From Anderseniella sp. (lineage in GTDB: Bacteria > Pseudomonadota > Alphaproteobacteria > Rhizobiales > Aestuariivirgaceae): DNA of 64,000 nt. The position numbers were made by a program, and so were the translations under genes. This document shows positions 1-64,000 of this stretch, in pieces (position 1 is the first letter of the stretch; each line of letters starts with the position of its first letter). Under the pieces are notes generated by a model. That model made no database searches and was not told where the DNA came from. It worked only from the letters and a program-made list of their open reading frames with translations. Location of the stretch: the NCBI GenBank assembly GCA_028289645.1, contig JANQOK010000013.1:496001-560000 (forward strand). Reading direction: 5' to 3'.

Positions 1-2
1 TG

Positions 3-1529
3 CCGGTCAAATGGGTGGCCGACCGCTCGGAAGCTTTCCTGACCGATGCCAACGGTCGTGACCATGTGACCACGGCTGAGCTTGCCACCGACAGTGGCGG
101 CAGCATCACCGGGCTGCGGGTCAAGACCATCGCCAACATGGGGGCCTACCTGTCGACATTCGCATCGTCGGTGCCGACCTACCTGTATGCGACGCTGTTG
201 TCGGGACAGTACAACATCCCCAACATCTATGCCGAGGTGGATGCGGTGTACACCAACACCTCTCCGGTGGATGCCTACCGCGGTGCCGGCAGGCCGGAAG
301 CCACCTACGTCGTGGAGCGGCTCATGGAAACGGCGGCACGTGAGCTGGGCATGGACCCGGCTGACTTCAGGACGAAGAACTTCATCAACTCGTTCCCGCA
401 CCAGACCCCCGTCATCATGTGCTATGACGCAGGCGACTACGGTGCATCGCAGCAGAAAGCGATGGAGATGATCGACTATGCCGGCTTTGAAAAGCGCAAG
501 GCCGCGTCGGCGCGCAAAGGCAAGCTGCGCGGTATCGGTTTCTCCAACTATATCGAAGCCTGCGGTATCGCGCCATCGGCTGCCGTCGGTTCGCTCGGCG
601 CCGGTGTCGGACTGTGGGAGTCGGCGGAGGTTCGTGTGAACCCGGTCGGCACGGTCGAAATCCTCACCGGTTCGCACAGTCATGGCCAGGGTCACGAAAC
701 AACCTTTGCCCAGCTTGTGTCCGACCGGCTCGGTATTCCGGCGGACCAGGTGGCCATCGTGCACGGCGACACCGACAAGGTGCAGTTCGGCATGGGCACC
801 TACGGTTCGCGTTCAGGCGCGGTTGGCATGACCGCCATCTCCAAGGCACTCGACAAGATCGAGGCCAAGGCCAAGAAAGTGGCGGCCCATGTGATGGAAG
901 CGTCGGAGAGCGACGTCGAGTTCAAGGATGGCAGCTTCTCGGTCAAGGGCACCGACAAGAAGATGGCGTTCGGTGAAGTCGCGTTGTCGGCCTATGTGGC
1001 GCATAAGTTCCCGACCTCGGAGATCGAGCCGGGCCTCAAGGAAGGCGCGTTCCACGATCCGACCAACTTCACCTTCCCGGCTGGTTGTCATATCTGCGAA
1101 CTGGAGGTTGATGCAGACACCGGCGTGACCGAGATTGTCGACTGGGTGGCCGTGGATGACTTCGGCAATGTGATCAATCCGATGATCGTTGAAGGCCAGG
1201 TTCATGGCGGTATCGCACAAGGTGTCGGACAGGCACTGACCGAGGCGGTGGTCTATGATGAAGGCGGGCAGTTGCTGACGGGTTCCTACATGGACTACTG
1301 CATGCCGCGCGCCGACAACCTGCCGTCGTTCAAGCTCGGCTTCACGAAAACCGAGTGTCCGTCAAACCCGCTGGGTATCAAGGGCTGTGGCGAAGCAGGG
1401 GCAATTGCGGCGCCTGCCGCGGTCATGAACGCCCTGACCAGCGCATTGGGCGTCAAGGACGTGCCGATGCCGGCAACGCCGCAGAACGTCTGGAACGCCA
1501 TGGCGCACCTGCGTGAAGCGGCTGAATAG
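3..1529 (+). CDS. coxL: Form II CoxL-like molybdenum hydroxylase large subunit (5' partial)
   Basis: Molybdopterin-cytosine-dinucleotide-binding catalytic subunit of the CO dehydrogenase/xanthine dehydrogenase family. The reading frame is open to the left edge (PVKW precedes the ORF-track GTG), so the N-terminal part lies outside the window; 508 residues are visible. The active-site loop reads AYRGAGR, the form II signature, rather than AYRCSFR of true form I CO dehydrogenase, so CO as substrate is not implied. Near the C-terminus GCGEAG carries the expected catalytic glutamate. The gene is followed 23 bp later by the FAD subunit; the large-then-medium order matches form II SLM operons, so a small 2Fe-2S subunit is expected just upstream. 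The real substrate is unknown; purines, aldehydes or N-heterocycles are possible. Confidence 0.9.
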
Positions 1530-1552
1530 AGCAAAGGGACAGGAGAAAACCT

Positions 1553-2347
1553 ATGTATGAATTTGAATATCACCGTCCCAAGAAGCTGGCGGATGCGGTC
1601 AAACTGATCAAGGCGAAGAAGGAAGGCAAGCTGATGGCCGGCGGCATGACGCTGATCCCGACCATGAAACAACGCCTGGCTGCGCCATCGGATGTGATCG
1701 ACCTGTCAGGCCTCGACAATTCGGGCGTGAAGGTCAGCAAGACCAAGGTGACCATCAAGGCGGGCACCACCCATGCGGAGGTCGCGTCCAGTTCAGACCT
1801 TAAAAAGGCGGTGCCGGCATTGGCTGCACTGGCCGGCATGATCGGAGACCCGCATGTGCGCCATAGGGGCACTATCGGTGGCTCGGTGGCCAATGCAGAC
1901 CCGGCTGCGGATTACCCTGCAGCTCTGCTGGCACTCAATGCCAAGGTGGTGACGGACACCCGCACCATCGAAGCCGACAAGTTCTTCAAGGGTCTGTTCG
2001 AAACGGCATTGCGGACAAACGAGATCATCAAGCAGGTCGAGTTTGAGATTCCGGCAAAGGCTGCCTATTCGAAGTTCCCGAACCCGGCGTCGCGCTATGC
2101 CATGGTCGGTGTCTTCGTGGCTGACTTCGGCAAGAAGGGAGTTCGTGTCGGGGTGACCGGCGCGAAAGGTTCCGCTTACCGCGAAAAGGCGATGGAAAAG
2201 GCGCTGACGGCGGAGTTTTCCGCTGATGCCATAGCCGGGGTGAAGATCAAGGCTGACGACATGAATGAGGACATTCATGCATCTGCGGAGTATCGTGCAC
2301 ACCTTGTGGGCGTGATGGCGAAGCGGGCGATCGCCGCTGCCAAGTAA
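1553..2347 (+). CDS. coxM: CoxM-like FAD-binding subunit of the molybdenum hydroxylase
   Basis: Medium subunit that carries FAD and passes electrons from the Fe-S subunit to the acceptor. At 264 residues it is close to the usual length of about 260-290. Two FAD-contact motifs are visible: AGGMTLIP near residue 30 and TIGGSVANADPAADYP near residue 105, followed by the C-terminal CO-dehydrogenase flavoprotein domain. The start ATG has AGGAGAA a few bases upstream. It is transcribed with the large subunit, and a strong hairpin with a T-run follows 23 bp after the stop codon, which may separate the structural genes from the accessory genes. Confidence 0.9.
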   Translation: MYEFEYHRPKKLADAVKLIKAKKEGKLMAGGMTLIPTMKQRLAAPSDVIDLSGLDNSGVKVSKTKVTIKAGTTHAEVASSSDLKKAVPALAALAGMIGDPHVRHRGTIGGSVANADPAADYPAALLALNAKVVTDTRTIEADKFFKGLFETALRTNEIIKQVEFEIPAKAAYSKFPNPASRYAMVGVFVADFGKKGVRVGVTGAKGSAYREKAMEKALTAEFSADAIAGVKIKADDMNEDIHASAEYRAHLVGVMAKRAIAAAK

Positions 2348-2370
2348 CCCGCGCCAAGTTGATAAGTACC

Positions 2371-2405
2371 AGTCCGCGGGTGTCTTGCTCGCGGACTGTC
2401 TTTTT
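2371..2405 (+). terminator. Rho-independent terminator between the structural and accessory cox genes
   Basis: AGTCCGCG and CGCGGACT form a perfect 8-bp stem around an 11-nt loop, followed by GTCTTTTT. It starts 23 bp after the coxM stop. It also argues against the ORF-track start at 2359 for the next gene, because that start would lie in front of the terminator. It may be a full terminator or an attenuator that lowers expression of the maturation genes. Confidence 0.8.
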
Positions 2406-2430
2406 AGAGCAACCCAGATTGAGCAAGCGC

Positions 2431-3354
2431 ATGCCCAAAAAACTGCCGACGTCCATTGATGCCACCCAGGAACTGCTGTCGGGCGATGGCTACCTGGCCG
2501 ACCGGCCGCTGTCGACGGTGGTTTACCTGGCCCTGAAGTTGGGCAGGCCGCTGTTTCTCGAAGGCGAAGCCGGTGTCGGCAAGACGGAAATAGCCAAGGT
2601 GCTGAGCAGCGTTCTCGACCGGGATCTGATCCGCCTGCAGTGTTATGAGGGGCTTGACCTGGCCGCGGCGATCTACGAATGGAACTACTCGGCGCAGATG
2701 ATCGAAATCCGCATGGCCGAAGCCGAAGGCGTCGATGACCGTGACCGGCTGCAATCGGACATATTCTCCGACCGTTTCCTGATCAAGCGACCGCTGCTTC
2801 AGGCCCTTGAACCCCATGCCGGCGGTCCGCCTGTTCTGCTGATTGACGAACTTGACCGGACCGATGAGGCGTTCGAGGCTTTTCTGCTGGAAGTGCTGTC
2901 GGACTATCAGATTACGATTCCCGAAGTTGGCACTGTGAAGGCGGCCGAGCCGCCGATCGTCATCATCACATCTAACCGGACCCGGGAGGTGCACGACGCG
3001 CTCAAGCGGCGATGCCTGTACCATTGGGTCGGATATCCGTCGGCAGAGCGTGAGCTGGCCATCATCAAGGCGCGCAAGCCGGGCGTAGGAGACAAGCTGG
3101 CCGAAGAGGTCGTCGGGTTCATCCAGGCCTTGCGCGGTGAAGACCTGTTCAAGTCGCCGGGCGTTGCTGAAACCCTGGACTGGGTGTCGGCGCTGAACGA
3201 ATTGAACGCCATCGCACTTGACCCGGCAACGGTGAACGACACGCTGGGCGTGCTGCTGAAGTACCAGGACGACATTGCCCGCATGGAAGGCTCGGAGGCC
3301 AAGCGGCTGGTCGATCAGATCCAGTCTGACATTCGCCTGCGCGCGGCCGAGTAG
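2431..3354 (+). CDS. coxD: MoxR-family AAA+ ATPase (CoxD-like)
   Basis: AAA+ chaperone-like ATPase; CoxD of the CO dehydrogenase system helps mature the copper/sulfur-containing Mo site. Walker A is GEAGVGKTE near residue 50, and Walker B is VLLIDELDRTDE near residue 138. The ATG at 2431 (MPKKLPTS, 307 residues) is preferred over the track start at 2359, because the earlier start precedes the terminator hairpin and adds 24 residues of low-complexity sequence. The next gene, a VWA-domain protein, starts 5 bp after the stop; MoxR-VWA pairs normally work together. Confidence 0.88.
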   Translation: MPKKLPTSIDATQELLSGDGYLADRPLSTVVYLALKLGRPLFLEGEAGVGKTEIAKVLSSVLDRDLIRLQCYEGLDLAAAIYEWNYSAQMIEIRMAEAEGVDDRDRLQSDIFSDRFLIKRPLLQALEPHAGGPPVLLIDELDRTDEAFEAFLLEVLSDYQITIPEVGTVKAAEPPIVIITSNRTREVHDALKRRCLYHWVGYPSAERELAIIKARKPGVGDKLAEEVVGFIQALRGEDLFKSPGVAETLDWVSALNELNAIALDPATVNDTLGVLLKYQDDIARMEGSEAKRLVDQIQSDIRLRAAE

Positions 3355-3359
3355 GGCCC

Positions 3360-4631
3360 ATGGCGATACAGCCAATACCGGCCAATTCAAACAGACCGCC
3401 CCCGACTGGCCACCTGCCGGCCAATATCATGCACTTCGCCCGCGTATTGCGCGACACCGGGCTGCCGGTGGGGCCCGGTGCGGTGCTGGACGCGCTGGAT
3501 GCGGTGCGTGGCGGCGGCATGGCGACCAAGACTGATTTCTACTGGATCATGCATTCGGTGTTCGTAAAGCGTCATGAGCACACCACGCTGTTCGATCACG
3601 CATTTGAAGTGTTCTGGCGCAAGCCGAAAATGGTTGAGCAACTGATGCAGCTGCTGTTTCAGCAGGTGCGGGTGGAGACAACACCGGACAAAAAGAAGGC
3701 TGGCCACAAGCGGCTGGCGGAAGCCATGTTCAACCAGGATGACGCGCAGTCGGAGCGGGAACGCCCGGCCGACGAGGTCGAGCTTGAAGGTGAATATACG
3801 GCGTCGGCGCGCGAAGTGATCCGCAACAAGGATTTCGAGCAGATGAGCGCGGACGAAGAACGTATCGCGCGTGCCGCCATCGCCCGCATGCGCATGAACC
3901 GGTTGCAGGTGAAAATGCGGCGCTTCAAACCGTCTGCGCAGGGCGTGGTGGACATGCGCGCCACCATGCGCCGCTCACTTCGGGCAGGTGGCAACATGAC
4001 GTCGCTGGCCCTGAAGGCGCGCCAGACCCGTGAGCCACCGCTGGTGGTGCTGCTTGATATCTCCGGGTCGATGGCCAACTACTCGCGGATATTCCTGCAC
4101 TTCCTGCATGCGCTTACCAATGACCGATCCCGGGTGCAGGTGTTTGTATTCGGCACACGGCTGACCAATATTACCCGTGAGCTGAAGCGACGGGATGTGG
4201 ATGAAGCCATGGAACTTGTAGGCTCGAATGTGGACGATTGGTCGGGCGGTACGCGCATTGGCCACACCTTGCGCGAATTCAACCGCAAGTGGGCGCGGCG
4301 TGTTCTGGCCCAGGGCGCCCATGTGCTGATGATGACAGACGGGCTGGACCGGGATGACGTCGACCTGCTGGAAACTGAAATGGCGCGGCTGGCGCGGTCC
4401 GCCAAGCGGGTCGTCTGGCTAAACCCGCTTTTGCGCTATGGTGGGTTTGAAGCCCGTGCCAGCGGTATCAGGGCGATCATGCCCCATGTGGACGAGTTCC
4501 GGCCCTGCCACTCCCTGAATACACTGGCTGACCTGGCTGAGGTGCTGTCGGGTTCACGCAACGAAATGCACGATCCGCAGGTTTGGCTTAAAACAGGTGA
4601 TCCGCGGAAAACTGAAGAGGTAAGACCATGA
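3360..4631 (+). CDS. coxE: VWA-domain protein (CoxE-like)
   Basis: 423-residue partner of the MoxR ATPase. The C-terminal half is a von Willebrand A domain with the MIDAS motif DISGSM near residue 230 and the later threonine/aspartate positions (SGGTRIG, MMTDGLD). The N-terminal half is charged and helical, as in CoxE/YeaD-type proteins. In Oligotropha-type systems CoxD and CoxE act after translation on the Mo active site. The gene lies 5 bp after coxD, and its stop overlaps the next start in ATGA, so it is translationally coupled to the XdhC-like genes. Confidence 0.87.
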   Translation: MAIQPIPANSNRPPPTGHLPANIMHFARVLRDTGLPVGPGAVLDALDAVRGGGMATKTDFYWIMHSVFVKRHEHTTLFDHAFEVFWRKPKMVEQLMQLLFQQVRVETTPDKKKAGHKRLAEAMFNQDDAQSERERPADEVELEGEYTASAREVIRNKDFEQMSADEERIARAAIARMRMNRLQVKMRRFKPSAQGVVDMRATMRRSLRAGGNMTSLALKARQTREPPLVVLLDISGSMANYSRIFLHFLHALTNDRSRVQVFVFGTRLTNITRELKRRDVDEAMELVGSNVDDWSGGTRIGHTLREFNRKWARRVLAQGAHVLMMTDGLDRDDVDLLETEMARLARSAKRVVWLNPLLRYGGFEARASGIRAIMPHVDEFRPCHSLNTLADLAEVLSGSRNEMHDPQVWLKTGDPRKTEEVRP

Positions 4632-4957
4632 GCAGCAATGATGCCAACCTGCTGGCAACGGCCAGCAACTGGGTGCGGGAAGGCCGCAAGGTGGCGCTGG
4701 CAACGGTGATCGAGACCTGGGGATCGGCGCCGCAACCGGTCGGTTCGCAACTGGTGATCGACGCTGACGGCAATTTTGAAGGCTCAGTGTCGGGCGGATG
4801 TGTTGAAGGAGCCGTGGTCACCGAAGCGCAGGACGCCATAGAAAGCGGCGCCGGCAAGGTGCTGGCGTTCGGCGTGGCTGATGAAACCGCCTGGGAGGTT
4901 GGTTTGGCGTGCGGTGGCAAGATCAGGGTCTATGTCGAACCAGTGACAGGAGGTTGA
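4628..4957 (+). CDS. XdhC/CoxI N-terminal-domain protein
   Basis: 109-residue protein matching the XdhC_CoxI N-terminal domain (WGSAPQPVGS, and SGGCVEGAV near residue 57). XdhC proteins bind the molybdenum cofactor and protect or sulfurate it before insertion into the apoenzyme. Here the domain stands alone, and the Rossmann half is the next ORF, 7 bp downstream. The start overlaps the coxE stop as ATGA. Split XdhC pairs are frequent in alphaproteobacterial form II operons, so this is probably intact rather than broken. Confidence 0.85.
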   Translation: MSSNDANLLATASNWVREGRKVALATVIETWGSAPQPVGSQLVIDADGNFEGSVSGGCVEGAVVTEAQDAIESGAGKVLAFGVADETAWEVGLACGGKIRVYVEPVTGG

Positions 4958-4964
4958 CGCTTAG

Positions 4965-5642
4965 ATGGACGTTGCGGTTCTCGAAACACTGGAAAACGCC
5001 CGTGCCGACCGGCTCGCCGTCGCGGTGGTGACCGACATCGCCTCCGGCGCGCAGGAAGTTGTGGCCCAGCGCTATGCGGAAGAGCACGCGCTGGCCGAGG
5101 CACTGGAGACCGGATTCCGGTTTGACAAATCCGGAGTCGTTTCAACGGACAAGGCCGAGTTCTTCATCCACGTTCACAATCCGGCCCTGCGGCTGGTGAT
5201 CATCGGTGCAGTCCATATCGCCCAGGCGATTGTGCCGATGGCGAAAGCTGCCGGTTATGACATCACGGTAATTGACCCGCGCGGGGCGTTTGCTACCGAA
5301 GACCGGTTTCCCGGCGTTAAACTGCATGCGGATTGGCCTGACGAAGTATTACCTGCCATGGCCCTTGATGCGCGCACCGGTTTTCTGGCGCTCACCCATG
5401 ACCCGAAGGTGGATGATCCGGCGCTGGTCGCAGCGCTGCAAAGTGAGTGTTTTTATATCGGTGCCCTGGGATCCAGGCGGACCCAGGCTGCGCGTACCGA
5501 GCGGCTGAAACAGGCAGGGGTGGAACCATCGCGCATTTGCGGACCGGTTGGCCTGGATATTGGCGCGCGCGGAGCCCCGGAAATTGCCATTTCGATCATG
5601 GCCGAAATGACCAGGGCGCTGCGACTGGGTCTGGATACATGA
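4965..5642 (+). CDS. xdhC: XdhC Rossmann-domain protein
   Basis: 225-residue second half of the XdhC system. The Rossmann-type motif LVIIGAVHIAQAI lies near residue 75, and the conserved IGALGSRRTQAAR and GLDIGARGAPEIA motifs follow near residues 165-200. An AGGAGG ribosome-binding site sits 11 bp before the ATG, at the end of the preceding gene. The stop overlaps the next start in ATGA (5639-5642). The role is molybdenum-cofactor handling for the upstream hydroxylase. Confidence 0.87.
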   Translation: MDVAVLETLENARADRLAVAVVTDIASGAQEVVAQRYAEEHALAEALETGFRFDKSGVVSTDKAEFFIHVHNPALRLVIIGAVHIAQAIVPMAKAAGYDITVIDPRGAFATEDRFPGVKLHADWPDEVLPAMALDARTGFLALTHDPKVDDPALVAALQSECFYIGALGSRRTQAARTERLKQAGVEPSRICGPVGLDIGARGAPEIAISIMAEMTRALRLGLDT

Positions 5643-6646
5643 CATTCGGCGAAGTCGACGTTGCCCGGGCGCAAGGGGCCATACTGGCCCACTCGGTGCG
5701 CGCGCACGGTGTCAGTTTCAAGAAGGGCAGGGTGCTGTCTGCTGGAGATATCGCCGAGTTGACCAAAGCCGGCGTTGCGACCGTGTTTGCTGCGCGTGTC
5801 GAAGCAGACGATGTGCATGAAGATGCGGCTGCCGCCCGGCTGGCGGATGCGGTGTGCGGCGATGGCATGGTCCGGCAGGAGGCCTCGACAGGACGCGCAA
5901 ACATCTATTCCGCGCATGACGGCATTGTGCTGGTGGACGCCGGATTGGTGCGGGCGCTCAACCGGCTGCACGAAGCCGTGACACTGGCGACGCTGACACC
6001 GTTTCAGGCAGTCAAGGCCGGCCAGATGGTCGCGACGGTGAAGATCATACCGTTTTCAGCGCCGGCAAGCGTTGTCGATGAGGCCGCGGACCTGGCCGGG
6101 TCCGGATCGCTGCTGACAGTTGTGCCGTTTTTACCGCACAAGGCAGGACTGGTGCTGACCCGCACCGCAGGAATGAAGGAATCCCTGCTGGAAAAGTCGG
6201 CCACTGTCATTCGCGACCGGCTTGAACGCCATGGCAGCACGCTGGGCGATGTGGTGGAGGTCGCACACACCATTGAGGGCGTGTCCGGCGGCATCAGCAG
6301 GTTGAAGGCGTCAGGACACAACCCAGTGCTGGTTTTCGGCGCATCGGCCATCGTTGACCGCGGCGACGTGGTGCCGGCGGGCCTGGAAGCCGCCGGTGGG
6401 CAGATCGTGCATCTGGGCATGCCGGTCGACCCGGGCAATCTGCTGTTGCTCGGCTCGCTCGGCGGAGACGCGGTGATTGGCGTGCCATCGTGTGCCCGGT
6501 CTCCGAAACTGAACGGATTTGACTGGGTGCTGGGCCGGGTGCTGGCTGGCATCGACGTGCGGCCACAGGACATCATGGATATGGGGGCAGGCGGGCTGTT
6601 GATGGAGATCGACACCAGGCCGTCTCCGCGTGAGGCCGGCCGGTGA
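5639..6646 (+). CDS. Molybdopterin-binding protein (MoeA/MoCF-like)
   Basis: 335-residue protein resembling the molybdopterin-binding half of the molybdopterin-binding/MocA fusion proteins found in many Rhizobiales. The MoCF-like fold is suggested by VLVFGASAIVDRGDVVP and GAVIGVPSCARSP-type loops in the C-terminal half. The track start at 5447 is rejected: the ATG at 5639 overlaps the xdhC stop (ATGA), and the extra 64 residues are an out-of-frame copy of xdhC. The stop overlaps the next gene's GTG (GTGA). Likely role: holding molybdopterin or MPT-AMP for the cytidylyltransferase encoded next. Confidence 0.8.
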   Translation: MTFGEVDVARAQGAILAHSVRAHGVSFKKGRVLSAGDIAELTKAGVATVFAARVEADDVHEDAAAARLADAVCGDGMVRQEASTGRANIYSAHDGIVLVDAGLVRALNRLHEAVTLATLTPFQAVKAGQMVATVKIIPFSAPASVVDEAADLAGSGSLLTVVPFLPHKAGLVLTRTAGMKESLLEKSATVIRDRLERHGSTLGDVVEVAHTIEGVSGGISRLKASGHNPVLVFGASAIVDRGDVVPAGLEAAGGQIVHLGMPVDPGNLLLLGSLGGDAVIGVPSCARSPKLNGFDWVLGRVLAGIDVRPQDIMDMGAGGLLMEIDTRPSPREAGR

Positions 6647-7218
6647 GCCGGGTGGCAGGTGTGGTGCTGGCGGCCGGCACATCGTCCCGGTTTGGCCCAG
6701 AAAATAAGCTGCTGGCCAGCTATGGCGGGCAACCGATGCTGCGCTGCGTGGTTGAAACCGCGTTGGCCACGGAGCTGGATCCGGTTATCATAGTGACCGG
6801 CCACGACGCCGGCGGTGTTCAGCAGGCTCTGCATGGGCTGGATGTGGTTTTTGCCCACAATGCCGGGTTTGAAACTGGGCAGGCCAGCTCGCTAAAAACC
6901 GGGATTGCTGCCGTGCCGGACGGTTGCGCAGGCGCCATGATCCTTTTGGGTGACATGCCTGATGTGTCTGCTGCAGTCATCAACCAACTGTTGGACGAGT
7001 TTGCCGGCGAGGCCTGCATTGTGGTTCCGCATCATGGCGGAGTTCGCGGTAATCCGGTGATTTTGGGCAGAGGTAGCTTTAACGAGCTCGACAAAACCGC
7101 AGGGGACAAGGGAGCCCGCGACCTGTTGAGCGGTGGCAATGTCCGCATGATCGATGTGGGCACGGATGCTGTGTTGCGGGACTTTGATACGTCAAACAGC
7201 CTGAAAGGCCACCAATAG
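6643..7218 (+). CDS. mocA: MocA-like molybdenum cofactor cytidylyltransferase
   Basis: 191-residue NTP-transferase. The nucleotide-binding signature VVLAAGTSSRFG lies at residues 7-18 with K25 following, GDMPDVS is the metal-binding aspartate motif near residue 105, and GNPVILGR is the family C-terminal motif. MocA makes the molybdopterin cytosine dinucleotide used by CO/xanthine-dehydrogenase-type enzymes, which fits the operon. The start is GTG within GTGA, overlapping the previous stop. In many relatives this domain is fused to the preceding one; here they are two coupled genes. Confidence 0.87.
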   Translation: MSRVAGVVLAAGTSSRFGPENKLLASYGGQPMLRCVVETALATELDPVIIVTGHDAGGVQQALHGLDVVFAHNAGFETGQASSLKTGIAAVPDGCAGAMILLGDMPDVSAAVINQLLDEFAGEACIVVPHHGGVRGNPVILGRGSFNELDKTAGDKGARDLLSGGNVRMIDVGTDAVLRDFDTSNSLKGHQ

Positions 7219-7264
7219 CGTTTCAATGAGTCAATCCAATTGGTAAGCCGGAGTATTTCACACC

Positions 7265-7879
7265 ATGTACAAGCTGATCGGATCGCCGAAATCCCGTGCC
7301 TTCAGGGTCATGTGGATGCTGGAAGAACTGGGCCAGACCTACGAACAGGACAATGCCTCACCGCGTTCGCCGGAGGCGCTTGCGGTCAACCCGTCAGCCA
7401 AGGTACCTGCCTTCATGGATGGTGAGGACATCATCCTGGACAGTGTGGCGATCTGCCAGTATCTGGCGGACAAGCATGGCAAGTTCACCCACAAGGCGGG
7501 TACTGTGGCACGTGCCAGGCAGGACAGTTTCACCCACCTGGCGCTGGATGAGCTGGATGGATCGTTGTGGTGGGCGGCGAAGAACAGTTTCGCGCTGCCG
7601 GAAGAGCTGCGCAGCGACAAGGCCGCGGCAGCCTGCAAATACGACTACATGCGCGGACTGACCCACCTGGAAACCCGCCTTGGCGACAACCTGTATGTCA
7701 CCGGTGACGACTTCACCGTGCCCGACCTGATCATCGGGCACTGCCTGGGCTGGGGGATCAATGTAATGAAATGGCTGCCGCCGAAAGGCCCGTTGCGGGA
7801 CTATCTGGCACGGGTGCGCGAGCGGCCCGCCTTCAAGACGGCCTGGGCCAAGCGCGAAGCCGCGCCGAACATGTTCTAA
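7265..7879 (+). CDS. Glutathione S-transferase family protein
   Basis: 204 residues: an N-terminal thioredoxin-like domain (SPKSRAFRVMWMLEELG, with the cis-proline and Ser/Asp motifs KVPAFMD and ILDSVAICQYL) and an all-helical C-terminal domain with FTVPDLIIGHCLGW near residue 155. It is probably cytosolic; the substrate cannot be told. It follows the molybdenum operon by 46 bp, which may be read-through or a separate unit, and it converges with radC (12 bp between stops). Confidence 0.85.
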   Translation: MYKLIGSPKSRAFRVMWMLEELGQTYEQDNASPRSPEALAVNPSAKVPAFMDGEDIILDSVAICQYLADKHGKFTHKAGTVARARQDSFTHLALDELDGSLWWAAKNSFALPEELRSDKAAAACKYDYMRGLTHLETRLGDNLYVTGDDFTVPDLIIGHCLGWGINVMKWLPPKGPLRDYLARVRERPAFKTAWAKREAAPNMF

Positions 7880-7891
7880 TGCGAGGCGTGA

Positions 7892-8617
7892 TTAGATCAG
7901 CTTCAATGCCCTGAAACTGGTGTGGCCGGTGCGGCCGATGATGATGTGGTCGTGTACTGTGATGGTCAGTTTCGCCGCTGCCTCCACAATCTGCCGGGTC
8001 ATGTCGATGTCGGTCTGCGACGGCGTCGGATCACCGGACGGATGGTTGTGCACCAGGATGATGGCCGAAGCGGACAGTTCCAGTGCCCGCTTGATAATCT
8101 CGCGCGGATAGACCGGTGTGTGGTCGACAGTGCCGCGTTGCTGCACCTCGTCGGCAATCAGCACGTTCTTGCGATCCAGAAACAGCAGCCGGAACTGCTC
8201 TCGGTCGTCATAGGCCATGGCCGCAGTGCAATATTCGATCAGAGCGGACCAGGATGTCAGCGCAGGCTTTGCCAGCACCGAAGTGCGTGCCATGCGCACG
8301 GATGCCGCCTGGATGAGTTTCAGCTCAAACACAACCTTGTCGCCGATACCCTTGACCTCCTTCAGACGCGCTGCCGGCGCGGCAAGGACATCGCCGAATG
8401 TTCCGAACCTGGCGATCAGCGCCTTGGCGATTGGCTTGGTATCCTGCCTGGGAATGGCACGGAAAAGTACCAGTTCCAGCAGTTCATAGTCGGGCATGGC
8501 GTCGGGGCCGCCCTGGCTGAAACGCTCGCGCAGGCGCTCGCGATGGCCCAGGTGACCGGGCATATCCTTGTTGCTGCCGCCTGCAAGTGCGAGGTCCGGT
8601 TCGTCCTTGAAACTCAT
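7892..8617 (-). CDS. radC: RadC family JAB-domain protein
   Basis: 241 residues. The MPN+/JAB metal-binding motif [14 protein letters not shown] is intact near residue 190, and an HhH-like segment [10 protein letters not shown] lies near residue 80. RadC was named for DNA repair, but its biochemical role is not settled. The start chosen is the ATG at 8617, preceded by GGAGGT; the track start at 8761 would run into the map gene. It is the last gene of the sfsA-map-radC operon, 31 bp after map. Confidence 0.9.
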
Positions 8618-8648
8618 TCTCAGACCTCCAGGGGCGTTTGCGGCACGA

Positions 8649-9479
8649 TCAGGTCTTGTGTGGCGGGCAGTGATAGCCTTCAGGCGACAATGTGAAGATC
8701 TCGCATCCGTCAGCGGTGATGCCGATTGTGTGCTCAAACTGTGCCGACAGCGACCGGTCACGGGTAACCGCGGTCCATCCGTCGGAAAGCACTTTGACCT
8801 GCGGCCGGCCCAAATTGATCATCGGCTCCACTGTGAAGAACATGCCTTCGCGCAGTTCGATGCCTTCGCCCTTGCGGCCGTAGTGCAGAATGTTCGGCAT
8901 GTCGTGAAACAGCCGGCCAAGGCCGTGGCCACAGAAGTCGCGCACTACCGAACAGCGCTCACTTTCGGCATAGGTCTGGATGGCATGACCAATATCGCCG
9001 GTATGGGCGCCAGGGCGGATCACTTCCAGGCCGCGCATCAGGCACTCATAGGTGATCTCGATCAGCCGTTCCGCCTTGCGATTGATGGCGCCGACAGGGT
9101 ACATGCGGCTCGAATCGCCGTGCCAGCCGTCCACGATCAGGGTGATGTCGATGTTTACGACTTCGCCTTCCTTAAGTGCGCGTGGACCGGGAATGCCATG
9201 GCAAACCACATGGTTGATTGAAGTGCAGATGGATTTGGGAAAGCCGCGATAGTACAACGGTGCCGGCGTGGCGCCGTTGTCTCTGGCGAACATCAGCGCC
9301 ACCCGGTCCAGTTCTGCCGTTGTGACGCCTGGTTTCACCAGTGGAACCAGCAAATCGAGCGCTTCGGCCGCCAGCCTGCCAGCCTTGCGCATGCCCTCGA
9401 AATCTTCAGGCCCGTGCAGCTTGACCTGGCCATTGTTGACCAGCGGGGCGGCTGTTGCTTCTACATAGGTGGTTTGCAT
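8649..9479 (-). CDS. map: Type I methionine aminopeptidase
   Basis: Removes the initiator methionine from nascent proteins. 276 residues with all five metal ligands in recognisable motifs: [18 protein letters not shown] (two Asp), [11 protein letters not shown] (His), FFTVEPMI (Glu) and QFEHTIGI (Glu). A roughly 25-residue N-terminal extension precedes the catalytic domain. The gene starts 13 bp after the sfsA stop and is followed by radC, an order common in Rhizobiales. Confidence 0.96.
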
Positions 9480-9492
9480 GGCTTACCTTGCT

Positions 9493-10218
9493 CTACGACA
9501 CGCTTTCTATTTCAACTGACGTGTCACATGAAATCGCATCATCGCCCATGGTGCAAGCCATCGCGATGCTCTCGACACCTGATTTAGTCGCTTTGGTCCA
9601 GGTTTCAAAGTAAAACGGATCAATATCGCGGGCCAGCGAGAAGCATTCGGCATCACTGCGCTGGATCAGGTACACCATCACCGCTCGATGTCCGTCACGC
9701 ACCATGTCGGCCAGTTCATCAAGGTGCTTGGCGCCGCGCGATGTGACGGCGTCGGGAAATTCGGCCAGGCCGGCCGTACGCGACAGGGTGACGTTCTTGA
9801 CCTCGACATAGCATGACGGTTTGTCGTCATCCGACAACAACAGGTCGATGCGGCTGTTCTTGCCGTACTTCTGTTCGCGCTTGAGCGTGCCGTAGCCGGC
9901 AAGCTCAGGGATGCGCCCGGCGGTGATGGCTTCCTCGACCAGCTTGTTGGGCAGGCCGGTGTTCAAACCGACCCGGGCCTTGCCGCCGCCGGCATTGAGC
10001 GCCTCGACCATCTCCCAGGTATGCTTGTATTTGCGCGTCGGGCTGTCGGACACCGATAGCCAGACCGGATTGCCCGGATCCAGCAATCCCATCATTGAGC
10101 CGGTGTTCGGGCAGGTGGCGGTGACGATTTCTCCCGTGTCCAGAGTCACATCGGTCAGGAACCTCTTGTAGCGCTTGATCAGCGTGCCGCGCAGCAGTGG
10201 TTTATCGGAAATTTTCAT
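9493..10218 (-). CDS. sfsA: SfsA family DNA/RNA-binding protein
   Basis: 241 residues, the usual SfsA length. The N-terminal OB-like part has GTLIKRYKRFL and TATCPNTGSMMGLL; the C-terminal nuclease-like part has YVEVKNVTL near residue 135 and DAVTSRGAKHLDEL. It was named for sugar-fermentation stimulation in E. coli, and its in vivo role remains loosely defined. It is the first gene of the sfsA-map-radC operon and is divergent from cinA, with 83 bp between starts. Confidence 0.93.
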   Translation of the reverse strand: MKISDKPLLRGTLIKRYKRFLTDVTLDTGEIVTATCPNTGSMMGLLDPGNPVWLSVSDSPTRKYKHTWEMVEALNAGGGKARVGLNTGLPNKLVEEAITAGRIPELAGYGTLKREQKYGKNSRIDLLLSDDDKPSCYVEVKNVTLSRTAGLAEFPDAVTSRGAKHLDELADMVRDGHRAVMVYLIQRSDAECFSLARDIDPFYFETWTKATKSGVESIAMACTMGDDAISCDTSVEIESVS

Positions 10219-10301
10219 GGTGGCTTGACCTGTTGAGTGGCTTCTGACGTAAGTGGATGCACAAACGATTAAGTGTCACATAAACCGGAAAATTTCCAGC
10301 C

Positions 10302-11051
10302 ATGACAAGCTCTATTCCCACGGCAGCCGTTTTGCTGATCGGTGACGAAATCCTGTCCGGGCGCACCAAGGATGCCAATCTGGGTTACATTGCCGATTAT
10401 CTCACGGTGGTGGGCATCGACCTGAAGGAGGCCCGCGTGGTGTCGGACGAGGAAGCCGATATCGTGGCGGCGCTGAACGCGCTGCGGGCTCGTTACACCT
10501 ACGTTTTTACAACGGGCGGCATTGGTCCAACACACGACGACATAACCGCAGACTGTGTTGCCGCCGCCTTCGGTGTTGCAATCGATCATCACCCCGAGGC
10601 ATTGCGGATATTGCGGGAGCACTGGGCCGGTCGCGGTATCGAGGAAAACGAAGCCCGCCTGCGCATGGCGCGGATACCCGATTCTGCTGAACTGATTCCC
10701 AATCCGGTCTCGAAGGCACCTGGTTTTCACATCGGCAATGTGTTCGTGATGGCAGGTGTGCCGAAGATCATGCAGGCCATGCTCGACGCGGTGGCGCCGA
10801 AGCTCACCGGCGGCGCGGTGATGCTGTCGCGGACCGTGCCGCTTGATCTTGGCGAAGGTGATGTGGCCGCCAGGTTGAAGGAGATACAGGCTGCGCACCA
10901 TGGCGTGATGATCGGTTCGTACCCATATGAGCGCGATGGCCGGTTTGCCACCAACATTGTCGTACGCTCGCGCGATGAAGCGGCGGTGACCGCGGCGGCC
11001 GCCGAGGTGGAGCGGTTGCCCGAGGAACTGGGAGGCAAATCAGCGAGTTAG
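10302..11051 (+). CDS. CinA N-terminal (MoCF) domain protein
   Basis: 249-residue competence/damage-inducible protein A type molybdopterin-binding-fold protein. AAVLLIGDEILSG at the N-terminus and TTGGIGPTHDDITADC near residue 70 are the family hallmarks. There is no C-terminal nicotinamide-nucleotide amidase domain, so this is the short form common in alphaproteobacteria, a candidate nucleotide (ADP-ribose-like) pyrophosphatase. A link to the molybdenum operon at 1-7 kb is possible only by fold, not by position. Confidence 0.9.
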   Translation: MTSSIPTAAVLLIGDEILSGRTKDANLGYIADYLTVVGIDLKEARVVSDEEADIVAALNALRARYTYVFTTGGIGPTHDDITADCVAAAFGVAIDHHPEALRILREHWAGRGIEENEARLRMARIPDSAELIPNPVSKAPGFHIGNVFVMAGVPKIMQAMLDAVAPKLTGGAVMLSRTVPLDLGEGDVAARLKEIQAAHHGVMIGSYPYERDGRFATNIVVRSRDEAAVTAAAAEVERLPEELGGKSAS

Positions 11052-11151
11052 ACCGAGGTCTTGGCTTCGGTTGCGGTTGCGACCTGACAGCCGTTGCCAG
11101 TTACGTGGAAATCCGCCATATTGAATGCTCATTCAATATAAAGGTGCCGCA

Positions 11152-12552
11152 ATGCTGAACCCACTGCACAACCAGTATGACCACGAACAGTTGTGGGCGC
11201 TGGATCGTGATCATTTCCTGCATCCCTGGACGCATTTTGACAGCTTCAAGAAGGAAGGCTCGCTGGTGCTTGCCAAGGGCGAGGGCTGTCACGTCACCGA
11301 CACGGAGGGCAAGCAGTATTTTGACGGTATCGGCGGCATGTGGTGCGTCAACGTCGGTTATGGCCGCGATGAGCTGGCACAGACCATGGCCGAACAGGCC
11401 AGCCAGCTGGCCTATTCAAACACATTTGTCGATGTCTCCAACGCGCCGGCAGCCATGTTGTCGGGCAAGCTGGCGTCAATGGCACCGGGATCACTGAACC
11501 GGGTAATGTATTCGCTGACCGGTTCGGCCGCCAACGAGGGGGCCATCCGGATTGCGCAGTACTATCACGGCCGCAAGGGCCGCAAGTCCCGCAAGCACAT
11601 CATCAGCCGCAAGAACTCCTACCACGGCTCAACGGTGCTGACGGCTTCCGTCGGTTTGCGCGACGGCGACCGCCAGGACGAATTCCAGTACCTGACCAGC
11701 TTCATCCATCACCTGTCAGCGCCATATTATTACCGCGGCGGTGAAGGCATGAGCGAAGCCGAGTTTACCGATTTCCTGGTGCAGGAATTCAGGGACAAGA
11801 TTGCTGAACTGGGCCCCGACAACATCTCCTGCTTCATTGCCGAGCCGATCCAGGCATCGGGCGGTGTCGTGCCGCCACCTCCGGGGTACCTGAAACGCAT
11901 GATCGAGGTGTGCCACGAGCACGATATCCTGTTCATCGCCGATGAGGTCGTCACCGCCTTCGGGCGCATTGGCCACATTTTTGCGTCATGGGATGAGTTC
12001 GGCATCCAGCCGGACATGATTGTGTGCGCAAAGGGCATCACCTCGGGCTATTTCCCCATGGGCGCGACGCTCTATACCGACGAAATTCACGAAGTGATGT
12101 CGAGCGACAATCCCGACGGCTGGTTCGCTCACGGTTTCACCTGTGCCGGCCATCCGGTGGGCTGTGCCGTCGCGCTCAAGAATATCGAGATCATGGAACG
12201 TGAGGACATCTGCGGCAACGTTCGTGTGGTTGGAGATTATCTCGAAGCCCGTCTGCATGAACTGGCGGAGCTTCCCATTGTCGGCGATGTGCGCGGCAAG
12301 CGCATGATGATGTGTGTTGAATATGTTGCCGACAAGCAGACCAAGGCGCATATCCCGCATGAGGTGAATATCTCCAAGCGAATTTCCAATCTGTGCGAGA
12401 CGCGCGGTCTTCTGGTGCGTCCCATGGGCCATCTCGACGTGATGTCACCACCGCTTACCATGACCCGCGATGATGCCGACTTCCTGGTTGAAACCATCCG
12501 TGGTGCTGTTGTCGAGGTTACCGATGAACTGGTCAGGGAAGGTGTGATTTAA
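11152..12552 (+). CDS. Class III PLP-dependent (omega) aminotransferase
   Basis: 466 residues, fold type I. It shows GSAANEGAIRIA (phosphate site) near residue 120, the cofactor Asp in FIADEVVTAFGR near residue 260, and the Schiff-base lysine in CAKGITSGYFPMGA near residue 290. The family uses pyruvate or 2-oxoglutarate with omega-amines such as putrescine, beta-alanine or taurine; the donor cannot be told here. The ATG at 11152 has AAAGGTG upstream and is preferred to 11125. The gene converges with the YcaQ-like gene and shares 4 bp at the stops. Confidence 0.9.
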   Translation: MLNPLHNQYDHEQLWALDRDHFLHPWTHFDSFKKEGSLVLAKGEGCHVTDTEGKQYFDGIGGMWCVNVGYGRDELAQTMAEQASQLAYSNTFVDVSNAPAAMLSGKLASMAPGSLNRVMYSLTGSAANEGAIRIAQYYHGRKGRKSRKHIISRKNSYHGSTVLTASVGLRDGDRQDEFQYLTSFIHHLSAPYYYRGGEGMSEAEFTDFLVQEFRDKIAELGPDNISCFIAEPIQASGGVVPPPPGYLKRMIEVCHEHDILFIADEVVTAFGRIGHIFASWDEFGIQPDMIVCAKGITSGYFPMGATLYTDEIHEVMSSDNPDGWFAHGFTCAGHPVGCAVALKNIEIMEREDICGNVRVVGDYLEARLHELAELPIVGDVRGKRMMMCVEYVADKQTKAHIPHEVNISKRISNLCETRGLLVRPMGHLDVMSPPLTMTRDDADFLVETIRGAVVEVTDELVREGVI

Positions 12553-13775
12553 GACTGAAGTCTGACCGCATCCTTCAGTGCCGTCGACATGTTTCCCTGA
12601 CCGGCAATTTCGACCCGTTCAAGATCAAGCCATCGGCTCATGGTGTGAAGGGAAGGCGTGATGGCTTCGGATACGGCTCCAGGGGCCATACCGTCTTCGT
12701 GCCAGGCCGCGTTGATGCGCAACGTGCCGGCCTGCCGGTCCGCCTTCATGCACAGCCTGCCTGCCAGCTGTTCGCCGATCAGCACCGGCAGCACGTAGTA
12801 TCCGAACTGGCGCTTGGGCGCAGGTGTGTAGATTTCTATGCGATAGCGGAAATCGAACAGCCGCTCGGCGCGGTCGCGGTTCCAGACCAGCGGATCGAAC
12901 GGCGACAACACGGTGGCGTGCTCAAATGAACGGGCCGACTTGGCCTGGTGCCAGATGTAACCGGGCTTGCTCCAGCCCTTCACCTCCACCATGTGAAGTT
13001 CGCCGCTTTCTACCAGTTCGGCGACCGCCTGGCGGGCGTCGGCTACGGGCAGGCGAAAATAATCCCTGATGTCTGTTTCGGTCGATATACCCAGCGCTCG
13101 GGCTGAGTGGCGCGCCAGCTCGCGAATGGCATCTGCCCGCTCGGGTGTGGCTGCAGTGTGGGTGTCATCAGGCAATACCCGTTCAGGAACGTCATACAGG
13201 CGTTCAAACCCTTCCCGGCTGGCTGTCGTCACATCTCCGGTCCAGAACAGGTATTCCAATGCAGTCTTGTTATCGTTCCAGCCCCACCATTCGCCGGAAC
13301 GCACGGCCGGCTGGCCGAAATCGCGCGGGCGCAGCGGGCCTTCGGCACGGACCCTGGCAAGGGTCTGTTCGATCACTTGCGATTTCTCGCGGGCAAACTC
13401 CACCAGGCCCTTGTAAATGCCGGTTCCGTTGCGGGCATCGTCCATGCGCCAGCGCAGCAGTGGCTGGTAGCGGTACGGCAGCAGCGATGCCTCATGCGCC
13501 CAATATTCGAAACAGCGGCGGTTTTTGGCGGCCAGCGTATGCCTGTCCAGAATCTGCTTGTCGTAGCTGCCGAGCCGCGAGAACAAGGGCAGGTAATGGG
13601 ATCGCGACAGCACGTTCACGCTGTCGATCTGCAACAGGTTCAACCTGTCTATGACCTTTGACAGGCTCTGCCACCGGGTGGCCTTGCCGGGGCCGGGCTG
13701 GGCGCCTGAAAAACCCTGCGCGGTCAGGGCCAGGCGGCGGGCGGATTTAAGACTGATGCGTTGCGGCCTGGTCAT
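12549..13775 (-). CDS. YcaQ/AlkZ-type winged-helix DNA glycosylase
   Basis: 408 residues of the HTH_42 family, whose studied members (E. coli YcaQ, Streptomyces AlkZ) remove bulky alkyl adducts and unhook interstrand crosslinks. LLQIDSVNVLSRSHY near residue 50 contains the catalytic Q-x-D motif typical of YcaQ (AlkZ has Q-x-Q). WAHEASLLP near residue 95 and LSPFDPLVWNRDRAERLF near residue 300 are conserved. The start is ATG 13775 (MTRPQRIS), because the track start at 13922 overlaps the upstream SDR gene. The gene follows the SDR by 13 bp and probably shares its transcript. Confidence 0.88.
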   Translation of the reverse strand: MTRPQRISLKSARRLALTAQGFSGAQPGPGKATRWQSLSKVIDRLNLLQIDSVNVLSRSHYLPLFSRLGSYDKQILDRHTLAAKNRRCFEYWAHEASLLPYRYQPLLRWRMDDARNGTGIYKGLVEFAREKSQVIEQTLARVRAEGPLRPRDFGQPAVRSGEWWGWNDNKTALEYLFWTGDVTTASREGFERLYDVPERVLPDDTHTAATPERADAIRELARHSARALGISTETDIRDYFRLPVADARQAVAELVESGELHMVEVKGWSKPGYIWHQAKSARSFEHATVLSPFDPLVWNRDRAERLFDFRYRIEIYTPAPKRQFGYYVLPVLIGEQLAGRLCMKADRQAGTLRINAAWHEDGMAPGAVSEAITPSLHTMSRWLDLERVEIAGQGNMSTALKDAVRLQS

Positions 13776-13788
13776 TGTTGGAAGGACT

Positions 13789-14547
13789 CTAGATACAGCG
13801 ACCGCCGTCGACTTCCATGCAAACGCCGGTGATGAAGGTGCTTTCATCCGATGCGAAGAACAGGGCTGCGTTGGCCATGTCGAGCGGGGTGGAGAGTCGG
13901 CCCATGGGTACTGTGGAAACAAATGCGGAGCGCATTTCGTTGGTCACTTCGCCGCCCATGAAAGCGCCCAGCATTGGCGTTTCGCCGGCGACAGGGCACA
14001 ACGCATTGACGCGGATCTGGTCCGGTGCAAGCTCAACTGCCATTGCCTTGGTCATGGTGGTGACCGCACCTTTGGACGCGTTGTACCAGACCAGCCCCGG
14101 GCGCGGGCGCAGGGCGGCAGTCGAAGCTGTGTTGATGATCGATCCTGATCCCTGATTGCGCATCACCGGCACGACAGCCCTGGTCGCCAGGAAGATTGAT
14201 TTCACATTGACATCGAAAATCCGCTGAAACGTCTGTTCATCCACATCCAGCATAGGCTGGTTGGTTTGCGGCATGCCGGCATTGTTGATCATCACGTCAA
14301 TGGTGTTGAACTGCTCCACCGTTGAATCGACCAGGTTCTGGAAGTAGCCGCTGTCGGTGACATCGCAATGGGTGTAGACACAGGGCGTGCCCTTGCCGGA
14401 GATCTCCCGTGCAAGAGCTTCGCCGGCTTCGTCGTTTATGTCGGCGATCACGGTGTTTGCCCCTTCGTCGGCAAACCTCCGGATCATGCCTTCGCCGAAG
14501 CCGGAGGCGCCACCGGTGACAATCACGGTCTTGCTCTTCATTCTCAT
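13789..14547 (-). CDS. SDR-family oxidoreductase (FabG-like)
   Basis: 252 residues, classical short-chain dehydrogenase: TGGASGFGEG cofactor loop at the N-terminus, NNAGM near residue 90 and the YNASK catalytic motif near residue 155. The C-terminus has PVAGETPML and VDGGRCI, shared with the SDR at 50119-50883, so the two look like paralogues. The start overlaps the GNAT stop in ATGA (14547-14544), so the two genes are coupled. Substrate unknown. Confidence 0.88.
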   Translation of the reverse strand: MRMKSKTVIVTGGASGFGEGMIRRFADEGANTVIADINDEAGEALAREISGKGTPCVYTHCDVTDSGYFQNLVDSTVEQFNTIDVMINNAGMPQTNQPMLDVDEQTFQRIFDVNVKSIFLATRAVVPVMRNQGSGSIINTASTAALRPRPGLVWYNASKGAVTTMTKAMAVELAPDQIRVNALCPVAGETPMLGAFMGGEVTNEMRSAFVSTVPMGRLSTPLDMANAALFFASDESTFITGVCMEVDGGRCI

Positions 14548-15029
14548 GTGAGTGGTTTCTCCATTGTTACGACATGTTCTTCGAATCCGAACCGGCCATA
14601 GAGCTCGCGTGCGACGGCGTTTTTTGCCAGCACGCCGATACGAAGCCAGCGCGCGTCGGCTGCCCGCGCCAGCGCTTCAGCATCGTGCAGCAAGGCCTTG
14701 CCGATACCCTGGCCGCGGGCAGATTTCGCGATCACGATCTCGCTCACATAAGCATAGTCGAAACGCTGCTCGTCAGCTTCCTCATTGGGCACCCTGGTCA
14801 TGACTGCGCAATACCCCACGGGCCTGCCGCCGAGCCATGCAAACCGGATATGACCTGCGTAATCCCTGCAATCCTTCTTTATGCCGTCTACATACCATCC
14901 CGCGATCTCTTCCGGCGGGATCATGCGATCATAATAGCTAGTTTCGTAGCCTTGCAGCTCGCGTATCAGCTGGATCAGCTGAGCTTCATTTTCGTCCCTG
15001 TAGTCGCGGATTTCGAGAGCGTCCGACAT
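14544..15029 (-). CDS. GNAT family N-acetyltransferase
   Basis: 161 residues from ATG 15029 (MSDALEIRDYRDE); the track start at 15065 only adds 12 polar residues. The acetyl-CoA-binding motif VIAKSARGQGIGKALL lies near residue 90, followed by WLRIGVLAKNAVARELYGRFGF, the usual GNAT C-terminal strand-helix. The acceptor is unknown; the gene is translationally coupled to the SDR downstream. Confidence 0.85.
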   Translation of the reverse strand: MSDALEIRDYRDENEAQLIQLIRELQGYETSYYDRMIPPEEIAGWYVDGIKKDCRDYAGHIRFAWLGGRPVGYCAVMTRVPNEEADEQRFDYAYVSEIVIAKSARGQGIGKALLHDAEALARAADARWLRIGVLAKNAVARELYGRFGFEEHVVTMEKPLT

Positions 15030-15213
15030 GGTCAATGTTAACTTACCATTCACTGTAAAATTCAATTCAAATTGTATTCTTTGGCCGGCAATGAGACACT
15101 GTGTTCAGCGTTCAGTCCAGCATTGAAAGATGTTCGAGACGACTTCGCTTAGCTGATCGTCCTTTCTGAGGGGTAAGGGCAGTCCCGCTGACGAGACAAG
15201 CGGAGTACGCATG

Positions 15214-15247
15214 ACGGCAGCGTTGGTTGAGGGGCCAACGCTGCCGT
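15214..15247 (-). other. Long perfect hairpin downstream of the zinc-finger gene
   Basis: ACGGCAGCGTTGG and CCAACGCTGCCGT form a 13-bp perfect stem around an 8-nt loop, 27 bp after the stop of the minus-strand zinc-finger gene. No T-run follows on either strand, so it is more likely an mRNA-stabilising or Rho-assisted 3' structure than a classical intrinsic terminator. The rest of 15030-15273 shows no gene. Confidence 0.6.
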
Positions 15248-15273
15248 TGCCATTTCAGCTACCAGATGCCGAA

Positions 15274-15510
15274 CTAGTCGACGAAAACAGCTTCCAGCGG
15301 TCTGGCTTCGTCCGGTTTCAGGGCGCTTGAGTACCGATACAGGGTCGAGCAGTAGGGGCAGACAATCTCACTGTCGTCTCCCATGTCCAGAAACACGTGC
15401 GGGTGGTCGAACGGCGGTTTGGCGCCGGTACACTGGAACTTGCGGGTGCCGATTTCTATGACGGCAACGCCCATGTCGTTGTGAAACTTCGGTGTATCTG
15501 TGCTCGCCAT
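15274..15510 (-). CDS. Zinc-finger (zf-CHCC, NDUFS6-like) small protein
   Basis: 78 residues from ATG 15510 (MASTDTPKFHND). The motif FQCTGAKPPFDHPHVFL followed by CPYC gives the C-x-H-x-C-x2-C zinc-binding set of the zf-CHCC family, related to the NDUFS6 accessory subunit of complex I. The track start at 15681 is rejected because it runs across the divergent hydrolase. The gene is divergent from the alpha/beta hydrolase genes. Its role may be in respiratory complex I assembly, by homology only. Confidence 0.85.
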   Translation of the reverse strand: MASTDTPKFHNDMGVAVIEIGTRKFQCTGAKPPFDHPHVFLDMGDDSEIVCPYCSTLYRYSSALKPDEARPLEAVFVD

Positions 15511-15652
15511 GTATCTGCCTGCCTCAAAGTTTGCGCAGTGCGCGGAATTTCTTGTGTTGATGGAACTGCGTTTGGTTATAGCTGTTGCAGCGGCGATAGC
15601 ATAAATTAGGGGGTGCGGCCAAGCCCGTAACGCCAACCGGAGCCAGAACACT

Positions 15653-16405
15653 TTGCCCAGTTTCCTGTCAGATAACGTCAATATAGCCTATGAGGTGCAC
15701 GGGGAAGGTGAACCTATTTTGCTGATTCACGGATTTGCCTCCAACATCCGGATCAACTGGCAGTCCACCGGCTGGATCGACCTGCTGGCCAAGGCGGGCC
15801 GGCAGGTCATCGCCATTGACAATCGCGGGCATGGCAACAGCGACAAGCCGCATGACCCGGTCCGCTACACCTCACCTGAGATGGCCCGGGACTCGAGCAG
15901 GCTGATTGACCATCTCGGCCACGAGAGCGTCGACGTGATGGGTTATTCCATGGGAGCCCGTCTCTCCGCGATGCTGGGCATTCATCACAGCGAGCAGGTG
16001 CGTTCCCTCGTGCTTGGCGGTCTGGCCGGCAACATGATCAGCGGCGTTATCGGAGCGGAGGAAATTGTTGCCGCCCTGCAGGCCTCGTCGCTGGCCGAGG
16101 CGCGTGGTATCCAGGGCAAGGCGTTCAGGGCCTTCGCCGAACAGACGGGCTCGGATCTGGAAGCCCTGGCGGCCTGCATGGCGTCACAGAGGACACTGAT
16201 CAGCGAAGATGAACTGGCACAGATCAGGGTGCCCACACTGGTCGTGGCGGGTGACGAGGACGAACTCGCAGGCTCGGTAAACACGCTGGTCGAGGCGATC
16301 CCGTTTGCCGAAGGCATCGTGTTACAGGGCAAGGACCACATGAAGGCCGTCGGCGACAAGACTTACAAGCTTTCGGTGTTGGATTTTCTGGACAGGCGGC
16401 CATGA
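15653..16405 (+). CDS. Alpha/beta hydrolase (first of a tandem pair)
   Basis: 250 residues. LLIHGFAS is the oxyanion segment near residue 24, GYSMGAR the nucleophile elbow (Ser near residue 98), DED near residue 205 the probable acid, and GKDHM near residue 230 carries the catalytic His. The start is a TTG (MPSFLSDN) with GGAG about 10 bp upstream; no ATG exists in frame before the catalytic core, so TTG is the best choice. It overlaps the next hydrolase in ATGA. Substrate unknown. Confidence 0.83.
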   Translation: MPSFLSDNVNIAYEVHGEGEPILLIHGFASNIRINWQSTGWIDLLAKAGRQVIAIDNRGHGNSDKPHDPVRYTSPEMARDSSRLIDHLGHESVDVMGYSMGARLSAMLGIHHSEQVRSLVLGGLAGNMISGVIGAEEIVAALQASSLAEARGIQGKAFRAFAEQTGSDLEALAACMASQRTLISEDELAQIRVPTLVVAGDEDELAGSVNTLVEAIPFAEGIVLQGKDHMKAVGDKTYKLSVLDFLDRRP

Positions 16406-17283
16406 CATCAACTGAGCGGCTGGAGTTCACCGGCTCTGAGGGCAACCGGCTGGTGGCGGACAGGTATGGCGCGGACAGTCCGCGCGGACTGGTGCTGCTG
16501 GCGCACGGGGGCGGACAGACCAGGCATTCGTGGGGCGGAACGGCCCGCGCATTGGCGGCCGAGGGCATCACGGCAGTCACCATGGACCAGCGCGGTCATG
16601 GCGACAGCGACTGGGTTGAAAGCTCGGCTTATGACTTTCATGCGTTCGCCAGTGACATGGCCTGTGCGGCACGGCAGTTAAAGGAAACGACCGGTTTCAG
16701 GCCGGCCATTGTCGGGGCATCTCTTGGTGGGCTGGCAGGGCTGTTTGCTGCTGGAAGCGAGAATTGCAAGGACGCACTGGCTGCACTGGTGCTGGTGGAC
16801 ATCACGCCAAAAATGAAGGTGGACGGGGTTCGCCGCATCATCGGCTTCATGTCGGAACACTCGCAACAAGGGTTTGCCAGCGTTGAAGAGGCTGCCGATG
16901 CCATATCCGCCTATCTTCCGCACCGGCCACGGCCGTCTGACCTTTCCGGCCTGTCAAAGAATCTGAGGCAGGGCGATGATGGCAGGCTGCGCTGGCACTG
17001 GGACCCGAAATTCATTTCATCGCGCGCCGACGCCGACAAACACGCCGGAGAGGTGGAGGCTGCGGGGTTTGAAGCCGCAAAGCGGTTGAAAATTCCGGTT
17101 TTGCTGGTGCGTGGGCGCGAGAGCGAACTGGTCGGCGAAAACGAGGTTGCAGCCTTCATCGAGGCGGTCCCGCATGCTAAGTTCACTGACATTGCCGGTG
17201 CGCGCCACATGGTTGCAGGCGATCGCAACGATGTGTTCACTGATGCCTTGCTGCAATTTTTTGTTGGTCTGGCTTGGCGCTGA
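16402..17283 (+). CDS. Alpha/beta hydrolase (second of a tandem pair)
   Basis: 293 residues. LLAHGGGQTRHSW gives the HGGGQ-type oxyanion loop, GASLGG the nucleophile elbow (Ser near residue 105) and GARHMVAGD the catalytic His. It resembles epoxide-hydrolase/haloperoxidase-like enzymes. It is translationally coupled to the preceding hydrolase (ATGA), but the two differ enough to be old paralogues rather than a recent duplication. cysE follows after 80 bp. Confidence 0.83.
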   Translation: MTSTERLEFTGSEGNRLVADRYGADSPRGLVLLAHGGGQTRHSWGGTARALAAEGITAVTMDQRGHGDSDWVESSAYDFHAFASDMACAARQLKETTGFRPAIVGASLGGLAGLFAAGSENCKDALAALVLVDITPKMKVDGVRRIIGFMSEHSQQGFASVEEAADAISAYLPHRPRPSDLSGLSKNLRQGDDGRLRWHWDPKFISSRADADKHAGEVEAAGFEAAKRLKIPVLLVRGRESELVGENEVAAFIEAVPHAKFTDIAGARHMVAGDRNDVFTDALLQFFVGLAWR

Positions 17284-17363
17284 CATGTTTAGGTACTACA
17301 TAAAGTGATCAGCACCGGCTCGGCCATGATGCCTGAACGCGGTGAAACCGGAGGCTCAACAAG

Positions 17364-18197
17364 ATGCCAACACTGAAATCCAAATCTGCAAAACTGACGT
17401 CCGTGGACCCTGTCTGGACCCGGGTCCGCGAAGAGGCTGAAGCTGCAACCCGGGCCGACACCAGCCTGGGTGGCTTCCTGTTCACGTCGGTGCTGAACCC
17501 GTCAAGTTTCGAAGAAGCACTATGTCACCGGCTGGCCCAACGGCTCGGCAATGCGGACATCGGGGCTGAACTGATCGTTCAGGGGTTTGAAGATGCGCTT
17601 GATGCGGACCCGGATATCGGGGCTGCGGCACGGGCTGATCTGCTTGCCGTCTTCGATCGCGATCCAGCGTGCGACCGTTACATTGAGCCGTTGCTGTACT
17701 TCAAGGGGTTTCAGGCACTGCAGACCTACCGGATGGCGCACAGGCTGTTCAAGATGGGCCGCAAGGACTTCGCCTATTACCTGCAGAGCCGGTCATCGAT
17801 GATTTTTGGGACCGACCTGCATCCAACGTCGCAGATCGGCCGCGGCATCATGATCGACCACGCCCATTCCATTGTCATCGGAGCGACCGCCGTGGTTGAG
17901 GACAATGTCTCGATATTGCACTCGGTGACGCTTGGAGGCACCGGCAAGACTGATGGTGACCGGCATCCCAAGGTACGCCATGGCTGCCTGATCGGAGCGG
18001 GTGCATCCATTCTCGGCAATATCGAAGTGGGCCATTGTTCGCGGGTCGCGGCAGGTTCGGTCGTGTTGCATGACGTGCCTCCGAACCGCACCGTTGCCGG
18101 CGTGCCGGCAAAGGTTGTCGGCTACGCCGGTTGTGAAGAGCCGGCACGCCGGATGGATCACAGCATCACGGTTGCCGAGACCGGAAAGTCTGATTAA
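17364..18197 (+). CDS. cysE: Serine O-acetyltransferase
   Basis: First committed step of cysteine synthesis (serine + acetyl-CoA to O-acetylserine). 277 residues: an N-terminal helical SATase domain (about 1-140) and a C-terminal left-handed beta-helix with hexapeptide repeats. The signature GRGIMIDHAHSIVIG contains the catalytic Asp/His pair, and HSVTLGGTGK follows. The downstream DUF3126 gene is a known companion of cysE in Rhizobiales. Confidence 0.96.
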   Translation: MPTLKSKSAKLTSVDPVWTRVREEAEAATRADTSLGGFLFTSVLNPSSFEEALCHRLAQRLGNADIGAELIVQGFEDALDADPDIGAAARADLLAVFDRDPACDRYIEPLLYFKGFQALQTYRMAHRLFKMGRKDFAYYLQSRSSMIFGTDLHPTSQIGRGIMIDHAHSIVIGATAVVEDNVSILHSVTLGGTGKTDGDRHPKVRHGCLIGAGASILGNIEVGHCSRVAAGSVVLHDVPPNRTVAGVPAKVVGYAGCEEPARRMDHSITVAETGKSD

Positions 18198-18241
18198 AAA
18201 CTTTCCGACTTCACTGTTTGGGGTTGTTCGACAGGTGTGAA

Positions 18242-18294
18242 CACGGTTAAACCGTGAGATAACACCGAGGGTGCCGCATGACTGCATGCGGCAC
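18242..18294 (+). other. Two consecutive perfect hairpins between cysE and the DUF3126 gene
   Basis: CACGGTT/AACCGTG (18242-18256, 1-nt centre) is followed by GTGCCGCATG/CATGCGGCAC (18271-18294, 4-nt loop). Neither has a following T-run on the plus strand. They lie in the 138-bp gap between two genes usually found together and may act as a terminator/processing pair or a protein-binding site. Confidence 0.55.
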
Positions 18295-18335
18295 ATCTGC
18301 GGTGCGCTTTCGCAATGATGCTTCAAGAGGCCAAC

Positions 18336-18548
18336 ATGACACCTGACGAGATTTCAAAGCTGACACGGTTCCTGCAGAAAACCTTCGGTCAGCCTTCAGT
18401 TCATGTGCGAAAGCGTCCACAAAAGGACGATTCCGGCGAAGTCTATATTGGCGATGAATTCATCGGGGTGATTTATCGCGACGATGAAGATCCGGATGAC
18501 CTGTCATACAACTTCCAGATGGCAATTCTGGAATTCGATCTGGATTAG
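18336..18548 (+). CDS. DUF3126 family protein
   Basis: 70 residues from ATG 18336 (MTPDEISKLTRFLQ), with AAGAGG about 8 bp upstream; the track start seven codons earlier lacks this. The full-length match to DUF3126 is by pattern: helix, then VRKRPQKDDSGEVYIGDEFIGV and an acidic tail. The function is not known. It is found next to cysE in many Rhizobiales. Confidence 0.88.
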   Translation: MTPDEISKLTRFLQKTFGQPSVHVRKRPQKDDSGEVYIGDEFIGVIYRDDEDPDDLSYNFQMAILEFDLD

Positions 18549-18571
18549 GTAGATCCCGTTTCCGATCCGCT

Positions 18572-19312
18572 CTATCCCGGCTGAATTGTCCTGAACATGT
18601 TTGCCAGCGCCAGGCGGACATTGCGTTCAATCTGTGCCCAGTTTTCCAGATGGTTGCGGGAAAACCTGATCCTGAGCTTCATGTCATTGGCAAGAGCCAA
18701 GGTGCGTTCGCACAGGATCGGGCCGAGAACCGAGGGCTTGCGGTCGCAGCGGTGCACAATATGCCGGCCCTCCACCGTTGCCACATACAGGGTCAGGTCC
18801 GAATAGGGTGACGTTTCCTTGAACTTGTAGCGCAGCAGGTTGCCGTCAACCTGCTCCGGTTCTCCGTCAAAGTACACCGGGTAGATTTCCCCATAGCGTT
18901 CGACTGGTGTCAGTTCGTCCGTGCCGGAAGTCTCAAAGGTCAGGATTATCCAGTCGTTGAATTCCCGTGAGGTAGCCGGCAGCCGCGGGACACTGCCGGG
19001 CTGATAAGGCCAGGGCAGCAACAGGTCCAGTTTTACGATGTTGCCGAGTGTACGGCGATTGACCCGTGTTACCAGCCGCGTCGGTGCGACCAGCTCGGCG
19101 CTGTCGAAACGGTAGCGCGCCAGAACCGGCGGCGCATCGGGATTGGAGACCTGTTGCGGGGTCGCAAAAAGAAGGTCACGGTCTGCCAGAAACAGCCAGG
19201 CGATGATGAAACTGCCGGCCACGACAACCAGTCCGAAGAATATGGCCACCATCTTGCCGATGGACCGTTCCTGCGGCCCGTGGCTGTACCCACTGCTTCT
19301 GCGCCAGTTCAT
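18572..19312 (-). CDS. Membrane-anchored protein of unknown function
   Basis: 246 residues. One strongly hydrophobic segment at residues 22-45 (MVAIFFGLVVVAGSFIIAWL) follows a short positive N-terminus, so it is a single-pass inner-membrane protein with a periplasmic domain of about 200 residues. That domain has beta-strand-like alternation, two cysteines (HRCDRK, LCERTL) and a basic helical C-terminus. I do not recognise the family. It is divergent from the small membrane protein at 19562. Confidence 0.7.
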   Translation of the reverse strand: MNWRRSSGYSHGPQERSIGKMVAIFFGLVVVAGSFIIAWLFLADRDLLFATPQQVSNPDAPPVLARYRFDSAELVAPTRLVTRVNRRTLGNIVKLDLLLPWPYQPGSVPRLPATSREFNDWIILTFETSGTDELTPVERYGEIYPVYFDGEPEQVDGNLLRYKFKETSPYSDLTLYVATVEGRHIVHRCDRKPSVLGPILCERTLALANDMKLRIRFSRNHLENWAQIERNVRLALANMFRTIQPG

Positions 19313-19482
19313 GGGGCTCCTTTGTACATTGGCCTGAGCAATCCCTGGCCTCGGTTGAACAGGCCACTCTCCATTGGTTTCCGGTACCGTTCCCGCACGG
19401 AAGTTTTTCCGGGAGCAGGCTCACCTCACCGGTTTGGTATGCCTGTTGCAAGCCATCAGTGCAAGCACGATGAGACTGCCAG

Positions 19483-19518
19483 AAAAACTGAGCATTTTTC
19501 ATGAAAACAGCAGTTTTT
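19483..19518. promoter_or_regulatory. Nested A/T-rich palindromes in a divergent promoter region
   Basis: AAAAACTG (19483-19490) pairs with CAGTTTTT (19511-19518), and the perfect 12-bp palindrome TTTTCATGAAAA (19496-19507) lies between the arms. The site sits in the 249-bp gap between the divergent genes starting at 19312 and 19562, so an operator is plausible. No other gene is visible in that gap. Confidence 0.45.
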
Positions 19519-19561
19519 GGGACTTCTCGTGCGGGATGTACTTATTTGGGGATGTGCCACG

Positions 19562-19885
19562 ATGACATATGATACATTTCTGGTCGTGATGGCCTTCGGG
19601 CTAACCGGTGCGGGGCTGGTGCATTCTGGATGGTTGTGGATGGGCCATTCCAGGCCATCGTTTGCAAACCTGCTTGAAGGTGGGTCCGCCCTGTCGATGC
19701 CGTTCCGGGTGATTGGCGTCATGCTGGCGGCGCCGCTGTTACTGGCCGGCAGCGCCGCACGCATGATGGATCATGGCTGGCGGTATGCAGGGGTGATGCT
19801 CGTTGGTTTAATCCTGTCCGGGGTGTGGTGCTTCATGAACGGGATCGTGCTAGTTGTCAGCCTGGGTTCTTTGATGACGATCTAA
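19562..19885 (+). CDS. Small multi-pass membrane protein of unknown function
   Basis: 107 residues from ATG 19562 (MTYDTFLVV). Three hydrophobic segments are visible: about residues 5-27, 48-65 and 75-103, with short polar loops. No catalytic motif. The track start at 19517 adds 15 residues across an apparent leader and is less likely. The gamma-carbonic anhydrase follows after 28 bp and may be co-transcribed. Confidence 0.7.
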
Positions 19886-19913
19886 TCGGGCAAGAGGCGC
19901 ACGCGCACATTCC

Positions 19914-20453
19914 ATGAGCATTTATGAATTTGAAGGCAATCGGCCGCAACTACCACACCCTGATCCCTGTTATGTCGCCCCTACGGCTACCTTGCTGGGC
20001 AAGGTGCGCCTGGAACGGCTTGCAAGTGTCTGGTTCGGTGCCGTTCTGCGTGGCGACAACGAACTGATCACGCTCGGCGAGGAAACCAACGTGCAGGACA
20101 ACTGCGTGTTGCATACCGATCCGGGATTTCCGCTGGTCCTGGGACGCGGTGTCACCGTTGGCCACCTGGCTATGCTGCACGGCTGCACTGTCGGCGACAA
20201 TTCACTTATCGGCATGGGCGCAACCGTCATGAACGGTGCCGTTGTTGGCCGCAACTGCATCGTCGGTGCCCATGCCCTGATCGGGGAAGGCAAGACGATC
20301 GATGACAATTCCCTGGTGCTCGGCGCGCCGGGGCGGGTTGTGAAATCTCTGGACGCCAAGGCTGAAGCCGGTCTCAGGGCCGCCGCTGCGGCCTACGTGG
20401 ACAAGGTCCATCGCTATGCACGCGACAATGGACTGAAACTGGTGGAAGACTAG
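19914..20453 (+). CDS. Gamma-class carbonic anhydrase family protein
   Basis: 179-residue left-handed beta-helix protein. Hexapeptide repeats run through most of the sequence, [10 protein letters not shown] near residue 45 is the conserved Arg/Asp/Gln face, and the three metal-binding histidines appear as VLHTDPG and GHLAMLHGC. This resembles the PaaY/YrdA/CaiE group, so carbonic anhydrase activity is plausible but not certain. It converges with the cysteine peptidase gene. Confidence 0.9.
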
Positions 20454-20480
20454 AACTGCGTGTTGTCGCCTTAGTGCCCC

Positions 20481-20523
20481 AAAAAAGGCGGGGCCAGCAT
20501 CAGGTGGGAATGATGCTGACCCC
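20481..20523 (-). terminator. Rho-independent terminator of the cysteine peptidase gene
   Basis: On the minus strand GGGGTCAGCATCA pairs with TGATGCTGGCCCC (one mismatch) and is followed by GCCTTTTTT. It lies 115 bp after the minus-strand stop codon at 20638. Confidence 0.8.
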
Positions 20524-20524
20524 T

Positions 20525-20566
20525 GGGACCCGGTTGGTGGGGGATGGGGAGGGGATGCCGACCGGG
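20525..20566. other. G-rich loop hairpin
   Basis: CCCGGTTGG (20529-20537) pairs with CCGACCGGG (20558-20566) around a loop that holds GGGGG, GGGG and GGGG runs; another GGG lies at 20525-20527. The plus strand could form a G-quadruplex. It lies in the 3' untranslated part of the minus-strand peptidase mRNA, where the loop is C-rich. Confidence 0.4.
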
Positions 20567-20637
20567 CCGTTCCGCAGGTTCTTTTTGCTCGGGTCAATTG
20601 CCGCGCGGGCGAACCTGATATTGCTGATGATGTCTGA

Positions 20638-21276
20638 TCAGTTTGCTCCTGCGATTGTGTCTCTGTCCCTTGCGTAACGTGTGCTCATCGACACCCAGAT
20701 GCGCGGGTTCTTCTGGGACTGGCGCTTCAGGTACTCGTATCCGGTCTCCGACCAGCGCAGAACCTGGCGGCGGCGGTTGTCGAGAATGAAATCGCCGCCG
20801 TCGGTGCGCACCATCAGGACCGCGTGACCGTCGCCGTTTTCATCGAACACGACCGTGATGAGCAGCGCTTCGGGAGCAAACCCGAGGCCCTCGAGGTAGC
20901 GCTTTTTCATGAGCACGTAGTCTTCGCAATCGCCGGCGATTGACGGGTAGTCCCAGCGCTCGACCGTGCCGTACAAGTCCATGTCGGTGGCCGGAACGAT
21001 CTTGTCGTTGACAAAGTCATTGACCTCGACGAGCTGCGCCCAGGTCCTGTTGTTCAGTTCAGCCTGCGTCTTTCCGCTGCCGACATTGCGGCATTCCGCT
21101 GTGTAACGGGCGCAGAACTGGACATAACCGATGGGTGGCAGGGTTACGCCAAACTCCGGTGCATGAATGTTGGCAGACGCGGTGATATTGCCGGTCTTCT
21201 GCTGGTTGTAGGCATGTGCCGGAAGTGCTGTGGTCATGACCGCCAGGCACATGGCTATCCCCTTCAAAGTGTTCAT
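20638..21276 (-). CDS. Bacterial transglutaminase-like cysteine peptidase (BTLCP)
   Basis: 212 residues with a signal peptide (MNTLKGIAMCLAVMTT, cleavage near AHA). The triad is visible as GDCEDYVLMK (Cys), GDGHAVLMVRT (His) and GDFILDNR (Asp). In other proteobacteria members of this family (LapG) process adhesins under c-di-GMP control, but no LapD-like partner is present in the window. Start ATG 21276 with GGATGGGG upstream; the track start at 21291 is five codons longer. The nearby PilZ gene is also on this strand. Confidence 0.9.
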   Translation of the reverse strand: MNTLKGIAMCLAVMTTALPAHAYNQQKTGNITASANIHAPEFGVTLPPIGYVQFCARYTAECRNVGSGKTQAELNNRTWAQLVEVNDFVNDKIVPATDMDLYGTVERWDYPSIAGDCEDYVLMKKRYLEGLGFAPEALLITVVFDENGDGHAVLMVRTDGGDFILDNRRRQVLRWSETGYEYLKRQSQKNPRIWVSMSTRYARDRDTIAGAN

Positions 21277-21462
21277 TTTCAAACGCCCCATCCTTTTTTG
21301 TTGTTGGATGGAAGCTATCGGAGGGGACTTGAGATTCAGCTAAACAGATGTGCCAGATTTGAGTCATTCGCCGTGAAATTCGTTAATCATGAAGCAGTTG
21401 CTAACGGGCCCGCGGCGTGGTCATAGGCCAGGTATTCAGCCTCTGATCCGGCGACAAGCATG

Positions 21463-21499
21463 AAAAAACCCGCCAATGCAGATTGCACTCGGCGGGTTT
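21463..21499 (-). terminator. Rho-independent terminator of the PilZ gene
   Basis: Minus strand: AACCCGCC and GGCGGGTT form an 8-bp stem, followed by a T-run (TTTTTTCA). It starts about 25 bp after the stop codon of the PilZ gene. Confidence 0.85.
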
Positions 21500-21521
21500 G
21501 GACTGAACAGGTTATCGGTGC

Positions 21522-22244
21522 TTAGAGCACCGCATGCTCGGCCAGCTTTGATGGTTCCAGCGCCCGCATAAACTCTATGGCGATGCCGTCCGATGTAAAG
21601 CGCACCACGCGGCCGCGCATTCTTCCCAGCGACAGGTAGGTGCCGATGGCAGGCAATACGTCGGTTTTAATGGAAGCGCCGGAAACGGAGATATCGATGA
21701 CCTCACACGAATATTCGCGACCGTCATGCAGAGTGATCTGGGAAGTCTTGTCTTTTGGCGCATAGCGGTCGTCGCGGCGCTCTTCAGGGTCGGACTGTTC
21801 AAACCACTCAAGGCGGCGTTCCATGCGCTCACGCCGCCTGCCGGTGAGATTGAAAGCCACGTAAAAGCCTTCATCGACGGTTTTCTCCATGGTTCCGTCC
21901 ACACGGCCAATGTCGTCCAGGTAAGCGATGACCGGCGTGCCGGGCTCGACGCTGTGGTCGCTCAGCAATGTGACGCCATCGGCATCAATACTGGCCATCT
22001 GACATGGATACTCGCTCATATCAGGCAGCATGAAACGGCCGAAGATGATTCTTTTGCCACTGTCAGATGAAGTCGCTGATGTGTTTGAGTCGGCTTCCGC
22101 TGAAAATGCACTCACTTTGACAGTCCTCTGCATGGTGCCGTTAAAGGGGTATGCCGAGAGCGCTGCCGGCAGTTCTCTCGTTCCGTGTCCATACATTAGC
22201 CGGTTTGGTGTAAATGCGGCCTTAACGGAACGATCATTTAACAA
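21522..22244 (-). CDS. PilZ-domain protein
   Basis: 240 residues in the track; the true start may be ATG 22133 (MQRTVKVSAF, 203 residues), since the first 37 residues look non-conserved and there is no clear ribosome-binding site at either. The C-terminal PilZ domain has the c-di-GMP motifs RRDDRYA and DISVSGA. An N-terminal PilZ-like half (GRFMLPDMSEYPCQM) lacks the full motif. Probable cytosolic c-di-GMP receptor; output unknown. Confidence 0.83.
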   Translation of the reverse strand: MLNDRSVKAAFTPNRLMYGHGTRELPAALSAYPFNGTMQRTVKVSAFSAEADSNTSATSSDSGKRIIFGRFMLPDMSEYPCQMASIDADGVTLLSDHSVEPGTPVIAYLDDIGRVDGTMEKTVDEGFYVAFNLTGRRRERMERRLEWFEQSDPEERRDDRYAPKDKTSQITLHDGREYSCEVIDISVSGASIKTDVLPAIGTYLSLGRMRGRVVRFTSDGIAIEFMRALEPSKLAEHAVL

Positions 22245-22323
22245 CCAGTCGCAACGCCGGCAGGAGTCGTTTGCCGGATGCTTGCAGCTGTGTCCTGTTC
22301 CCTAAAAGCCGGCAGAAAACTCG

Positions 22324-22965
22324 TCAGGCTTTTCCGCCGTCTATGACACGCAGGAAACTGGAATTGATGCGCCTGACCTCATCGCTGCTGGATGCCGGTG
22401 TCGAGACCGGTTCGCCGGGAAGCATGTCGCTCCACAGAATGCGGATCTTGCGCACCTGGAATGTTACCAGCGGGTCCGGGGCAACACCTCGAGCGTCGCG
22501 GAACGGTGCAATTGTCGTAAGTGCGTGGACATTCCTGCCATTGGCAGAGATGACCGGCACCGCAAGCAACTCAAATCCGACTTCACGGCCGCTGAAGGAA
22601 TGGGCGAGAAATCGGCCGACGCACGGTTGCTTCATTCCCACGACGGTATCCAGGCCGCGAAGAATGGTTTCACGGTCAAAGTTGGGCCAGTCGTCAAAGG
22701 CCGTCGCGCCGGTCAGTTGCTGGCCCATAGTGTCACAAACGGCAGACCCCGCCAGCCGGTATACATAGGACAGTTTATGCGGGTCGCGCGCCAGTATGCA
22801 GGTCCACGGTATGATGCGGTCCAGATCGCGCATAGTAATGTCGGTCCTCAACGGCGCGGCGTCTTCGCCGCGGATACGTTCCCAGGCGCGCAGCAACTTG
22901 CGACTGGTGGGATGCATGACTATCTCATCAGTGACATTGTTGAAAATCTGGTTCGTGCCTGACAT
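22324..22965 (-). CDS. PAS_5-type PAS-domain protein
   Basis: 213 residues from ATG 22965 (MSGTNQIFN), with AGGCAGGTG upstream; the track GTG start is three codons longer. It looks like a single PAS domain of the alphaproteobacterial PAS_5 family (YRLAGSAVCDTMGQQLTG, FSGREVGFELLAVPV). No kinase, cyclase or output domain is attached, so it is a stand-alone sensor-like protein. It lies between the PilZ gene and the rhomboid gene. Confidence 0.8.
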   Translation of the reverse strand: MSGTNQIFNNVTDEIVMHPTSRKLLRAWERIRGEDAAPLRTDITMRDLDRIIPWTCILARDPHKLSYVYRLAGSAVCDTMGQQLTGATAFDDWPNFDRETILRGLDTVVGMKQPCVGRFLAHSFSGREVGFELLAVPVISANGRNVHALTTIAPFRDARGVAPDPLVTFQVRKIRILWSDMLPGEPVSTPASSSDEVRRINSSFLRVIDGGKA

Positions 22966-23069
22966 ATAAGTCACCTGCCTGACTGGTATCTCGTTGTTTC
23001 AAAGCTGAACGCTGTTACCCCGTCTTTGCAGGCACCGTGCCAGACAGTGATAATCAGACAGGCAAATCC

Positions 23070-23867
23070 ATGGATGACGACAAATTCCCTGAAAACTGGC
23101 GATTTGACGAGAGACAGCGGCGATCTGACGACCTGGACGCATCGAAAATTCGGCGCGCCGGGCCCCCTGCTGTCAATGCGCCGGGCGTGGTGCTGTTACT
23201 GGCCGGCACACTGCTGCTGATTCATGCCGGGCTGCAGCTTGTCGGCAGCGATACCTACAACCGTGTTCTTCTGACCCTGGCATTCCTGCCGGTTCGGTTT
23301 CAGACACTGACGGAATTTGGCGGCCAATTGCTGCCTGGCGGTGAAATTGCGCGTGTAACGTCGTTCTTCACCTACGCGCTGCTGCATGGAAGCTGGACCC
23401 ATCTGGTGATGAACATGGTCTGGATGCTGGCGTTCGGGTCGGTGGCGGCCAGACGGTTGGGGCCAGCCCGGTTTATCGGCCTGTCCATGCTTGCAGCAGG
23501 TGTGGCAGCGGCATTTTCCATGGTCATGAACTGGGGTACGGGCGCAATACTGGTCGGCGCGTCCGGTGCCATTGCAGGACAGATGGCGGTGGCGGTCCGG
23601 CTGATTTTCGCCCATGGCGGCACACTGATGAGCAGTTTACGCAAGGACCTGTCGCTGGTGCCGCCGGAACCGCTGCTGAGGCTGTTTACGAACCGGTCCG
23701 CGGTTATCTTTATTGCCGTCTGGCTCGGCGTTGACATGCTGTTTGCATCATCTGGTCTGCTCAGCGGCGCGCGCATAGCCTGGGAAGCCCACCTGGGAGG
23801 TTTCCTGACCGGTTTGCTGGTGTTCGGGTGGCTCGATCCGGCCAGGAGGAGCCAAGCGCGGACCTGA
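23070..23867 (+). CDS. Rhomboid-family intramembrane serine protease
   Basis: 265 residues from ATG 23070 (MDDDKFPENW); the track GTG at 23037 is the alternative. The catalytic serine is in GASGAI near residue 165, and the His partner in WEAHLGGFLTGLL near residue 240. HGSWTHLVMNMVWML is the conserved TM2 helix of rhomboids. About six membrane segments follow a cytosolic N-terminus of about 40 residues rich in charged residues. Substrates unknown. Confidence 0.88.
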   Translation: MDDDKFPENWRFDERQRRSDDLDASKIRRAGPPAVNAPGVVLLLAGTLLLIHAGLQLVGSDTYNRVLLTLAFLPVRFQTLTEFGGQLLPGGEIARVTSFFTYALLHGSWTHLVMNMVWMLAFGSVAARRLGPARFIGLSMLAAGVAAAFSMVMNWGTGAILVGASGAIAGQMAVAVRLIFAHGGTLMSSLRKDLSLVPPEPLLRLFTNRSAVIFIAVWLGVDMLFASSGLLSGARIAWEAHLGGFLTGLLVFGWLDPARRSQART

Positions 23868-24062
23868 GGTGGAAATCAGGCCGGTTTTTGTCTGCTGCGC
23901 TGCGCTATGTTGTTGAGATTGATGGGATAACGAATTCCCACCTCAATCATGATTAATATAGATTCAAGCCGTTTGGGAAACATCTGATTAAGGGTTTTGT
24001 GCCAATAATTCCGCATCGCGCGTTTCAGCGCCACTTTTTGCGAAAAAAGGTCAGTACCCACA

Positions 24063-24605
24063 ATGAATGCCGCGGACATTGTTGAGCAATATGGACGTGG
24101 TGTTCCGGCAATCGTGCAGTCCACCAAGCTTGTGGATGTGTGTGAATACCTTCTGTCATGCCGCGCGCCGGGAACAGTCATCCTCAGCGAGTATGGCGAA
24201 GTCAAAGGAACACTGTCCCAGAAGGATATCATCAATGCGTCCGGCAGGCTTGGCTCTTCGGTCATGCAGATGGTGGCCAGCGACTTAGTCCGTGACCTTG
24301 TTCCGGCATGTGAAACGACAACTCATATCATCCAGGTGATGGAATTGTTGAACAACACGGCTTCGGAGTTTGTACTGGTCACCGAGCATGGTGAAATCAA
24401 GGGGATGATCACGCTTGCCGACGTGCATGATCTGCTGTTGCATGCTTTGACGGAAGAGGTTGCGGAAACTGCCGATACGGCTGACGACACCGACGCCAAG
24501 CCAGCGCCGCGGAAGAAGGCCGCGGCCGCAAAAAGTGCGGGTTCCGATGCAGAAGCCGCTGCTCCGCCACCGGCTGAGTATGAAGAGATCCGCAACTCGG
24601 CATAG
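24063..24605 (+). CDS. CBS-domain protein
   Basis: 180 residues. Two CBS motifs cover about residues 10-65 (TVILSEYGEVKGTLSQKDI) and 75-135 (EFVLVTEHGEIKGMITLADV), forming one Bateman module. The last 45 residues are a low-complexity Ala/Lys/Pro-rich tail. CBS pairs bind adenine nucleotides and usually regulate a partner; none is obvious here. It converges with hisI. The 195-bp region upstream holds only A/T-rich sequence with a weak inverted repeat. Confidence 0.85.
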   Translation: MNAADIVEQYGRGVPAIVQSTKLVDVCEYLLSCRAPGTVILSEYGEVKGTLSQKDIINASGRLGSSVMQMVASDLVRDLVPACETTTHIIQVMELLNNTASEFVLVTEHGEIKGMITLADVHDLLLHALTEEVAETADTADDTDAKPAPRKKAAAAKSAGSDAEAAAPPPAEYEEIRNSA

Positions 24606-24622
24606 ACCGGAACCGGCGCCGG

Positions 24623-25066
24623 TTACTTCTTGCCGTAGGTCGCTTCAGGGTCGATTTTCCTGACATTGTCGATTGTTGTCAGGCTCCGATCCCGGTTCAC
24701 TTCGCGGTAGAAGCAGCTGGCGCGACCCGTATGGCACGCAGCCCCGTCGCCGGCGACACGAACCTCCAGCACCAATATGTCCTGATCGCAGTCAGTGCGA
24801 ATGCGTTCAATGTGCTGCAGTTGTCCGGAGGTTTCGCCCTTCTTCCACAACGACTTGCGCGAGCGTGAGTAATAGTGCGCCAGGCCGGTTTCGAGGCTCA
24901 GCGCCAGACTCTCGCTGTTCATGAAGGCAAACATCAATGGTGCGTTGGTTGCTGCATCGATTGCCATGGCCGGAATGAGCCCGGCATCGTCAAAGCGCGG
25001 CGCAAATTCGCCGCCCTCTTCAATATCTGCAATGCTGGCCGGCTGGGGGAAAAGGGTATCGGTCAC
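24623..25066 (-). CDS. hisI: Phosphoribosyl-AMP cyclohydrolase
   Basis: Third step of histidine synthesis; it opens the purine ring of PR-AMP. 147 residues with [14 protein letters not shown], the metal-binding DCDQD and the zinc cysteines in [12 protein letters not shown]. It is monofunctional, without the HisE pyrophosphohydrolase domain. It lies 29 bp after folE on the same strand. Confidence 0.96.
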
Positions 25067-25095
25067 GTCAGTTTCCCCTGTGCTTGGAAAACGTA

Positions 25096-25737
25096 TCAGT
25101 CAGGCTGGCGGTAGCGCACCATTTCCATGAAGCGCGCCTGCAGGGCAGGCTGTGACTTGAAATCGCCGGTGAACCGAGTGGTCAATGTAGACGCGTCACG
25201 CTTCTGCACGCCCCGCATTGTCATGCAATTGTGAACCGCTTCGATCATGACCGCCACGCCGCGAGCGTCCAGTTGGGTGTCGATGGCATGCACGATCTGG
25301 GCGGTGAGGTTTTCCTGGGTCTGCAGACGCCGGGAGAAAACCTCCACCACACGCGCCAGCTTTGACAAACCCACGACGCCGTTGGTTGGCAGATAGGCAA
25401 TGTGCGCATGGCCCTGGAACGGAACCATGTGGTGTTCGCAATGGGAGAAAAACTCGATGTTGCGCACCAGCACGATATCGTCGTAGCCACCGACGTCTTC
25501 AAAGGTGCGCTGCAGCGCATCGCGGCCATCGGCCTGATAACCGGAGAACAATTCCGAATATGCTTTCAGCACCCGTTTGGGCGTGTCCAGCAGGCCCTCC
25601 CGGTCCGGATCATCACCGGCCCACGAGATCAGCGTACGCACGGCCTTGAGAGCTTCTTCCTCGGAAGGCTTTTCAATGACCGGGCCAGACCCGATATCGG
25701 GCTTTGCAGTACCTATACGTTTAACGACAGCGTCCAT
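25096..25737 (-). CDS. folE: GTP cyclohydrolase I
   Basis: Converts GTP to dihydroneopterin triphosphate, the entry to folate. 213 residues from ATG 25737 (MDAVVKRIG), which has GAGG six bases upstream; the track start is 14 codons longer. Zinc ligands are visible in [12 protein letters not shown] and HNCMTMRGV, and the substrate site in [19 protein letters not shown]. The gene is divergent from the Fe-S scaffold gene; the 286-bp gap between them holds a 7-bp inverted repeat GCAAATT/AATTTGC (25823-25849) and no gene. Confidence 0.95.
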
Positions 25738-26023
25738 TCGGGCCTCGATAGAGTCTTGTAATTTCAGGGCTAAATGCATTGATTTAACGCTGGTTTGTCA
25801 TTTCGGGTTCACTCAACCTGCAGCAAATTTTTAAAACCCGGCAATTTGCGTCTGGTCTTAGCACAAGCTGTGCCGGAATCCAAAAGACAGATTGCGGAGG
25901 GGGCATGCATTAGGCATATGAAAGTGGCTATTGGTTCCCTCAGGTATATCGATCACTCTGAGACAGCATATGGCGGAAAGAGGCTGGTAATACAAGCCGG
26001 TTCGACCCATATTGGCCACTGCC

Positions 26024-26479
26024 ATGATAAACGATGTCTATAACAAACAGATCCTGGGCTTTGCCGCCGACATTCCCCGGCTCGGCAGACTGGACGCTCC
26101 TCAGGGCACGGCAATTGCCCACTCAAAACTCTGCGGTTCAAAGGTGACCGTCGATCTCATGCTCGACAGTGGCGTGGTGTCGGACTTTGCCCACGATGTG
26201 AAGGCGTGTGCGCTGGGCCAGGCGTCGTCCTCGATAATGGCGCATCATGTGGTCGGTTCCACTCCTGACGAATTGCGTACCGTGCGAGATCAGATGTACG
26301 ACATGCTGAAGAATGGCGGGCCGGCGCCGGATGGCAAATGGTCTGACCTTGAAGCGCTGTCACCGGTGCGCGACTTCAAGGCTCGCCATGCCTCGACCCT
26401 GTTGACCTTCGATGCGGTGTGCAATGCGATCGATATAGCCGAAGGCAAGCAGGGCGAAAGCGCCGCCCAGTCAGCCTGA
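26024..26479 (+). CDS. Iron-sulfur cluster assembly scaffold protein (IscU/SufU-like)
   Basis: 151 residues from ATG 26024 (MINDVYNKQILG). The three scaffold cysteines are in KLCGSKV, VKACALGQASSS and FDAVCNAI. It is the diverged NifU-N-type protein found near folE in Rhizobiales rather than a canonical IscU. Its 3' end overlaps the convergent choline-sulfatase gene by 9 bp. Confidence 0.87.
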   Translation: MINDVYNKQILGFAADIPRLGRLDAPQGTAIAHSKLCGSKVTVDLMLDSGVVSDFAHDVKACALGQASSSIMAHHVVGSTPDELRTVRDQMYDMLKNGGPAPDGKWSDLEALSPVRDFKARHASTLLTFDAVCNAIDIAEGKQGESAAQSA

Positions 26480-28015
26480 TTTCTTCTCCGGTTGCGGTGG
26501 AGGCGGAAACCGGGAGGTCTTTTCCAGCACATTGAGGTCCTTGTGATTGCGCATGTACTGTTCTGATGCATCGCGCAATGGCTGGTAATCCCATGGATAC
26601 CAGTTGCCCTTGCGCAGCGCCTGCCAGACTGCAAGCCGCACCAGCTGGCTCTCCCTGATGTCCGCTTCCAGCCGGGAAGGGTTCCAGCGTGCCGCCGCCA
26701 TCGACCGGAACTTGCGCACGACCTCTGCATGATCAGGATGGCTTGCAAGGTTGTTGGTCTCATTCGGATCGGAGGCCAGGTCGAACAACTGGTCCGGGTC
26801 CGGGCGCGATGCGGTGTATTTCCAGTTTGCCTGCCGGATCATCAGCAGCGGGGCGAGACAGCCTTCCGCCGTCAGTTCCGCATAGATGACGTGTTCCGGA
26901 TTTTCAGCACCACCCTGGAGCAGAGGCAGGAGGGATTGCCCATCCAGTGTGGCAGCGTGTTCCTGACGACCGGCGATGTCGCTCAGTGTCGGCAGGATGT
27001 CCAGCAGTGAAGCCGGTTGTGCGACCCGGCGGGCGGCAAAACGGCCAGGCGCGGACACGATCAGCGGCACCCGGGCGGAATGTTCCATGAAGCTCATCTT
27101 GTACCAGAGGCCGCGCTCGCCCAGCATGTCACCGTGATCGGAAGTGAACATGATGATGGTATCATCGCTCAGCCCGCAATCAGCAAGCGTCCCCAATATC
27201 TTGCCGACATGATCGTCGAGATAGGAGATGTTCGCGTAGTAGGCGCGCCTGGCATTGCGGATGTCCTGGTCGGATATGTCATAGTCGTCCATGGCCGACA
27301 CTTTCCAAAGCCGCTGGCTGTGCGGGTCCATGTCGTCATAGGCAATGGCCGGGGTGGCAGGTGCGTCAATGTCATCGTCGGAATACAGGTTCCAGTACTT
27401 TGCCCGGGCTGCGTACGGGTCATGCGGATGGGTGAATGAGGCGACTAGGCAAAACGGGCGTTGCTCCGGGTTGCGGGCATAGTCGTAGATGCGGCGACAT
27501 GCCTGAAATGCCACCTCATCATCATATTCCAGTTGATTGGTCTGTTCGGCGATGCCGGCCTGCTTGACCGAGAGCAGGTTGTGGTACCACCAGTCGACGC
27601 GCTCCTGGGGCTTGCGCCAGTCGGGCGTCCATCCGAAGTCGGCTGGATAGATGTCGGTGGTCAGGCGTTCCTCGAAGCCGTGCAACTGATCCGGACCGAC
27701 AAAATGCATCTTGCCGGACAGGCAGGTGCGATAGCCCTCCAGGCGCAGGTAATGCGCAAAGCTTGGAATCTGGGACGCAAATTCGGCAGCATTGTCGTAG
27801 ACCCGGTTGCGCGACGGCAACTGTCCGGACATCATTGCCGCGCGTCCCGGTGCACACAGCGGGCTTGGCGAGTAGAAGTTTTCGAAGACCACGCCGTCTT
27901 TGGCCAGGCGGTCAATATTGGGTGTCTTGGCGACCTGGTGCCCGTAGCAAGACAGGAACAGGGCAGACAACTGATCGACCATGATGAGTACGATATTGGG
28001 TTTGGTTTCAGGCAT
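26471..28015 (-). CDS. betC: Choline-sulfatase-like sulfatase
   Basis: 514 residues, type I sulfatase. The formylglycine motif is LCAPGRAAMMSG (C-x-P-x-R). Metal ligands are seen at NIVLIMVDQ (Asp near residue 14) and FTSDHGDMLGERGLWYK (Asp-His near residue 290), and KMHFVG is conserved. Length and C-terminal part fit choline-sulfatase, which frees choline and sulfate from choline-O-sulfate. No betA/B/I or choline transporter is nearby. ATG 28015 is preferred over the GTG one codon earlier. It sits between iscU-like and yidD, which I recall as adjacent in many relatives. Confidence 0.85.
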   Translation of the reverse strand: MPETKPNIVLIMVDQLSALFLSCYGHQVAKTPNIDRLAKDGVVFENFYSPSPLCAPGRAAMMSGQLPSRNRVYDNAAEFASQIPSFAHYLRLEGYRTCLSGKMHFVGPDQLHGFEERLTTDIYPADFGWTPDWRKPQERVDWWYHNLLSVKQAGIAEQTNQLEYDDEVAFQACRRIYDYARNPEQRPFCLVASFTHPHDPYAARAKYWNLYSDDDIDAPATPAIAYDDMDPHSQRLWKVSAMDDYDISDQDIRNARRAYYANISYLDDHVGKILGTLADCGLSDDTIIMFTSDHGDMLGERGLWYKMSFMEHSARVPLIVSAPGRFAARRVAQPASLLDILPTLSDIAGRQEHAATLDGQSLLPLLQGGAENPEHVIYAELTAEGCLAPLLMIRQANWKYTASRPDPDQLFDLASDPNETNNLASHPDHAEVVRKFRSMAAARWNPSRLEADIRESQLVRLAVWQALRKGNWYPWDYQPLRDASEQYMRNHKDLNVLEKTSRFPPPPQPEKKSG

Positions 28016-28080
28016 CACGGACCTTATGTAAAGTGCTGTGGACTGACCGCCAGCTTAGCTTTCGAGCAAGGAGCAGTAGA

Positions 28081-28404
28081 TTGAAAGACCGACCGTTTCC
28101 AGTGAAGCCGCGACAAGGCCCGGTGGCATCGCTAATGCTGCTGCTGATCCGCGGTTATCAACTTACCTTGTCGTATTTTCTTGGCCGCACTTGCCGACAT
28201 CTGCCGACATGCTCCAGTTACACCATGGAGGCAATCTCAATGCATGGTGCCTGGGCTGGTTTCTGGCTTGGTTTTTTCCGGATTGCCCGTTGCAATCCTT
28301 GGGGAACCAGCGGTTATGATCCGGTGCCGGAACTGGTAGAACGGGCGGAGTTGAGGTTTTGGCGCTATGCCTGCTTGACGAAGCGGGTTGAAAAGAGGCA
28401 ATAA
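28081..28404 (+). CDS. yidD: Membrane protein insertion efficiency factor YidD
   Basis: 107 residues. The signature CRHLPTCSSYTMEAI near residue 40 and RIARCNPWGTSGYDPVP near residue 75 are diagnostic. YidD aids YidC-dependent insertion of inner-membrane proteins. The start is a TTG at 28081, chosen because AAGGAG lies 7 bp upstream; the track start at 28033 has no such site. Divergent from betC. The gap to thrS (94 bp) has a small hairpin (CCTGC/GTAGG). Confidence 0.92.
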   Translation: MKDRPFPVKPRQGPVASLMLLLIRGYQLTLSYFLGRTCRHLPTCSSYTMEAISMHGAWAGFWLGFFRIARCNPWGTSGYDPVPELVERAELRFWRYACLTKRVEKRQ

Positions 28405-28498
28405 GTGACGCTTTGCGCCGACAGGCAGCGCGCAATAAATCAAGTACTAGATAGCTTACCTGCATTTGTAGGCAGTGAGTGAGCAAGAGGTGACAGCA

Positions 28499-30454
28499 AT
28501 GATTTCCCTTACATTTCCTGATGGATCAGTGCGCCAGTACGAGGCTGGCACAATTGGGCGCGACGTGGCTGGGTCGATTGCCAAGTCGCTGCAGAAAAAG
28601 GCGGTTGCCGTTGAACTGAACGGCGCGCTGGCTGATCTGTCCGACCCGATCAATGCCGACGCTGAGTTAAAGATAATCACACGCGATGATCCTGAAGCGC
28701 TGGAGTTGATCCGGCATGACGCCGCCCACGTGATGGCGGAAGCGGTACAGGAACTGTGGCCTGGTACACAGGTGACCATCGGTCCGGTCATCGAGAATGG
28801 CTTCTACTACGATTTCAAGCGCAATCAGCCGTTCACCACAGAAGACTTGCCGGTGATCGAAAAGAAAATGCGCGAGATCATTCAGCGCAACAAGGCGTTC
28901 ACCAAAGAGGTCTGGCCGCGTGACAAGGTCAAGCAGGTGTTCGCCGACAAAGGCGAGGCCTACAAGGTCGAACTGGTAGATGCAGTTCCGGACGAGGAAG
29001 AGCTGAAAATCTACTATCAGGGCGACTGGTTCGACCTGTGTCGCGGGCCACACATGGCTTCCACCGGGCAGATTGGGTCGGCTTTCAAGCTGATGAAAGT
29101 GGCCGGTGCCTATTGGCGTGGTGACAGCGACAATGAAATGCTGACACGCATCTACGGCACGGCCTGGGCGTCACAGGCCGACCTCGACAATTATCTGACC
29201 ATGCTGGAAGAGGCCGAAAAGCGCGACCATCGTAAGCTGGGCCGGGAAATGGATCTGTTTCATTTCCAGGAAGAGGGCCCCGGTGTAGCGTTCTGGCACT
29301 CCAAGGGCTGGCGCATGTTCCAGAATCTAGTCAATTATATGCGGCGCAGGCTGGAAGCGCAGGGCTATGAAGAGATCAACACACCGGAAATACTGGACAA
29401 GGCCTTGTGGGAAACCTCAGGCCACTGGGGTTGGTACCGGGAAAACATGTTCATCACCCAGACTGAAGATGACCGTGTGTTCGCGATCAAGCCGATGAAC
29501 TGCCCGGGCCATGTGTATATCTTCAAGCATGGTCTGAAGTCATACCGGGATCTTCCTGTCAAATACGCGGAGTTTGGCAGTGTGCACCGTTATGAACCGT
29601 CAGGCGCATTGCATGGCCTAATGCGTGTACGCGGCTTTACTCAGGATGACGCGCATGTGTTTTGCACCGAAGAGCAGATGGCATCGGAGTGCATGCGGAT
29701 CAACGACCTGGTCCTGTCCACGTATGCTGACTTCGGGTTCGATGAGATCACCGTAAAGCTGTCGACGCGGCCGGAAAAACGCGTCGGTTCCGATGAAAAC
29801 TGGGACTATGCCGAAAAGGTCATGAGCGAGGTGCTGGAGCAGATCAAGGCGCAGTCCGGCGGCAAGATCAAGACCGAGATCAATCCGGGTGAGGGTGCCT
29901 TTTATGGCCCGAAGTTCGAATATGTGCTACGCGACGCCATTGGCCGCGACTGGCAGTGCGGCACCACGCAGGTAGACTTCAACCTGCCGGAACGCTTTAG
30001 CGCGTTTTACATCGACAGCGATTCTGAGAAGAAGCAGCCGGTTATGATCCACCGGGCCATCTGCGGATCCATGGAACGGTTTCTAGGCATCCTGATCGAG
30101 AACTATGCCGGGCACATGCCGTTGTGGTTTGCACCTGTGCAGGTGGTAGTTGCCACCATTACCCAGGACGCCGATGCGTACGGCGAGCAGGTTGCGGCCC
30201 GGCTCAAGAAAGCCGGCTTGCAGGTCATCACCGATTTCCGCAACGAGAAGATCAACTACAAGGTGCGCGAGCATTCGCTGGCCAAGGTTCCGGTGATCCT
30301 GGTGTGCGGTAACCGCGAGGCGGAAGAAGGCACGGTGAATGTGCGCCGGCTCGGCTCTCGCGACCAGACGTCGATGTCACTGGACGAGGTGACGGCGGCC
30401 CTGGTGGATGAAGCAACGCCGCCTGACATCAGGCGGGCGAATGCAGATAGTTAG
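28499..30454 (+). CDS. thrS: Threonine-tRNA ligase
   Basis: 651 residues with the full domain set: N-terminal TGS (about 1-60), editing domain with the [11 protein letters not shown] motif (about 75-220), class II core with motif 2 [23 protein letters not shown] (quoted in part as [11 protein letters not shown]) and motif 3 near [12 protein letters not shown], then an anticodon-binding domain (about 545-640). ATG 28499 follows AGAGGTG; the GTG at 28475 is less likely. Confidence 0.97.
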
Positions 30455-30513
30455 GCAGGTTTTTTGGCGAACCTTGCCGGGGTCAATCATTTTGCAGGCC
30501 GAGGGAGACTGAT

Positions 30514-31440
30514 GTGTCGCTGCTCGAAGGTGTAAGGCCCGCTGCATACAGTCGGCTGGCCGGAGATGTTTTCGATAAGCTGCGCACGGCAATGCGCAAC
30601 AGTCCGAACGGACGGGCTTGCGCGCTTGTTACAGGAGCTGTCGTTCTGTGGGCGAGCTGGCCGGCGCTGGCCACTATTGCCTATCCTGCTCCGGCGTTTC
30701 TGGTGCTCGGACTCGCTGCGCTAACTGGCTGTGCTGTTTCTTTCGTGATCGCTGTTGTCCGGAGGCGGCAAGATAGTTTTTTGTCGGTGCCGCCACGCAC
30801 CCTGGTCTTTGTTGCGCTCGGTTTGATGGGCAACAATGCATTTTACCTGGCCGCAATCGCCCGGATAGGGCCCGCAGAGGCCAATGTGGTGCACTATCTG
30901 TGGCCGGTTTTCCTGGTGCTGCTGGCCGCGCTCGTCCACCGCCGCCTGCCATCGCTGGTGCAGTTCCTCGGAGTGACCTGTGGGTTCTGTGGTGTCGCCC
31001 TGGCGTTGTCTCCGCAGATGGGCACAGGTTTCGATCCGGCTGGTGTGTTCCTGGGAGCCTGCGGCGCACTGACGTTTGCCATCTACTCGGTCGTGCGGTC
31101 GCTTGCCAAGGTGGAAACAGACGTGGTGGGCCCGTCGCTGGGGCTGGCCGGTGTGAGCGCGCTGCTTGCCCATGTCGTTCTGGAACCCGCCTACTGGCCG
31201 ACGGCCGTGCAATGGCTGGCGATCATCGCGATGGGCATCGGGCCGTTCACGCTAGCAAACGTTTTATGGGACAAGGCGACGCGACAGGGCACGGCGGCAA
31301 CCATATCAAGCCTGGCCTTCCTGACACCGCTGGTGGCGCTGGGCCTGCTGGCCATGTTCGGACTGAGCGTGGTGACGCTTCCGTTGCTGCTGGGCGCGCT
31401 GATGACCATTGTGGGGGCGGGACTTGGATCTCGCCAGTAA
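30514..31440 (+). CDS. EamA/DMT-family transporter
   Basis: 308 residues with about ten hydrophobic segments in two EamA repeats (roughly 35-165 and 175-305). Conserved positions include NNAFYLAAIARIGPAEANVV in repeat 1. It may be an amino-acid or metabolite exporter (YddG-like), but the substrate is unknown. The start is GTG 30514 with GGGAG 8 bp upstream; the first ATG lies 26 codons later. Confidence 0.85.
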   Translation: MSLLEGVRPAAYSRLAGDVFDKLRTAMRNSPNGRACALVTGAVVLWASWPALATIAYPAPAFLVLGLAALTGCAVSFVIAVVRRRQDSFLSVPPRTLVFVALGLMGNNAFYLAAIARIGPAEANVVHYLWPVFLVLLAALVHRRLPSLVQFLGVTCGFCGVALALSPQMGTGFDPAGVFLGACGALTFAIYSVVRSLAKVETDVVGPSLGLAGVSALLAHVVLEPAYWPTAVQWLAIIAMGIGPFTLANVLWDKATRQGTAATISSLAFLTPLVALGLLAMFGLSVVTLPLLLGALMTIVGAGLGSRQ

Positions 31441-31563
31441 CGGCGACTGACCTGCAGGGTGGCTATCCAAGTGTTCAGCGCATGGCCATTGTGACAGCTC
31501 AATGCTTTGACAAACCCTCGCAAACCTTTGCGGTTGGTCGATCGCGATCATATATGACAGGTG

Positions 31564-32871
31564 ATGGCTGCTGGCGCCAACATACTCATCCTGACCTACG
31601 GCACTCGTGGTGACGTTGAACCGTTTATTGCGCTGGGCTGCGGATTGGTCGAAGCGGGCCACAAGGTCACTATCTGCACGGCCGAAAGGTTTGGTGACTG
31701 GGTGACAGACTTCGGTCTTGCTTTCCAGCCCATGTCCAATGCGTCGCTGGACATGATCGACACGGCTGACGGAAAGACCATGCTTGAGGGCGCTTCGGGG
31801 CTGATCAACCGCGTTTCCGCGGGCATTCGGCTAGCCCGGACTGCCGGACCGATCAACGAGACTATGAGCAAAGACGCCTGGGCCGCGGCGCAGGCCAGCA
31901 GCCCCGATATCATCGTCTATCACCCGAAAGTGATGGCGGCGCCTCATATCGGCGAAGCGCTTGGCCTCCCGTTGGTGATGGGCCTGCTGCAGCCGATGAT
32001 CGTTCCCACCAGAGAGTTTCCACCGACCGGACTGCCGCGACACCGCATTCTCGGCTACAACAAGTTGGCGTACCGCCTGATCGGCCTGTCCTATTCGGCA
32101 TTCAGAAAATCCACCAACCGGGTGCGTACCGGCCTGCTGGGCCTGGCGCAGCTTCGAAGCGGGCGCGATGTGCTGCTGCCGCCGGGCGCGGGGACCATCA
32201 AGATACTGCATGCGATCAGCCCTAGGGTCGTGCCTCGGCCCGCGGACTGGCCGCCGGAAGCGGTCATGACCGGCTACTGGCCGTTGGCGACTGATGAAGA
32301 CTACACGCCTCCCGACAAGCTGGCACGGTTTCTCGATGCCGGTGCGGCACCAGTGTATGTCGGCTTCGGCAGCATGACCGTTCGGGACCCTGAGGCTCTG
32401 CTGCGGCTGGTGGTGGCGGCGTTGAAGGAGGTCAACGTGCGCGGTGTCATTGCAACAGGCTGGGCTGGACTGGATATGGACGAGACCGGTGATGTCATCA
32501 CCATTACGGCTGTTCCCCATAGCTGGCTGTTTCCCAGGATGGCGGCGGTTGTCCATCATGGCGGTGCCGGTACGACGGCGCAGGGATTTCGTGCCGGAGT
32601 GCCGTGCGTGATCTGCCCGTTTTTCGGAGATCAGCCCGGCTGGGCGGAGAGAAGCGTCGCGCTCGGCGTTGGGGCGCATCCGGTGCCGCGCAAGAAACTC
32701 ACTGTCGAGCGCCTGGCACGGTCCATCGAAGTGGCGTTGAGTGATGCGGCTATGCGCGACAGGGCGATTGGACTTGCCGAGGACCTTAAAGCAGAAGACG
32801 GGTTAGCGGTGGCGATCACCGAGATTGAAAACAGCCTGCGCTCCTATGCTCCCGGAAAGGCTGATCCCTGA
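31564..32871 (+). CDS. GT1-family glycosyltransferase (sterol/aglycone glucosyltransferase-like)
   Basis: 435 residues, GT-B fold. The N-terminal domain opens with [19 protein letters not shown], typical of Glyco_transf_28/sterol glucosyltransferases; the C-terminal donor site has [14 protein letters not shown] near residue 335 and [10 protein letters not shown]. Likely transfers a hexose to a lipid or small lipophilic acceptor. ATG 31564 follows a GTG one codon earlier. No acceptor-synthesis genes are adjacent. Confidence 0.85.
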
Positions 32872-32891
32872 AGTAGGGCGTTGGCCCCGGG

Positions 32892-33752
32892 TCAGGCAAA
32901 CCGCTTGGCTCCGGCGACGCAGGCTGCGACCAGGACAGTTGCAGCGATCATGGTCCAGGCCACGGGCTCGCGCAGCAGCAGCCCGGCGAGCATCAGTCCG
33001 AAGAATGGTTGCAGCAACTGCAATTGTCCGACACGGGCGATACCGCCAAGGGCCAGTCCGCGGTACCAGAACACGAAGCCGACCAGCATGGAGAAGACAG
33101 AGACATAACACAGGCTGAACCACGCGGGCAGGCCGATGCCTGTCAGCGTGTCAGGCCAGACCGCGAGCGCGATTGCTGTCATGACCGGGAGTGAAAGCAG
33201 CAGCGCCCAGGAGATGACCTGCCAACCGCCGAGCCTGCGGGACAAGGTGGCACCTTCGGCGTAACCCAGGCCGCACAGCAGGATTGCGGCAACCATCGCC
33301 AGATCACCGGTCAGTGACGCGCTGACATCCTGTGTCAGGGCAAAACCGGCGACCAGTGCGCTGCCGGTGACCGAGAACAGCCAGAACGCCGGGCGAGGGC
33401 TTTCGCCACCGCGTATGACGCCAAATATTGCGGTGACCAGTGGAAGCAGGCCGATGAAGACGATTGAGTGAGCCGAAGTGATGTGCTGCAGGGCGAGCGC
33501 CGTCATGAGCGGGAAGCCGACGACGACACCAAGTGCCACGATCAGCAGGGAGCCCAGGTCTTTGCGGTGTGGCAACGACTGGCGCAGCAGGATCAGCAGG
33601 CCGGCGCCCAGCAGGGCGGCGACGACGGCCCGGACTGAGGTCAGGAACAACGGTGAGAAGTCACCGACCGCGACACGGGTTGCCGGCAGGGAGGCACTGA
33701 AAATGATCACGCCGAGCAGTCCGCTGCCCCATCCCGCTGCACTGCTCTGCAT
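32892..33752 (-). CDS. EamA/DMT-family transporter, divergent from a MocR regulator
   Basis: 286 residues, about ten membrane helices in two EamA repeats (FSASLPATRVAVGDFSP at the start; GYAEGATLSRRLGG opening repeat 2). GGGAG precedes the ATG at 33752. Divergent from a MocR-type regulator, with a 26-bp palindrome between, so it is probably that regulator's target. Likely exports an amino acid or related amine; the substrate is not shown. Confidence 0.85.
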   Translation of the reverse strand: MQSSAAGWGSGLLGVIIFSASLPATRVAVGDFSPLFLTSVRAVVAALLGAGLLILLRQSLPHRKDLGSLLIVALGVVVGFPLMTALALQHITSAHSIVFIGLLPLVTAIFGVIRGGESPRPAFWLFSVTGSALVAGFALTQDVSASLTGDLAMVAAILLCGLGYAEGATLSRRLGGWQVISWALLLSLPVMTAIALAVWPDTLTGIGLPAWFSLCYVSVFSMLVGFVFWYRGLALGGIARVGQLQLLQPFFGLMLAGLLLREPVAWTMIAATVLVAACVAGAKRFA

Positions 33753-33817
33753 CACTTGCTCCCTGTTTAAGACGAAGCAGGAGTAACGGAAGTGGACTCG
33801 AACCGACAGATACGAAA

Positions 33818-33843
33818 CAATACAATTTGATCAAACTGTATTG
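33818..33843. promoter_or_regulatory. Near-perfect 26-bp palindrome, candidate MocR operator
   Basis: The left arm CAATACAATTTGA and right arm TCAAACTGTATTG are complementary except for one mismatched pair. A further half-site CATACAATTTTG follows at 33854-33865. It lies between the divergent EamA exporter (start 33752) and the MocR gene (start 33878), as expected for an autoregulated MocR site. Confidence 0.7.
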
Positions 33844-33877
33844 GTACGATGACCATACAATTTTGCAGGTTTAGCAG

Positions 33878-35275
33878 ATGAACGATATGGTGAAGACCCG
33901 TACCGGCATGGTCATGCAGGCGATCCGCGACAGGATGGCGAACCGGAAGTTGCAACCCGGTGAGAAACTGCCGTCGATCCGCCGCTTCGCGGCAACCATG
34001 GGGGTGTCTCCGTCGACAGTAGTGGAGGCATACGACCGGCTTGCGGCGCAAGGCATCATTCGCTCGAGACCCGGCTCAGGCTTCTTTGTTTCCGGGGCTC
34101 CGATGCCAGTGGCGCTGGGCGATGTCGGGCCGGCGCTTGACCAGCAGATCGATCCGTTCTGGGTGTCGCGGCAATCGCTCGATGCCGGCGGCGACATGCT
34201 CATGCCCGGATGCGGCTGGCTGCCCTCGGAGTGGATGCCCAATGACGCCATGCGGCGCGCGCTGCGCCGCCTTGCCAGGGCTGACGAACGTGTCCTGACA
34301 GAGTATGGCAGCACCCGTGGCGCGGCCAGCCTGCGCCAGCTGCTTGCCCGGCAATTTGCCACAGAAGGCATCTCCACAGGTCCGGACCAGTTGCTGCTGA
34401 CCGGCTCCGGCACCCAGGCCATCGATCTGATCTGCCGGTTCCTGCTGCGGCCCGATGATGCGGTGCTGGTTGACGATCCCTGCTACTTCAATTTCCAGGC
34501 GCTTTTGCGGGCCCACCAGGTCAAGGTGATCAGCGTGCCCTATACGCCGGCGGGGCCGGATCTCGATCGGTTTTCAGAAGCCCTGTCGGCGCACAGGCCG
34601 CGGCTGTACGTCACCAACTCGGCGCTTCACAATCCGACGGGTGCAACAATATCGCCACAGACAGCTCACCGGGTTCTCAATACGGCTGCCGAGTGTGATC
34701 TTGTCATCGTTGAAGACGACATTTTTGCCGAGTTCGAACCGGAGCCGTCGCCCAGGCTTGCTGCTCTTGACGGGCTCGACCGGGTTATCCGGATTGGCAG
34801 CTTCTCAAAGACACTGTCTGCCTCGATCCGATGCGGATACATTGCGGCGCGGGCCGACTGGATAGAGGCGCTGGTTGACCTTCAGGTGGCGACAAATTTC
34901 GGCGGGCCAAGCCCGTTTGCAGCCGAACTGGTGTATTCAACGCTCAGTGACGGCAGTTTCCGCAAGCACATGGATGCGATCCGCGGACGGCTTGCACGAA
35001 GCCGGCGCGCGGTCGCGTCGAGGCTTGCAGACATTGGCATTCGGCCCTGGCTGATGCCGCGCGGCGGATTTTACCTGTGGTGCATGCTTCCAGACGGTCG
35101 TGACGCATCGCAGGTTGCGCGCTTGGCGCTACATGAGGACATCATTCTCGCGCCGGGCAATGTCTTCAGCGTATCGCAATCCATGTCCCCATTTCTGCGG
35201 TTCAATGTAAGCCAGATGACCGACGGTCGAATCTACAAGATTCTGGCGCAGGCCATGCAGGCGCCGCAAGACTGA
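33878..35275 (+). CDS. MocR-type GntR/aminotransferase transcription factor
   Basis: 465 residues: N-terminal GntR winged helix (about 5-75, LPSIRRFAATMGVSPSTVVEA) and a class I aminotransferase-like domain (about 110-460). The PLP lysine is in SFSKTLSASIRCGYIA near residue 310. MocR proteins sense PLP plus an amine or amino acid and usually regulate the divergent gene, here an EamA exporter. Confidence 0.92.
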   Translation: MNDMVKTRTGMVMQAIRDRMANRKLQPGEKLPSIRRFAATMGVSPSTVVEAYDRLAAQGIIRSRPGSGFFVSGAPMPVALGDVGPALDQQIDPFWVSRQSLDAGGDMLMPGCGWLPSEWMPNDAMRRALRRLARADERVLTEYGSTRGAASLRQLLARQFATEGISTGPDQLLLTGSGTQAIDLICRFLLRPDDAVLVDDPCYFNFQALLRAHQVKVISVPYTPAGPDLDRFSEALSAHRPRLYVTNSALHNPTGATISPQTAHRVLNTAAECDLVIVEDDIFAEFEPEPSPRLAALDGLDRVIRIGSFSKTLSASIRCGYIAARADWIEALVDLQVATNFGGPSPFAAELVYSTLSDGSFRKHMDAIRGRLARSRRAVASRLADIGIRPWLMPRGGFYLWCMLPDGRDASQVARLALHEDIILAPGNVFSVSQSMSPFLRFNVSQMTDGRIYKILAQAMQAPQD

Positions 35276-35434
35276 AATGATGCCGGTTTGCAGGGCATTG
35301 CCATGCAGGGGCCATGTCCTGAATATAGGGCATCAACGTGCCGGCAATCATCGCTTTGTCCGGCAGCATCATGAACGCGAAACTTCACAGCCAGCATCAA
35401 GGCTGCCCTGATGGACAAGGAAATTGGTTAGTTC

Positions 35435-36430
35435 ATGTCTCAACCCATCCCCAAGATCATCCATCAGACCTGGAAAACGGACGATCTGCCCGGCGACTAT
35501 GCTCGCTACCGGGAAACAGTGCGCCGCAACCACCCGGACTGGCAGCATTGGCTGTGGACAGATGCCGACAACCGGCAGCTCATCCTGGATCACTATCCCT
35601 GGTTTCTCACAACCTATGATGGATACAGGCACAACATCGAACGGGCCGATGCGATCCGCTATTTCATCCTGCTGCACTATGGTGGCGTCTATCTTGATCT
35701 GGACATGGAATGCCTCAAACCCGTTGATCCGCTGATAGAACACGGTGACCTGCACTTCTCTCTGCTGGCAGGCCCGGCCATACACAACACAGTTATAGGC
35801 AATGCACTGATGGCGGCTCCAAGGGGGCACGCTTTCTTTGCCTACCTGACGACGATGCTGCCCCGCTTGATAAAGCGGGACGTGACCTTTTCAGATGTCT
35901 TTGACAATACCGGGCCCGACATGCTCACGCGGCAAATCCGTTGGTGTGAGCATATGTTCGCATTCAATATTATCGGTCTGGACAAGGTCTGTGACCGCTG
36001 TGTTCTGCATGAAAACCCAAGCCTGGACGGCAAATCACTGGAAACTGTGCGAGCACAGAAGCTGCTGCATTTCATACACCATGGAACAAACACCTGGAAC
36101 GTCCAGCACCCGGCTCCCAACGCCCCAATCAATGGATTCCTGCTATTTGAAAACCATGACATCCACGGATTTGACATTGACTATGTGGACTATGAACAGG
36201 GCGAGTACGACAAAATCGCCGAGGCTGCCCTGCAAAATCATGACGCCATCGCCTTCAACTACAACGGCTATGTAAAGGGACGTGGCGGACTGCTTGAACC
36301 TTGTGGTTCTGACAATGGCTGGGTACGGCCCGGCATAACTCCGTGGGTTTGTGTGAAGACGGAGGCAGCTGCCGAGCTTAAGAAGTCAACGCCGGCAGAT
36401 CATTCGGTGACAGGACGCCTTGGGTCATAA
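35435..36430 (+). CDS. GT32-type glycosyltransferase
   Basis: 331 residues. IPKIIHQTWKT at the N-terminus and the DxD region ERADAIRYFIL plus GGVYLDLDMECLKP (near residue 90) are typical of the OCH1/TcdA-TcdB-related GT32 family. No membrane segment. It may add mannose, galactose or glucose to a surface glycan. The gene faces the opposite-strand glycosyltransferase island, and its last 53 bp overlap the end of the next gene (36378-37154). Sampled lines of this island are near 50-52% G+C. Confidence 0.85.
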   Translation: MSQPIPKIIHQTWKTDDLPGDYARYRETVRRNHPDWQHWLWTDADNRQLILDHYPWFLTTYDGYRHNIERADAIRYFILLHYGGVYLDLDMECLKPVDPLIEHGDLHFSLLAGPAIHNTVIGNALMAAPRGHAFFAYLTTMLPRLIKRDVTFSDVFDNTGPDMLTRQIRWCEHMFAFNIIGLDKVCDRCVLHENPSLDGKSLETVRAQKLLHFIHHGTNTWNVQHPAPNAPINGFLLFENHDIHGFDIDYVDYEQGEYDKIAEAALQNHDAIAFNYNGYVKGRGGLLEPCGSDNGWVRPGITPWVCVKTEAAAELKKSTPADHSVTGRLGS

Positions 36431-37154
36431 GAACCTTGATGATGTCAATCGGAGCTATATGACTTCTTGTATGGTTGATGATTTGCTCTGCGCGACCTGG
36501 CAATCCTTCCGCAATAATGTCCTTCACAACGACAGGCACAGCTTCCTGCTTGCTCAACAGGCTGAAGATGGATTGGTCATGACGATGAGCGATGAAGCCG
36601 GGATAGTTTGGCAGGCCGCAAACATTGTCTTCATCGGTGAGAATGCGCCTGTCTTCGGCACAGCTCAGGTACCGTTTCGCAAAATCCACCGCCCAAGCTG
36701 ACTTGCGAAGCATGAAGCTGCTCGCAAACCGCTGCGGTGATTGTGTAAATGGCTCGGTGTCCGCGTCCATCAGCACAAACGCGTCGCGTTTTGTATACTG
36801 ATCCTCGCTGAACCCTTCGCCCAAAACCAGCAGATCCAGACTGTGCCGGTCAAGCGCTGAGATCATCGGCGCAATCGGGTTGACGAAATGGGTCGCCGCA
36901 TCTGCGTAGACCAGGATGTCGCCCTCGGCCAGACCGGCCAGCACGCGCTGCACGAAATAGGGCTTCCATAACCAATAGCCTGCACCACGGCCATGCTGCA
37001 GCGTTGTGGCATGGCGCTGTGCGAATTCTAGCTCAATGTCCTTCGGTCCAAATGCATTGCACATATCAAAGCCAAACCGCTGCCCAGTCACGGTGCAGAT
37101 TTTCTGCCAGGGTGCGAAAGCATCGCTGGCATAGGTGATGAGAACAGTTTTCAC
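36378..37154 (-). CDS. Glycosyltransferase-like protein of unassigned family
   Basis: 258 residues. GAGYWLWKPYFVQ near residue 58 and ILVYADAATHF near residue 82 recall small bacterial nucleotide-diphospho-sugar transferases (GT-A-like), with another acidic motif VLMDADTEPF near residue 128. I do not recognise the exact family. It is the third gene of a minus-strand series with GT10 and GT4 genes; its start overlaps the GT10 stop in ATGA (37154-37151). Its 3' end overlaps the convergent GT32 gene by 53 bp. Confidence 0.65.
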   Translation of the reverse strand: MKTVLITYASDAFAPWQKICTVTGQRFGFDMCNAFGPKDIELEFAQRHATTLQHGRGAGYWLWKPYFVQRVLAGLAEGDILVYADAATHFVNPIAPMISALDRHSLDLLVLGEGFSEDQYTKRDAFVLMDADTEPFTQSPQRFASSFMLRKSAWAVDFAKRYLSCAEDRRILTDEDNVCGLPNYPGFIAHRHDQSIFSLLSKQEAVPVVVKDIIAEGLPGRAEQIINHTRSHIAPIDIIKVLMTQGVLSPNDLPALTS

Positions 37155-38143
37155 TGGCCAGTTTCCGTTTCACGCATGCGTCCGCCACATCGGCAGCTAC
37201 GGTCACAACCGTGCGCGAGTTTGACGGCAAGGCGATGCTGCGGATCGATCGAACCAAGATCGAGCAGCTCGGAAAAGCGATCCGTATAGCCTTGCGTCTT
37301 CCAGTTTAGATGCTTGGCATAAGCCTCATCATCTGCGTCCAGATACAGGAGATAGTCTGCCAGCTCTTGTGCGCTTGTGAAATCTGCTGCGTCAATAATG
37401 GCATCATCATGAGGCATGAATTCCCGCACGTTGGAAGCGCCGAGATAAATCGGCACAACACCACATGAAAGCGCATGAAACACCCGCTCGGTGACATAGT
37501 CCTGTGCCATCGAGTTCTCAAATGCCAGATAGAATTTGTAGCGCGGCAGAATATCAAGAATGCTGTGCCAGCCACCGTCGGCCCAGCCGCCTTTTACAAA
37601 TCCGTCAATCTCCGCGTTCCTGAGACATTTGCCCAAACTGTCAATCTGCACATGGCGCATCAGCTCTGCAGCATACTCATCACGATGGGCTACAGGATGC
37701 GATGCAATATAGGCTGCAAGGGCACCGGCAGAGGGTCCGGACCGCCGGGGTGGCGGTTCAAGAAAAGTGCCGTACTGGTGCCTGTTTGGATAGATGCACG
37801 GCACGTCTGCATCAAGGCGGTAGGTCATGTGAATGTCGAAACGCCTGGTAAAAGCGGGAATCTTTAACGCCTGACAATTGGCATCACTTTCCATGCTCAT
37901 AAGTATCCAGGGGTGTTCTTTGTGCCTGGGCAAGTCCGTGATGGTGGGCGCATGAAACCAGACAGCATCAGCCTCATTCAGGCGGGCACGATTGCTGGTA
38001 AACGAAACGGTGATGTCGGGGCCGTTCAGATTTTCGATGTGCTTGTCATCAAGGTAGTCATTGCCAAAATAGTGGTCTGTCCATGCCAGAACCAGCAATT
38101 CATGTTTTTTCAGGTCTCTTGGAATCTGCAGTGTTGACGACAC
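37151..38143 (-). CDS. GT10-family (alpha-1,3/4-fucosyltransferase-like) glycosyltransferase
   Basis: 330 residues. The C-terminal half carries the GT10 signature: FYLAFENSMAQDYVTERVF near residue 210, followed by GVVPIYLGASNVREFMP. Such enzymes move fucose from GDP-fucose to an N-acetylhexosamine or other acceptor, often giving Lewis-like O-antigen. No GDP-fucose synthesis genes (gmd, fcl) occur in the window. A cysteine-rich end (CDRSCRCGG) is unusual. It abuts the GT4 gene (shared base at 38143) and overlaps the next gene in ATGA. Confidence 0.85.
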   Translation of the reverse strand: MSSTLQIPRDLKKHELLVLAWTDHYFGNDYLDDKHIENLNGPDITVSFTSNRARLNEADAVWFHAPTITDLPRHKEHPWILMSMESDANCQALKIPAFTRRFDIHMTYRLDADVPCIYPNRHQYGTFLEPPPRRSGPSAGALAAYIASHPVAHRDEYAAELMRHVQIDSLGKCLRNAEIDGFVKGGWADGGWHSILDILPRYKFYLAFENSMAQDYVTERVFHALSCGVVPIYLGASNVREFMPHDDAIIDAADFTSAQELADYLLYLDADDEAYAKHLNWKTQGYTDRFSELLDLGSIDPQHRLAVKLAHGCDRSCRCGGRMRETETGQ

Positions 38144-39339
38144 TATGAAGCCTCGCTGTAGCCCATCAGGTTAGCCAGCCTTCTACACACTTTCTCAGCC
38201 GCATAGGTTTCAGCCAGGCGGTGTTGCAGGTCTAGGCCAACTGATTTTGTTTGATCTCTGCTTTCATATGCGGAACGCATTACCTCTGCCGCGTGGTGGC
38301 GGTCGGCCCGCGCCCAGAACGCATCTCCAACATGGCTGAAGAACCCATCTGCTGGTGTTCTTGATACCTGTTCCATCTCATATCGAAGCAGAAACGGAAA
38401 GTCTTCGCCAAGATAGTCAAGGTGTCCACCCCATCCCGTGACGATTGCCGGGTTGCCGTGCAAAGCCGCATCAAACGCGCCCAGCCCCCAGCCTTCAGAA
38501 CGGGTCAGACTGACGAAACAGTCACCTCGCCTGTGCAAGCCGTCTACATCCATCGCCGGAACACGTTTGGCGATCAGATGGATTTTGGCCGGGTTGGGAT
38601 AGGACGCCAGAATACGCGCCAGTGTCCACCACACCATGACACTGTCGGGCAGAGCAGTTTGGCGCTGTGCTTCCGGCAACGCCCGATGGGCCATCTGGTC
38701 GATGCGGTCGGTTTTGACTATCAGTGCCACCTTGTCATCTCTATTGAACGCATCCAGGTAGGCGCGAACCGTGTCCTCCATGGCCTTGCGAGAGGTCCAG
38801 GATCCGATGGTGTAAAAGACGAAGTCCTCATCGTTGACATCACCATAGGCTGTTGCCTGTGAGCTGGAAGATGTTTTGCGTGCCACATGCGGCACCACGT
38901 CAACTTGAGCTGTTATGCCGGCAGCGGTCAAAGCCCGTTGATTGAACATCGAAGGCACAAAGATGCGCTCATAGGTATTGAGCACAGGTATCCAGTCCTG
39001 TGGGACCTGCTCAACTTCCCAGGTGATGTAAGTGAAAGGCCTTAAGCCCGGTTGCTTTTCACGCCAGTGCTGTTGCCAATTGTAGGGTGGAATATCGATC
39101 AGCATTGTAGAACAGTCCAGTGGACGCCACAGCAAGTTCATCAAATCTTCGGCAATGTCGGCTTGCAGCAGGAGACGAAACTTCTCCCGGGTTCGGTCAC
39201 TGATGCTGCCGGTGATAGTCGGTGTCCAGGTTACAGGAACACCCAACCGGTGCAGGCCCGCAATATACTGGCAGGCCGCATCACCATATCCACACCCGGG
39301 CGTAAGCGTGACAACATTGAGACCGGGCAAGTCGGACAT
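38143..39339 (-). CDS. GT4-like glycosyltransferase
   Basis: 398 residues, GT-B. The C-terminal half has FYTIGSWTSRKAMEDTV near residue 175 and the donor-site SLTRSEGWGLGAFDAALHG near residue 280, with the E-x7-E-like glutamate of GT4. The N-terminal half has TYITWEVEQVPQDWIP. It is the first gene of the minus-strand GT operon; the divergent Asp-box gene starts 146 bp away. Confidence 0.82.
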   Translation of the reverse strand: MSDLPGLNVVTLTPGCGYGDAACQYIAGLHRLGVPVTWTPTITGSISDRTREKFRLLLQADIAEDLMNLLWRPLDCSTMLIDIPPYNWQQHWREKQPGLRPFTYITWEVEQVPQDWIPVLNTYERIFVPSMFNQRALTAAGITAQVDVVPHVARKTSSSSQATAYGDVNDEDFVFYTIGSWTSRKAMEDTVRAYLDAFNRDDKVALIVKTDRIDQMAHRALPEAQRQTALPDSVMVWWTLARILASYPNPAKIHLIAKRVPAMDVDGLHRRGDCFVSLTRSEGWGLGAFDAALHGNPAIVTGWGGHLDYLGEDFPFLLRYEMEQVSRTPADGFFSHVGDAFWARADRHHAAEVMRSAYESRDQTKSVGLDLQHRLAETYAAEKVCRRLANLMGYSEAS

Positions 39340-39485
39340 GGTCAGGATTGTATTCTGTCATGGTGATTGGCCAGTCCATCTTACGCCGTCAGCAAGCAAA
39401 CACAATCCGGCAACTCGCAGAAACCTCATCATGTGTTAAACTTGTCAGCATTCATCGTAGTGCTGGTCGGTTAAGGTTCAATAAT

Positions 39486-40637
39486 ATGAAAATTCTCGTC
39501 GGTACAACCAAGGGCACATTTCTGGTTTGCGGGGACAACAAGAGGGACAACTGGGCGGTCAAGGGTCCGTTCTGCGACGGCTGGCCGATCAACCACATTG
39601 TGGGAGATGTTGCCACCGGGGCGTTGTGGGCCGGCGGCGGCGGCGAGTGGCATGGCGCCGGCGTCTGGCGCTCGGATGATGGCGGTGAAACCTGGCAGGT
39701 CACCAGGTTGACCAAAGGCCTGATGGACGACTGGGCGGCCGGCGATGCGGATTTTGCCGCGATGATCGGCTGGACTGGTGAGGCGCTGCCCTTCACGGAT
39801 GAGTTTGCCCAGATCTGGTCGCTCGGCCATGCCCACGGCACCTTGTATGCCGGCACCAAGCCTGCCGGCCTGCTGGCCAGCCATGACGGCGGCAGCACCT
39901 GGGAGCGGGTGAATGGGTTGACCGATCACCCGTCTGCAGAAAAGTGGGACCCAGGCGCCGCTGGCTTGGTCCTGCACACGATCGTTTCAGATCCGTCCAA
40001 TGCCGAAAAACTCTGGGTGGGAATTTCCGCCGCAGGCGTCTTCGCCACCGAAGACGGCGGCAAGACCTGGGAACGCCGCAACCGGCTCTCCAACGCGGAA
40101 GCGTGCGACCAGCACGAGCATCCGGCGGCACCGCGTGATGGCGAAACCGGCCACTGTGTACACAACATCATGCGTGCTTCAGGATCGGGTGATGTTTTCT
40201 ACCAGCAGAACCATCATGGTGTGTGGCGGTCGGCAGACGGAGGACGCAGTTGGGATGACATCACCGGCGGACTGCCGTCGACTTTCGGGTTCCCGATCTG
40301 CGTTCATCCGCGCGATGCCAACATGATCTGGACCATTCCCCTGAACGGCGACAGTGTCGGACGGTTTCCGCCGGACGCGGCTGCGGCCGTATGGCGTTCG
40401 AAAGATGGCGGCAAAACCTGGCATGACCTGCGCGCCGGACTACCGCAGGAAAGCTGCTTCTTCACGGTGTTGCGTCAGGCAATGGCACGGGATGAGCGCG
40501 ATCCACTGGGGCTTTATTTCGGAACCAACAGCGGTTCGGTTTTTTCCAGTCTCGACGAAGGTGACAGCTGGCGGGAGATTGTCCGGCATCTGCCCACGAT
40601 ACTGTCCGTAGAAGTGCTGGACGAAAGTTCTGCATGA
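39486..40637 (+). CDS. Asp-box (BNR) beta-propeller protein, sialidase/photosystem-assembly-like fold
   Basis: 383 residues from ATG 39486 (MKILVGTTKGTF). Six Asp-box motifs are visible: SDDGGETW, SHDGGSTW, TEDGGKTW, SADGGRSW, SKDGGKTW and SLDEGDSW, which mark a multi-bladed beta-propeller. No signal peptide is seen, so it is probably cytosolic. No sialidase catalytic set (Arg triad, FRIP) is evident. Its stop overlaps the RidA start in ATGA. The track start at 39348 is rejected because it adds 46 residues from the divergent promoter region. Confidence 0.82.
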   Translation: MKILVGTTKGTFLVCGDNKRDNWAVKGPFCDGWPINHIVGDVATGALWAGGGGEWHGAGVWRSDDGGETWQVTRLTKGLMDDWAAGDADFAAMIGWTGEALPFTDEFAQIWSLGHAHGTLYAGTKPAGLLASHDGGSTWERVNGLTDHPSAEKWDPGAAGLVLHTIVSDPSNAEKLWVGISAAGVFATEDGGKTWERRNRLSNAEACDQHEHPAAPRDGETGHCVHNIMRASGSGDVFYQQNHHGVWRSADGGRSWDDITGGLPSTFGFPICVHPRDANMIWTIPLNGDSVGRFPPDAAAAVWRSKDGGKTWHDLRAGLPQESCFFTVLRQAMARDERDPLGLYFGTNSGSVFSSLDEGDSWREIVRHLPTILSVEVLDESSA

Positions 40638-41080
40638 AACCGGGAGCTGTCGTTGAGACCGCCGCGAATGGCGGGTATCATCTGGTGATGAACAAGCGAT
40701 CAATCATTCCTGCCGAAATGCAATCCATTTATGATGACTGGCATATGTCGCCAGGTTTGGATTGCGATGGTTTCGTGTTTCTGACCGGGGTCAATGGCGT
40801 GGCCAGTGACGGGACGGTTTCCGTGCATGCAGAAGAGCAGATCGAGATTGCCTTTTCGCACGCCGAAACGGTGCTTGCCGAGGGCGGCATGTCGTTCGCA
40901 GACGTCCTTGAGGTGACCAGTTACCATGTCGGCATTCGGCAGCATCTTGACAGTTTCAGGAAGGTCTGGGAGCGAAAAGTTGTTGAGCCCTATCCCGCAT
41001 GGACTGCGATCGAAGTTGCCGGATTTGCATCTGAAGGTGTTGTAGTGGAACTGCGTATCATTGCCCGCAGGAAACCATGA
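40634..41080 (+). CDS. RidA/YjgF-family protein
   Basis: 148 residues. GFVFLTGVNGVASDG, QIEIAFSHAETVLAEGGMSFADVLEVTSYHVG (quoted here only as FADVLEVTSYHVG) and a C-terminal AWTAIEVAGFA are typical of the Rid superfamily. The usual catalytic Arg of RidA (R105 in E. coli) is not clearly placed, so it may be a Rid subfamily with another task than imine hydrolysis. Translationally coupled to the Asp-box protein. The following 131 bp (41081-41211) hold no gene. Confidence 0.8.
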   Translation: MKPGAVVETAANGGYHLVMNKRSIIPAEMQSIYDDWHMSPGLDCDGFVFLTGVNGVASDGTVSVHAEEQIEIAFSHAETVLAEGGMSFADVLEVTSYHVGIRQHLDSFRKVWERKVVEPYPAWTAIEVAGFASEGVVVELRIIARRKP

Positions 41081-41211
41081 AAAGCTGTTGATCGATGGCG
41101 CTGCTGGTCTTGGCGATTGCGTTTCCGTTGGATCGCAGGCTGCAGATGGGTGACGTGACTGGTGCTCTGCCACCTGTCCGCAGTGCAGAATTCGTTCAAC
41201 CCGGCATTGCG

Positions 41212-41610
41212 CTAGCTTTTCCGTCCGCGCTGGCTTTTCAGGGCAATGGCAAGCAGCCGTTGGAATTTCCTGCATTCAAGATGACTGGGCGCGGGGCATT
41301 GCGAAGCGTGGCGCAGGCCATCGCGCATTGCGGTGAGTTGCCTGATGGTCCGGTCCAGTTGATCCGCCTTCGACGCCAACTGGCTGCGATCGATCCTGGG
41401 CCCGTCGGGGGTGAACATGGCAGCGATCTCGTTGAGCGTAAAACCGGCATTGCGTCCCAAGGCAATGAGGGCCAGCCGCTGCAGCACGTCAGCGTCGTAG
41501 ACCCGGCGCAGACCCTTGCGGCCTATCGGCTTGAGCAGCTTCTTGTCTTCGTAGAAGCGCAACGTTGAAGCGGGCAATCCCGACAGTCTGGAGACCTCTC
41601 CGATATCCAT
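41212..41610 (-). CDS. MerR-family transcriptional regulator
   Basis: 132 residues. The winged-helix N-terminus MDIGEVSRLSGLPASTLRFYE is canonical (quoted in part: ASTLRFYE). A C-terminal C-x7-C pair (CPAPSHLEC) replaces the four-cysteine cluster of SoxR, so it is not SoxR. The gene is divergent from the thiopurine methyltransferase gene, and the intervening promoter has a 19-bp spacer with a dyad. Confidence 0.9.
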   Translation of the reverse strand: MDIGEVSRLSGLPASTLRFYEDKKLLKPIGRKGLRRVYDADVLQRLALIALGRNAGFTLNEIAAMFTPDGPRIDRSQLASKADQLDRTIRQLTAMRDGLRHASQCPAPSHLECRKFQRLLAIALKSQRGRKS

Positions 41611-41632
41611 AACGGTTCCTGCGAATTCACTA

Positions 41633-41663
41633 TTGACCTCAAGTTCACTTGAAGTTGTATCTT
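41633..41663 (+). promoter_or_regulatory. MerR-type promoter with SoxR-box-like dyad
   Basis: -35 TTGACC (41633-41638) and -10 TATCTT (41658-41663) are 19 bp apart, the long spacer typical of MerR-activated promoters. The dyad CCTCAAGTTCACTTGAAG (41637-41654) matches 16 of 18 positions of the E. coli SoxR box as I recall it. It drives the methyltransferase gene starting at 41705 and lies 22 bp from the MerR start codon. Confidence 0.75.
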
Positions 41664-41704
41664 TGCGGGATCAGGATTTCAATGACCATGCAAAGGATAC
41701 CGAG

Positions 41705-42361
41705 ATGGAAGCGGAATACTGGCATCAAAAGTGGCGCACGGACGATATCGGGTTCCATGAAGCCGAGGGCAACCTCTTGCTGCATGCCAATTTCAAGGAG
41801 TTGGCGTTACCTGCCGGCAGCCGGGTGTTTGTTCCCCTGTGCGGCAAAACCCGCGACATCGGCTGGCTGATGTCACAAGGCTATCGGGTTGTCGGCGTGG
41901 AGCTGAATGAGCCGGCGGTTCGGCAATTGTTCGAAGATCTGCAGTTGGTGCCGACGGCAACCACGACAGGTGGCATGACGTGTCTAGAGGCCGGTGACCT
42001 GGAGGTCTTTGTCGGCGATTTCTTCACGCTTGCACCGGACATGCTGGACCCTGTCGACGCCATCTTCGACCGTGGAGCGCTGGTGGCGCTGCCGGAAGAC
42101 ATGCGCACCCGCTATGCCCGTCACCTAACCAGAATTGCCGGTCATGCCCCGCAACTGCTGGTGACATTTGAATATGACCAGACGCAGATGAATGGTCCTC
42201 CGTTCTCCATTGGCGATGCCGACGTCCGCAGCCATTATCAGGACAGCTATAGAATAATGCCCCTGGCCAGCGTCGATGTGGCGGGAAAGCTGAAAGGCAA
42301 ATGCGACGCGACCGAAAACGTCTGGCTTCTGCACCCCAGGCATGTCCCATCCGTATCCTGA
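41705..42361 (+). CDS. tpm: Thiopurine S-methyltransferase family protein
   Basis: 218 residues from ATG 41705 (MEAEYWHQKW), with AAAGGAT 8 bp upstream; the track start at 41633 runs through the promoter. SAM-binding motifs VFVPLCGKTRDIGWL near residue 40 and VVGVELNEPAV near residue 62 are diagnostic of the TPMT family. Bacterial members methylate thiopurines, selenite or tellurite, and some give metalloid resistance. The MerR promoter upstream suggests induction by a stressor. Confidence 0.9.
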   Translation: MEAEYWHQKWRTDDIGFHEAEGNLLLHANFKELALPAGSRVFVPLCGKTRDIGWLMSQGYRVVGVELNEPAVRQLFEDLQLVPTATTTGGMTCLEAGDLEVFVGDFFTLAPDMLDPVDAIFDRGALVALPEDMRTRYARHLTRIAGHAPQLLVTFEYDQTQMNGPPFSIGDADVRSHYQDSYRIMPLASVDVAGKLKGKCDATENVWLLHPRHVPSVS

Positions 42362-42471
42362 CATCCAGTGTGGGGTTTCGCACATAATCCACCATGACCG
42401 GCACGTAAGAATTGGTCTCGTCCGGCAAGTTGACACGGTCGCTTGCCGCTGAAGCCAACAGGGGCGTGCCA

Positions 42472-45333
42472 ATGTCACATACATTCCTAACTGTCGCTGT
42501 GCCGCTGGATACCGGCAACACCGATGATGTCAATGCGAGGCTGGACAGCTACGGCAACCCTTTTCGCCGTGATTTGCGCAATTTGTTCCGCGGCAGCAGT
42601 GTACATTTCATGTCGGTCAATGTGCTGCCGGCTGACAGGGACAATAGTCATGGCGCCTTTCTGGTGATCGAGACCAGCCAGGATGGCGACAAGCAGGCGG
42701 CCATAGATGACATTGCGACACGGTTGAGGGACGTCTTGCGGGACATTCTCTCGGTTGCCGGACATGAGGTTGAAGAGGCCAAGCTGGCTGAATTCCTGAC
42801 CGAGCACTCACACGATTCAGGTCTGGGGCTGTTCAGTACGCCCGGACTGAACCACGCCGGTACCCCAGGCATGACCGCGACACGAATTCGGCGGGAATGG
42901 GACTTTGCCAGAAGGGTGCGGGAGTTGGCTGGGGAAGGGTCGGTTTCCGGATCGCCCCTTGAGATCCTGAACCAGGTGCACGAACGGATGGCCGGTCTGG
43001 CGGAATTTGCGGATATGATGCGGGTCGAGGACGTGCCATTCGCACGCTCCAACGCAGCGGTCTCTGTTCCCATTGTAAAGATGGTGATCAACGGGCTGAA
43101 GACTTTCACCTGGCCTTATCTGATAGTTTTTGCCATCGCATTGTTCTGGGCGGTTGGTTTTGCCGGCAGGGCGGGTGGAGCCTGGTTTGCGGTCGCTATG
43201 GGTGGTTTGACGTTGTTGGGCGGCGTATTGATCCTGGCGGCGGCCGTCGGATTGATCTACGCCCGGCTGCGCGCCAGGGAGCGCACCGACAGCGCCGCTG
43301 ACCTGACACCTGACTATGATGTGCTAAGTCAGGTAATGGCGCGGGAAAACAACGGCAGCATCAACCACCTCTATGGTGTCTCGAAGATGAAACCGGGCAG
43401 GTTGCGCCGACTGACACTCAGGTTTGCCTTCTGGTTCATCGCGCAGATGGCGACCCACGTTTTCAGGCCCGGTTATCTGGGCAATATCGGCACCATTCAC
43501 TTTGCGCGCTGGATCATGGTGCCCGGTACCGACAAGTTGCTGTTCTTTTCCAACTATGGCGGCAGCTGGGAAAGCTACCTGGAAGACTTCATCACCAAGG
43601 CATCCGGCGGTCTCACTGCCGTGTGGAGCAATACCGAGGAATATCCGAAAACCGAGAACCTGTTTCTGAAAGGTGCGACAGACGGCGACCGGTTCAAGCG
43701 CTGGGCGCGACGTCAGCAATTGCCGACAAGACTGTGGTATTCAGCCTATCCCAATACGACGACAGACCGGATTCGGGGAAATGCCTTTATCCGCCGCGGG
43801 TTGTTGACGGCAAAGACCGAGAGTCAAGCGCGCGAATGGCTGTCTCTCATCGGTTCACGGCGGATGCCGGCTCATGCGCTTGAGACAGATGAAATTCAGA
43901 CCATTCTGTTCGGTGGCTTGAGGAAACTCAATGAAGCCGCCTGCCTGCTGATCAAACTGCCTGATGACAGCTCGAAGGCGAAGGCCTGGCTCAGGGAGCT
44001 GCAGGGGCACGTGCGCTACGGCGACCGGCCGCCGGACAGAAAGGCGATTCTCTTTGCCGTTACCTCTTCCGGCCTGTCCAAGCTTGGCCTGACGGCGGAA
44101 CAGATGTCCGCGTTTCCTGCCGCCTTTCGGCAAGGCATGAACGAACCGACACGCGCCAAACATGTGCTGAAAGATACCGGCGACGACAAACCCGAAGACT
44201 GGTGGTGGGGCAACGAAGCGGCCGCCGTGGATGCCGCAATCATCGTCTACGCCCAGACCAGTCAATTCGAAAAGGCTGTTGGCGAGCAGGTGACACTGTT
44301 CACTGGGCACGGTTGCGAGCTTGTCCATCAGATCACCGCGAAAGCCAGCCCCGCCGGCGGTGGTGTGGAAAGGGAAGCGTTCGGATTTGCCGATGGGATA
44401 TCGCAGCCGATCCTGAAGGGGACGCGCCGTTCCATCGCGCGGGCCGATGCAATACATACCGTAGAACCCGGTGAATTCATTCTGGGCTACCCCGACAACC
44501 GCAACTTCATGCCGACCAGCCCGCTGCTGCCCGCCAAGGATGATCCAAACAACATCTTGCCCGTGCACAAGCCGTTGGCGGAAGCAGACGACTGGCCGGA
44601 CTTTGCAGCAGACGAGGTCGACCGGCCACGAAATATCGGCCGCAACGGATCGTATCTGGTCGTCAGGCAACTGGAGCAGGACGTGGATGCGTTCCATGAC
44701 TTCTCCAAGAAGGCGGCGGATGAGATCAAGAACCGCCAGGGCATTCCGCCGGGCGCTACCAGGAAGCAACTTCAGGAATGGATTGAAGCCAAGATGGTGG
44801 GGCGCTGGAAAAACGGCACTTCGCTGGTGCGGTATCCGTTTGAGGAGGGTGACGGAAAGCCGGACAACGAGTTTCTGTTCGGCCAGGAGGATCCTTCAGG
44901 CTTCCGCTGTCCGTTTGGCGCCCATATCCGGCGCGCCAATCCGCGGGACAGCCTGCACCCGCAAGACAGCGAAGCCGAGCTGTCGATCAGCAACAAGCAC
45001 CGCATACTGCGTGTGGGTCGCCAGTACGATGTGTCCGGTGCCGGTCATGAAGAGGCCAGCGATCCGGGCCTGCTGTTCATGTGCCTTAACGGCGATCTGG
45101 AGCGGCAGTTTGAGTTTGTGCAGCAAACCTGGTGCATGGAGCGCATGTTCCACGGCATGGACGGCGAGGTGGACTCGATTTTGGGCCGCGGTCGCAAAGG
45201 TGGCCGGCTGACGATCCCGACGCCGCAAGGTCCGATCTCCATAACCGGGCTGCAGGATTTCGTGCGCACGCGCGGCGGTGCCTATTTCTTCATGCCCGGA
45301 CGCAGCACGATAAAGTACCTGGCTGAAACGTGA
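42472..45333 (+). CDS. Large membrane-linked DyP-type peroxidase
   Basis: 953 residues from ATG 42472 (MSHTFLTVAVPL). Layout: an N-terminal ferredoxin-like region (about 1-110), a helical linker, two to three hydrophobic segments (about 212-285, such as WPYLIVFAIALFWAVG, and LRFAFWFIAQMA near 330), a second alpha/beta segment with HFARWIMVPGTDKLLFFSN (about 345-460), then a DyP domain (about 480-953). In the DyP domain the distal Asp is in GFADGISQP (D641) and the proximal His in FGAHIRRANPRD (H818). Ordinary DyP enzymes are 300-500 residues. No Tat signal is seen. It lies 110 bp after tpm and converges with the Kef gene. Confidence 0.88.
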   Translation: MSHTFLTVAVPLDTGNTDDVNARLDSYGNPFRRDLRNLFRGSSVHFMSVNVLPADRDNSHGAFLVIETSQDGDKQAAIDDIATRLRDVLRDILSVAGHEVEEAKLAEFLTEHSHDSGLGLFSTPGLNHAGTPGMTATRIRREWDFARRVRELAGEGSVSGSPLEILNQVHERMAGLAEFADMMRVEDVPFARSNAAVSVPIVKMVINGLKTFTWPYLIVFAIALFWAVGFAGRAGGAWFAVAMGGLTLLGGVLILAAAVGLIYARLRARERTDSAADLTPDYDVLSQVMARENNGSINHLYGVSKMKPGRLRRLTLRFAFWFIAQMATHVFRPGYLGNIGTIHFARWIMVPGTDKLLFFSNYGGSWESYLEDFITKASGGLTAVWSNTEEYPKTENLFLKGATDGDRFKRWARRQQLPTRLWYSAYPNTTTDRIRGNAFIRRGLLTAKTESQAREWLSLIGSRRMPAHALETDEIQTILFGGLRKLNEAACLLIKLPDDSSKAKAWLRELQGHVRYGDRPPDRKAILFAVTSSGLSKLGLTAEQMSAFPAAFRQGMNEPTRAKHVLKDTGDDKPEDWWWGNEAAAVDAAIIVYAQTSQFEKAVGEQVTLFTGHGCELVHQITAKASPAGGGVEREAFGFADGISQPILKGTRRSIARADAIHTVEPGEFILGYPDNRNFMPTSPLLPAKDDPNNILPVHKPLAEADDWPDFAADEVDRPRNIGRNGSYLVVRQLEQDVDAFHDFSKKAADEIKNRQGIPPGATRKQLQEWIEAKMVGRWKNGTSLVRYPFEEGDGKPDNEFLFGQEDPSGFRCPFGAHIRRANPRDSLHPQDSEAELSISNKHRILRVGRQYDVSGAGHEEASDPGLLFMCLNGDLERQFEFVQQTWCMERMFHGMDGEVDSILGRGRKGGRLTIPTPQGPISITGLQDFVRTRGGAYFFMPGRSTIKYLAET

Positions 45334-45394
45334 CCTTGTCGGTGCCGTGCCAGCGGCATCCACGCTGTTGGCGTTCAACTGCCGGACGCAGTTC

Positions 45395-47260
45395 CTACCT
45401 GGCCTTACGCGCCCGCCGGCGCGGGGTCTCGTTGCCGGACTTGCTCTCGGCAAGCCCTGCGTCTGCATCGGTGGCGAACAGGTCAGAAAGCTCCTGGGCA
45501 TGACGCTTGGCACTCTCGGCCATCTTCTGCACGTCGGAATAGTGCTGGTAGTCATCGTACAGCCTGGCCCGGTCGCCGGAGGCGAATGCCTTGATGGTGC
45601 GTGCAGCCTCTTCACGGCCGAGGCCTGCCTCGATCAGCACGCGGCGAGACATTTCCACGGCAGACAGGAAGGTTTCACGCATGATGTGCTCGACGCCGTG
45701 ATCCATCAGCTTGTGGACATGGTTTCGGTCCCGGGCACGCACGTAGACGGGCAGGTCCGGGTATTTCTTGCGCACCAGTTGAACGATCTTCAGCGACGCT
45801 TCCGGATTGGACACACATACTACGAAGGCGCGTGCCTTGCTGATCTGGGCCGCGTCCAGGATGTCCTGGCGCGAGGCATCTCCGAAATACACCTTGCCGC
45901 CAAACTTGCGCACGATCTCAATCTGGGTCGGATCACCATCCAGCGCCGTGAACGGTATCTTGCGGGCGGCAAGGACACGGGCGATGATCTGGCCGAACCG
46001 CCCCAGGCCGGCAATCACCACGTGTCCGCCCTGATCCGGCATGTCATCGTGCTTGTCGTCGGTCTCGGAGACAGGGGCGGCCCGGTTGGACAGCCAGCCC
46101 TCAACCAGCATCAGCAGTGGCGTGGCCACCATGGTCAGCGTGACCACCACATTGACTTTCGAGGCAAAGTCACGGGTGATGACAAAGGCAGCCAACGCGG
46201 TGGTGGTCAGAACAAAGGCGAATTCACCACCCTGGGCCAGCGCGACGGAAAACCTGCGGGCGCTTTTCGTGTTCAGTCCGAAATATCTGCCGGTAAAGAA
46301 CAGTATGATGCCCTTTGTGACCATCAGAATGATGGCGGCAAGCAGAATGGTGCCGGGTATCTGGGTGATGAGCCCCAGGTCAAGCGACATGCCGACGGCG
46401 ACAAAGAACATGCCGAGCAGCAGAGATTCAAACGGCTTGATGTCGGCTTCGATCTCATGCCGGTAGGCGGAGTCGGCCAGCAGCGCGCCGGCGATGAAGG
46501 CACCCAGGGCAGGTGACAGGCCGGCGCCCTTCATGATGATCTCGATAACCACGATGGTGAGCAGTGCGAATGCCGTCATGGCTTCCGAAACACCGGTCTT
46601 GGCAATCAGGTGGAACACGAAGCCGAGAACATACCGCCCGGCAAGTATCACGATGCAGATGGCGCCCAGCGCCTTGGCTGCGCCATACCAGGTCATGGTC
46701 GCCTGTTCGCCGCCGCTGACCGCCAGCAGGCCGACGAACGCGATCATCGGTATGGCGGCGATGTCCTGGAACAACAGTACGGCGAACGCCAGCCTCCCAT
46801 GGCGGTGTTCAAGTTCGCCCTGCTCCTTCAGGACCTGAAGGACCATGGCGGTCGACGACAGCGCCAGCGCCAGTCCGGTGAACAGGGCGATGCGCCAGCT
46901 ATACTGGGCGGCCAGCATCATGCCGAACAATACCAGGGCCGATACCAGGACCTGGGTTCCGCCTGCGCCGATCACCGATTTGCGCATGGAGAACAGGCGC
47001 TGGGGCCGCAATTCCAGGCCGATCAGGAACAACAACAGGACGACGCCGAACTCGGCCACGTGGAGCATTCGTTCCGCGTCGGTGAAGATACGCAGCACGA
47101 ACGGCCCGATGATCACGCCGGCAAACAGATAGCCAAGCACCGCGCCGATGCGGAAATATTTGGCCAGGGGAGCGATCAGCGCTGCTGACGCCAAAAGGAT
47201 GGCAATCTGGAACAGACTGATATTGCCCAATGTCACAACCTCCACGTATTGTCCGCTCAT
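45395..47260 (-). CDS. Kef-type monovalent cation:proton antiporter (CPA2) with TrkA-N domain
   Basis: 621 residues from ATG 47260 (MSGQYVEVVTL). About twelve membrane segments (to about residue 385) form the Na+/H+ exchanger domain, with FIAGALLADSAYRHEIE near residue 260. A cytosolic RCK/TrkA-N domain follows, with the nucleotide motif VVIAGLGRFGQIIA near residue 405 and VYFGDASRQDIL near residue 460. It resembles KefB/KefC K+ efflux systems; no KefF/G partner gene is adjacent. The track start at 47305 is 15 codons longer and overlaps the pirin promoter. Confidence 0.9.
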   Translation of the reverse strand: MSGQYVEVVTLGNISLFQIAILLASAALIAPLAKYFRIGAVLGYLFAGVIIGPFVLRIFTDAERMLHVAEFGVVLLLFLIGLELRPQRLFSMRKSVIGAGGTQVLVSALVLFGMMLAAQYSWRIALFTGLALALSSTAMVLQVLKEQGELEHRHGRLAFAVLLFQDIAAIPMIAFVGLLAVSGGEQATMTWYGAAKALGAICIVILAGRYVLGFVFHLIAKTGVSEAMTAFALLTIVVIEIIMKGAGLSPALGAFIAGALLADSAYRHEIEADIKPFESLLLGMFFVAVGMSLDLGLITQIPGTILLAAIILMVTKGIILFFTGRYFGLNTKSARRFSVALAQGGEFAFVLTTTALAAFVITRDFASKVNVVVTLTMVATPLLMLVEGWLSNRAAPVSETDDKHDDMPDQGGHVVIAGLGRFGQIIARVLAARKIPFTALDGDPTQIEIVRKFGGKVYFGDASRQDILDAAQISKARAFVVCVSNPEASLKIVQLVRKKYPDLPVYVRARDRNHVHKLMDHGVEHIMRETFLSAVEMSRRVLIEAGLGREEAARTIKAFASGDRARLYDDYQHYSDVQKMAESAKRHAQELSDLFATDADAGLAESKSGNETPRRRARKAR

Positions 47261-47307
47261 GTTGCCGCAAGTGCGGCGGTTCGGCCAGACAGAAATTGGA
47301 GACACTG

Positions 47308-48228
47308 ATGAGCAGGTTTGACTGTGATGACCCGGTGGTCGGCGACAAGGGTTCGTGCGATGCGATAGAACACATCATCGTGCCGCGGGCGCGGGACATC
47401 GGAGACTTCGAAGTGCGGCGCGCGCTGCCGTCGGCCAAGAAACAGATGATCGGACCGTTCATCTTCTTTGACCAGATGGGGCCGGCGAAACTGGAGGCCG
47501 GCAAGGGCATTGATGTGCGTCCGCATCCACACATTGGGCTGTCCACGGTGACATGGCTGTTCGAGGGCCAGATCTTTCACCGCGACAGTCTTGGTGTCGA
47601 ACAGGCAATCGATCCAGGTGCGCTCAACTGGATGCGGGCTGGCAGGGGCATCGTGCACTCTGAGCGCACAGCGCCCGAAGAGCGAGCCAGCGACAAGAGC
47701 CTGTATGGAATCCAGTCATGGGTCGCATTGCCGAAAGACCAGGAGGAGGCCGATCCGGGCTTCTGGCATCACGGGGCAGACGATTTGCCGGTCATCACTG
47801 ACGGCGGCGTCATGTTGCGTGTCATCGCCGGCAGCATGTTTGGCGAGACATCGCCGGTCAAAACCCATTCCGACATGTTCTACGGCGAAGCGGTGATGCA
47901 CCCCGGCGCCACCATGCCGTTGCCAGCGGTGCACGAAGAACGCGCCATCTATGTGGTGTCCGGCCAGATCCGCATTGCCGGTGACCTGTTCGAAGGCGGT
48001 CAGCTGCTGGTGTTGCGCCCGGGAGATGCGATCACCATCACAGCTGTAAAAGTCGCCCGCATAATGGTGCTGGGCGGTGAGCCGATGGACGGCCCACGCC
48101 ATATCTGGTGGAATTTCGTATCGTCATCCAAAGAGCGTATTGAACAGGCCAGGCAGGAATGGCGCGACGCGAAATTCGACATTGTGCCGGGCGATGCAGA
48201 AGAGTTCATTCCATTGCCGAAGCGATGA
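47308..48228 (+). CDS. Pirin-family bicupin protein
   Basis: 306 residues from ATG 47308 (MSRFDCDDP), with GGAGA upstream. The N-terminal cupin has the metal-binding set HPHIGLSTVTWLFEG (two His near residues 72-74) and WMRAGRGIVHSE; the C-terminal pirin domain includes GQLLVLRPGDA. Bacterial pirins have quercetinase or regulatory roles; the task here is unknown. Divergent from the Kef antiporter, 47 bp between starts. Confidence 0.9.
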   Translation: MSRFDCDDPVVGDKGSCDAIEHIIVPRARDIGDFEVRRALPSAKKQMIGPFIFFDQMGPAKLEAGKGIDVRPHPHIGLSTVTWLFEGQIFHRDSLGVEQAIDPGALNWMRAGRGIVHSERTAPEERASDKSLYGIQSWVALPKDQEEADPGFWHHGADDLPVITDGGVMLRVIAGSMFGETSPVKTHSDMFYGEAVMHPGATMPLPAVHEERAIYVVSGQIRIAGDLFEGGQLLVLRPGDAITITAVKVARIMVLGGEPMDGPRHIWWNFVSSSKERIEQARQEWRDAKFDIVPGDAEEFIPLPKR

Positions 48229-48237
48229 TGCTGCCGT

Positions 48238-49173
48238 TCATCCAGATGGCTTGAAGTCGCCGCCCAGCCGGTTCGCCAGCCAATTTGCATAAATGGCGCG
48301 CCATCCGGTTTGCCGGGTTGTGAGAAACCAGGATTGCCGCAGGTCCCAGTCGCGCTTCCACTGTTCCGCCAGCCGACCTTTATCTCCAGGGTAACCGGCA
48401 AGAGCATACATCGTGAATTCGCAGAAGTAGATGTTTTCGCCTGCCAGATAGAAGTCGCACCGAATGTGATCGAAACCTGCCGCCAAGCGTTCGGCGAGTT
48501 CAACAATCTTGCGATATTGCGCCGGCACATCCAGGACCCGATAGGCATATTTGGGGCTGTAATGAGGTTTCAGCGGTGTGCCGTCGCGATCATATCTCGT
48601 TGTATTGGGGTCTGCCCCGTAGCTGTCCCGCATGCATTGAACATGCTGGACCCTGCCGTTGACCACATAGACATTGAAGTCTTGCAAAGGTTCGCCATCG
48701 GGGCCGACAACAAACTCTTCAACAAAGATCTTGCGGTCGATGTCTCGATAGCCCCACTCTCCATTTGCCTGTCCATAGGGTTTGGACAGCCAACCGTCTG
48801 TCTTCGTTTTCAAGCTTTGCCGATCCAGCTTGGTGCAATGCAGAAATACAACCTGGCCCGATGCATGATTGCTTTTCAACACGGCGGGCGTGTCCAGCAC
48901 ATGATCGGGAATGTCATCAAAGTCCTTGCCTGACCACAGCACCTTTGGAAGCATCAGTTCGGGACACGTCCGAGCCACATAATCCTTGGCGCAAAGCTTG
49001 TCACTGAGCAATGCAAAGAGCGGGTTTCGATCGAATATCTTACGCCACAGGAATTTCTCCTCAGCAGTTTGCGGAATCGCGACATTTGGCAGGTGTCCCA
49101 ACTTCAGTGCAAACCGGAGGACCAGGTTGATGTTTAGCAGGAAAATCAACGAGTTAACGAGGTACGCTTGCAT
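48238..49173 (-). CDS. TupA-like ATP-grasp protein
   Basis: 311 residues. RNPLFALLSDKLCAKDYVA near residue 50 and a C-terminal FDHIRCDFYLAGENIYFCEF (quoted as HIRCDFYL and IYFCEF) match the ATPgrasp_TupA family, named for teichuronic-acid synthesis. In Gram-negatives these appear in surface-polysaccharide loci, probably amide-linking amino acids to sugars. It follows a GNAT gene by 7 bp. A sampled line is about 50% G+C, like the GT island. Confidence 0.82.
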   Translation of the reverse strand: MQAYLVNSLIFLLNINLVLRFALKLGHLPNVAIPQTAEEKFLWRKIFDRNPLFALLSDKLCAKDYVARTCPELMLPKVLWSGKDFDDIPDHVLDTPAVLKSNHASGQVVFLHCTKLDRQSLKTKTDGWLSKPYGQANGEWGYRDIDRKIFVEEFVVGPDGEPLQDFNVYVVNGRVQHVQCMRDSYGADPNTTRYDRDGTPLKPHYSPKYAYRVLDVPAQYRKIVELAERLAAGFDHIRCDFYLAGENIYFCEFTMYALAGYPGDKGRLAEQWKRDWDLRQSWFLTTRQTGWRAIYANWLANRLGGDFKPSG

Positions 49174-49180
49174 GCGCGCT

Positions 49181-49897
49181 TCAACCTCCGCCTCGAATGG
49201 AGGCAGCGGTGCGAAGGCGACGGCCTGCCACAGCGATGTTCTGATAGGTGTAAGCCAGCGGTTCCCGAGACCGTACGGGAACGGCTATGCATTGTCGTTG
49301 CCGCAGCATTGCCAGATGTTCCGACCAGTTGGACAGTTCGTGAAACTGATCCTGATCGGGCAGCGGCATCCGTTCGACCGTGGTCGACTGCAGATGCAGA
49401 AAATTCTCGCCATCCTTGTCGACATGGATTCCAACCAGGCAGGAGCCGTTGCGCGCCAGCGTCTTCAGTATTGCGATGTTGCTTGGAAATATCGAGCCGG
49501 CAACAAAGCTGGCGCCAATTGACATTGCCAGTTTGACCTCTTCACCGATCAGTCGGGCGGCCAAGCCTCGCCCCTGGTATGCGGGGTCGAGTCCCACTCC
49601 ACCTGAGTAGGCAACTTCGCCCTGGTCGATGCCCAGCAACGATAACGCGCTTTGCAGGCCATCAACACACGGCGGTGGATGTAGCAGGATCGAGTATCCG
49701 ATCAACTGGCGGTCGGCAAACAGCCCTATCGCATGGCCATTGTGCTGCAGGACAGACTGAAACCATGACCGGTCACGTTCTACGAGAAACGCTTTCGATG
49801 ATGTCGTAGCCACTATGGCAGCATGGAGCCGGCTGACGGCTGCTACATCATTCGGCGACAACCGCCGAAACGCCAAATGAGAATCCGCATCCGTCAT
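49181..49897 (-). CDS. GNAT family N-acetyltransferase
   Basis: 238 residues. The acetyl-CoA site is VGLDPAYQGRGLAARLIG near residue 105. A long C-terminal stretch of about 100 residues follows the GNAT core and ends in a basic tail. Acceptor unknown; pairing with the TupA-like gene suggests modification of a surface glycan. The 221 bp upstream (49898-50118) contain no gene I can support. Confidence 0.75.
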   Translation of the reverse strand: MTDADSHLAFRRLSPNDVAAVSRLHAAIVATTSSKAFLVERDRSWFQSVLQHNGHAIGLFADRQLIGYSILLHPPPCVDGLQSALSLLGIDQGEVAYSGGVGLDPAYQGRGLAARLIGEEVKLAMSIGASFVAGSIFPSNIAILKTLARNGSCLVGIHVDKDGENFLHLQSTTVERMPLPDQDQFHELSNWSEHLAMLRQRQCIAVPVRSREPLAYTYQNIAVAGRRLRTAASIRGGG

Positions 49898-50118
49898 CGG
49901 ACCCGGGGCTCGTCTGCGAGCAGGTTAGAAGGTACGTTCATGAACTTCTCAGACGATCTGCAATTCAGTCGATGTCTCTTCTATCCTCTCAGCACAAGGA
50001 TCATAAGCGAGCGGAACAAAATGTCCATATGATAACCGGCACCATCGATGCAGTTTGATAACCAGGCAGGCCCTGCGCCCCAGGAACCGATCGTGAAACG
50101 TTTCTGCTGCAGCAATGC

Positions 50119-50883
50119 CTAGACGCACCGCCCGGCATCTACGGGCAGTGCGCATCCGGTCAACGTGGCGGCTTCTTTCGGAGAGGCTAAAAAGACAGCC
50201 GCGTTTCCAACATCTTCAGGAGTGATCAACCTGCCAAGAGGCAATGCTCCAGCAAACGCGGCGGCATCTTCATCGCTCAGGCTGCCACCTGCAAATTCGG
50301 CCAGCATTGGTGTTTCGCCAACTGCCGGAAACAGACCGTTGACCCGGATTCTTTCAGGAGCAAGTTCAAGCGCGAGTGATTTCATGAAGTAGGCTGTCGC
50401 CGCCTTTGCCATTCCATAGCCGTACAACTGCGGTCTGGGCACCAGGGCGATTCCTGACACTGTTACGATGATAGACGCATCATGAGCAGTTCTCAAAGCC
50501 GGGAGGGCGGCCTGACAGCTTTGAACAACACCTACCGAGTTGGTTTCGAACTGACGATGCAGTTCGCCGACCGGCGTATCGGATATGGAAACCGGCCGCT
50601 GGCCAATACCTGCATTTGCAACGAGAGTGTTAAGAGAGCCGAGCTTTTCCCGGCAGAACGCGATCCCGGCATCCAGGCTTTCCCTGTCGGTAACGTCTAG
50701 GCCTACACCAAATGCATGGCCGCCTTCAGCGCACAATTCCTCTGCTAGTTTTGCTGCCGAGGCAGCGTCCAAATCAGCGGCAACGACACTTGCGCCTTCG
50801 CGGGAAAACGCTCTGGCTATTCCTGCGCCAAACCCGGAACCTGCACCTGTCACGATGGCTGTTCTACCAAGCAGTCGTGCCAT
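50119..50883 (-). CDS. SDR-family oxidoreductase
   Basis: 254 residues from ATG 50883 (MARLLGRTAIVTG). Cofactor loop TGAGSGFGAG, NAGIG near residue 90 and catalytic YGMAK near residue 155. The C-terminal PAVGETPML and VDAGRCV match the SDR at 13789-14547, so these are paralogues in one genome region. The track start at 50967 is 28 codons longer and unsupported. Substrate unknown. Confidence 0.87.
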   Translation of the reverse strand: MARLLGRTAIVTGAGSGFGAGIARAFSREGASVVAADLDAASAAKLAEELCAEGGHAFGVGLDVTDRESLDAGIAFCREKLGSLNTLVANAGIGQRPVSISDTPVGELHRQFETNSVGVVQSCQAALPALRTAHDASIIVTVSGIALVPRPQLYGYGMAKAATAYFMKSLALELAPERIRVNGLFPAVGETPMLAEFAGGSLSDEDAAAFAGALPLGRLITPEDVGNAAVFLASPKEAATLTGCALPVDAGRCV

Positions 50884-51063
50884 GGCATTGCCTCCTCTGT
50901 CACTCCATTGTCGAGAATACAGCAGATCAGAACAGCATTGCATGTTCAATCTGTAACAGCTGCGCATCCCAGCTCAATGTGGTTGCAGTCGGGCGAGTTC
51001 AGTATGGCTATGGGGTGCGAGGTGTCGTTCGGATTTTTGTGAGTTTGAGACGTCTTTTGGCCT

Positions 51064-51190
51064 GGTCAGAACCCCCCACGTTCGTGCGCGTACCGGTAAC
51101 GATGGTCACTGGTGTGGGTCTGTTGGCGTCAAGACAGGTATGGCAGCCCGGCGCTAGCGTCCGCATGCCTGGCGGTTCTTGGCGAAAGCG
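51064..51190 (-). pseudogene. Decayed C-terminal fragment of a homologue of the 55911-56843 gene
   Basis: Not in the ORF track. Minus-strand translation gives PPGMRTLAPGCHTC, then TIVTGTRTNVGVLT, matching GPGMLTLAPGSYTY and VIIVAGKRTNVRVAD at the end of the 55911-56843 protein. The reading continues without the native stop, the TAG having become CAG-like sequence. Similarity fades near 51190, 13 bp from the LysR stop codon (51203), so the gene's N-terminal part is gone. The rest of 50884-51202 (319 bp) holds no gene. Confidence 0.7.
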
Positions 51191-51202
51191 TATTCTTGTT
51201 GT

Positions 51203-52111
51203 TCATTCCCACGGTGGTGCCTTTCCGATTTCCGCGATCAGGAAGTCCATAAACACCCGCACCTTGGGCGATAGCACGTTGGACTTGGGATAAATGAGCC
51301 AGAGGACGTTGTCCTCGGCCCCTGTGTATTCCGGCAATACGCGCTTGAGCTGTCCCGAAGCCAACTCTGTGTGCACGCTCCAGAACGAGTTCAGCGAGAT
51401 GCCTGCGCCGGCCAGGGTCGCGCGCTTCAGGCTCAGCCCGTCATCTATGATCAACTGCCCGCTCGCTGTATCCGGATCGAACACGCCGATTTCTCCTTCT
51501 GCATTTTTGAGCGGGCGTGGGCGCACATGCCGAAATGCGATGAGCTTATGACTGGACAGATCGGACGGTGTTTCGGGCGTGCCATGCGCGTCAAGGTAGG
51601 ACGGAGTTGCGCACAGGATGCGCTTGTCATCTGCCAACTTGCGGCCTTTAAGACTAGTATCGAGCAGCGGCGCGTTTCTCAGCGCGAGGTCATAACTGCC
51701 CTCTATCAGATCGAACTGCACATCCGACAAACGCAAATCGAGTGTGAGGTCCGGGTGCTGATCCAGGAACTTCGGCAGAATCGGCGCGATGTAGAGCTGC
51801 GCAAAGGTGCTGGGGGCGGTAAATCGCAGTGTTCCGGTGGCCTTCGCTGTTCCTTTGCCAAGTGCGGTAAGTGCAGCCTCTTCCTGAGCGATCATCTCGC
51901 GCGCGAAGGGAAGGAAGTCGGCCCCCTCCAGCGACAGGGAGACTTTGCGCGTGGTGCGGTGCAGTAGCTCGGCCCCAACGCTGTGTTCAAGTTTGGCCAG
52001 TTTCGCGCTGGAAACCGCCGGAGCCATGCCAAGCCGACGTCCCGCAGCGCTGATGTTCAACAAGTCAGCGGCCAGAATGAACAGACGCAACCCGTCTGTG
52101 TCAATGCTCAT
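51203..52111 (-). CDS. LysR-family transcriptional regulator
   Basis: 302 residues from ATG 52111 (MSIDTDGLRLF); the track start is eight codons longer. The N-terminal winged helix contains NISAAGRRLGMAPAVSSAKL, and the C-terminal part is a CrgA-type effector-binding domain (FTAPSTFAQLYIAPILPKFL). Divergent from the CmcJ/LLM/SDR/crotonase genes, with a 23-bp inverted repeat in the gap, so it is the likely regulator of that cassette. Confidence 0.9.
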   Translation of the reverse strand: MSIDTDGLRLFILAADLLNISAAGRRLGMAPAVSSAKLAKLEHSVGAELLHRTTRKVSLSLEGADFLPFAREMIAQEEAALTALGKGTAKATGTLRFTAPSTFAQLYIAPILPKFLDQHPDLTLDLRLSDVQFDLIEGSYDLALRNAPLLDTSLKGRKLADDKRILCATPSYLDAHGTPETPSDLSSHKLIAFRHVRPRPLKNAEGEIGVFDPDTASGQLIIDDGLSLKRATLAGAGISLNSFWSVHTELASGQLKRVLPEYTGAEDNVLWLIYPKSNVLSPKVRVFMDFLIAEIGKAPPWE

Positions 52112-52136
52112 TATATTCATTTCCAGAATTATCAAT

Positions 52137-52159
52137 ACGAAAATACACTGTTTATTCGT
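52137..52159. promoter_or_regulatory. Inverted repeat in the LysR/CmcJ divergent promoter
   Basis: ACGAA at 52137-52141 and TTCGT at 52155-52159 flank a partly symmetrical A/T-rich core (AATACACTGTTTA). It lies 26 bp from the LysR start codon and 60 bp from the CmcJ-like start, a usual position for a LysR operator. Confidence 0.5.
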
Positions 52160-52219
52160 CTAATGCCAGAAGTCATATTCATGGTCAACAGCAGGCACAG
52201 ATCACAGGAAGGCGCCCCA

Positions 52220-52996
52220 ATGGCCCGCACAGCGACAGTCAACTACCATGTGCACAAAAATGTACGACAGGCCTTTGAGCTGGACGCCGGCGGCATTGTC
52301 GGCAATCTCATTTCGCCCGAGCTTGCTCCGACGCAGGTACAATTGACTGACCTAAGGCAATCAGCGCAACCAGCGAGCTTTGCAAAGGATGCCGTGGAGT
52401 TTGCCAACCGGCCCAGCGCGGTAGAGGACTTTTCCGGGGACACATGGAAAACGACATATGACCATGAATTGAAGCTGCTTCTGACGGACAAGCTGAATGC
52501 CCTCGAAGTGGTGATTTTTGACCACACGGTGCGGGTGGATGATCCTGATGCGACGCGCAAGCCCGCGCGCAATGTCCACAGCGACTACAGCGAAGACGGG
52601 GCCAAGCAGCGCCTGATTGACACTCTGGGTGCTGACAAGGCCACACAATGGAGCAAGGGTCACTATGCCTTCATAAACATTTGGCGGCCCGTGGCCCATC
52701 CGATCAATACCGCGCCGCTCGGCTTTGTACGTCCATCGAGCGTTGATCATGAAGACTGGATTGTGCTCGATCTGATCTATCCCGATCGCAAGGGCCAGAT
52801 CATGGGGCTTGTCGGCAATCCGAACCACGAATGGCTGTATCAATCCAGGATGACACCTGATGAGGTGGCGTTCTTCAACATCTACGACAATCGCGGACTG
52901 CCTTCGATCGCGCATAGCGCGCTGGATTTGGTTGAAGACCCGGACGTCACGACAGTTCGCAAGAGCATCGAAAGCCGCATCCTGGTGCGGTATTGA
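52220..52996 (+). CDS. CmcJ/NvfI-family oxidoreductase
   Basis: 258 residues from ATG 52220 (MARTATVNYHV), with CAGGAAGG 7-8 bp upstream; the track start at 51983 runs through the LysR gene. Family hallmarks: RNVHSDYSEDGAKQR (His-x-Asp of a 2-oxoglutarate/Fe-type site near residue 117), INIWRPVAHPINTAPLGF, and PSIAHSALD (distal His near residue 232). The family includes CmcJ of cephamycin synthesis and fungal NvfI; it performs oxygenations or methoxylation steps. Substrate unknown. First gene of the cassette. Confidence 0.82.
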   Translation: MARTATVNYHVHKNVRQAFELDAGGIVGNLISPELAPTQVQLTDLRQSAQPASFAKDAVEFANRPSAVEDFSGDTWKTTYDHELKLLLTDKLNALEVVIFDHTVRVDDPDATRKPARNVHSDYSEDGAKQRLIDTLGADKATQWSKGHYAFINIWRPVAHPINTAPLGFVRPSSVDHEDWIVLDLIYPDRKGQIMGLVGNPNHEWLYQSRMTPDEVAFFNIYDNRGLPSIAHSALDLVEDPDVTTVRKSIESRILVRY

Positions 52997-53006
52997 GCGA
53001 GGCATC

Positions 53007-53972
53007 ATGTTGAGTAAACCGCAGGCAGGGACCTTTCCCCGGATCAACAAGGCGTACAATCGTGTGTTCCGCTCCGGCCGCCTGAGCGTTGGATTGGTGG
53101 TTCCACTTGAGGCTTATAGGGTCGGAGCGGAACCCACGATGAAAGGCCACCTTGAGACCGCGCAACTGGCCGAGTGTCTGGGGTTTTCCGCGCTTTGGCT
53201 GCGGGATGTGCCATTCAATGTGCCGAGTTTCGGCGATGCGGGGCAGATTTTTGATCCCTTTGTTTATCTAGGTTCACTGGCCAGCGTGACCGACCGTATT
53301 GCGCTTGGCACTGCCAGCATCATTCTGCCGTTGCGCCATCCCGCCCATGTGGCCAAAGCTGCGGCAACTGCGGATGTTCTGTCTGGTGGACGGCTGCTGT
53401 TGGGTGTGGCATCGGGCGACAGGCCCGAAGAGTATCCGGCGATGGGCCAAACCTACCACGACCGCGCGGCGCAGTTTCGCGACAGCATAGCCTACATCCG
53501 TGCAATGGCAGATGCCTATCCGCGCCACCAAAGCGCGCGAGGACTTCTGTCGGGTGATATCGACCTGTTGCCGAAACCCACAGGTGCACGCCTGCCGCTT
53601 TTGATCACCGGCGGCAGCCAGCAATCGCCGGATTGGGTGGCGCAGAACGGCGACGGGTGGATGACCTATCCACGGGACGCCGAGTCTCAGGGGCGCGTCA
53701 TCGCAGATTACCGGGGTCGGCTGCTGGCGTGGAGTCAACCCGACAAACCAGTGATGCAATCGCTTTATGTCGACTTGCTTGACGATCCGGATGCGCCGGC
53801 GCGGCCTATCCACCTGGGCTTTCAGTCCGGCACGGACTTCCTGCGTCGTTACCTGCGCGAAATTGAGACGCTGGGGGTGAACCACGTTGCCCTTAACCTT
53901 CGCTTCAACGGTGCACCTATCGACATCACGCTCAAGCGGCTGGCGGACGATCTGCTGCCCATTTTCAACTGA
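53007..53972 (+). CDS. LLM-class flavin-dependent oxidoreductase (BA3436-type)
   Basis: 321 residues from ATG 53007 (MLSKPQAGTFPRINKAYN), 10 bp after the CmcJ-like stop, with GAGCGAGG upstream. ALWLRDVPFNVPSFGDAG, ASIILPLRHPAHVAKAAAT and LLLGVASGDRPEEY are typical of the luciferase-like TIGR03571 group, which uses FMNH2 (or F420H2 in other branches). No reductase partner is in the cassette; a flavin reductase is at 60366. Probably oxygenates the substrate of the cassette. Confidence 0.85.
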   Translation: MLSKPQAGTFPRINKAYNRVFRSGRLSVGLVVPLEAYRVGAEPTMKGHLETAQLAECLGFSALWLRDVPFNVPSFGDAGQIFDPFVYLGSLASVTDRIALGTASIILPLRHPAHVAKAAATADVLSGGRLLLGVASGDRPEEYPAMGQTYHDRAAQFRDSIAYIRAMADAYPRHQSARGLLSGDIDLLPKPTGARLPLLITGGSQQSPDWVAQNGDGWMTYPRDAESQGRVIADYRGRLLAWSQPDKPVMQSLYVDLLDDPDAPARPIHLGFQSGTDFLRRYLREIETLGVNHVALNLRFNGAPIDITLKRLADDLLPIFN

Positions 53973-53984
53973 AGGACCGAACTT

Positions 53985-54773
53985 ATGACCAAGACCATTC
54001 TCATCACTGGCTCAACAGACGGCATCGGCCTGCTGACCGCGAAGAAGCTTGCCGCCGACGACCATCATGTTCTGCTGCATGGACGTAACGCTGCAAAGCT
54101 GCAAGCTGCGTCTTCCCAGGTCGGTGGCGGGGTCGAGACATTCAGTGCTGACTTGTCCGACATGTCGGCAGTTAAATCGCTGGCCGCGGACATCCGCGCC
54201 AAACACAACAAGCTGGACGTGCTGATCAACAATGCCGGGGTGCTGAAAGTTCCCCAACCTGTGCTCGAAAGCGGGCTGGATGTCCGCTTTGTCGTCAATA
54301 CGTTCGCACCTTATCTGCTGACCGAGTTGCTATTGCCGATCATTCCGAAGAACGGCAGGGTCGTGAACCTGTCTTCCGCAGCCCAAGCGCAGGTGAGCCT
54401 GGATGCGATGCTGGGCAAGGCCCGCCTTGCCGATATGGACGCCTACGCCCAAAGCAAGCTCGCGATCACCATCTGGACCCGGGAATGGGTCAAGGCGCTG
54501 CCTGACGGTCCCGCGATGATCGCTGTGAATCCCGGATCTTTACTGGCCTCCAAGATGGTGAAGGAGGGCTTTGGCGTGCCGGGGAAAGATATGAATATCG
54601 GAGCCGATATCCTGATCGAAGCCGCACTTGGCCGTCGATTTGCCGATGCATCCGGTGCCTATTTCGATAATGACAGCGGCGCGTTCGCGCAACCGCATTC
54701 CGCGGCCTTGAATGCCGCACACTCGGCTGAGGTCATGGAAACGATCCAGGCCGTCGTGCGCCAACACGGCTGA
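53985..54773 (+). CDS. SDR-family NAD(P)-dependent oxidoreductase
   Basis: 262 residues. [15 protein letters not shown] cofactor loop, [10 protein letters not shown] near residue 85 and DAYAQSK catalytic motif near residue 145. It resembles retinol-dehydrogenase-like SDRs. 12 bp after the LLM gene; third gene of the cassette. Confidence 0.87.
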
Positions 54774-54863
54774 CCCGAGCGGCGTGCATCGCGCGCGCAT
54801 CCCCAAGTGTTTAACCGCAATGCCTCGCATCTTTGATGCCGAGGCCCAAGAAAGGACTGTCCA

Positions 54864-55709
54864 ATGAAATACGAAAACTTCCAGACCTTCGACGTCCATG
54901 TCGAAAACGCGATCGCTACGGTTACCTTCAATTTTGGTACCGTGAACGTGCAGGGCCAGGAGATGCTGGCCGACCTCAACAGCCTTGCGATGCGGCTGGA
55001 ACGGGACCGCGATACCAAGGTTGTGATCTTCCAATCGGCAAACCCTGAGATCTGGGTCTGCCACTATGACACAGAGTTGCTCAAGGACATGTCAACCGAA
55101 GCGGTGTCGCGCGACGATGCGCGACTGCTGGACCTGCAATCAGTTTGCGAACGCATCAGCAAAGTGCCGCAGGCAACCATCGCCAAACTGGAAGGGTTTG
55201 CACGCGGCGGTGGGCACGAACTTGCACTTGCCCTGGACATGCGGTTTGCGGCGCGGGGCAAGTTCAGATTTATGCAGATGGAAGTGGGAATGGGCATTCT
55301 GCCCTGCGGCGGCGGAGCATCACGGATGGCGCGTCAAACCGGCCTGGGCCGCGCCCTTGAGATCATCTTGAGCGCACAGGATTACGATGCTGATGATGCT
55401 GAGCGGATGGGCACCATAAACAAGGCGCTCGAGCCCGGAGAAATCGGCCCCTACGTTGACGCACTGGCTCAACGTATTGCCCAGTTCCCGGCAGAGTCCA
55501 TCAACGCCTGCAAGCAAATGGTTTACGAGTCCATCGACAAGCCCATTGCTGACGCCCTCATGGCCGAAGCCTATTGGCTCTATCAGGCCACCAGCAAAAC
55601 TCCAGCCATCAAGCGCTTTAGGATAGCTGACGAGCAAGGTCTTGAACATGAAATCGATAATCAGCGGAATTGGAATGATCTGGTCATGAAGGTTCAGGAA
55701 ATAAACTGA
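54864..55709 (+). CDS. Enoyl-CoA hydratase/isomerase family (crotonase) protein
   Basis: 281 residues. GFARGGGHELALALDMRF near residue 110 supplies the oxyanion loop and the first catalytic Glu; MEVGMGILPCGGGASRM near residue 140 carries the second. The fourth gene of the cassette, 90 bp after the SDR. It suggests that the oxidised product enters CoA-linked degradation, though no CoA ligase is present. The 201 bp after it hold a GC-rich hairpin (GGGCGC/GCGCCC near 55733-55756) but no T-run. Confidence 0.88.
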   Translation: MKYENFQTFDVHVENAIATVTFNFGTVNVQGQEMLADLNSLAMRLERDRDTKVVIFQSANPEIWVCHYDTELLKDMSTEAVSRDDARLLDLQSVCERISKVPQATIAKLEGFARGGGHELALALDMRFAARGKFRFMQMEVGMGILPCGGGASRMARQTGLGRALEIILSAQDYDADDAERMGTINKALEPGEIGPYVDALAQRIAQFPAESINACKQMVYESIDKPIADALMAEAYWLYQATSKTPAIKRFRIADEQGLEHEIDNQRNWNDLVMKVQEIN

Positions 55710-55910
55710 TCCAGCAGCCATGAAACATGCACGGGGCGCGGGCACGCCTGCGCCCTGTTAACGGTGCGGTCCATATGGGCTGAACAGTGCCATGCCATGC
55801 AGCAATGACCTCATATAGGAAGATGAGCTGAACTGTTGAATAAATGCAGTTGCTGAGACAGCCGCTCCAAGCCGCCGTTCGGCACCGTGTAAATTCGGCA
55901 GGCCCTTGCT

Positions 55911-56843
55911 CTAGTCAGCAACTCGCACATTGGTGCGTTTGCCGGCGACGATGATCACGGTGCGGGTCTGTTTGCCGTCCACATAGGTGTAGCTGCCTGG
56001 TGCCAGGGTCAGCATGCCCGGTCCGACACCGGACCGGCGCCAGTTCTTTTCGCTACTGTTAACAGACCACGGAACCCCCTCGGGTGCATTGATGACGGCA
56101 ATGCCGGCCTGATGATCGAGATTGAGCGAGGTGAGTATGCCCGGTTTGATGGTTACTTCCGTGTGAGTGACGGTGTTGCCGGGCTCGATTTCGCTTTCAA
56201 GCCGGTAGGTGCCTGCGCCCAGCCGCATCAGTCCGCCCTGGCGGTCCGAAGTGGCAATGAGCCGGCCCGATCTCGTGCCGTTGATGGCGTAGGCTCTGTG
56301 AACGGCGCGTACCCGGCTCGGCAAGGGCTCGTTGCCCAACGTTGACAGGGTGCGCAGCCCACCGACGTTGAATACGAATGTCAGGCCCAGCTGCTGGCCC
56401 TTGGCCAGAACCACCGGCTTGATCGCCGACACGCTGCCATAGCGTGCCTCAATGCGATAATTGCCGGGCTCAAGCGGGACGTCCGCTACGGGCCGGTCTT
56501 CGCTGTAGACAGTTTCGCCGCCGTGTTCGCCGTTGCCAAGGGTGCGGACGAGTTTCCAGGTAACCGGCTTGGTAATCAGGCCGCCTTGTTGCGACAGGCG
56601 CCCGGCAAGCCGGATGCCTTCACGGCCGGGTTTGGTGATCTCGATGCGCAGTTCAAAGGGAACTTCCGAGGTTGCTGCAGGCAGTGAGCCGGTGACGACC
56701 GGATCGGCGACCGTGGGCTGCGCGGCGGGGGCGGGCGATGCCGCCAAACCAATCAGCAAACCGGCGCCGACAAAGTTCAGGGCCGCCCCTGTGAGAAAGC
56801 GGCCCCGACTGTGCTGTCGTGCACGTTGGAGAAGTACGTGCAT
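55911..56843 (-). CDS. Secreted/periplasmic protein with repeated beta domains, unknown function
   Basis: 310 residues with a hydrophobic signal segment (about 18-40, NFVGAGLLIGLAASPAPA, likely cleavage after APAAQ). The rest is beta-rich and has three related units: PLEPGNYRIEARYG, LGAGTYRLESEIEPG and LAPGSYTYVDGKQ, each followed by a hydrophobic V/L-x-V strand. I do not recognise the family; it resembles carboxypeptidase-regulatory-like or surface-assembly domains. A decayed C-terminal copy lies at 51064-51190. The track start could be shortened by a few codons, with no better ATG. Confidence 0.75.
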   Translation of the reverse strand: MHVLLQRARQHSRGRFLTGAALNFVGAGLLIGLAASPAPAAQPTVADPVVTGSLPAATSEVPFELRIEITKPGREGIRLAGRLSQQGGLITKPVTWKLVRTLGNGEHGGETVYSEDRPVADVPLEPGNYRIEARYGSVSAIKPVVLAKGQQLGLTFVFNVGGLRTLSTLGNEPLPSRVRAVHRAYAINGTRSGRLIATSDRQGGLMRLGAGTYRLESEIEPGNTVTHTEVTIKPGILTSLNLDHQAGIAVINAPEGVPWSVNSSEKNWRRSGVGPGMLTLAPGSYTYVDGKQTRTVIIVAGKRTNVRVAD

Positions 56844-57065
56844 TCAATTTTCCCTGTCAGACTTCTGGATGCCCCGCTTTGGCAGGGCCCGGTCTGCATA
56901 TCCCCCGACCTTCAATCCGATCGGCAAAAAGACCAAACCACAGCACTTGCCCGACCCGCAATTAAATACTTAATAGAAGGTTAACGGGATCGTTTCAGGT
57001 TTAGTAAACGCCTATATACGGTGTTATGAAAGTCACGGAAAATCCGTCGGATCAGAGGATGATCA

Positions 57066-57677
57066 ATGGTTGAACTGAATAACGGGCTGGCGTTTGAAGC
57101 GCTGAATGACAGGGCTGATGCATTGAGCCTGCTCGAGACCCGCCGGTCGGCGTCGGCCAAGGCGATGACCGAACCGGGTCCCAGTGCCGAACAGCTGGAT
57201 CGCCTGATGACTATTGCCGTGCGGGTGCCGGATCACGGCAAGCTGACACCGTGGCGGTTCATCGTGTTTGAGGGCGAGGCGCGCGAGCGGGCAGGGGGGA
57301 TTGTTGCCGGGCGGTACCATGAACTGCATCCCGGCCATGGCGAGGAAACGCTTTCTGCACAGCGCAACATGTTCTCACGCGCGCCTTGTGTGGTCGGGGT
57401 GGTCAGCACCGCCACGAAGGATCATCCCAAGATCCCCGAGTGGGAGCAGCTGCTGTCAGCCGGTGCGGTGTGCCAGAACATGCTCATGGCGGCGACGGCC
57501 ATGGGGCTGGGTGCGCAGTGGATTTCGGGCTGGTTTGCCTATGACAGGCAGGTGCTGACGGCGTTGGGACTGTCCGACAGCGAGCGCATTGCCGGTTTCA
57601 TCTATCTGGGCACGCCGGCACAGTTGCAGGACGACAGGCCGCGGCCGGAACCTGCCAGTTTGACGACGCGGTTTTAG
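57066..57677 (+). CDS. Nitroreductase-family protein (YdjA-like)
   Basis: 203 residues. RRSASAKAMTEPGPS near residue 27 and RVPDHGKLTPWRFIVFEG near residue 52 are the FMN-binding signature, with LGAQWISGWFAYD near residue 150. Length and motifs fit the minimal YdjA group. The reductant and acceptor are unknown. The HAD phosphatase gene follows after 9 bp, so the two are probably co-transcribed. Confidence 0.9.
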   Translation: MVELNNGLAFEALNDRADALSLLETRRSASAKAMTEPGPSAEQLDRLMTIAVRVPDHGKLTPWRFIVFEGEARERAGGIVAGRYHELHPGHGEETLSAQRNMFSRAPCVVGVVSTATKDHPKIPEWEQLLSAGAVCQNMLMAATAMGLGAQWISGWFAYDRQVLTALGLSDSERIAGFIYLGTPAQLQDDRPRPEPASLTTRF

Positions 57678-57686
57678 GGGCAGGTC

Positions 57687-58421
57687 ATGACAGGTGCAAT
57701 TGCCGGTGTGCTGTTCGACAAGGATGGTGTGTTCGTCGATTTCGAAAAGACCTGGACACCGGCTCTCAAGGCGATAGCCGCCGATGCAGCAGACGGCGAT
57801 ATGTCGCTGGAGACCCGGTTGCTCGACGTTGCCGGTTTCGATCCGGATGGCGACACGTTTCTGCCCGGCTCGATCTGGGCAGCCGGACATACGGACGATC
57901 TGGTCGAGGTGTGGATGCCGCTGTTGAACGGCATGTCGCCGGAGATTCTGGTTGAGAAGGTCAATGCGCACTGCCTGAAAGCCGCCTCGCATCCGGTGTT
58001 TCCGGCGGAAGAGGGGCACAGGATATTCTCTGGCCTGAAACAGCTCGGCCTTGCCCTTGGTGTGGCGACCAATGATGCGGCCGCTTCGGCCCGGGCCACC
58101 GTCAGTGCGTTCGGCCTGGCTGACATGTTTGATCTGGTGCTGGGATATGATTCAGTCGCAAACCCCAAACCGGCTGGCGATCCGTTGCTGGCCTTTGCCG
58201 GTCACACCGGTCTTGAGCCGCATCGTGTGATCATGGTCGGCGACAATGCCCATGACATGGAGTGCGGGCGCGCCGGCGGCGCCGGCCTGTGCATCGGTGT
58301 GCTGTCCGGCAACTCATCCCGTGAGCAACTGGTGCCGCTGGCAGATCATGTCATAGATGACATTTCGCACCTTCAGGACCTGCTGGCGTCACTCGAACAT
58401 GGCGCGCAGGTCGAGTGTTGA
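57687..58421 (+). CDS. HAD-superfamily phosphatase (Gph-like)
   Basis: 244 residues. Motif I VLFDKDGVFVDFEKT, motif II GVATNDAA near residue 128, motif III in NPKPAGDPLLA, and motif IV MVGDNAHDMECG near residue 185. A phosphoglycolate-phosphatase-like enzyme with a cap inserted between motifs I and II. Its last 33 bp overlap the 3' end of the opposite-strand patatin gene. Confidence 0.9.
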   Translation: MTGAIAGVLFDKDGVFVDFEKTWTPALKAIAADAADGDMSLETRLLDVAGFDPDGDTFLPGSIWAAGHTDDLVEVWMPLLNGMSPEILVEKVNAHCLKAASHPVFPAEEGHRIFSGLKQLGLALGVATNDAAASARATVSAFGLADMFDLVLGYDSVANPKPAGDPLLAFAGHTGLEPHRVIMVGDNAHDMECGRAGGAGLCIGVLSGNSSREQLVPLADHVIDDISHLQDLLASLEHGAQVEC

Positions 58422-59405
58422 CGACTTGCCGACCTGGTTATAGTGCGCGTCCAGCCAGGCGCTGCAGGTGTCGCGGCCGATATCGCGCAAATGACACAGG
58501 AATTCCCACTCGGTGTTCAGTTTTGAAGAGGCCGACAGTGGGTTGATCTTGTCGCTGGCCTCGACGCGGTGCATGCGGGCATGGGTGTAGTGGTTGGCAT
58601 CCAGTTTGCCGTCTGCAATCAGGCGGGTGACAAACTCAATGGTGCGAAGTTCCCGAAGCAACGAGGAATTGAAGCTGATCTCGTTGACCCGGTTGTGGAT
58701 TTCGCGCGCTGTCTTCGGTTCCTCGTCCCGCTCGATGGGATTGATCTGGACGATCATGATGTCGGCAATCGATGTGTGATAGAACAGCGGAAAGATGGGC
58801 GGGTTGCCCATGTAACCGCCGTCCCAGTACAGCTCACCATCGATCTTGACGGATTTATACAGATGCGGCAGGCAGGCGGACGCCATCAGCATGTCCGCAG
58901 TGAGCTCGGTGCCGTTGAATACCTTGATCTTACCGTTGCGCACGTTGGTTGCTGATACAAACAACTCAATTTCAGTGCACTTGCGGACCTTGTCGAAGTC
59001 GATGGACTGGTTGAGCAGGTCGAGCAGCGGGTTGATGTCAAACGGGTTGGTGTCATAGGGCGACACGATGCGCGACATGATGTCGAGCATGTTGTAGGCC
59101 GGCGAGGCATCGAGGCTCCAGTTGCCGGTCAGCATGTCAGCGAAGGACCGCTTGATCGGGCTGGCCTGGCCCATGACCGACAGCGAATGCCAGAACGCGT
59201 CCAGCGCTTCACGAGCACCGTCTGCGCCGTTCTGGGTGAAGCCCTGGGCGAGAACGGCCGCATTCATGGCGCCGGCGCTGGTGCCGGTGATGGCCTTGAC
59301 GCTCAACCGACCGTCTTCCAGCAACCTGTCTAATACGCCCCAGGTAAAGGCGCCGTGGGCGCCGCCGCCCTGTAGAGCCAATGCTATCGGTTTGGATCTG
59401 GCCAT
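58389..59405 (-). CDS. Patatin-like phospholipase (DUF3734 type)
   Basis: 338 residues from ATG 59405 (MARSKPIALALQ). GGGAHGAFTWGVL is the oxyanion motif, GTSAGAMNA the Ser nucleophile (near residue 48), and DGGYMGNPP carries the Asp (near residue 205). The C-terminal EISFNSSLLRELRTIEFV region fits DUF3734. Found next to bdhA in many Rhizobiales, suggesting a link to polyhydroxybutyrate metabolism; this is recalled, not tested. It starts 2 bp after the bdhA stop. Confidence 0.87.
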   Translation of the reverse strand: MARSKPIALALQGGGAHGAFTWGVLDRLLEDGRLSVKAITGTSAGAMNAAVLAQGFTQNGADGAREALDAFWHSLSVMGQASPIKRSFADMLTGNWSLDASPAYNMLDIMSRIVSPYDTNPFDINPLLDLLNQSIDFDKVRKCTEIELFVSATNVRNGKIKVFNGTELTADMLMASACLPHLYKSVKIDGELYWDGGYMGNPPIFPLFYHTSIADIMIVQINPIERDEEPKTAREIHNRVNEISFNSSLLRELRTIEFVTRLIADGKLDANHYTHARMHRVEASDKINPLSASSKLNTEWEFLCHLRDIGRDTCSAWLDAHYNQVGKSSTLDLRAMFE

Positions 59406-59407
59406 GT

Positions 59408-60190
59408 TCACTGTGCCGTCCAGCCGCCATCGATTGGCAGGATAACGCCGGTCATGCTGGCAGCGGCGTCCGAACACAGGAACACGGCAAGCCCGGCGAT
59501 CTGCTCAACTGTGACAAACTCTTTGGTCGGCTGGGCCTCCAGAATGACTTTCTGGACAACCTCCCTTTCCGTCATGCCGCGCGCTTTGGCGGTATCGGCT
59601 ATCTGGGCATCTACCAGTTCTGTGCTGACATAACCGGGGCATATTGTGTTGCACGTCACACCGTGTTCCGCGGCTTCCAGCGCAACGGTTTTGGTCAGGC
59701 CTGCCAGGCCATGCTTGGCGGTCACATAGGCGGATTTGTAGGGTGATGCGACGAGGGAATGGGCCGACCCGGTGTTGATGATGCGGCCCCAGCCGGCCTG
59801 CTTCATGGCCGGCAGCGCGGCGCGGATGGTGTGAAACGGAGCTGACAGGTTGAGCGCCATGATCGCATCCCATTTCTCGACCGGAAACTCCTCGATCGGT
59901 GACACGAACTGCATGCCGGCGTTGTTGATCAGTATGTCCAGCTGGCCGAATCCCTTTGCCGTTGCGGCCACCAACTCTGCACAGGCGTCGGCCTTCATCA
60001 GGTTGGCGCCCGTGAAGGCAACCTTCGCGCCAGTGCGTTTCTCCAGGCCCGCCCGGATGCTTTCGATCTCGGCCGCATCGCCGAGGCCGTTGAGCATGAC
60101 ATTGGCACCCTCGCGGGCCAGTGCTTCTGCCATGGCCAGGCCGATGCCCGAGGTTGAGCCGGTGACGAGTGCGGTTTTGCCCTTCAGCAT
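59408..60190 (-). CDS. bdhA: 3-hydroxybutyrate dehydrogenase
   Basis: Oxidises (R)-3-hydroxybutyrate to acetoacetate with NAD+, a step in polyhydroxybutyrate use. 260 residues from ATG 60190 (MLKGKTALVTG). TGSTSGIGLAMA, NNAGMQFVSPIEEFP and SAYVTAKHGLAGLTK (YxxxK), with NTICPGYVSTELVDAQI, are characteristic of the 3-HB dehydrogenase clade. The patatin gene follows at once. A 17-bp palindrome lies 32 bp before the start. Confidence 0.92.
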   Translation of the reverse strand: MLKGKTALVTGSTSGIGLAMAEALAREGANVMLNGLGDAAEIESIRAGLEKRTGAKVAFTGANLMKADACAELVAATAKGFGQLDILINNAGMQFVSPIEEFPVEKWDAIMALNLSAPFHTIRAALPAMKQAGWGRIINTGSAHSLVASPYKSAYVTAKHGLAGLTKTVALEAAEHGVTCNTICPGYVSTELVDAQIADTAKARGMTEREVVQKVILEAQPTKEFVTVEQIAGLAVFLCSDAAASMTGVILPIDGGWTAQ

Positions 60191-60221
60191 GTGGCAGTCT
60201 CCAATTTGACGCGGATGGTTT

Positions 60222-60238
60222 ATGTTGCATTGCAACAT
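60222..60238. promoter_or_regulatory. Perfect 17-bp palindrome upstream of bdhA
   Basis: ATGTTGCA-T-TGCAACAT is perfectly symmetrical. It lies in the 175-bp gap between bdhA (start 60190) and the divergent flavin reductase gene (start 60366), a natural operator position. A PhaR-type polyhydroxybutyrate regulator is a possible ligand by context only. Confidence 0.6.
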
Positions 60239-60365
60239 GGCAAGGCTTTGGCGCTTGCTCAAGTGACAATTGTGTCATCACCGGTTGACAGAACCGCATG
60301 CGGGACGCCATCAAGCTGGGGATCCAACCCTGCACTTGAATTTCCCCTGAAACAACGGAGCGCTT

Positions 60366-60965
60366 ATGTTCTACGGTACGGAAGAAAACAATCACGGGCA
60401 CCAGTACGATCCGTTCAAGGCCGTGGTTGCTCCGCGGCCCATCGGCTGGATTTCGTCGATTTCGGCCAGCGGTGTGGTGAACCTGGCGCCGTACAGCTTT
60501 TTCAATGCCATGTCGGATAATCCGCACTATGTGGTGTTCGGATCGTCTGGCCGGAAAGACTCCATCACCAATATAGTTGAGACAGGCGAATTCGTCTGCA
60601 ACATGGCCACCTGGGAACTGCGTGAGCAGATGAACCAGTCGTCGGCAGCAGTCGAGGCCGGTGTCGATGAGTTTGAACTGGCCGGGCTTGAAAAGGCCGA
60701 CAGTGTTCTGGTCAAGCCGCCGCGGGTGGCTGCCAGCCCGGTTGGCCTGGAGTGCAAATACGTCAAGACCGTGGACCTGCCCGGACATGACAATGCGGCC
60801 GGCGGCTATGCCATTGTGGTCGGACAGGTCATCGGCGTGTATATTGATGACAAGTTCATTGAGGATGGCAGGGTCAATACGGCTGCCATGCAACCGATCA
60901 TGCGCATGGGCTATTCGGAGTACACGGTGGTGAAAGAGGCATTCCGAATGCGCCGGCCAGAGTGA
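60366..60965 (+). CDS. Flavin reductase family protein
   Basis: 199 residues, split-barrel flavin-binding fold. VVAPRPIGWISSISASG near residue 20, LAPYSFFNAMSDNP near residue 42 and CNMATWELREQMN near residue 79 are typical of flavin reductase-like/DIM6-type proteins that bind FMN. May supply reduced flavin to a monooxygenase, or act as its own esterase-type enzyme. The MscS gene follows after 15 bp. Confidence 0.9.
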   Translation: MFYGTEENNHGHQYDPFKAVVAPRPIGWISSISASGVVNLAPYSFFNAMSDNPHYVVFGSSGRKDSITNIVETGEFVCNMATWELREQMNQSSAAVEAGVDEFELAGLEKADSVLVKPPRVAASPVGLECKYVKTVDLPGHDNAAGGYAIVVGQVIGVYIDDKFIEDGRVNTAAMQPIMRMGYSEYTVVKEAFRMRRPE

Positions 60966-60980
60966 GGACACTCAAATACA

Positions 60981-62459
60981 ATGCCTCCCGGCAGAGAAGA
61001 TCGAACAAGTTCCGGTCTGGATGAGCAATCCGGATCCGGGACAGAAGACAAAACCAGCTCCGGCCTGGGGGAAGTAAGCATGTCTGATCTGATGACCGAA
61101 TTATCAGGCTTTGTTTCCAACTGGCTGAACCAGCTTGGCATTACTTCCACATACATTGGCCTGCAATGGGCGCTGATCCAGCTATCCATTATTCTTGCCG
61201 CGTTTGCCGGCGCGCTGATCCTGAACCGATGGCTGGCCCCTAGTCTTGAAGCCTATGTGCGCAACATCAAGGGTCAGCCGCAATTGCTGCGCGTGCTGGC
61301 GGTTATGCTGCGCCGGGTACGCTGGATACTGCTGGCGATCTTGCTGTGGATCGCCGTGGAAGCCATGCAGGCGGTGACGTGGATTTCGCGCAGTTACATG
61401 ATCGGTATCGCAGCGAAGCTGTGTACGGCCTGGGTGATCATCTCGATTGCCTCACGGCTTATCCGCAACCGTTTCATGGCCAAGGCAATCGGAATATTTG
61501 CCGGGGTGGTGGCGGGGCTTTCGATTCTCAACCTGTTGCCTGAAACAATCAGTGCCCTGGACAGGTTCGGCATTGAGATGCAGGGCATCAGGCTGACACC
61601 GCTGCTCGTCATAAACTCGATTCTGACCGTATCGGCGTTGGTCTGGCTGGCCATGCTGATCGGCCGGTTTGCCGACAACCGCATCAAGGCCAGTGAAGAC
61701 CTCAATCCGTCGCTGCAGGTGTTGCTGGGCAAGCTGATCAAGGCTGCATTGATGATTGTAGCGGTTCTGGCGGCGTGCAGCTTCGTCGGCATAGACCTGA
61801 CCGCATTGGCGGTGTTGTCAGGTGCCATTGGCCTCGGCATCGGTTTCGGCCTGCAAAAGGTGGTGTCGAACCTGATTTCAGGCATCATCCTGCTGGTTGA
61901 CAAGTCGATCAAGCCGGGCGACGTGATTTCTGTCGGTGACACCTATGGCAAGATCAATGAACTGGCAGCGCGTTATGCATCGGTGATATCGCGCGACGGC
62001 CGTGAATACCTGATTCCAAACGAAGACCTGATCACGTCGCAGGTGATCAACTGGTCCTACTCCTCGGACCTGGTCCGCATAGACCTGGATTTCGGCGTCA
62101 CTTACGAAGCCAGCCCGCACACGGTGCGCGACCTGGCCAAGTCGGTCGCAGCGACGCACAAACGGGTGCAGGCGGTGCCGCCACCGGTATGTCATATCAC
62201 CGAGTTTGGCGACAGCTCCATCAACTACAAGCTGCGCTTCTGGATCAGGGATCCGGGGCAGGGCACCGTCAACGTGCGCGGTGATGTTTTCCTGTTGTTG
62301 TGGGACGGGCTGCACGAAGCCGGCATCGATATTCCATACCCGCACCGCGACATCGCCATGCGCGGCCCGGTCAAGGTCGAACTGGCCAATCCACCCGCCA
62401 AACCGAAACGGCAGGTGCGGGCAAAGCCGGTCAGGGCAGACACGCCGGAAAGCGACTAG
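60981..62459 (+). CDS. MscS-family mechanosensitive ion channel
   Basis: 492 residues from 60981, or 459 from ATG 61080, which has the better GGGGGAAG ribosome-binding site. About five membrane segments precede the pore helix IGLGIGFGLQKVVSNLIS near residue 288, followed by the beta domain (DVISVGDTYGKINEL) and C-terminal domain ending in a basic tail. The 33-residue N-terminal extension contains two copies of EDRTSSGLDE/EDKTSSGLGE. Five of seven codon differences between the copies are silent, which argues that the extension is translated. Confidence 0.88.
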   Translation: MPPGREDRTSSGLDEQSGSGTEDKTSSGLGEVSMSDLMTELSGFVSNWLNQLGITSTYIGLQWALIQLSIILAAFAGALILNRWLAPSLEAYVRNIKGQPQLLRVLAVMLRRVRWILLAILLWIAVEAMQAVTWISRSYMIGIAAKLCTAWVIISIASRLIRNRFMAKAIGIFAGVVAGLSILNLLPETISALDRFGIEMQGIRLTPLLVINSILTVSALVWLAMLIGRFADNRIKASEDLNPSLQVLLGKLIKAALMIVAVLAACSFVGIDLTALAVLSGAIGLGIGFGLQKVVSNLISGIILLVDKSIKPGDVISVGDTYGKINELAARYASVISRDGREYLIPNEDLITSQVINWSYSSDLVRIDLDFGVTYEASPHTVRDLAKSVAATHKRVQAVPPPVCHITEFGDSSINYKLRFWIRDPGQGTVNVRGDVFLLLWDGLHEAGIDIPYPHRDIAMRGPVKVELANPPAKPKRQVRAKPVRADTPESD

Positions 62460-62520
62460 CGCCGGTGCCGGGCGTTCCGCGATGGTTGCCTTGCTCCGGA
62501 ATTCTTGAAACAGTCGGAAC

Positions 62521-64000
62521 ATGAAGGGGCACGAACAGACACTGCCGCCGACTGCAGGGAGCGCCGTCTACCGCATCTGCACGATGACTTCATGTGCACT
62601 TGTGATCGGGCTCAGCGTGTCGCTGGCCGCGATCGCATTCGTCGAGGCGGTTGCCTGGCTGAACAATGCACTGCTGATTTCTCCGCGCATGCGGGTCCAG
62701 TTCGACGGTTCGCCCTGGCTGATCACCGCAGCGACCATTCTGGTGCCGATGACCGGTGGCCTGCTGGTCGGGTTGCTGCTGACTAAACTCTCACCGGAGC
62801 GGCGCCCGCTTGGCCCGGCGGATGTCCTGCAGTCCGTGCAGCTGGCCGCACCGCCGCCAGGTGTGAAAGCCGGGCTGTTGTCAAGCGTTGCTGCCGTGGT
62901 GTCTTTGGGGTTCGGCGCGTCCGTCGGTCAGTACGGTCCCCTGGTCTATCTCGGTGCCATGATGGGCGGTCTGCTGGACCGGCTGAAGCTGCGTGTTCCC
63001 AACTTTGCCGCAATCGCCATGTCGTGCGGTGTTGCGGCGGCAATCTCGACGGCGTTCAATGCACCGATCGCCGGGATGGTGTTCGCCCACGAAGTCATCC
63101 TGCGTCACTACTCCATTCAGGCCTTCGCACCGACCACCGTTGCGGCCGCGACCGGTTATGTGGTGGCAAATGTGGTGTTTGAGCGCGAAGCCCTGTTCCT
63201 GGTGCAGTTTTCCGGCGTGCAGCACGGCCATGAGTTCGTGCTGTTTGGCATTCTGGGGCTGCTGGCGGCCGGTGTTGCAATCGCGTTCATGCGGCTGACG
63301 CTGCGCTGTGCGGATATCGCGAAGCGCTTGCCGGTCAGTCCTGCGTTGCGTCCGGCATGTGCCGGTTTTGCCGTCGGTGTCACCGCCCTATGGCTGCCGG
63401 ATGTTCTTGGTGTGGGCCAGGAGGCGCTGCGCTTCGCGACCATTGAAGGCGCCTTTCAGACCTGGGAACTGGCGTTGCTGGTTATCGCAAAGTTAGCCCT
63501 CACCGCCCTGTGTATCGGGTTTGGATTTGCCGGGGGTGTTTTCAGCCCGGCCTTGCTGATCGGTATCTTGTTCGGCGCATTGTGCTGGATGCTTGTTGAT
63601 ACGACAGGCATAATGGCGACGTCGGGCATTGTCGCCTATGCCATCTGCGGGATGATGGCTGTAACGAGTGCGGTGATTGGCGCGCCGCTGACAACCATTC
63701 TCATCGTCTTTGAGCTGACCCGCAACTATGACCTGACCATTGCGGCCATGGTTGCGGTGGTGTTCTCGAACCTGGTTTCCTACCGGGTCTATGGCCGGTC
63801 CATGTTTGACGTGCAATTGGCGCGCAAGGGTATTGACCTGTCACAGGGCCGCGACCGCGCGCGGCTGTCGACACGGTTTGTCTCTGATTTGTTGATCAAG
63901 GATTTTGCCCGTTGTGCCCCTGACGAACCATCGGGAACGGTAACGGGGCATGAAGGTTCGTTGCCGTTCAACGAGGTTTTCGTGCTTGACCGGAACGCAC
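62521..64000 (+). CDS. ClC-family chloride channel/antiporter (3' partial)
   Basis: Open to the window's right edge, hence missing from the ORF track. 493 residues are visible from ATG 62521 (MKGHEQTLPP). Membrane helices cover about residues 20-440. ClC landmarks are GASVGQYGPLVYLGA near residue 140, GVAAAISTAFNAPIAGMVFAHE near residue 170, GFGFAGGVFSPALLIG near residue 335 and MMAVTSAVIGAPLTTILIVFEL near residue 380 (first 20 residues quoted in part). The gating glutamate (GxEGP) is Tyr here, GQYGP. The C-terminal cytosolic part (RARLSTRFVSDLL) may begin a CBS region. Confidence 0.87.
   Translation, partial: MKGHEQTLPPTAGSAVYRICTMTSCALVIGLSVSLAAIAFVEAVAWLNNALLISPRMRVQFDGSPWLITAATILVPMTGGLLVGLLLTKLSPERRPLGPADVLQSVQLAAPPPGVKAGLLSSVAAVVSLGFGASVGQYGPLVYLGAMMGGLLDRLKLRVPNFAAIAMSCGVAAAISTAFNAPIAGMVFAHEVILRHYSIQAFAPTTVAAATGYVVANVVFEREALFLVQFSGVQHGHEFVLFGILGLLAAGVAIAFMRLTLRCADIAKRLPVSPALRPACAGFAVGVTALWLPDVLGVGQEALRFATIEGAFQTWELALLVIAKLALTALCIGFGFAGGVFSPALLIGILFGALCWMLVDTTGIMATSGIVAYAICGMMAVTSAVIGAPLTTILIVFELTRNYDLTIAAMVAVVFSNLVSYRVYGRSMFDVQLARKGIDLSQGRDRARLSTRFVSDLLIKDFARCAPDEPSGTVTGHEGSLPFNEVFVLDRNA

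Follow-up and report, generated by a model that had tools for sequence, protein, structure and literature searches.

A MerR-type regulator with a two-cysteine loop and a SoxR-like operator, divergent from a thiopurine methyltransferase gene, belongs to a widespread unnamed subfamily

Organization of the merR-tpm locus

The window analyzed here, a 64,000-nt stretch from Anderseniella sp., carries a gene for a MerR-family regulator and a gene for a thiopurine S-methyltransferase (tpm, TPMT), which are divergent and separated by a gap of 94 bp. Both open reading frames score above the Pfam cut-offs. The features of the locus, in window coordinates, are:

41212..41610, minus strand: merR, 132 aa, ATG start; MerR-family activator by Pfam/NCBIfam, alignment and AlphaFold model
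41633..41638, plus strand: TTGACC, the −35 element for tpm; TTGA is present here in 119 of 121 aligned relatives
41637..41654, no strand assigned: operator dyad CCTCAAGTTCACTTGAAG, SoxR-like and of the subfamily type, by pattern search and matrix scores
41658..41663, plus strand: −10 element TATCTT, 19 bp past the −35 element; over 119 relatives, the mean −10 match is highest with a spacer of 19
41705..42361, plus strand: tpm, thiopurine S-methyltransferase (TMPT_Se_Te), 218 aa, by Pfam and TIGR03840
42472..45333, plus strand: DyP-type peroxidase-like gene, 953 aa, with Dyp_perox_C and a long N-terminal part without assignment

The start of tpm is best placed at the ATG at 41705, judging from the AGGA upstream of it, in preference to the mechanical TTG start at 41633, which lies inside the promoter. 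The distance between TTGACC (41633–41638) and TATCTT (41658–41663) is exactly 19 bp, an overlong spacer and the length that an earlier note on this DNA had given. On the other flank, a RidA-family (Endoribonuclease L-PSP) gene (40634–41080) is convergent to merR, and directly upstream of it lies a gene for a BNR/sortilin-like beta-propeller protein (39348–40637), which matched an F510_1955 family glycosylhydrolase model below its cut-off.

The DyP-like open reading frame starts with an ATG at 42472, 110 bp past the tpm stop and in the same direction, and no terminator-like site was seen between the two genes. Co-transcription of the two genes is possible, as the earlier note had suggested, but the tpm-DyP adjacency is found only here and in one congener (G001). 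In two other genomes with DyP relatives (G050 and G022), a MerR search returned distant MerR proteins only. The DyP-like protein itself scores 22.7 with Dyp_perox_C (Pfam cut-off 20) and 91.5 bits with TIGR01413 (cut-off 100.5), while its ∼550 N-terminal residues (42472–44160) have no Pfam or NCBIfam match; a hydrophobic, membrane-like stretch lies near residues 215–270.

The regulator and its operator

PF13411, PF09278 and PF00376 all match above their cut-offs and place a MerR helix-turn-helix in the regulator, followed by a predicted helix (residues 75–104) that would correspond to the MerR dimerisation helix. General MerR models match as well, but none of the named MerR equivalogs of NCBIfam comes near its cut-off: the SoxR model TIGR01950 gives 56.5 bits (cut-off 116.9), the CueR model TIGR02044 57.4 bits (cut-off 147.4) and the NmlR model NF041849 26 (cut-off 175). 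The AlphaFold model (pLDDT 88) has SoxR and CueR as its nearest folds, and the best PDB profile matches of the protein are again CueR and SoxR, nearly tied. The C-x2-C-x-C-x5-C [2Fe-2S] cluster of SoxR is missing. The only cysteines in this region are the two of the loop CPAPSHLEC (C105-x7-C113), and the positions of SoxR C119 and C124 are taken by Ala102 and Ala107. Thus, membership in SoxR fails, in agreement with the earlier note, which had pointed to the missing cluster and the C-x7-C pair.

When the 124 relatives are aligned with CueR and SoxR, whose reference sequences are consistent with the PDB alignments, C105 and C113 prove invariant (124/124) and occupy the columns of CueR C112/C120 and SoxR C122/C130. 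His110 within the loop is kept in 120 of the 124 relatives, and the segment around CueR Ser77 is absent, falling in an alignment gap. The loop of the subfamily can be written as a two-cysteine C-x-APSH-x-EC motif.

The operator dyad CCTCAAGTTCACTTGAAG matches the E. coli SoxR box CCTCAAGTTAACTTGAGG at 16 of 18 positions, with mismatches at positions 10 and 17, which bears out the count given in the earlier note. Of the SoxR consensus CCTCAA-N6-TTGAGG, the first half is matched and the second half reads TTGAAG. A pattern search of the 64-kb window would be expected to yield 0.14 sites at three mismatches, whereas the observed site has one, so that a chance match can be dismissed; it is also the sole close site in the 4.8-Mb genome. 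Boxes of the subfamily share a constant AAGTNNACTT core (GTNNAC) and usually have TTGAA in the −10-proximal half, in contrast to SoxR-associated boxes (n = 34), which have TTGAGG and a variable core. With weight matrices for the two types, the window dyad scores 30.6 bits as a subfamily box versus 24.0 bits as a SoxR box, and the matrices sort 116/117 and 28/29 of the two sets, in-sample.

The genome contains no SoxR in an assembly that is 98.7% complete, so no SoxR here can own the box. Judged by its sequence, the operator is a subfamily-specific variant that belongs to the regulator's own unnamed subfamily and is not borrowed from SoxR. The view of the earlier note, that a MerR protein other than SoxR uses a SoxR-like operator, therefore stands as far as the pairing goes, which is the rule in the subfamily. 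High scores under both matrices (27.1 and 30.6) for the E. coli soxS box make cross-binding of SoxR and this MerR plausible where both coexist. Such coexistence is common: of 26 genomes that encode this MerR, 15 also have SoxR, compared to 28 of 150 in the phylum sample. Two loci (L210 and L225) encode four-cysteine SoxR-type regulators with a near-identical box (TTGACTTCAAGTTTACTTGAACTTG in L210) and a cupin or glyoxalase-like gene as divergent neighbor; they may represent a SoxR branch with unusual targets.

Distribution and targets of the subfamily

A scan of a genome collection with eight orthologues gave 80 loci; the set grew to 124 with near relatives, a sample drawn evenly over the phylum, and plasmids. 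The dyad lies 8–31 bp upstream of merR in 79 of the 80 scanned loci, and in 119 of the 124 loci the box is found at the expected place beside merR, with TTGA preceding the 18-mer. The subfamily occurs in Pseudomonadota, Actinomycetota, Myxococcota and Acidobacteriota as well as on a cyanobacterial plasmid, and 27 of 299 sampled Pseudomonadota genomes (∼9%) encode a member.

Of the 124 loci, 120 have a divergent gene from one of six detoxification-like classes: a Methyltransf_25 enzyme (MTb, 58), DUF2938 (29), TPMT (15), MFS (14), a WrbA-like protein (2) and another small methyltransferase (2), where the MFS call of L165 is doubtful and L155, filed under other, reads as an MFS protein. Class fractions in the first 80 loci are skewed toward the query; the even phylum sample (26 loci) has MTb 9, DUF2938 8, MFS 6, WrbA 2, other 1 and TPMT 0. 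On the regulator tree the labels of the divergent genes cluster, yet they require at least 24 changes, compared to a minimum of 6 for seven labels, with many forks unresolved. Multidrug models (EmrB and Bcr/CflA) match the MFS members, and an NAD(P)H:quinone oxidoreductase model matches the WrbA-like protein, in each case below the cut-off. The target classes of the 124 loci include no metal pump, and catalases, peroxiredoxins and thioredoxins do not form a class among the divergent genes that were classified.

DUF2938 proteins (29 sequences, including L074 and L095) share 35 invariant positions, among them H53, E65, H73 and H143. A comparison of their predicted fold (pLDDT 89) with the PDB gave nothing at E < 0.1, and a sequence search gave no solved relative at E up to 1, so that neither pointed to a ligand. 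In Acinetobacter baumannii (L158, 3851–4919), what appears to be an operon of DUF2938 and a WrbA-like flavoprotein gene diverges from a MerR relative; in G116, G120 and G203 the operator stands before one or the other of these two families. At L087 and at L137/L248 (G112), a MerR relative is followed by antibiotic-monooxygenase (YgiN-like) and flavodoxin-fold (MdaB-like) genes; in L087 the loop reads CPAENHLAC, and no operator was found upstream of merR.

Since the pattern was derived from the family, independent support can come only from sites away from merR. The 31-bp promoter pattern matches 33 of 34 merR-positive genomes, and among 249 phylum genomes a site with two mismatches or fewer is present in 19 of 21 merR-positive but 6 of 228 merR-negative genomes (Fisher 2.6e-21), an association that the origin of the pattern makes partly circular. 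Reversed control patterns gave no match in either set. Perfect sites unlinked to merR lie before MTb in G112, 90 kb from merR, and before a WrbA gene in G120; the congeners G116 and G203 have unlinked sites before DUF2938. These perfect or near-perfect unlinked boxes precede the same families in four merR-positive genomes, which supports a real regulon. In G227, a site with three mismatches lies 85 bp before a tpm gene unlinked to merR. Further extra sites either belong to the four-cysteine SoxR-type regulators at L210 and L225 or fall outside the explained set, as does one before a patatin-like gene in G247.

The TPMT of the window is a full-length member of the TIGR03840 equivalog (250 bits, cut-off 223.2). 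Across the phylum sample, the operator is found at 2 of 30 tpm loci, those of the window and of G227; the other 28 lack it, which marks TPMT as a lineage-specific target. G116 and genomes like it have both tpm and this regulon, unconnected to each other. TPMT is the target in the window and in two congeners, and several marine and methanotrophic lineages as well as a Calothrix plasmid share this arrangement. In Methylomonas methanica (L054) and on the Calothrix plasmid (L164, 2406–3209), a membrane protein is encoded 11–14 bp after tpm. It reads like a TauE/SafE anion exporter, with no NCBIfam match in L164, hinting at sulfur- or selenium-oxyanion chemistry.

Proposed mechanism, alternatives and related systems

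From the gene arrangement, the operator position, the spacer, the cysteine pair, the conservation across phyla and the recurrence of the operator, which are present in the DNA itself, we infer DNA binding, activation and the type of inducer as follows. The regulator would be a one-component sensor, bound as a dimer to the dyad within the tpm promoter with its overlong spacer of 19 bp. Without ligand it would keep this promoter silent, and probably also limit its own divergent gene. Engagement of the Cys105/Cys113 loop would twist the DNA so that RNA polymerase can read tpm, in the mode of MerR, CueR and SoxR. The inducer would be a thiol-reactive or soft organic toxicant, such as an electrophile, a quinone-like compound or a sulfur-containing natural product, which the cell would then methylate, reduce or export. 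The tpm promoter appears to make up the whole regulon in this genome, with transcription that may extend into the DyP gene.

That this MerR regulates tpm is very probable on the in silico evidence. We favor an organic thiol-reactive toxicant over a metal because the target set comprises methylation, multidrug-type efflux, a quinone reductase-like protein and a membrane protein; this inducer class, guessed from the association with targets such as MTb, DUF2938 and MFS, has roughly even odds. Taken together, a ligand- or thiol-triggered MerR activator of tpm and other detoxification genes that responds to an organic thiol-reactive toxicant is the reading we propose on these sequence features, with a probability of about 0.6.

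The earlier note had named thiols, selenite and tellurite as substrates of the target. This fits the name of the enzyme family, but the other targets point at least equally to organic toxicants. TPMT homologues methylate selenium and tellurium species, and metalloids are therefore kept as candidate inducers. A metalloid sensor, whose cysteine pair would bind tellurite, selenite or arsenic species and switch on a volatilising methyltransferase, would be in line with the TMPT_Se_Te equivalog, with a soft-ligand cysteine loop at the CueR positions and with the weak similarity of MTb to arsenite methyltransferase models, far below their cut-offs. It is nevertheless unlikely, as the same type of regulator also stands before multidrug-type MFS, WrbA-like quinone reductase and DUF2938 genes and the operator is found at just two of the 30 tpm genes. 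The same loop could make the protein a CueR-type sensor of monovalent metals (Cu, Ag, Au) whose control of detoxification enzymes would be incidental: its C-x7-C pair matches CueR C112/C120 column by column, and CueR shares the top of the PDB profile matches with SoxR. Against such a sensor, which we consider very unlikely, stand the Ser77 segment lost in a gap, the TIGR02044 score of 57 versus 147, targets without a copper or metal exporter and a separate CueR-like protein in the genome (L006, by reading of its sequence).

Two invariant cysteines would also suit a redox sensor that forms a Cys105–Cys113 disulfide under oxidants such as peroxide or HOCl, with tpm and the DyP-type peroxidase gene after it as an oxidative-stress pair and with WrbA among the targets elsewhere. 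However, the DyP adjacency is confined to two congeners, and catalase, peroxiredoxin and thioredoxin are absent from the classified divergent genes, which makes a redox switch improbable. That the box is instead a SoxR site, and tpm a SoxR-regulon gene beside an unrelated MerR, is hardly credible: the 16/18 identity with the E. coli box and the sequence overlap with true SoxR boxes elsewhere speak for it, but the genome has no SoxR, the box tracks this MerR family rather than SoxR, and the site is matched better by the subfamily matrix than by that for SoxR.

Neither the MerR/TPMT pair nor the subfamily is described in the open-licence papers and family libraries that we searched. In Acinetobacter oleivorans DR1, a methyltransferase and an MFS gene are ∼150-fold up with ampicillin (PMC4201530), an observation that we did not count toward this regulon. 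MerR activators, CueR-type loops, SoxR-like boxes and TPMT are each already known singly; what is new, relative to the papers and libraries searched, is their union in one coherent and widespread subfamily whose defined operator precedes interchangeable targets. Tentatively, and with the odds slightly against it, an undescribed widespread MerR subfamily may sense one class of toxicant and control interchangeable modules (methyltransferases from several families, MFS efflux, WrbA-like reductase and DUF2938) via a single operator. In genomes that also encode SoxR, the DNA sites of the two regulators would be near-identical, with possible cross-talk or divergence at one or two operator positions. 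Such a subfamily would name the regulator and operator of an orphan stress response in ∼9% of sampled Pseudomonadota genomes, would give a physiological context to DUF2938, a membrane family without assigned function, and would offer a clean case for studying how crosstalk is avoided between two MerR sensors whose DNA sites are almost the same.

Among known systems, SoxR (TIGR01950, PDB 2zhg) shares the MerR fold, the helix-2/wing recognition region, a near-identical operator and the 19-bp spacer with this regulator, but differs in its four-cysteine cluster, two positions of which are Ala here, in its operator core and in its targets. CueR (TIGR02044, PDB 1q05) has the C-x7-C loop in the same columns (C112/C120), whereas the regulator described here lacks the Ser77 segment, has an additional near-invariant loop histidine (H110) and has another operator and other targets. 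The target enzyme is a full-length bacterial TPMT above the family cut-off (TIGR03840; PDB 1pjz), although most sampled tpm genes (28/30) are not under this operator. NmlR/AdhR-type MerR activators respond to electrophiles through a cysteine and are work-alikes of the mechanism proposed here; in contrast to this MerR, which scores 26 versus the cut-off of 175 with NF041849, their reactive cysteine is at another position.
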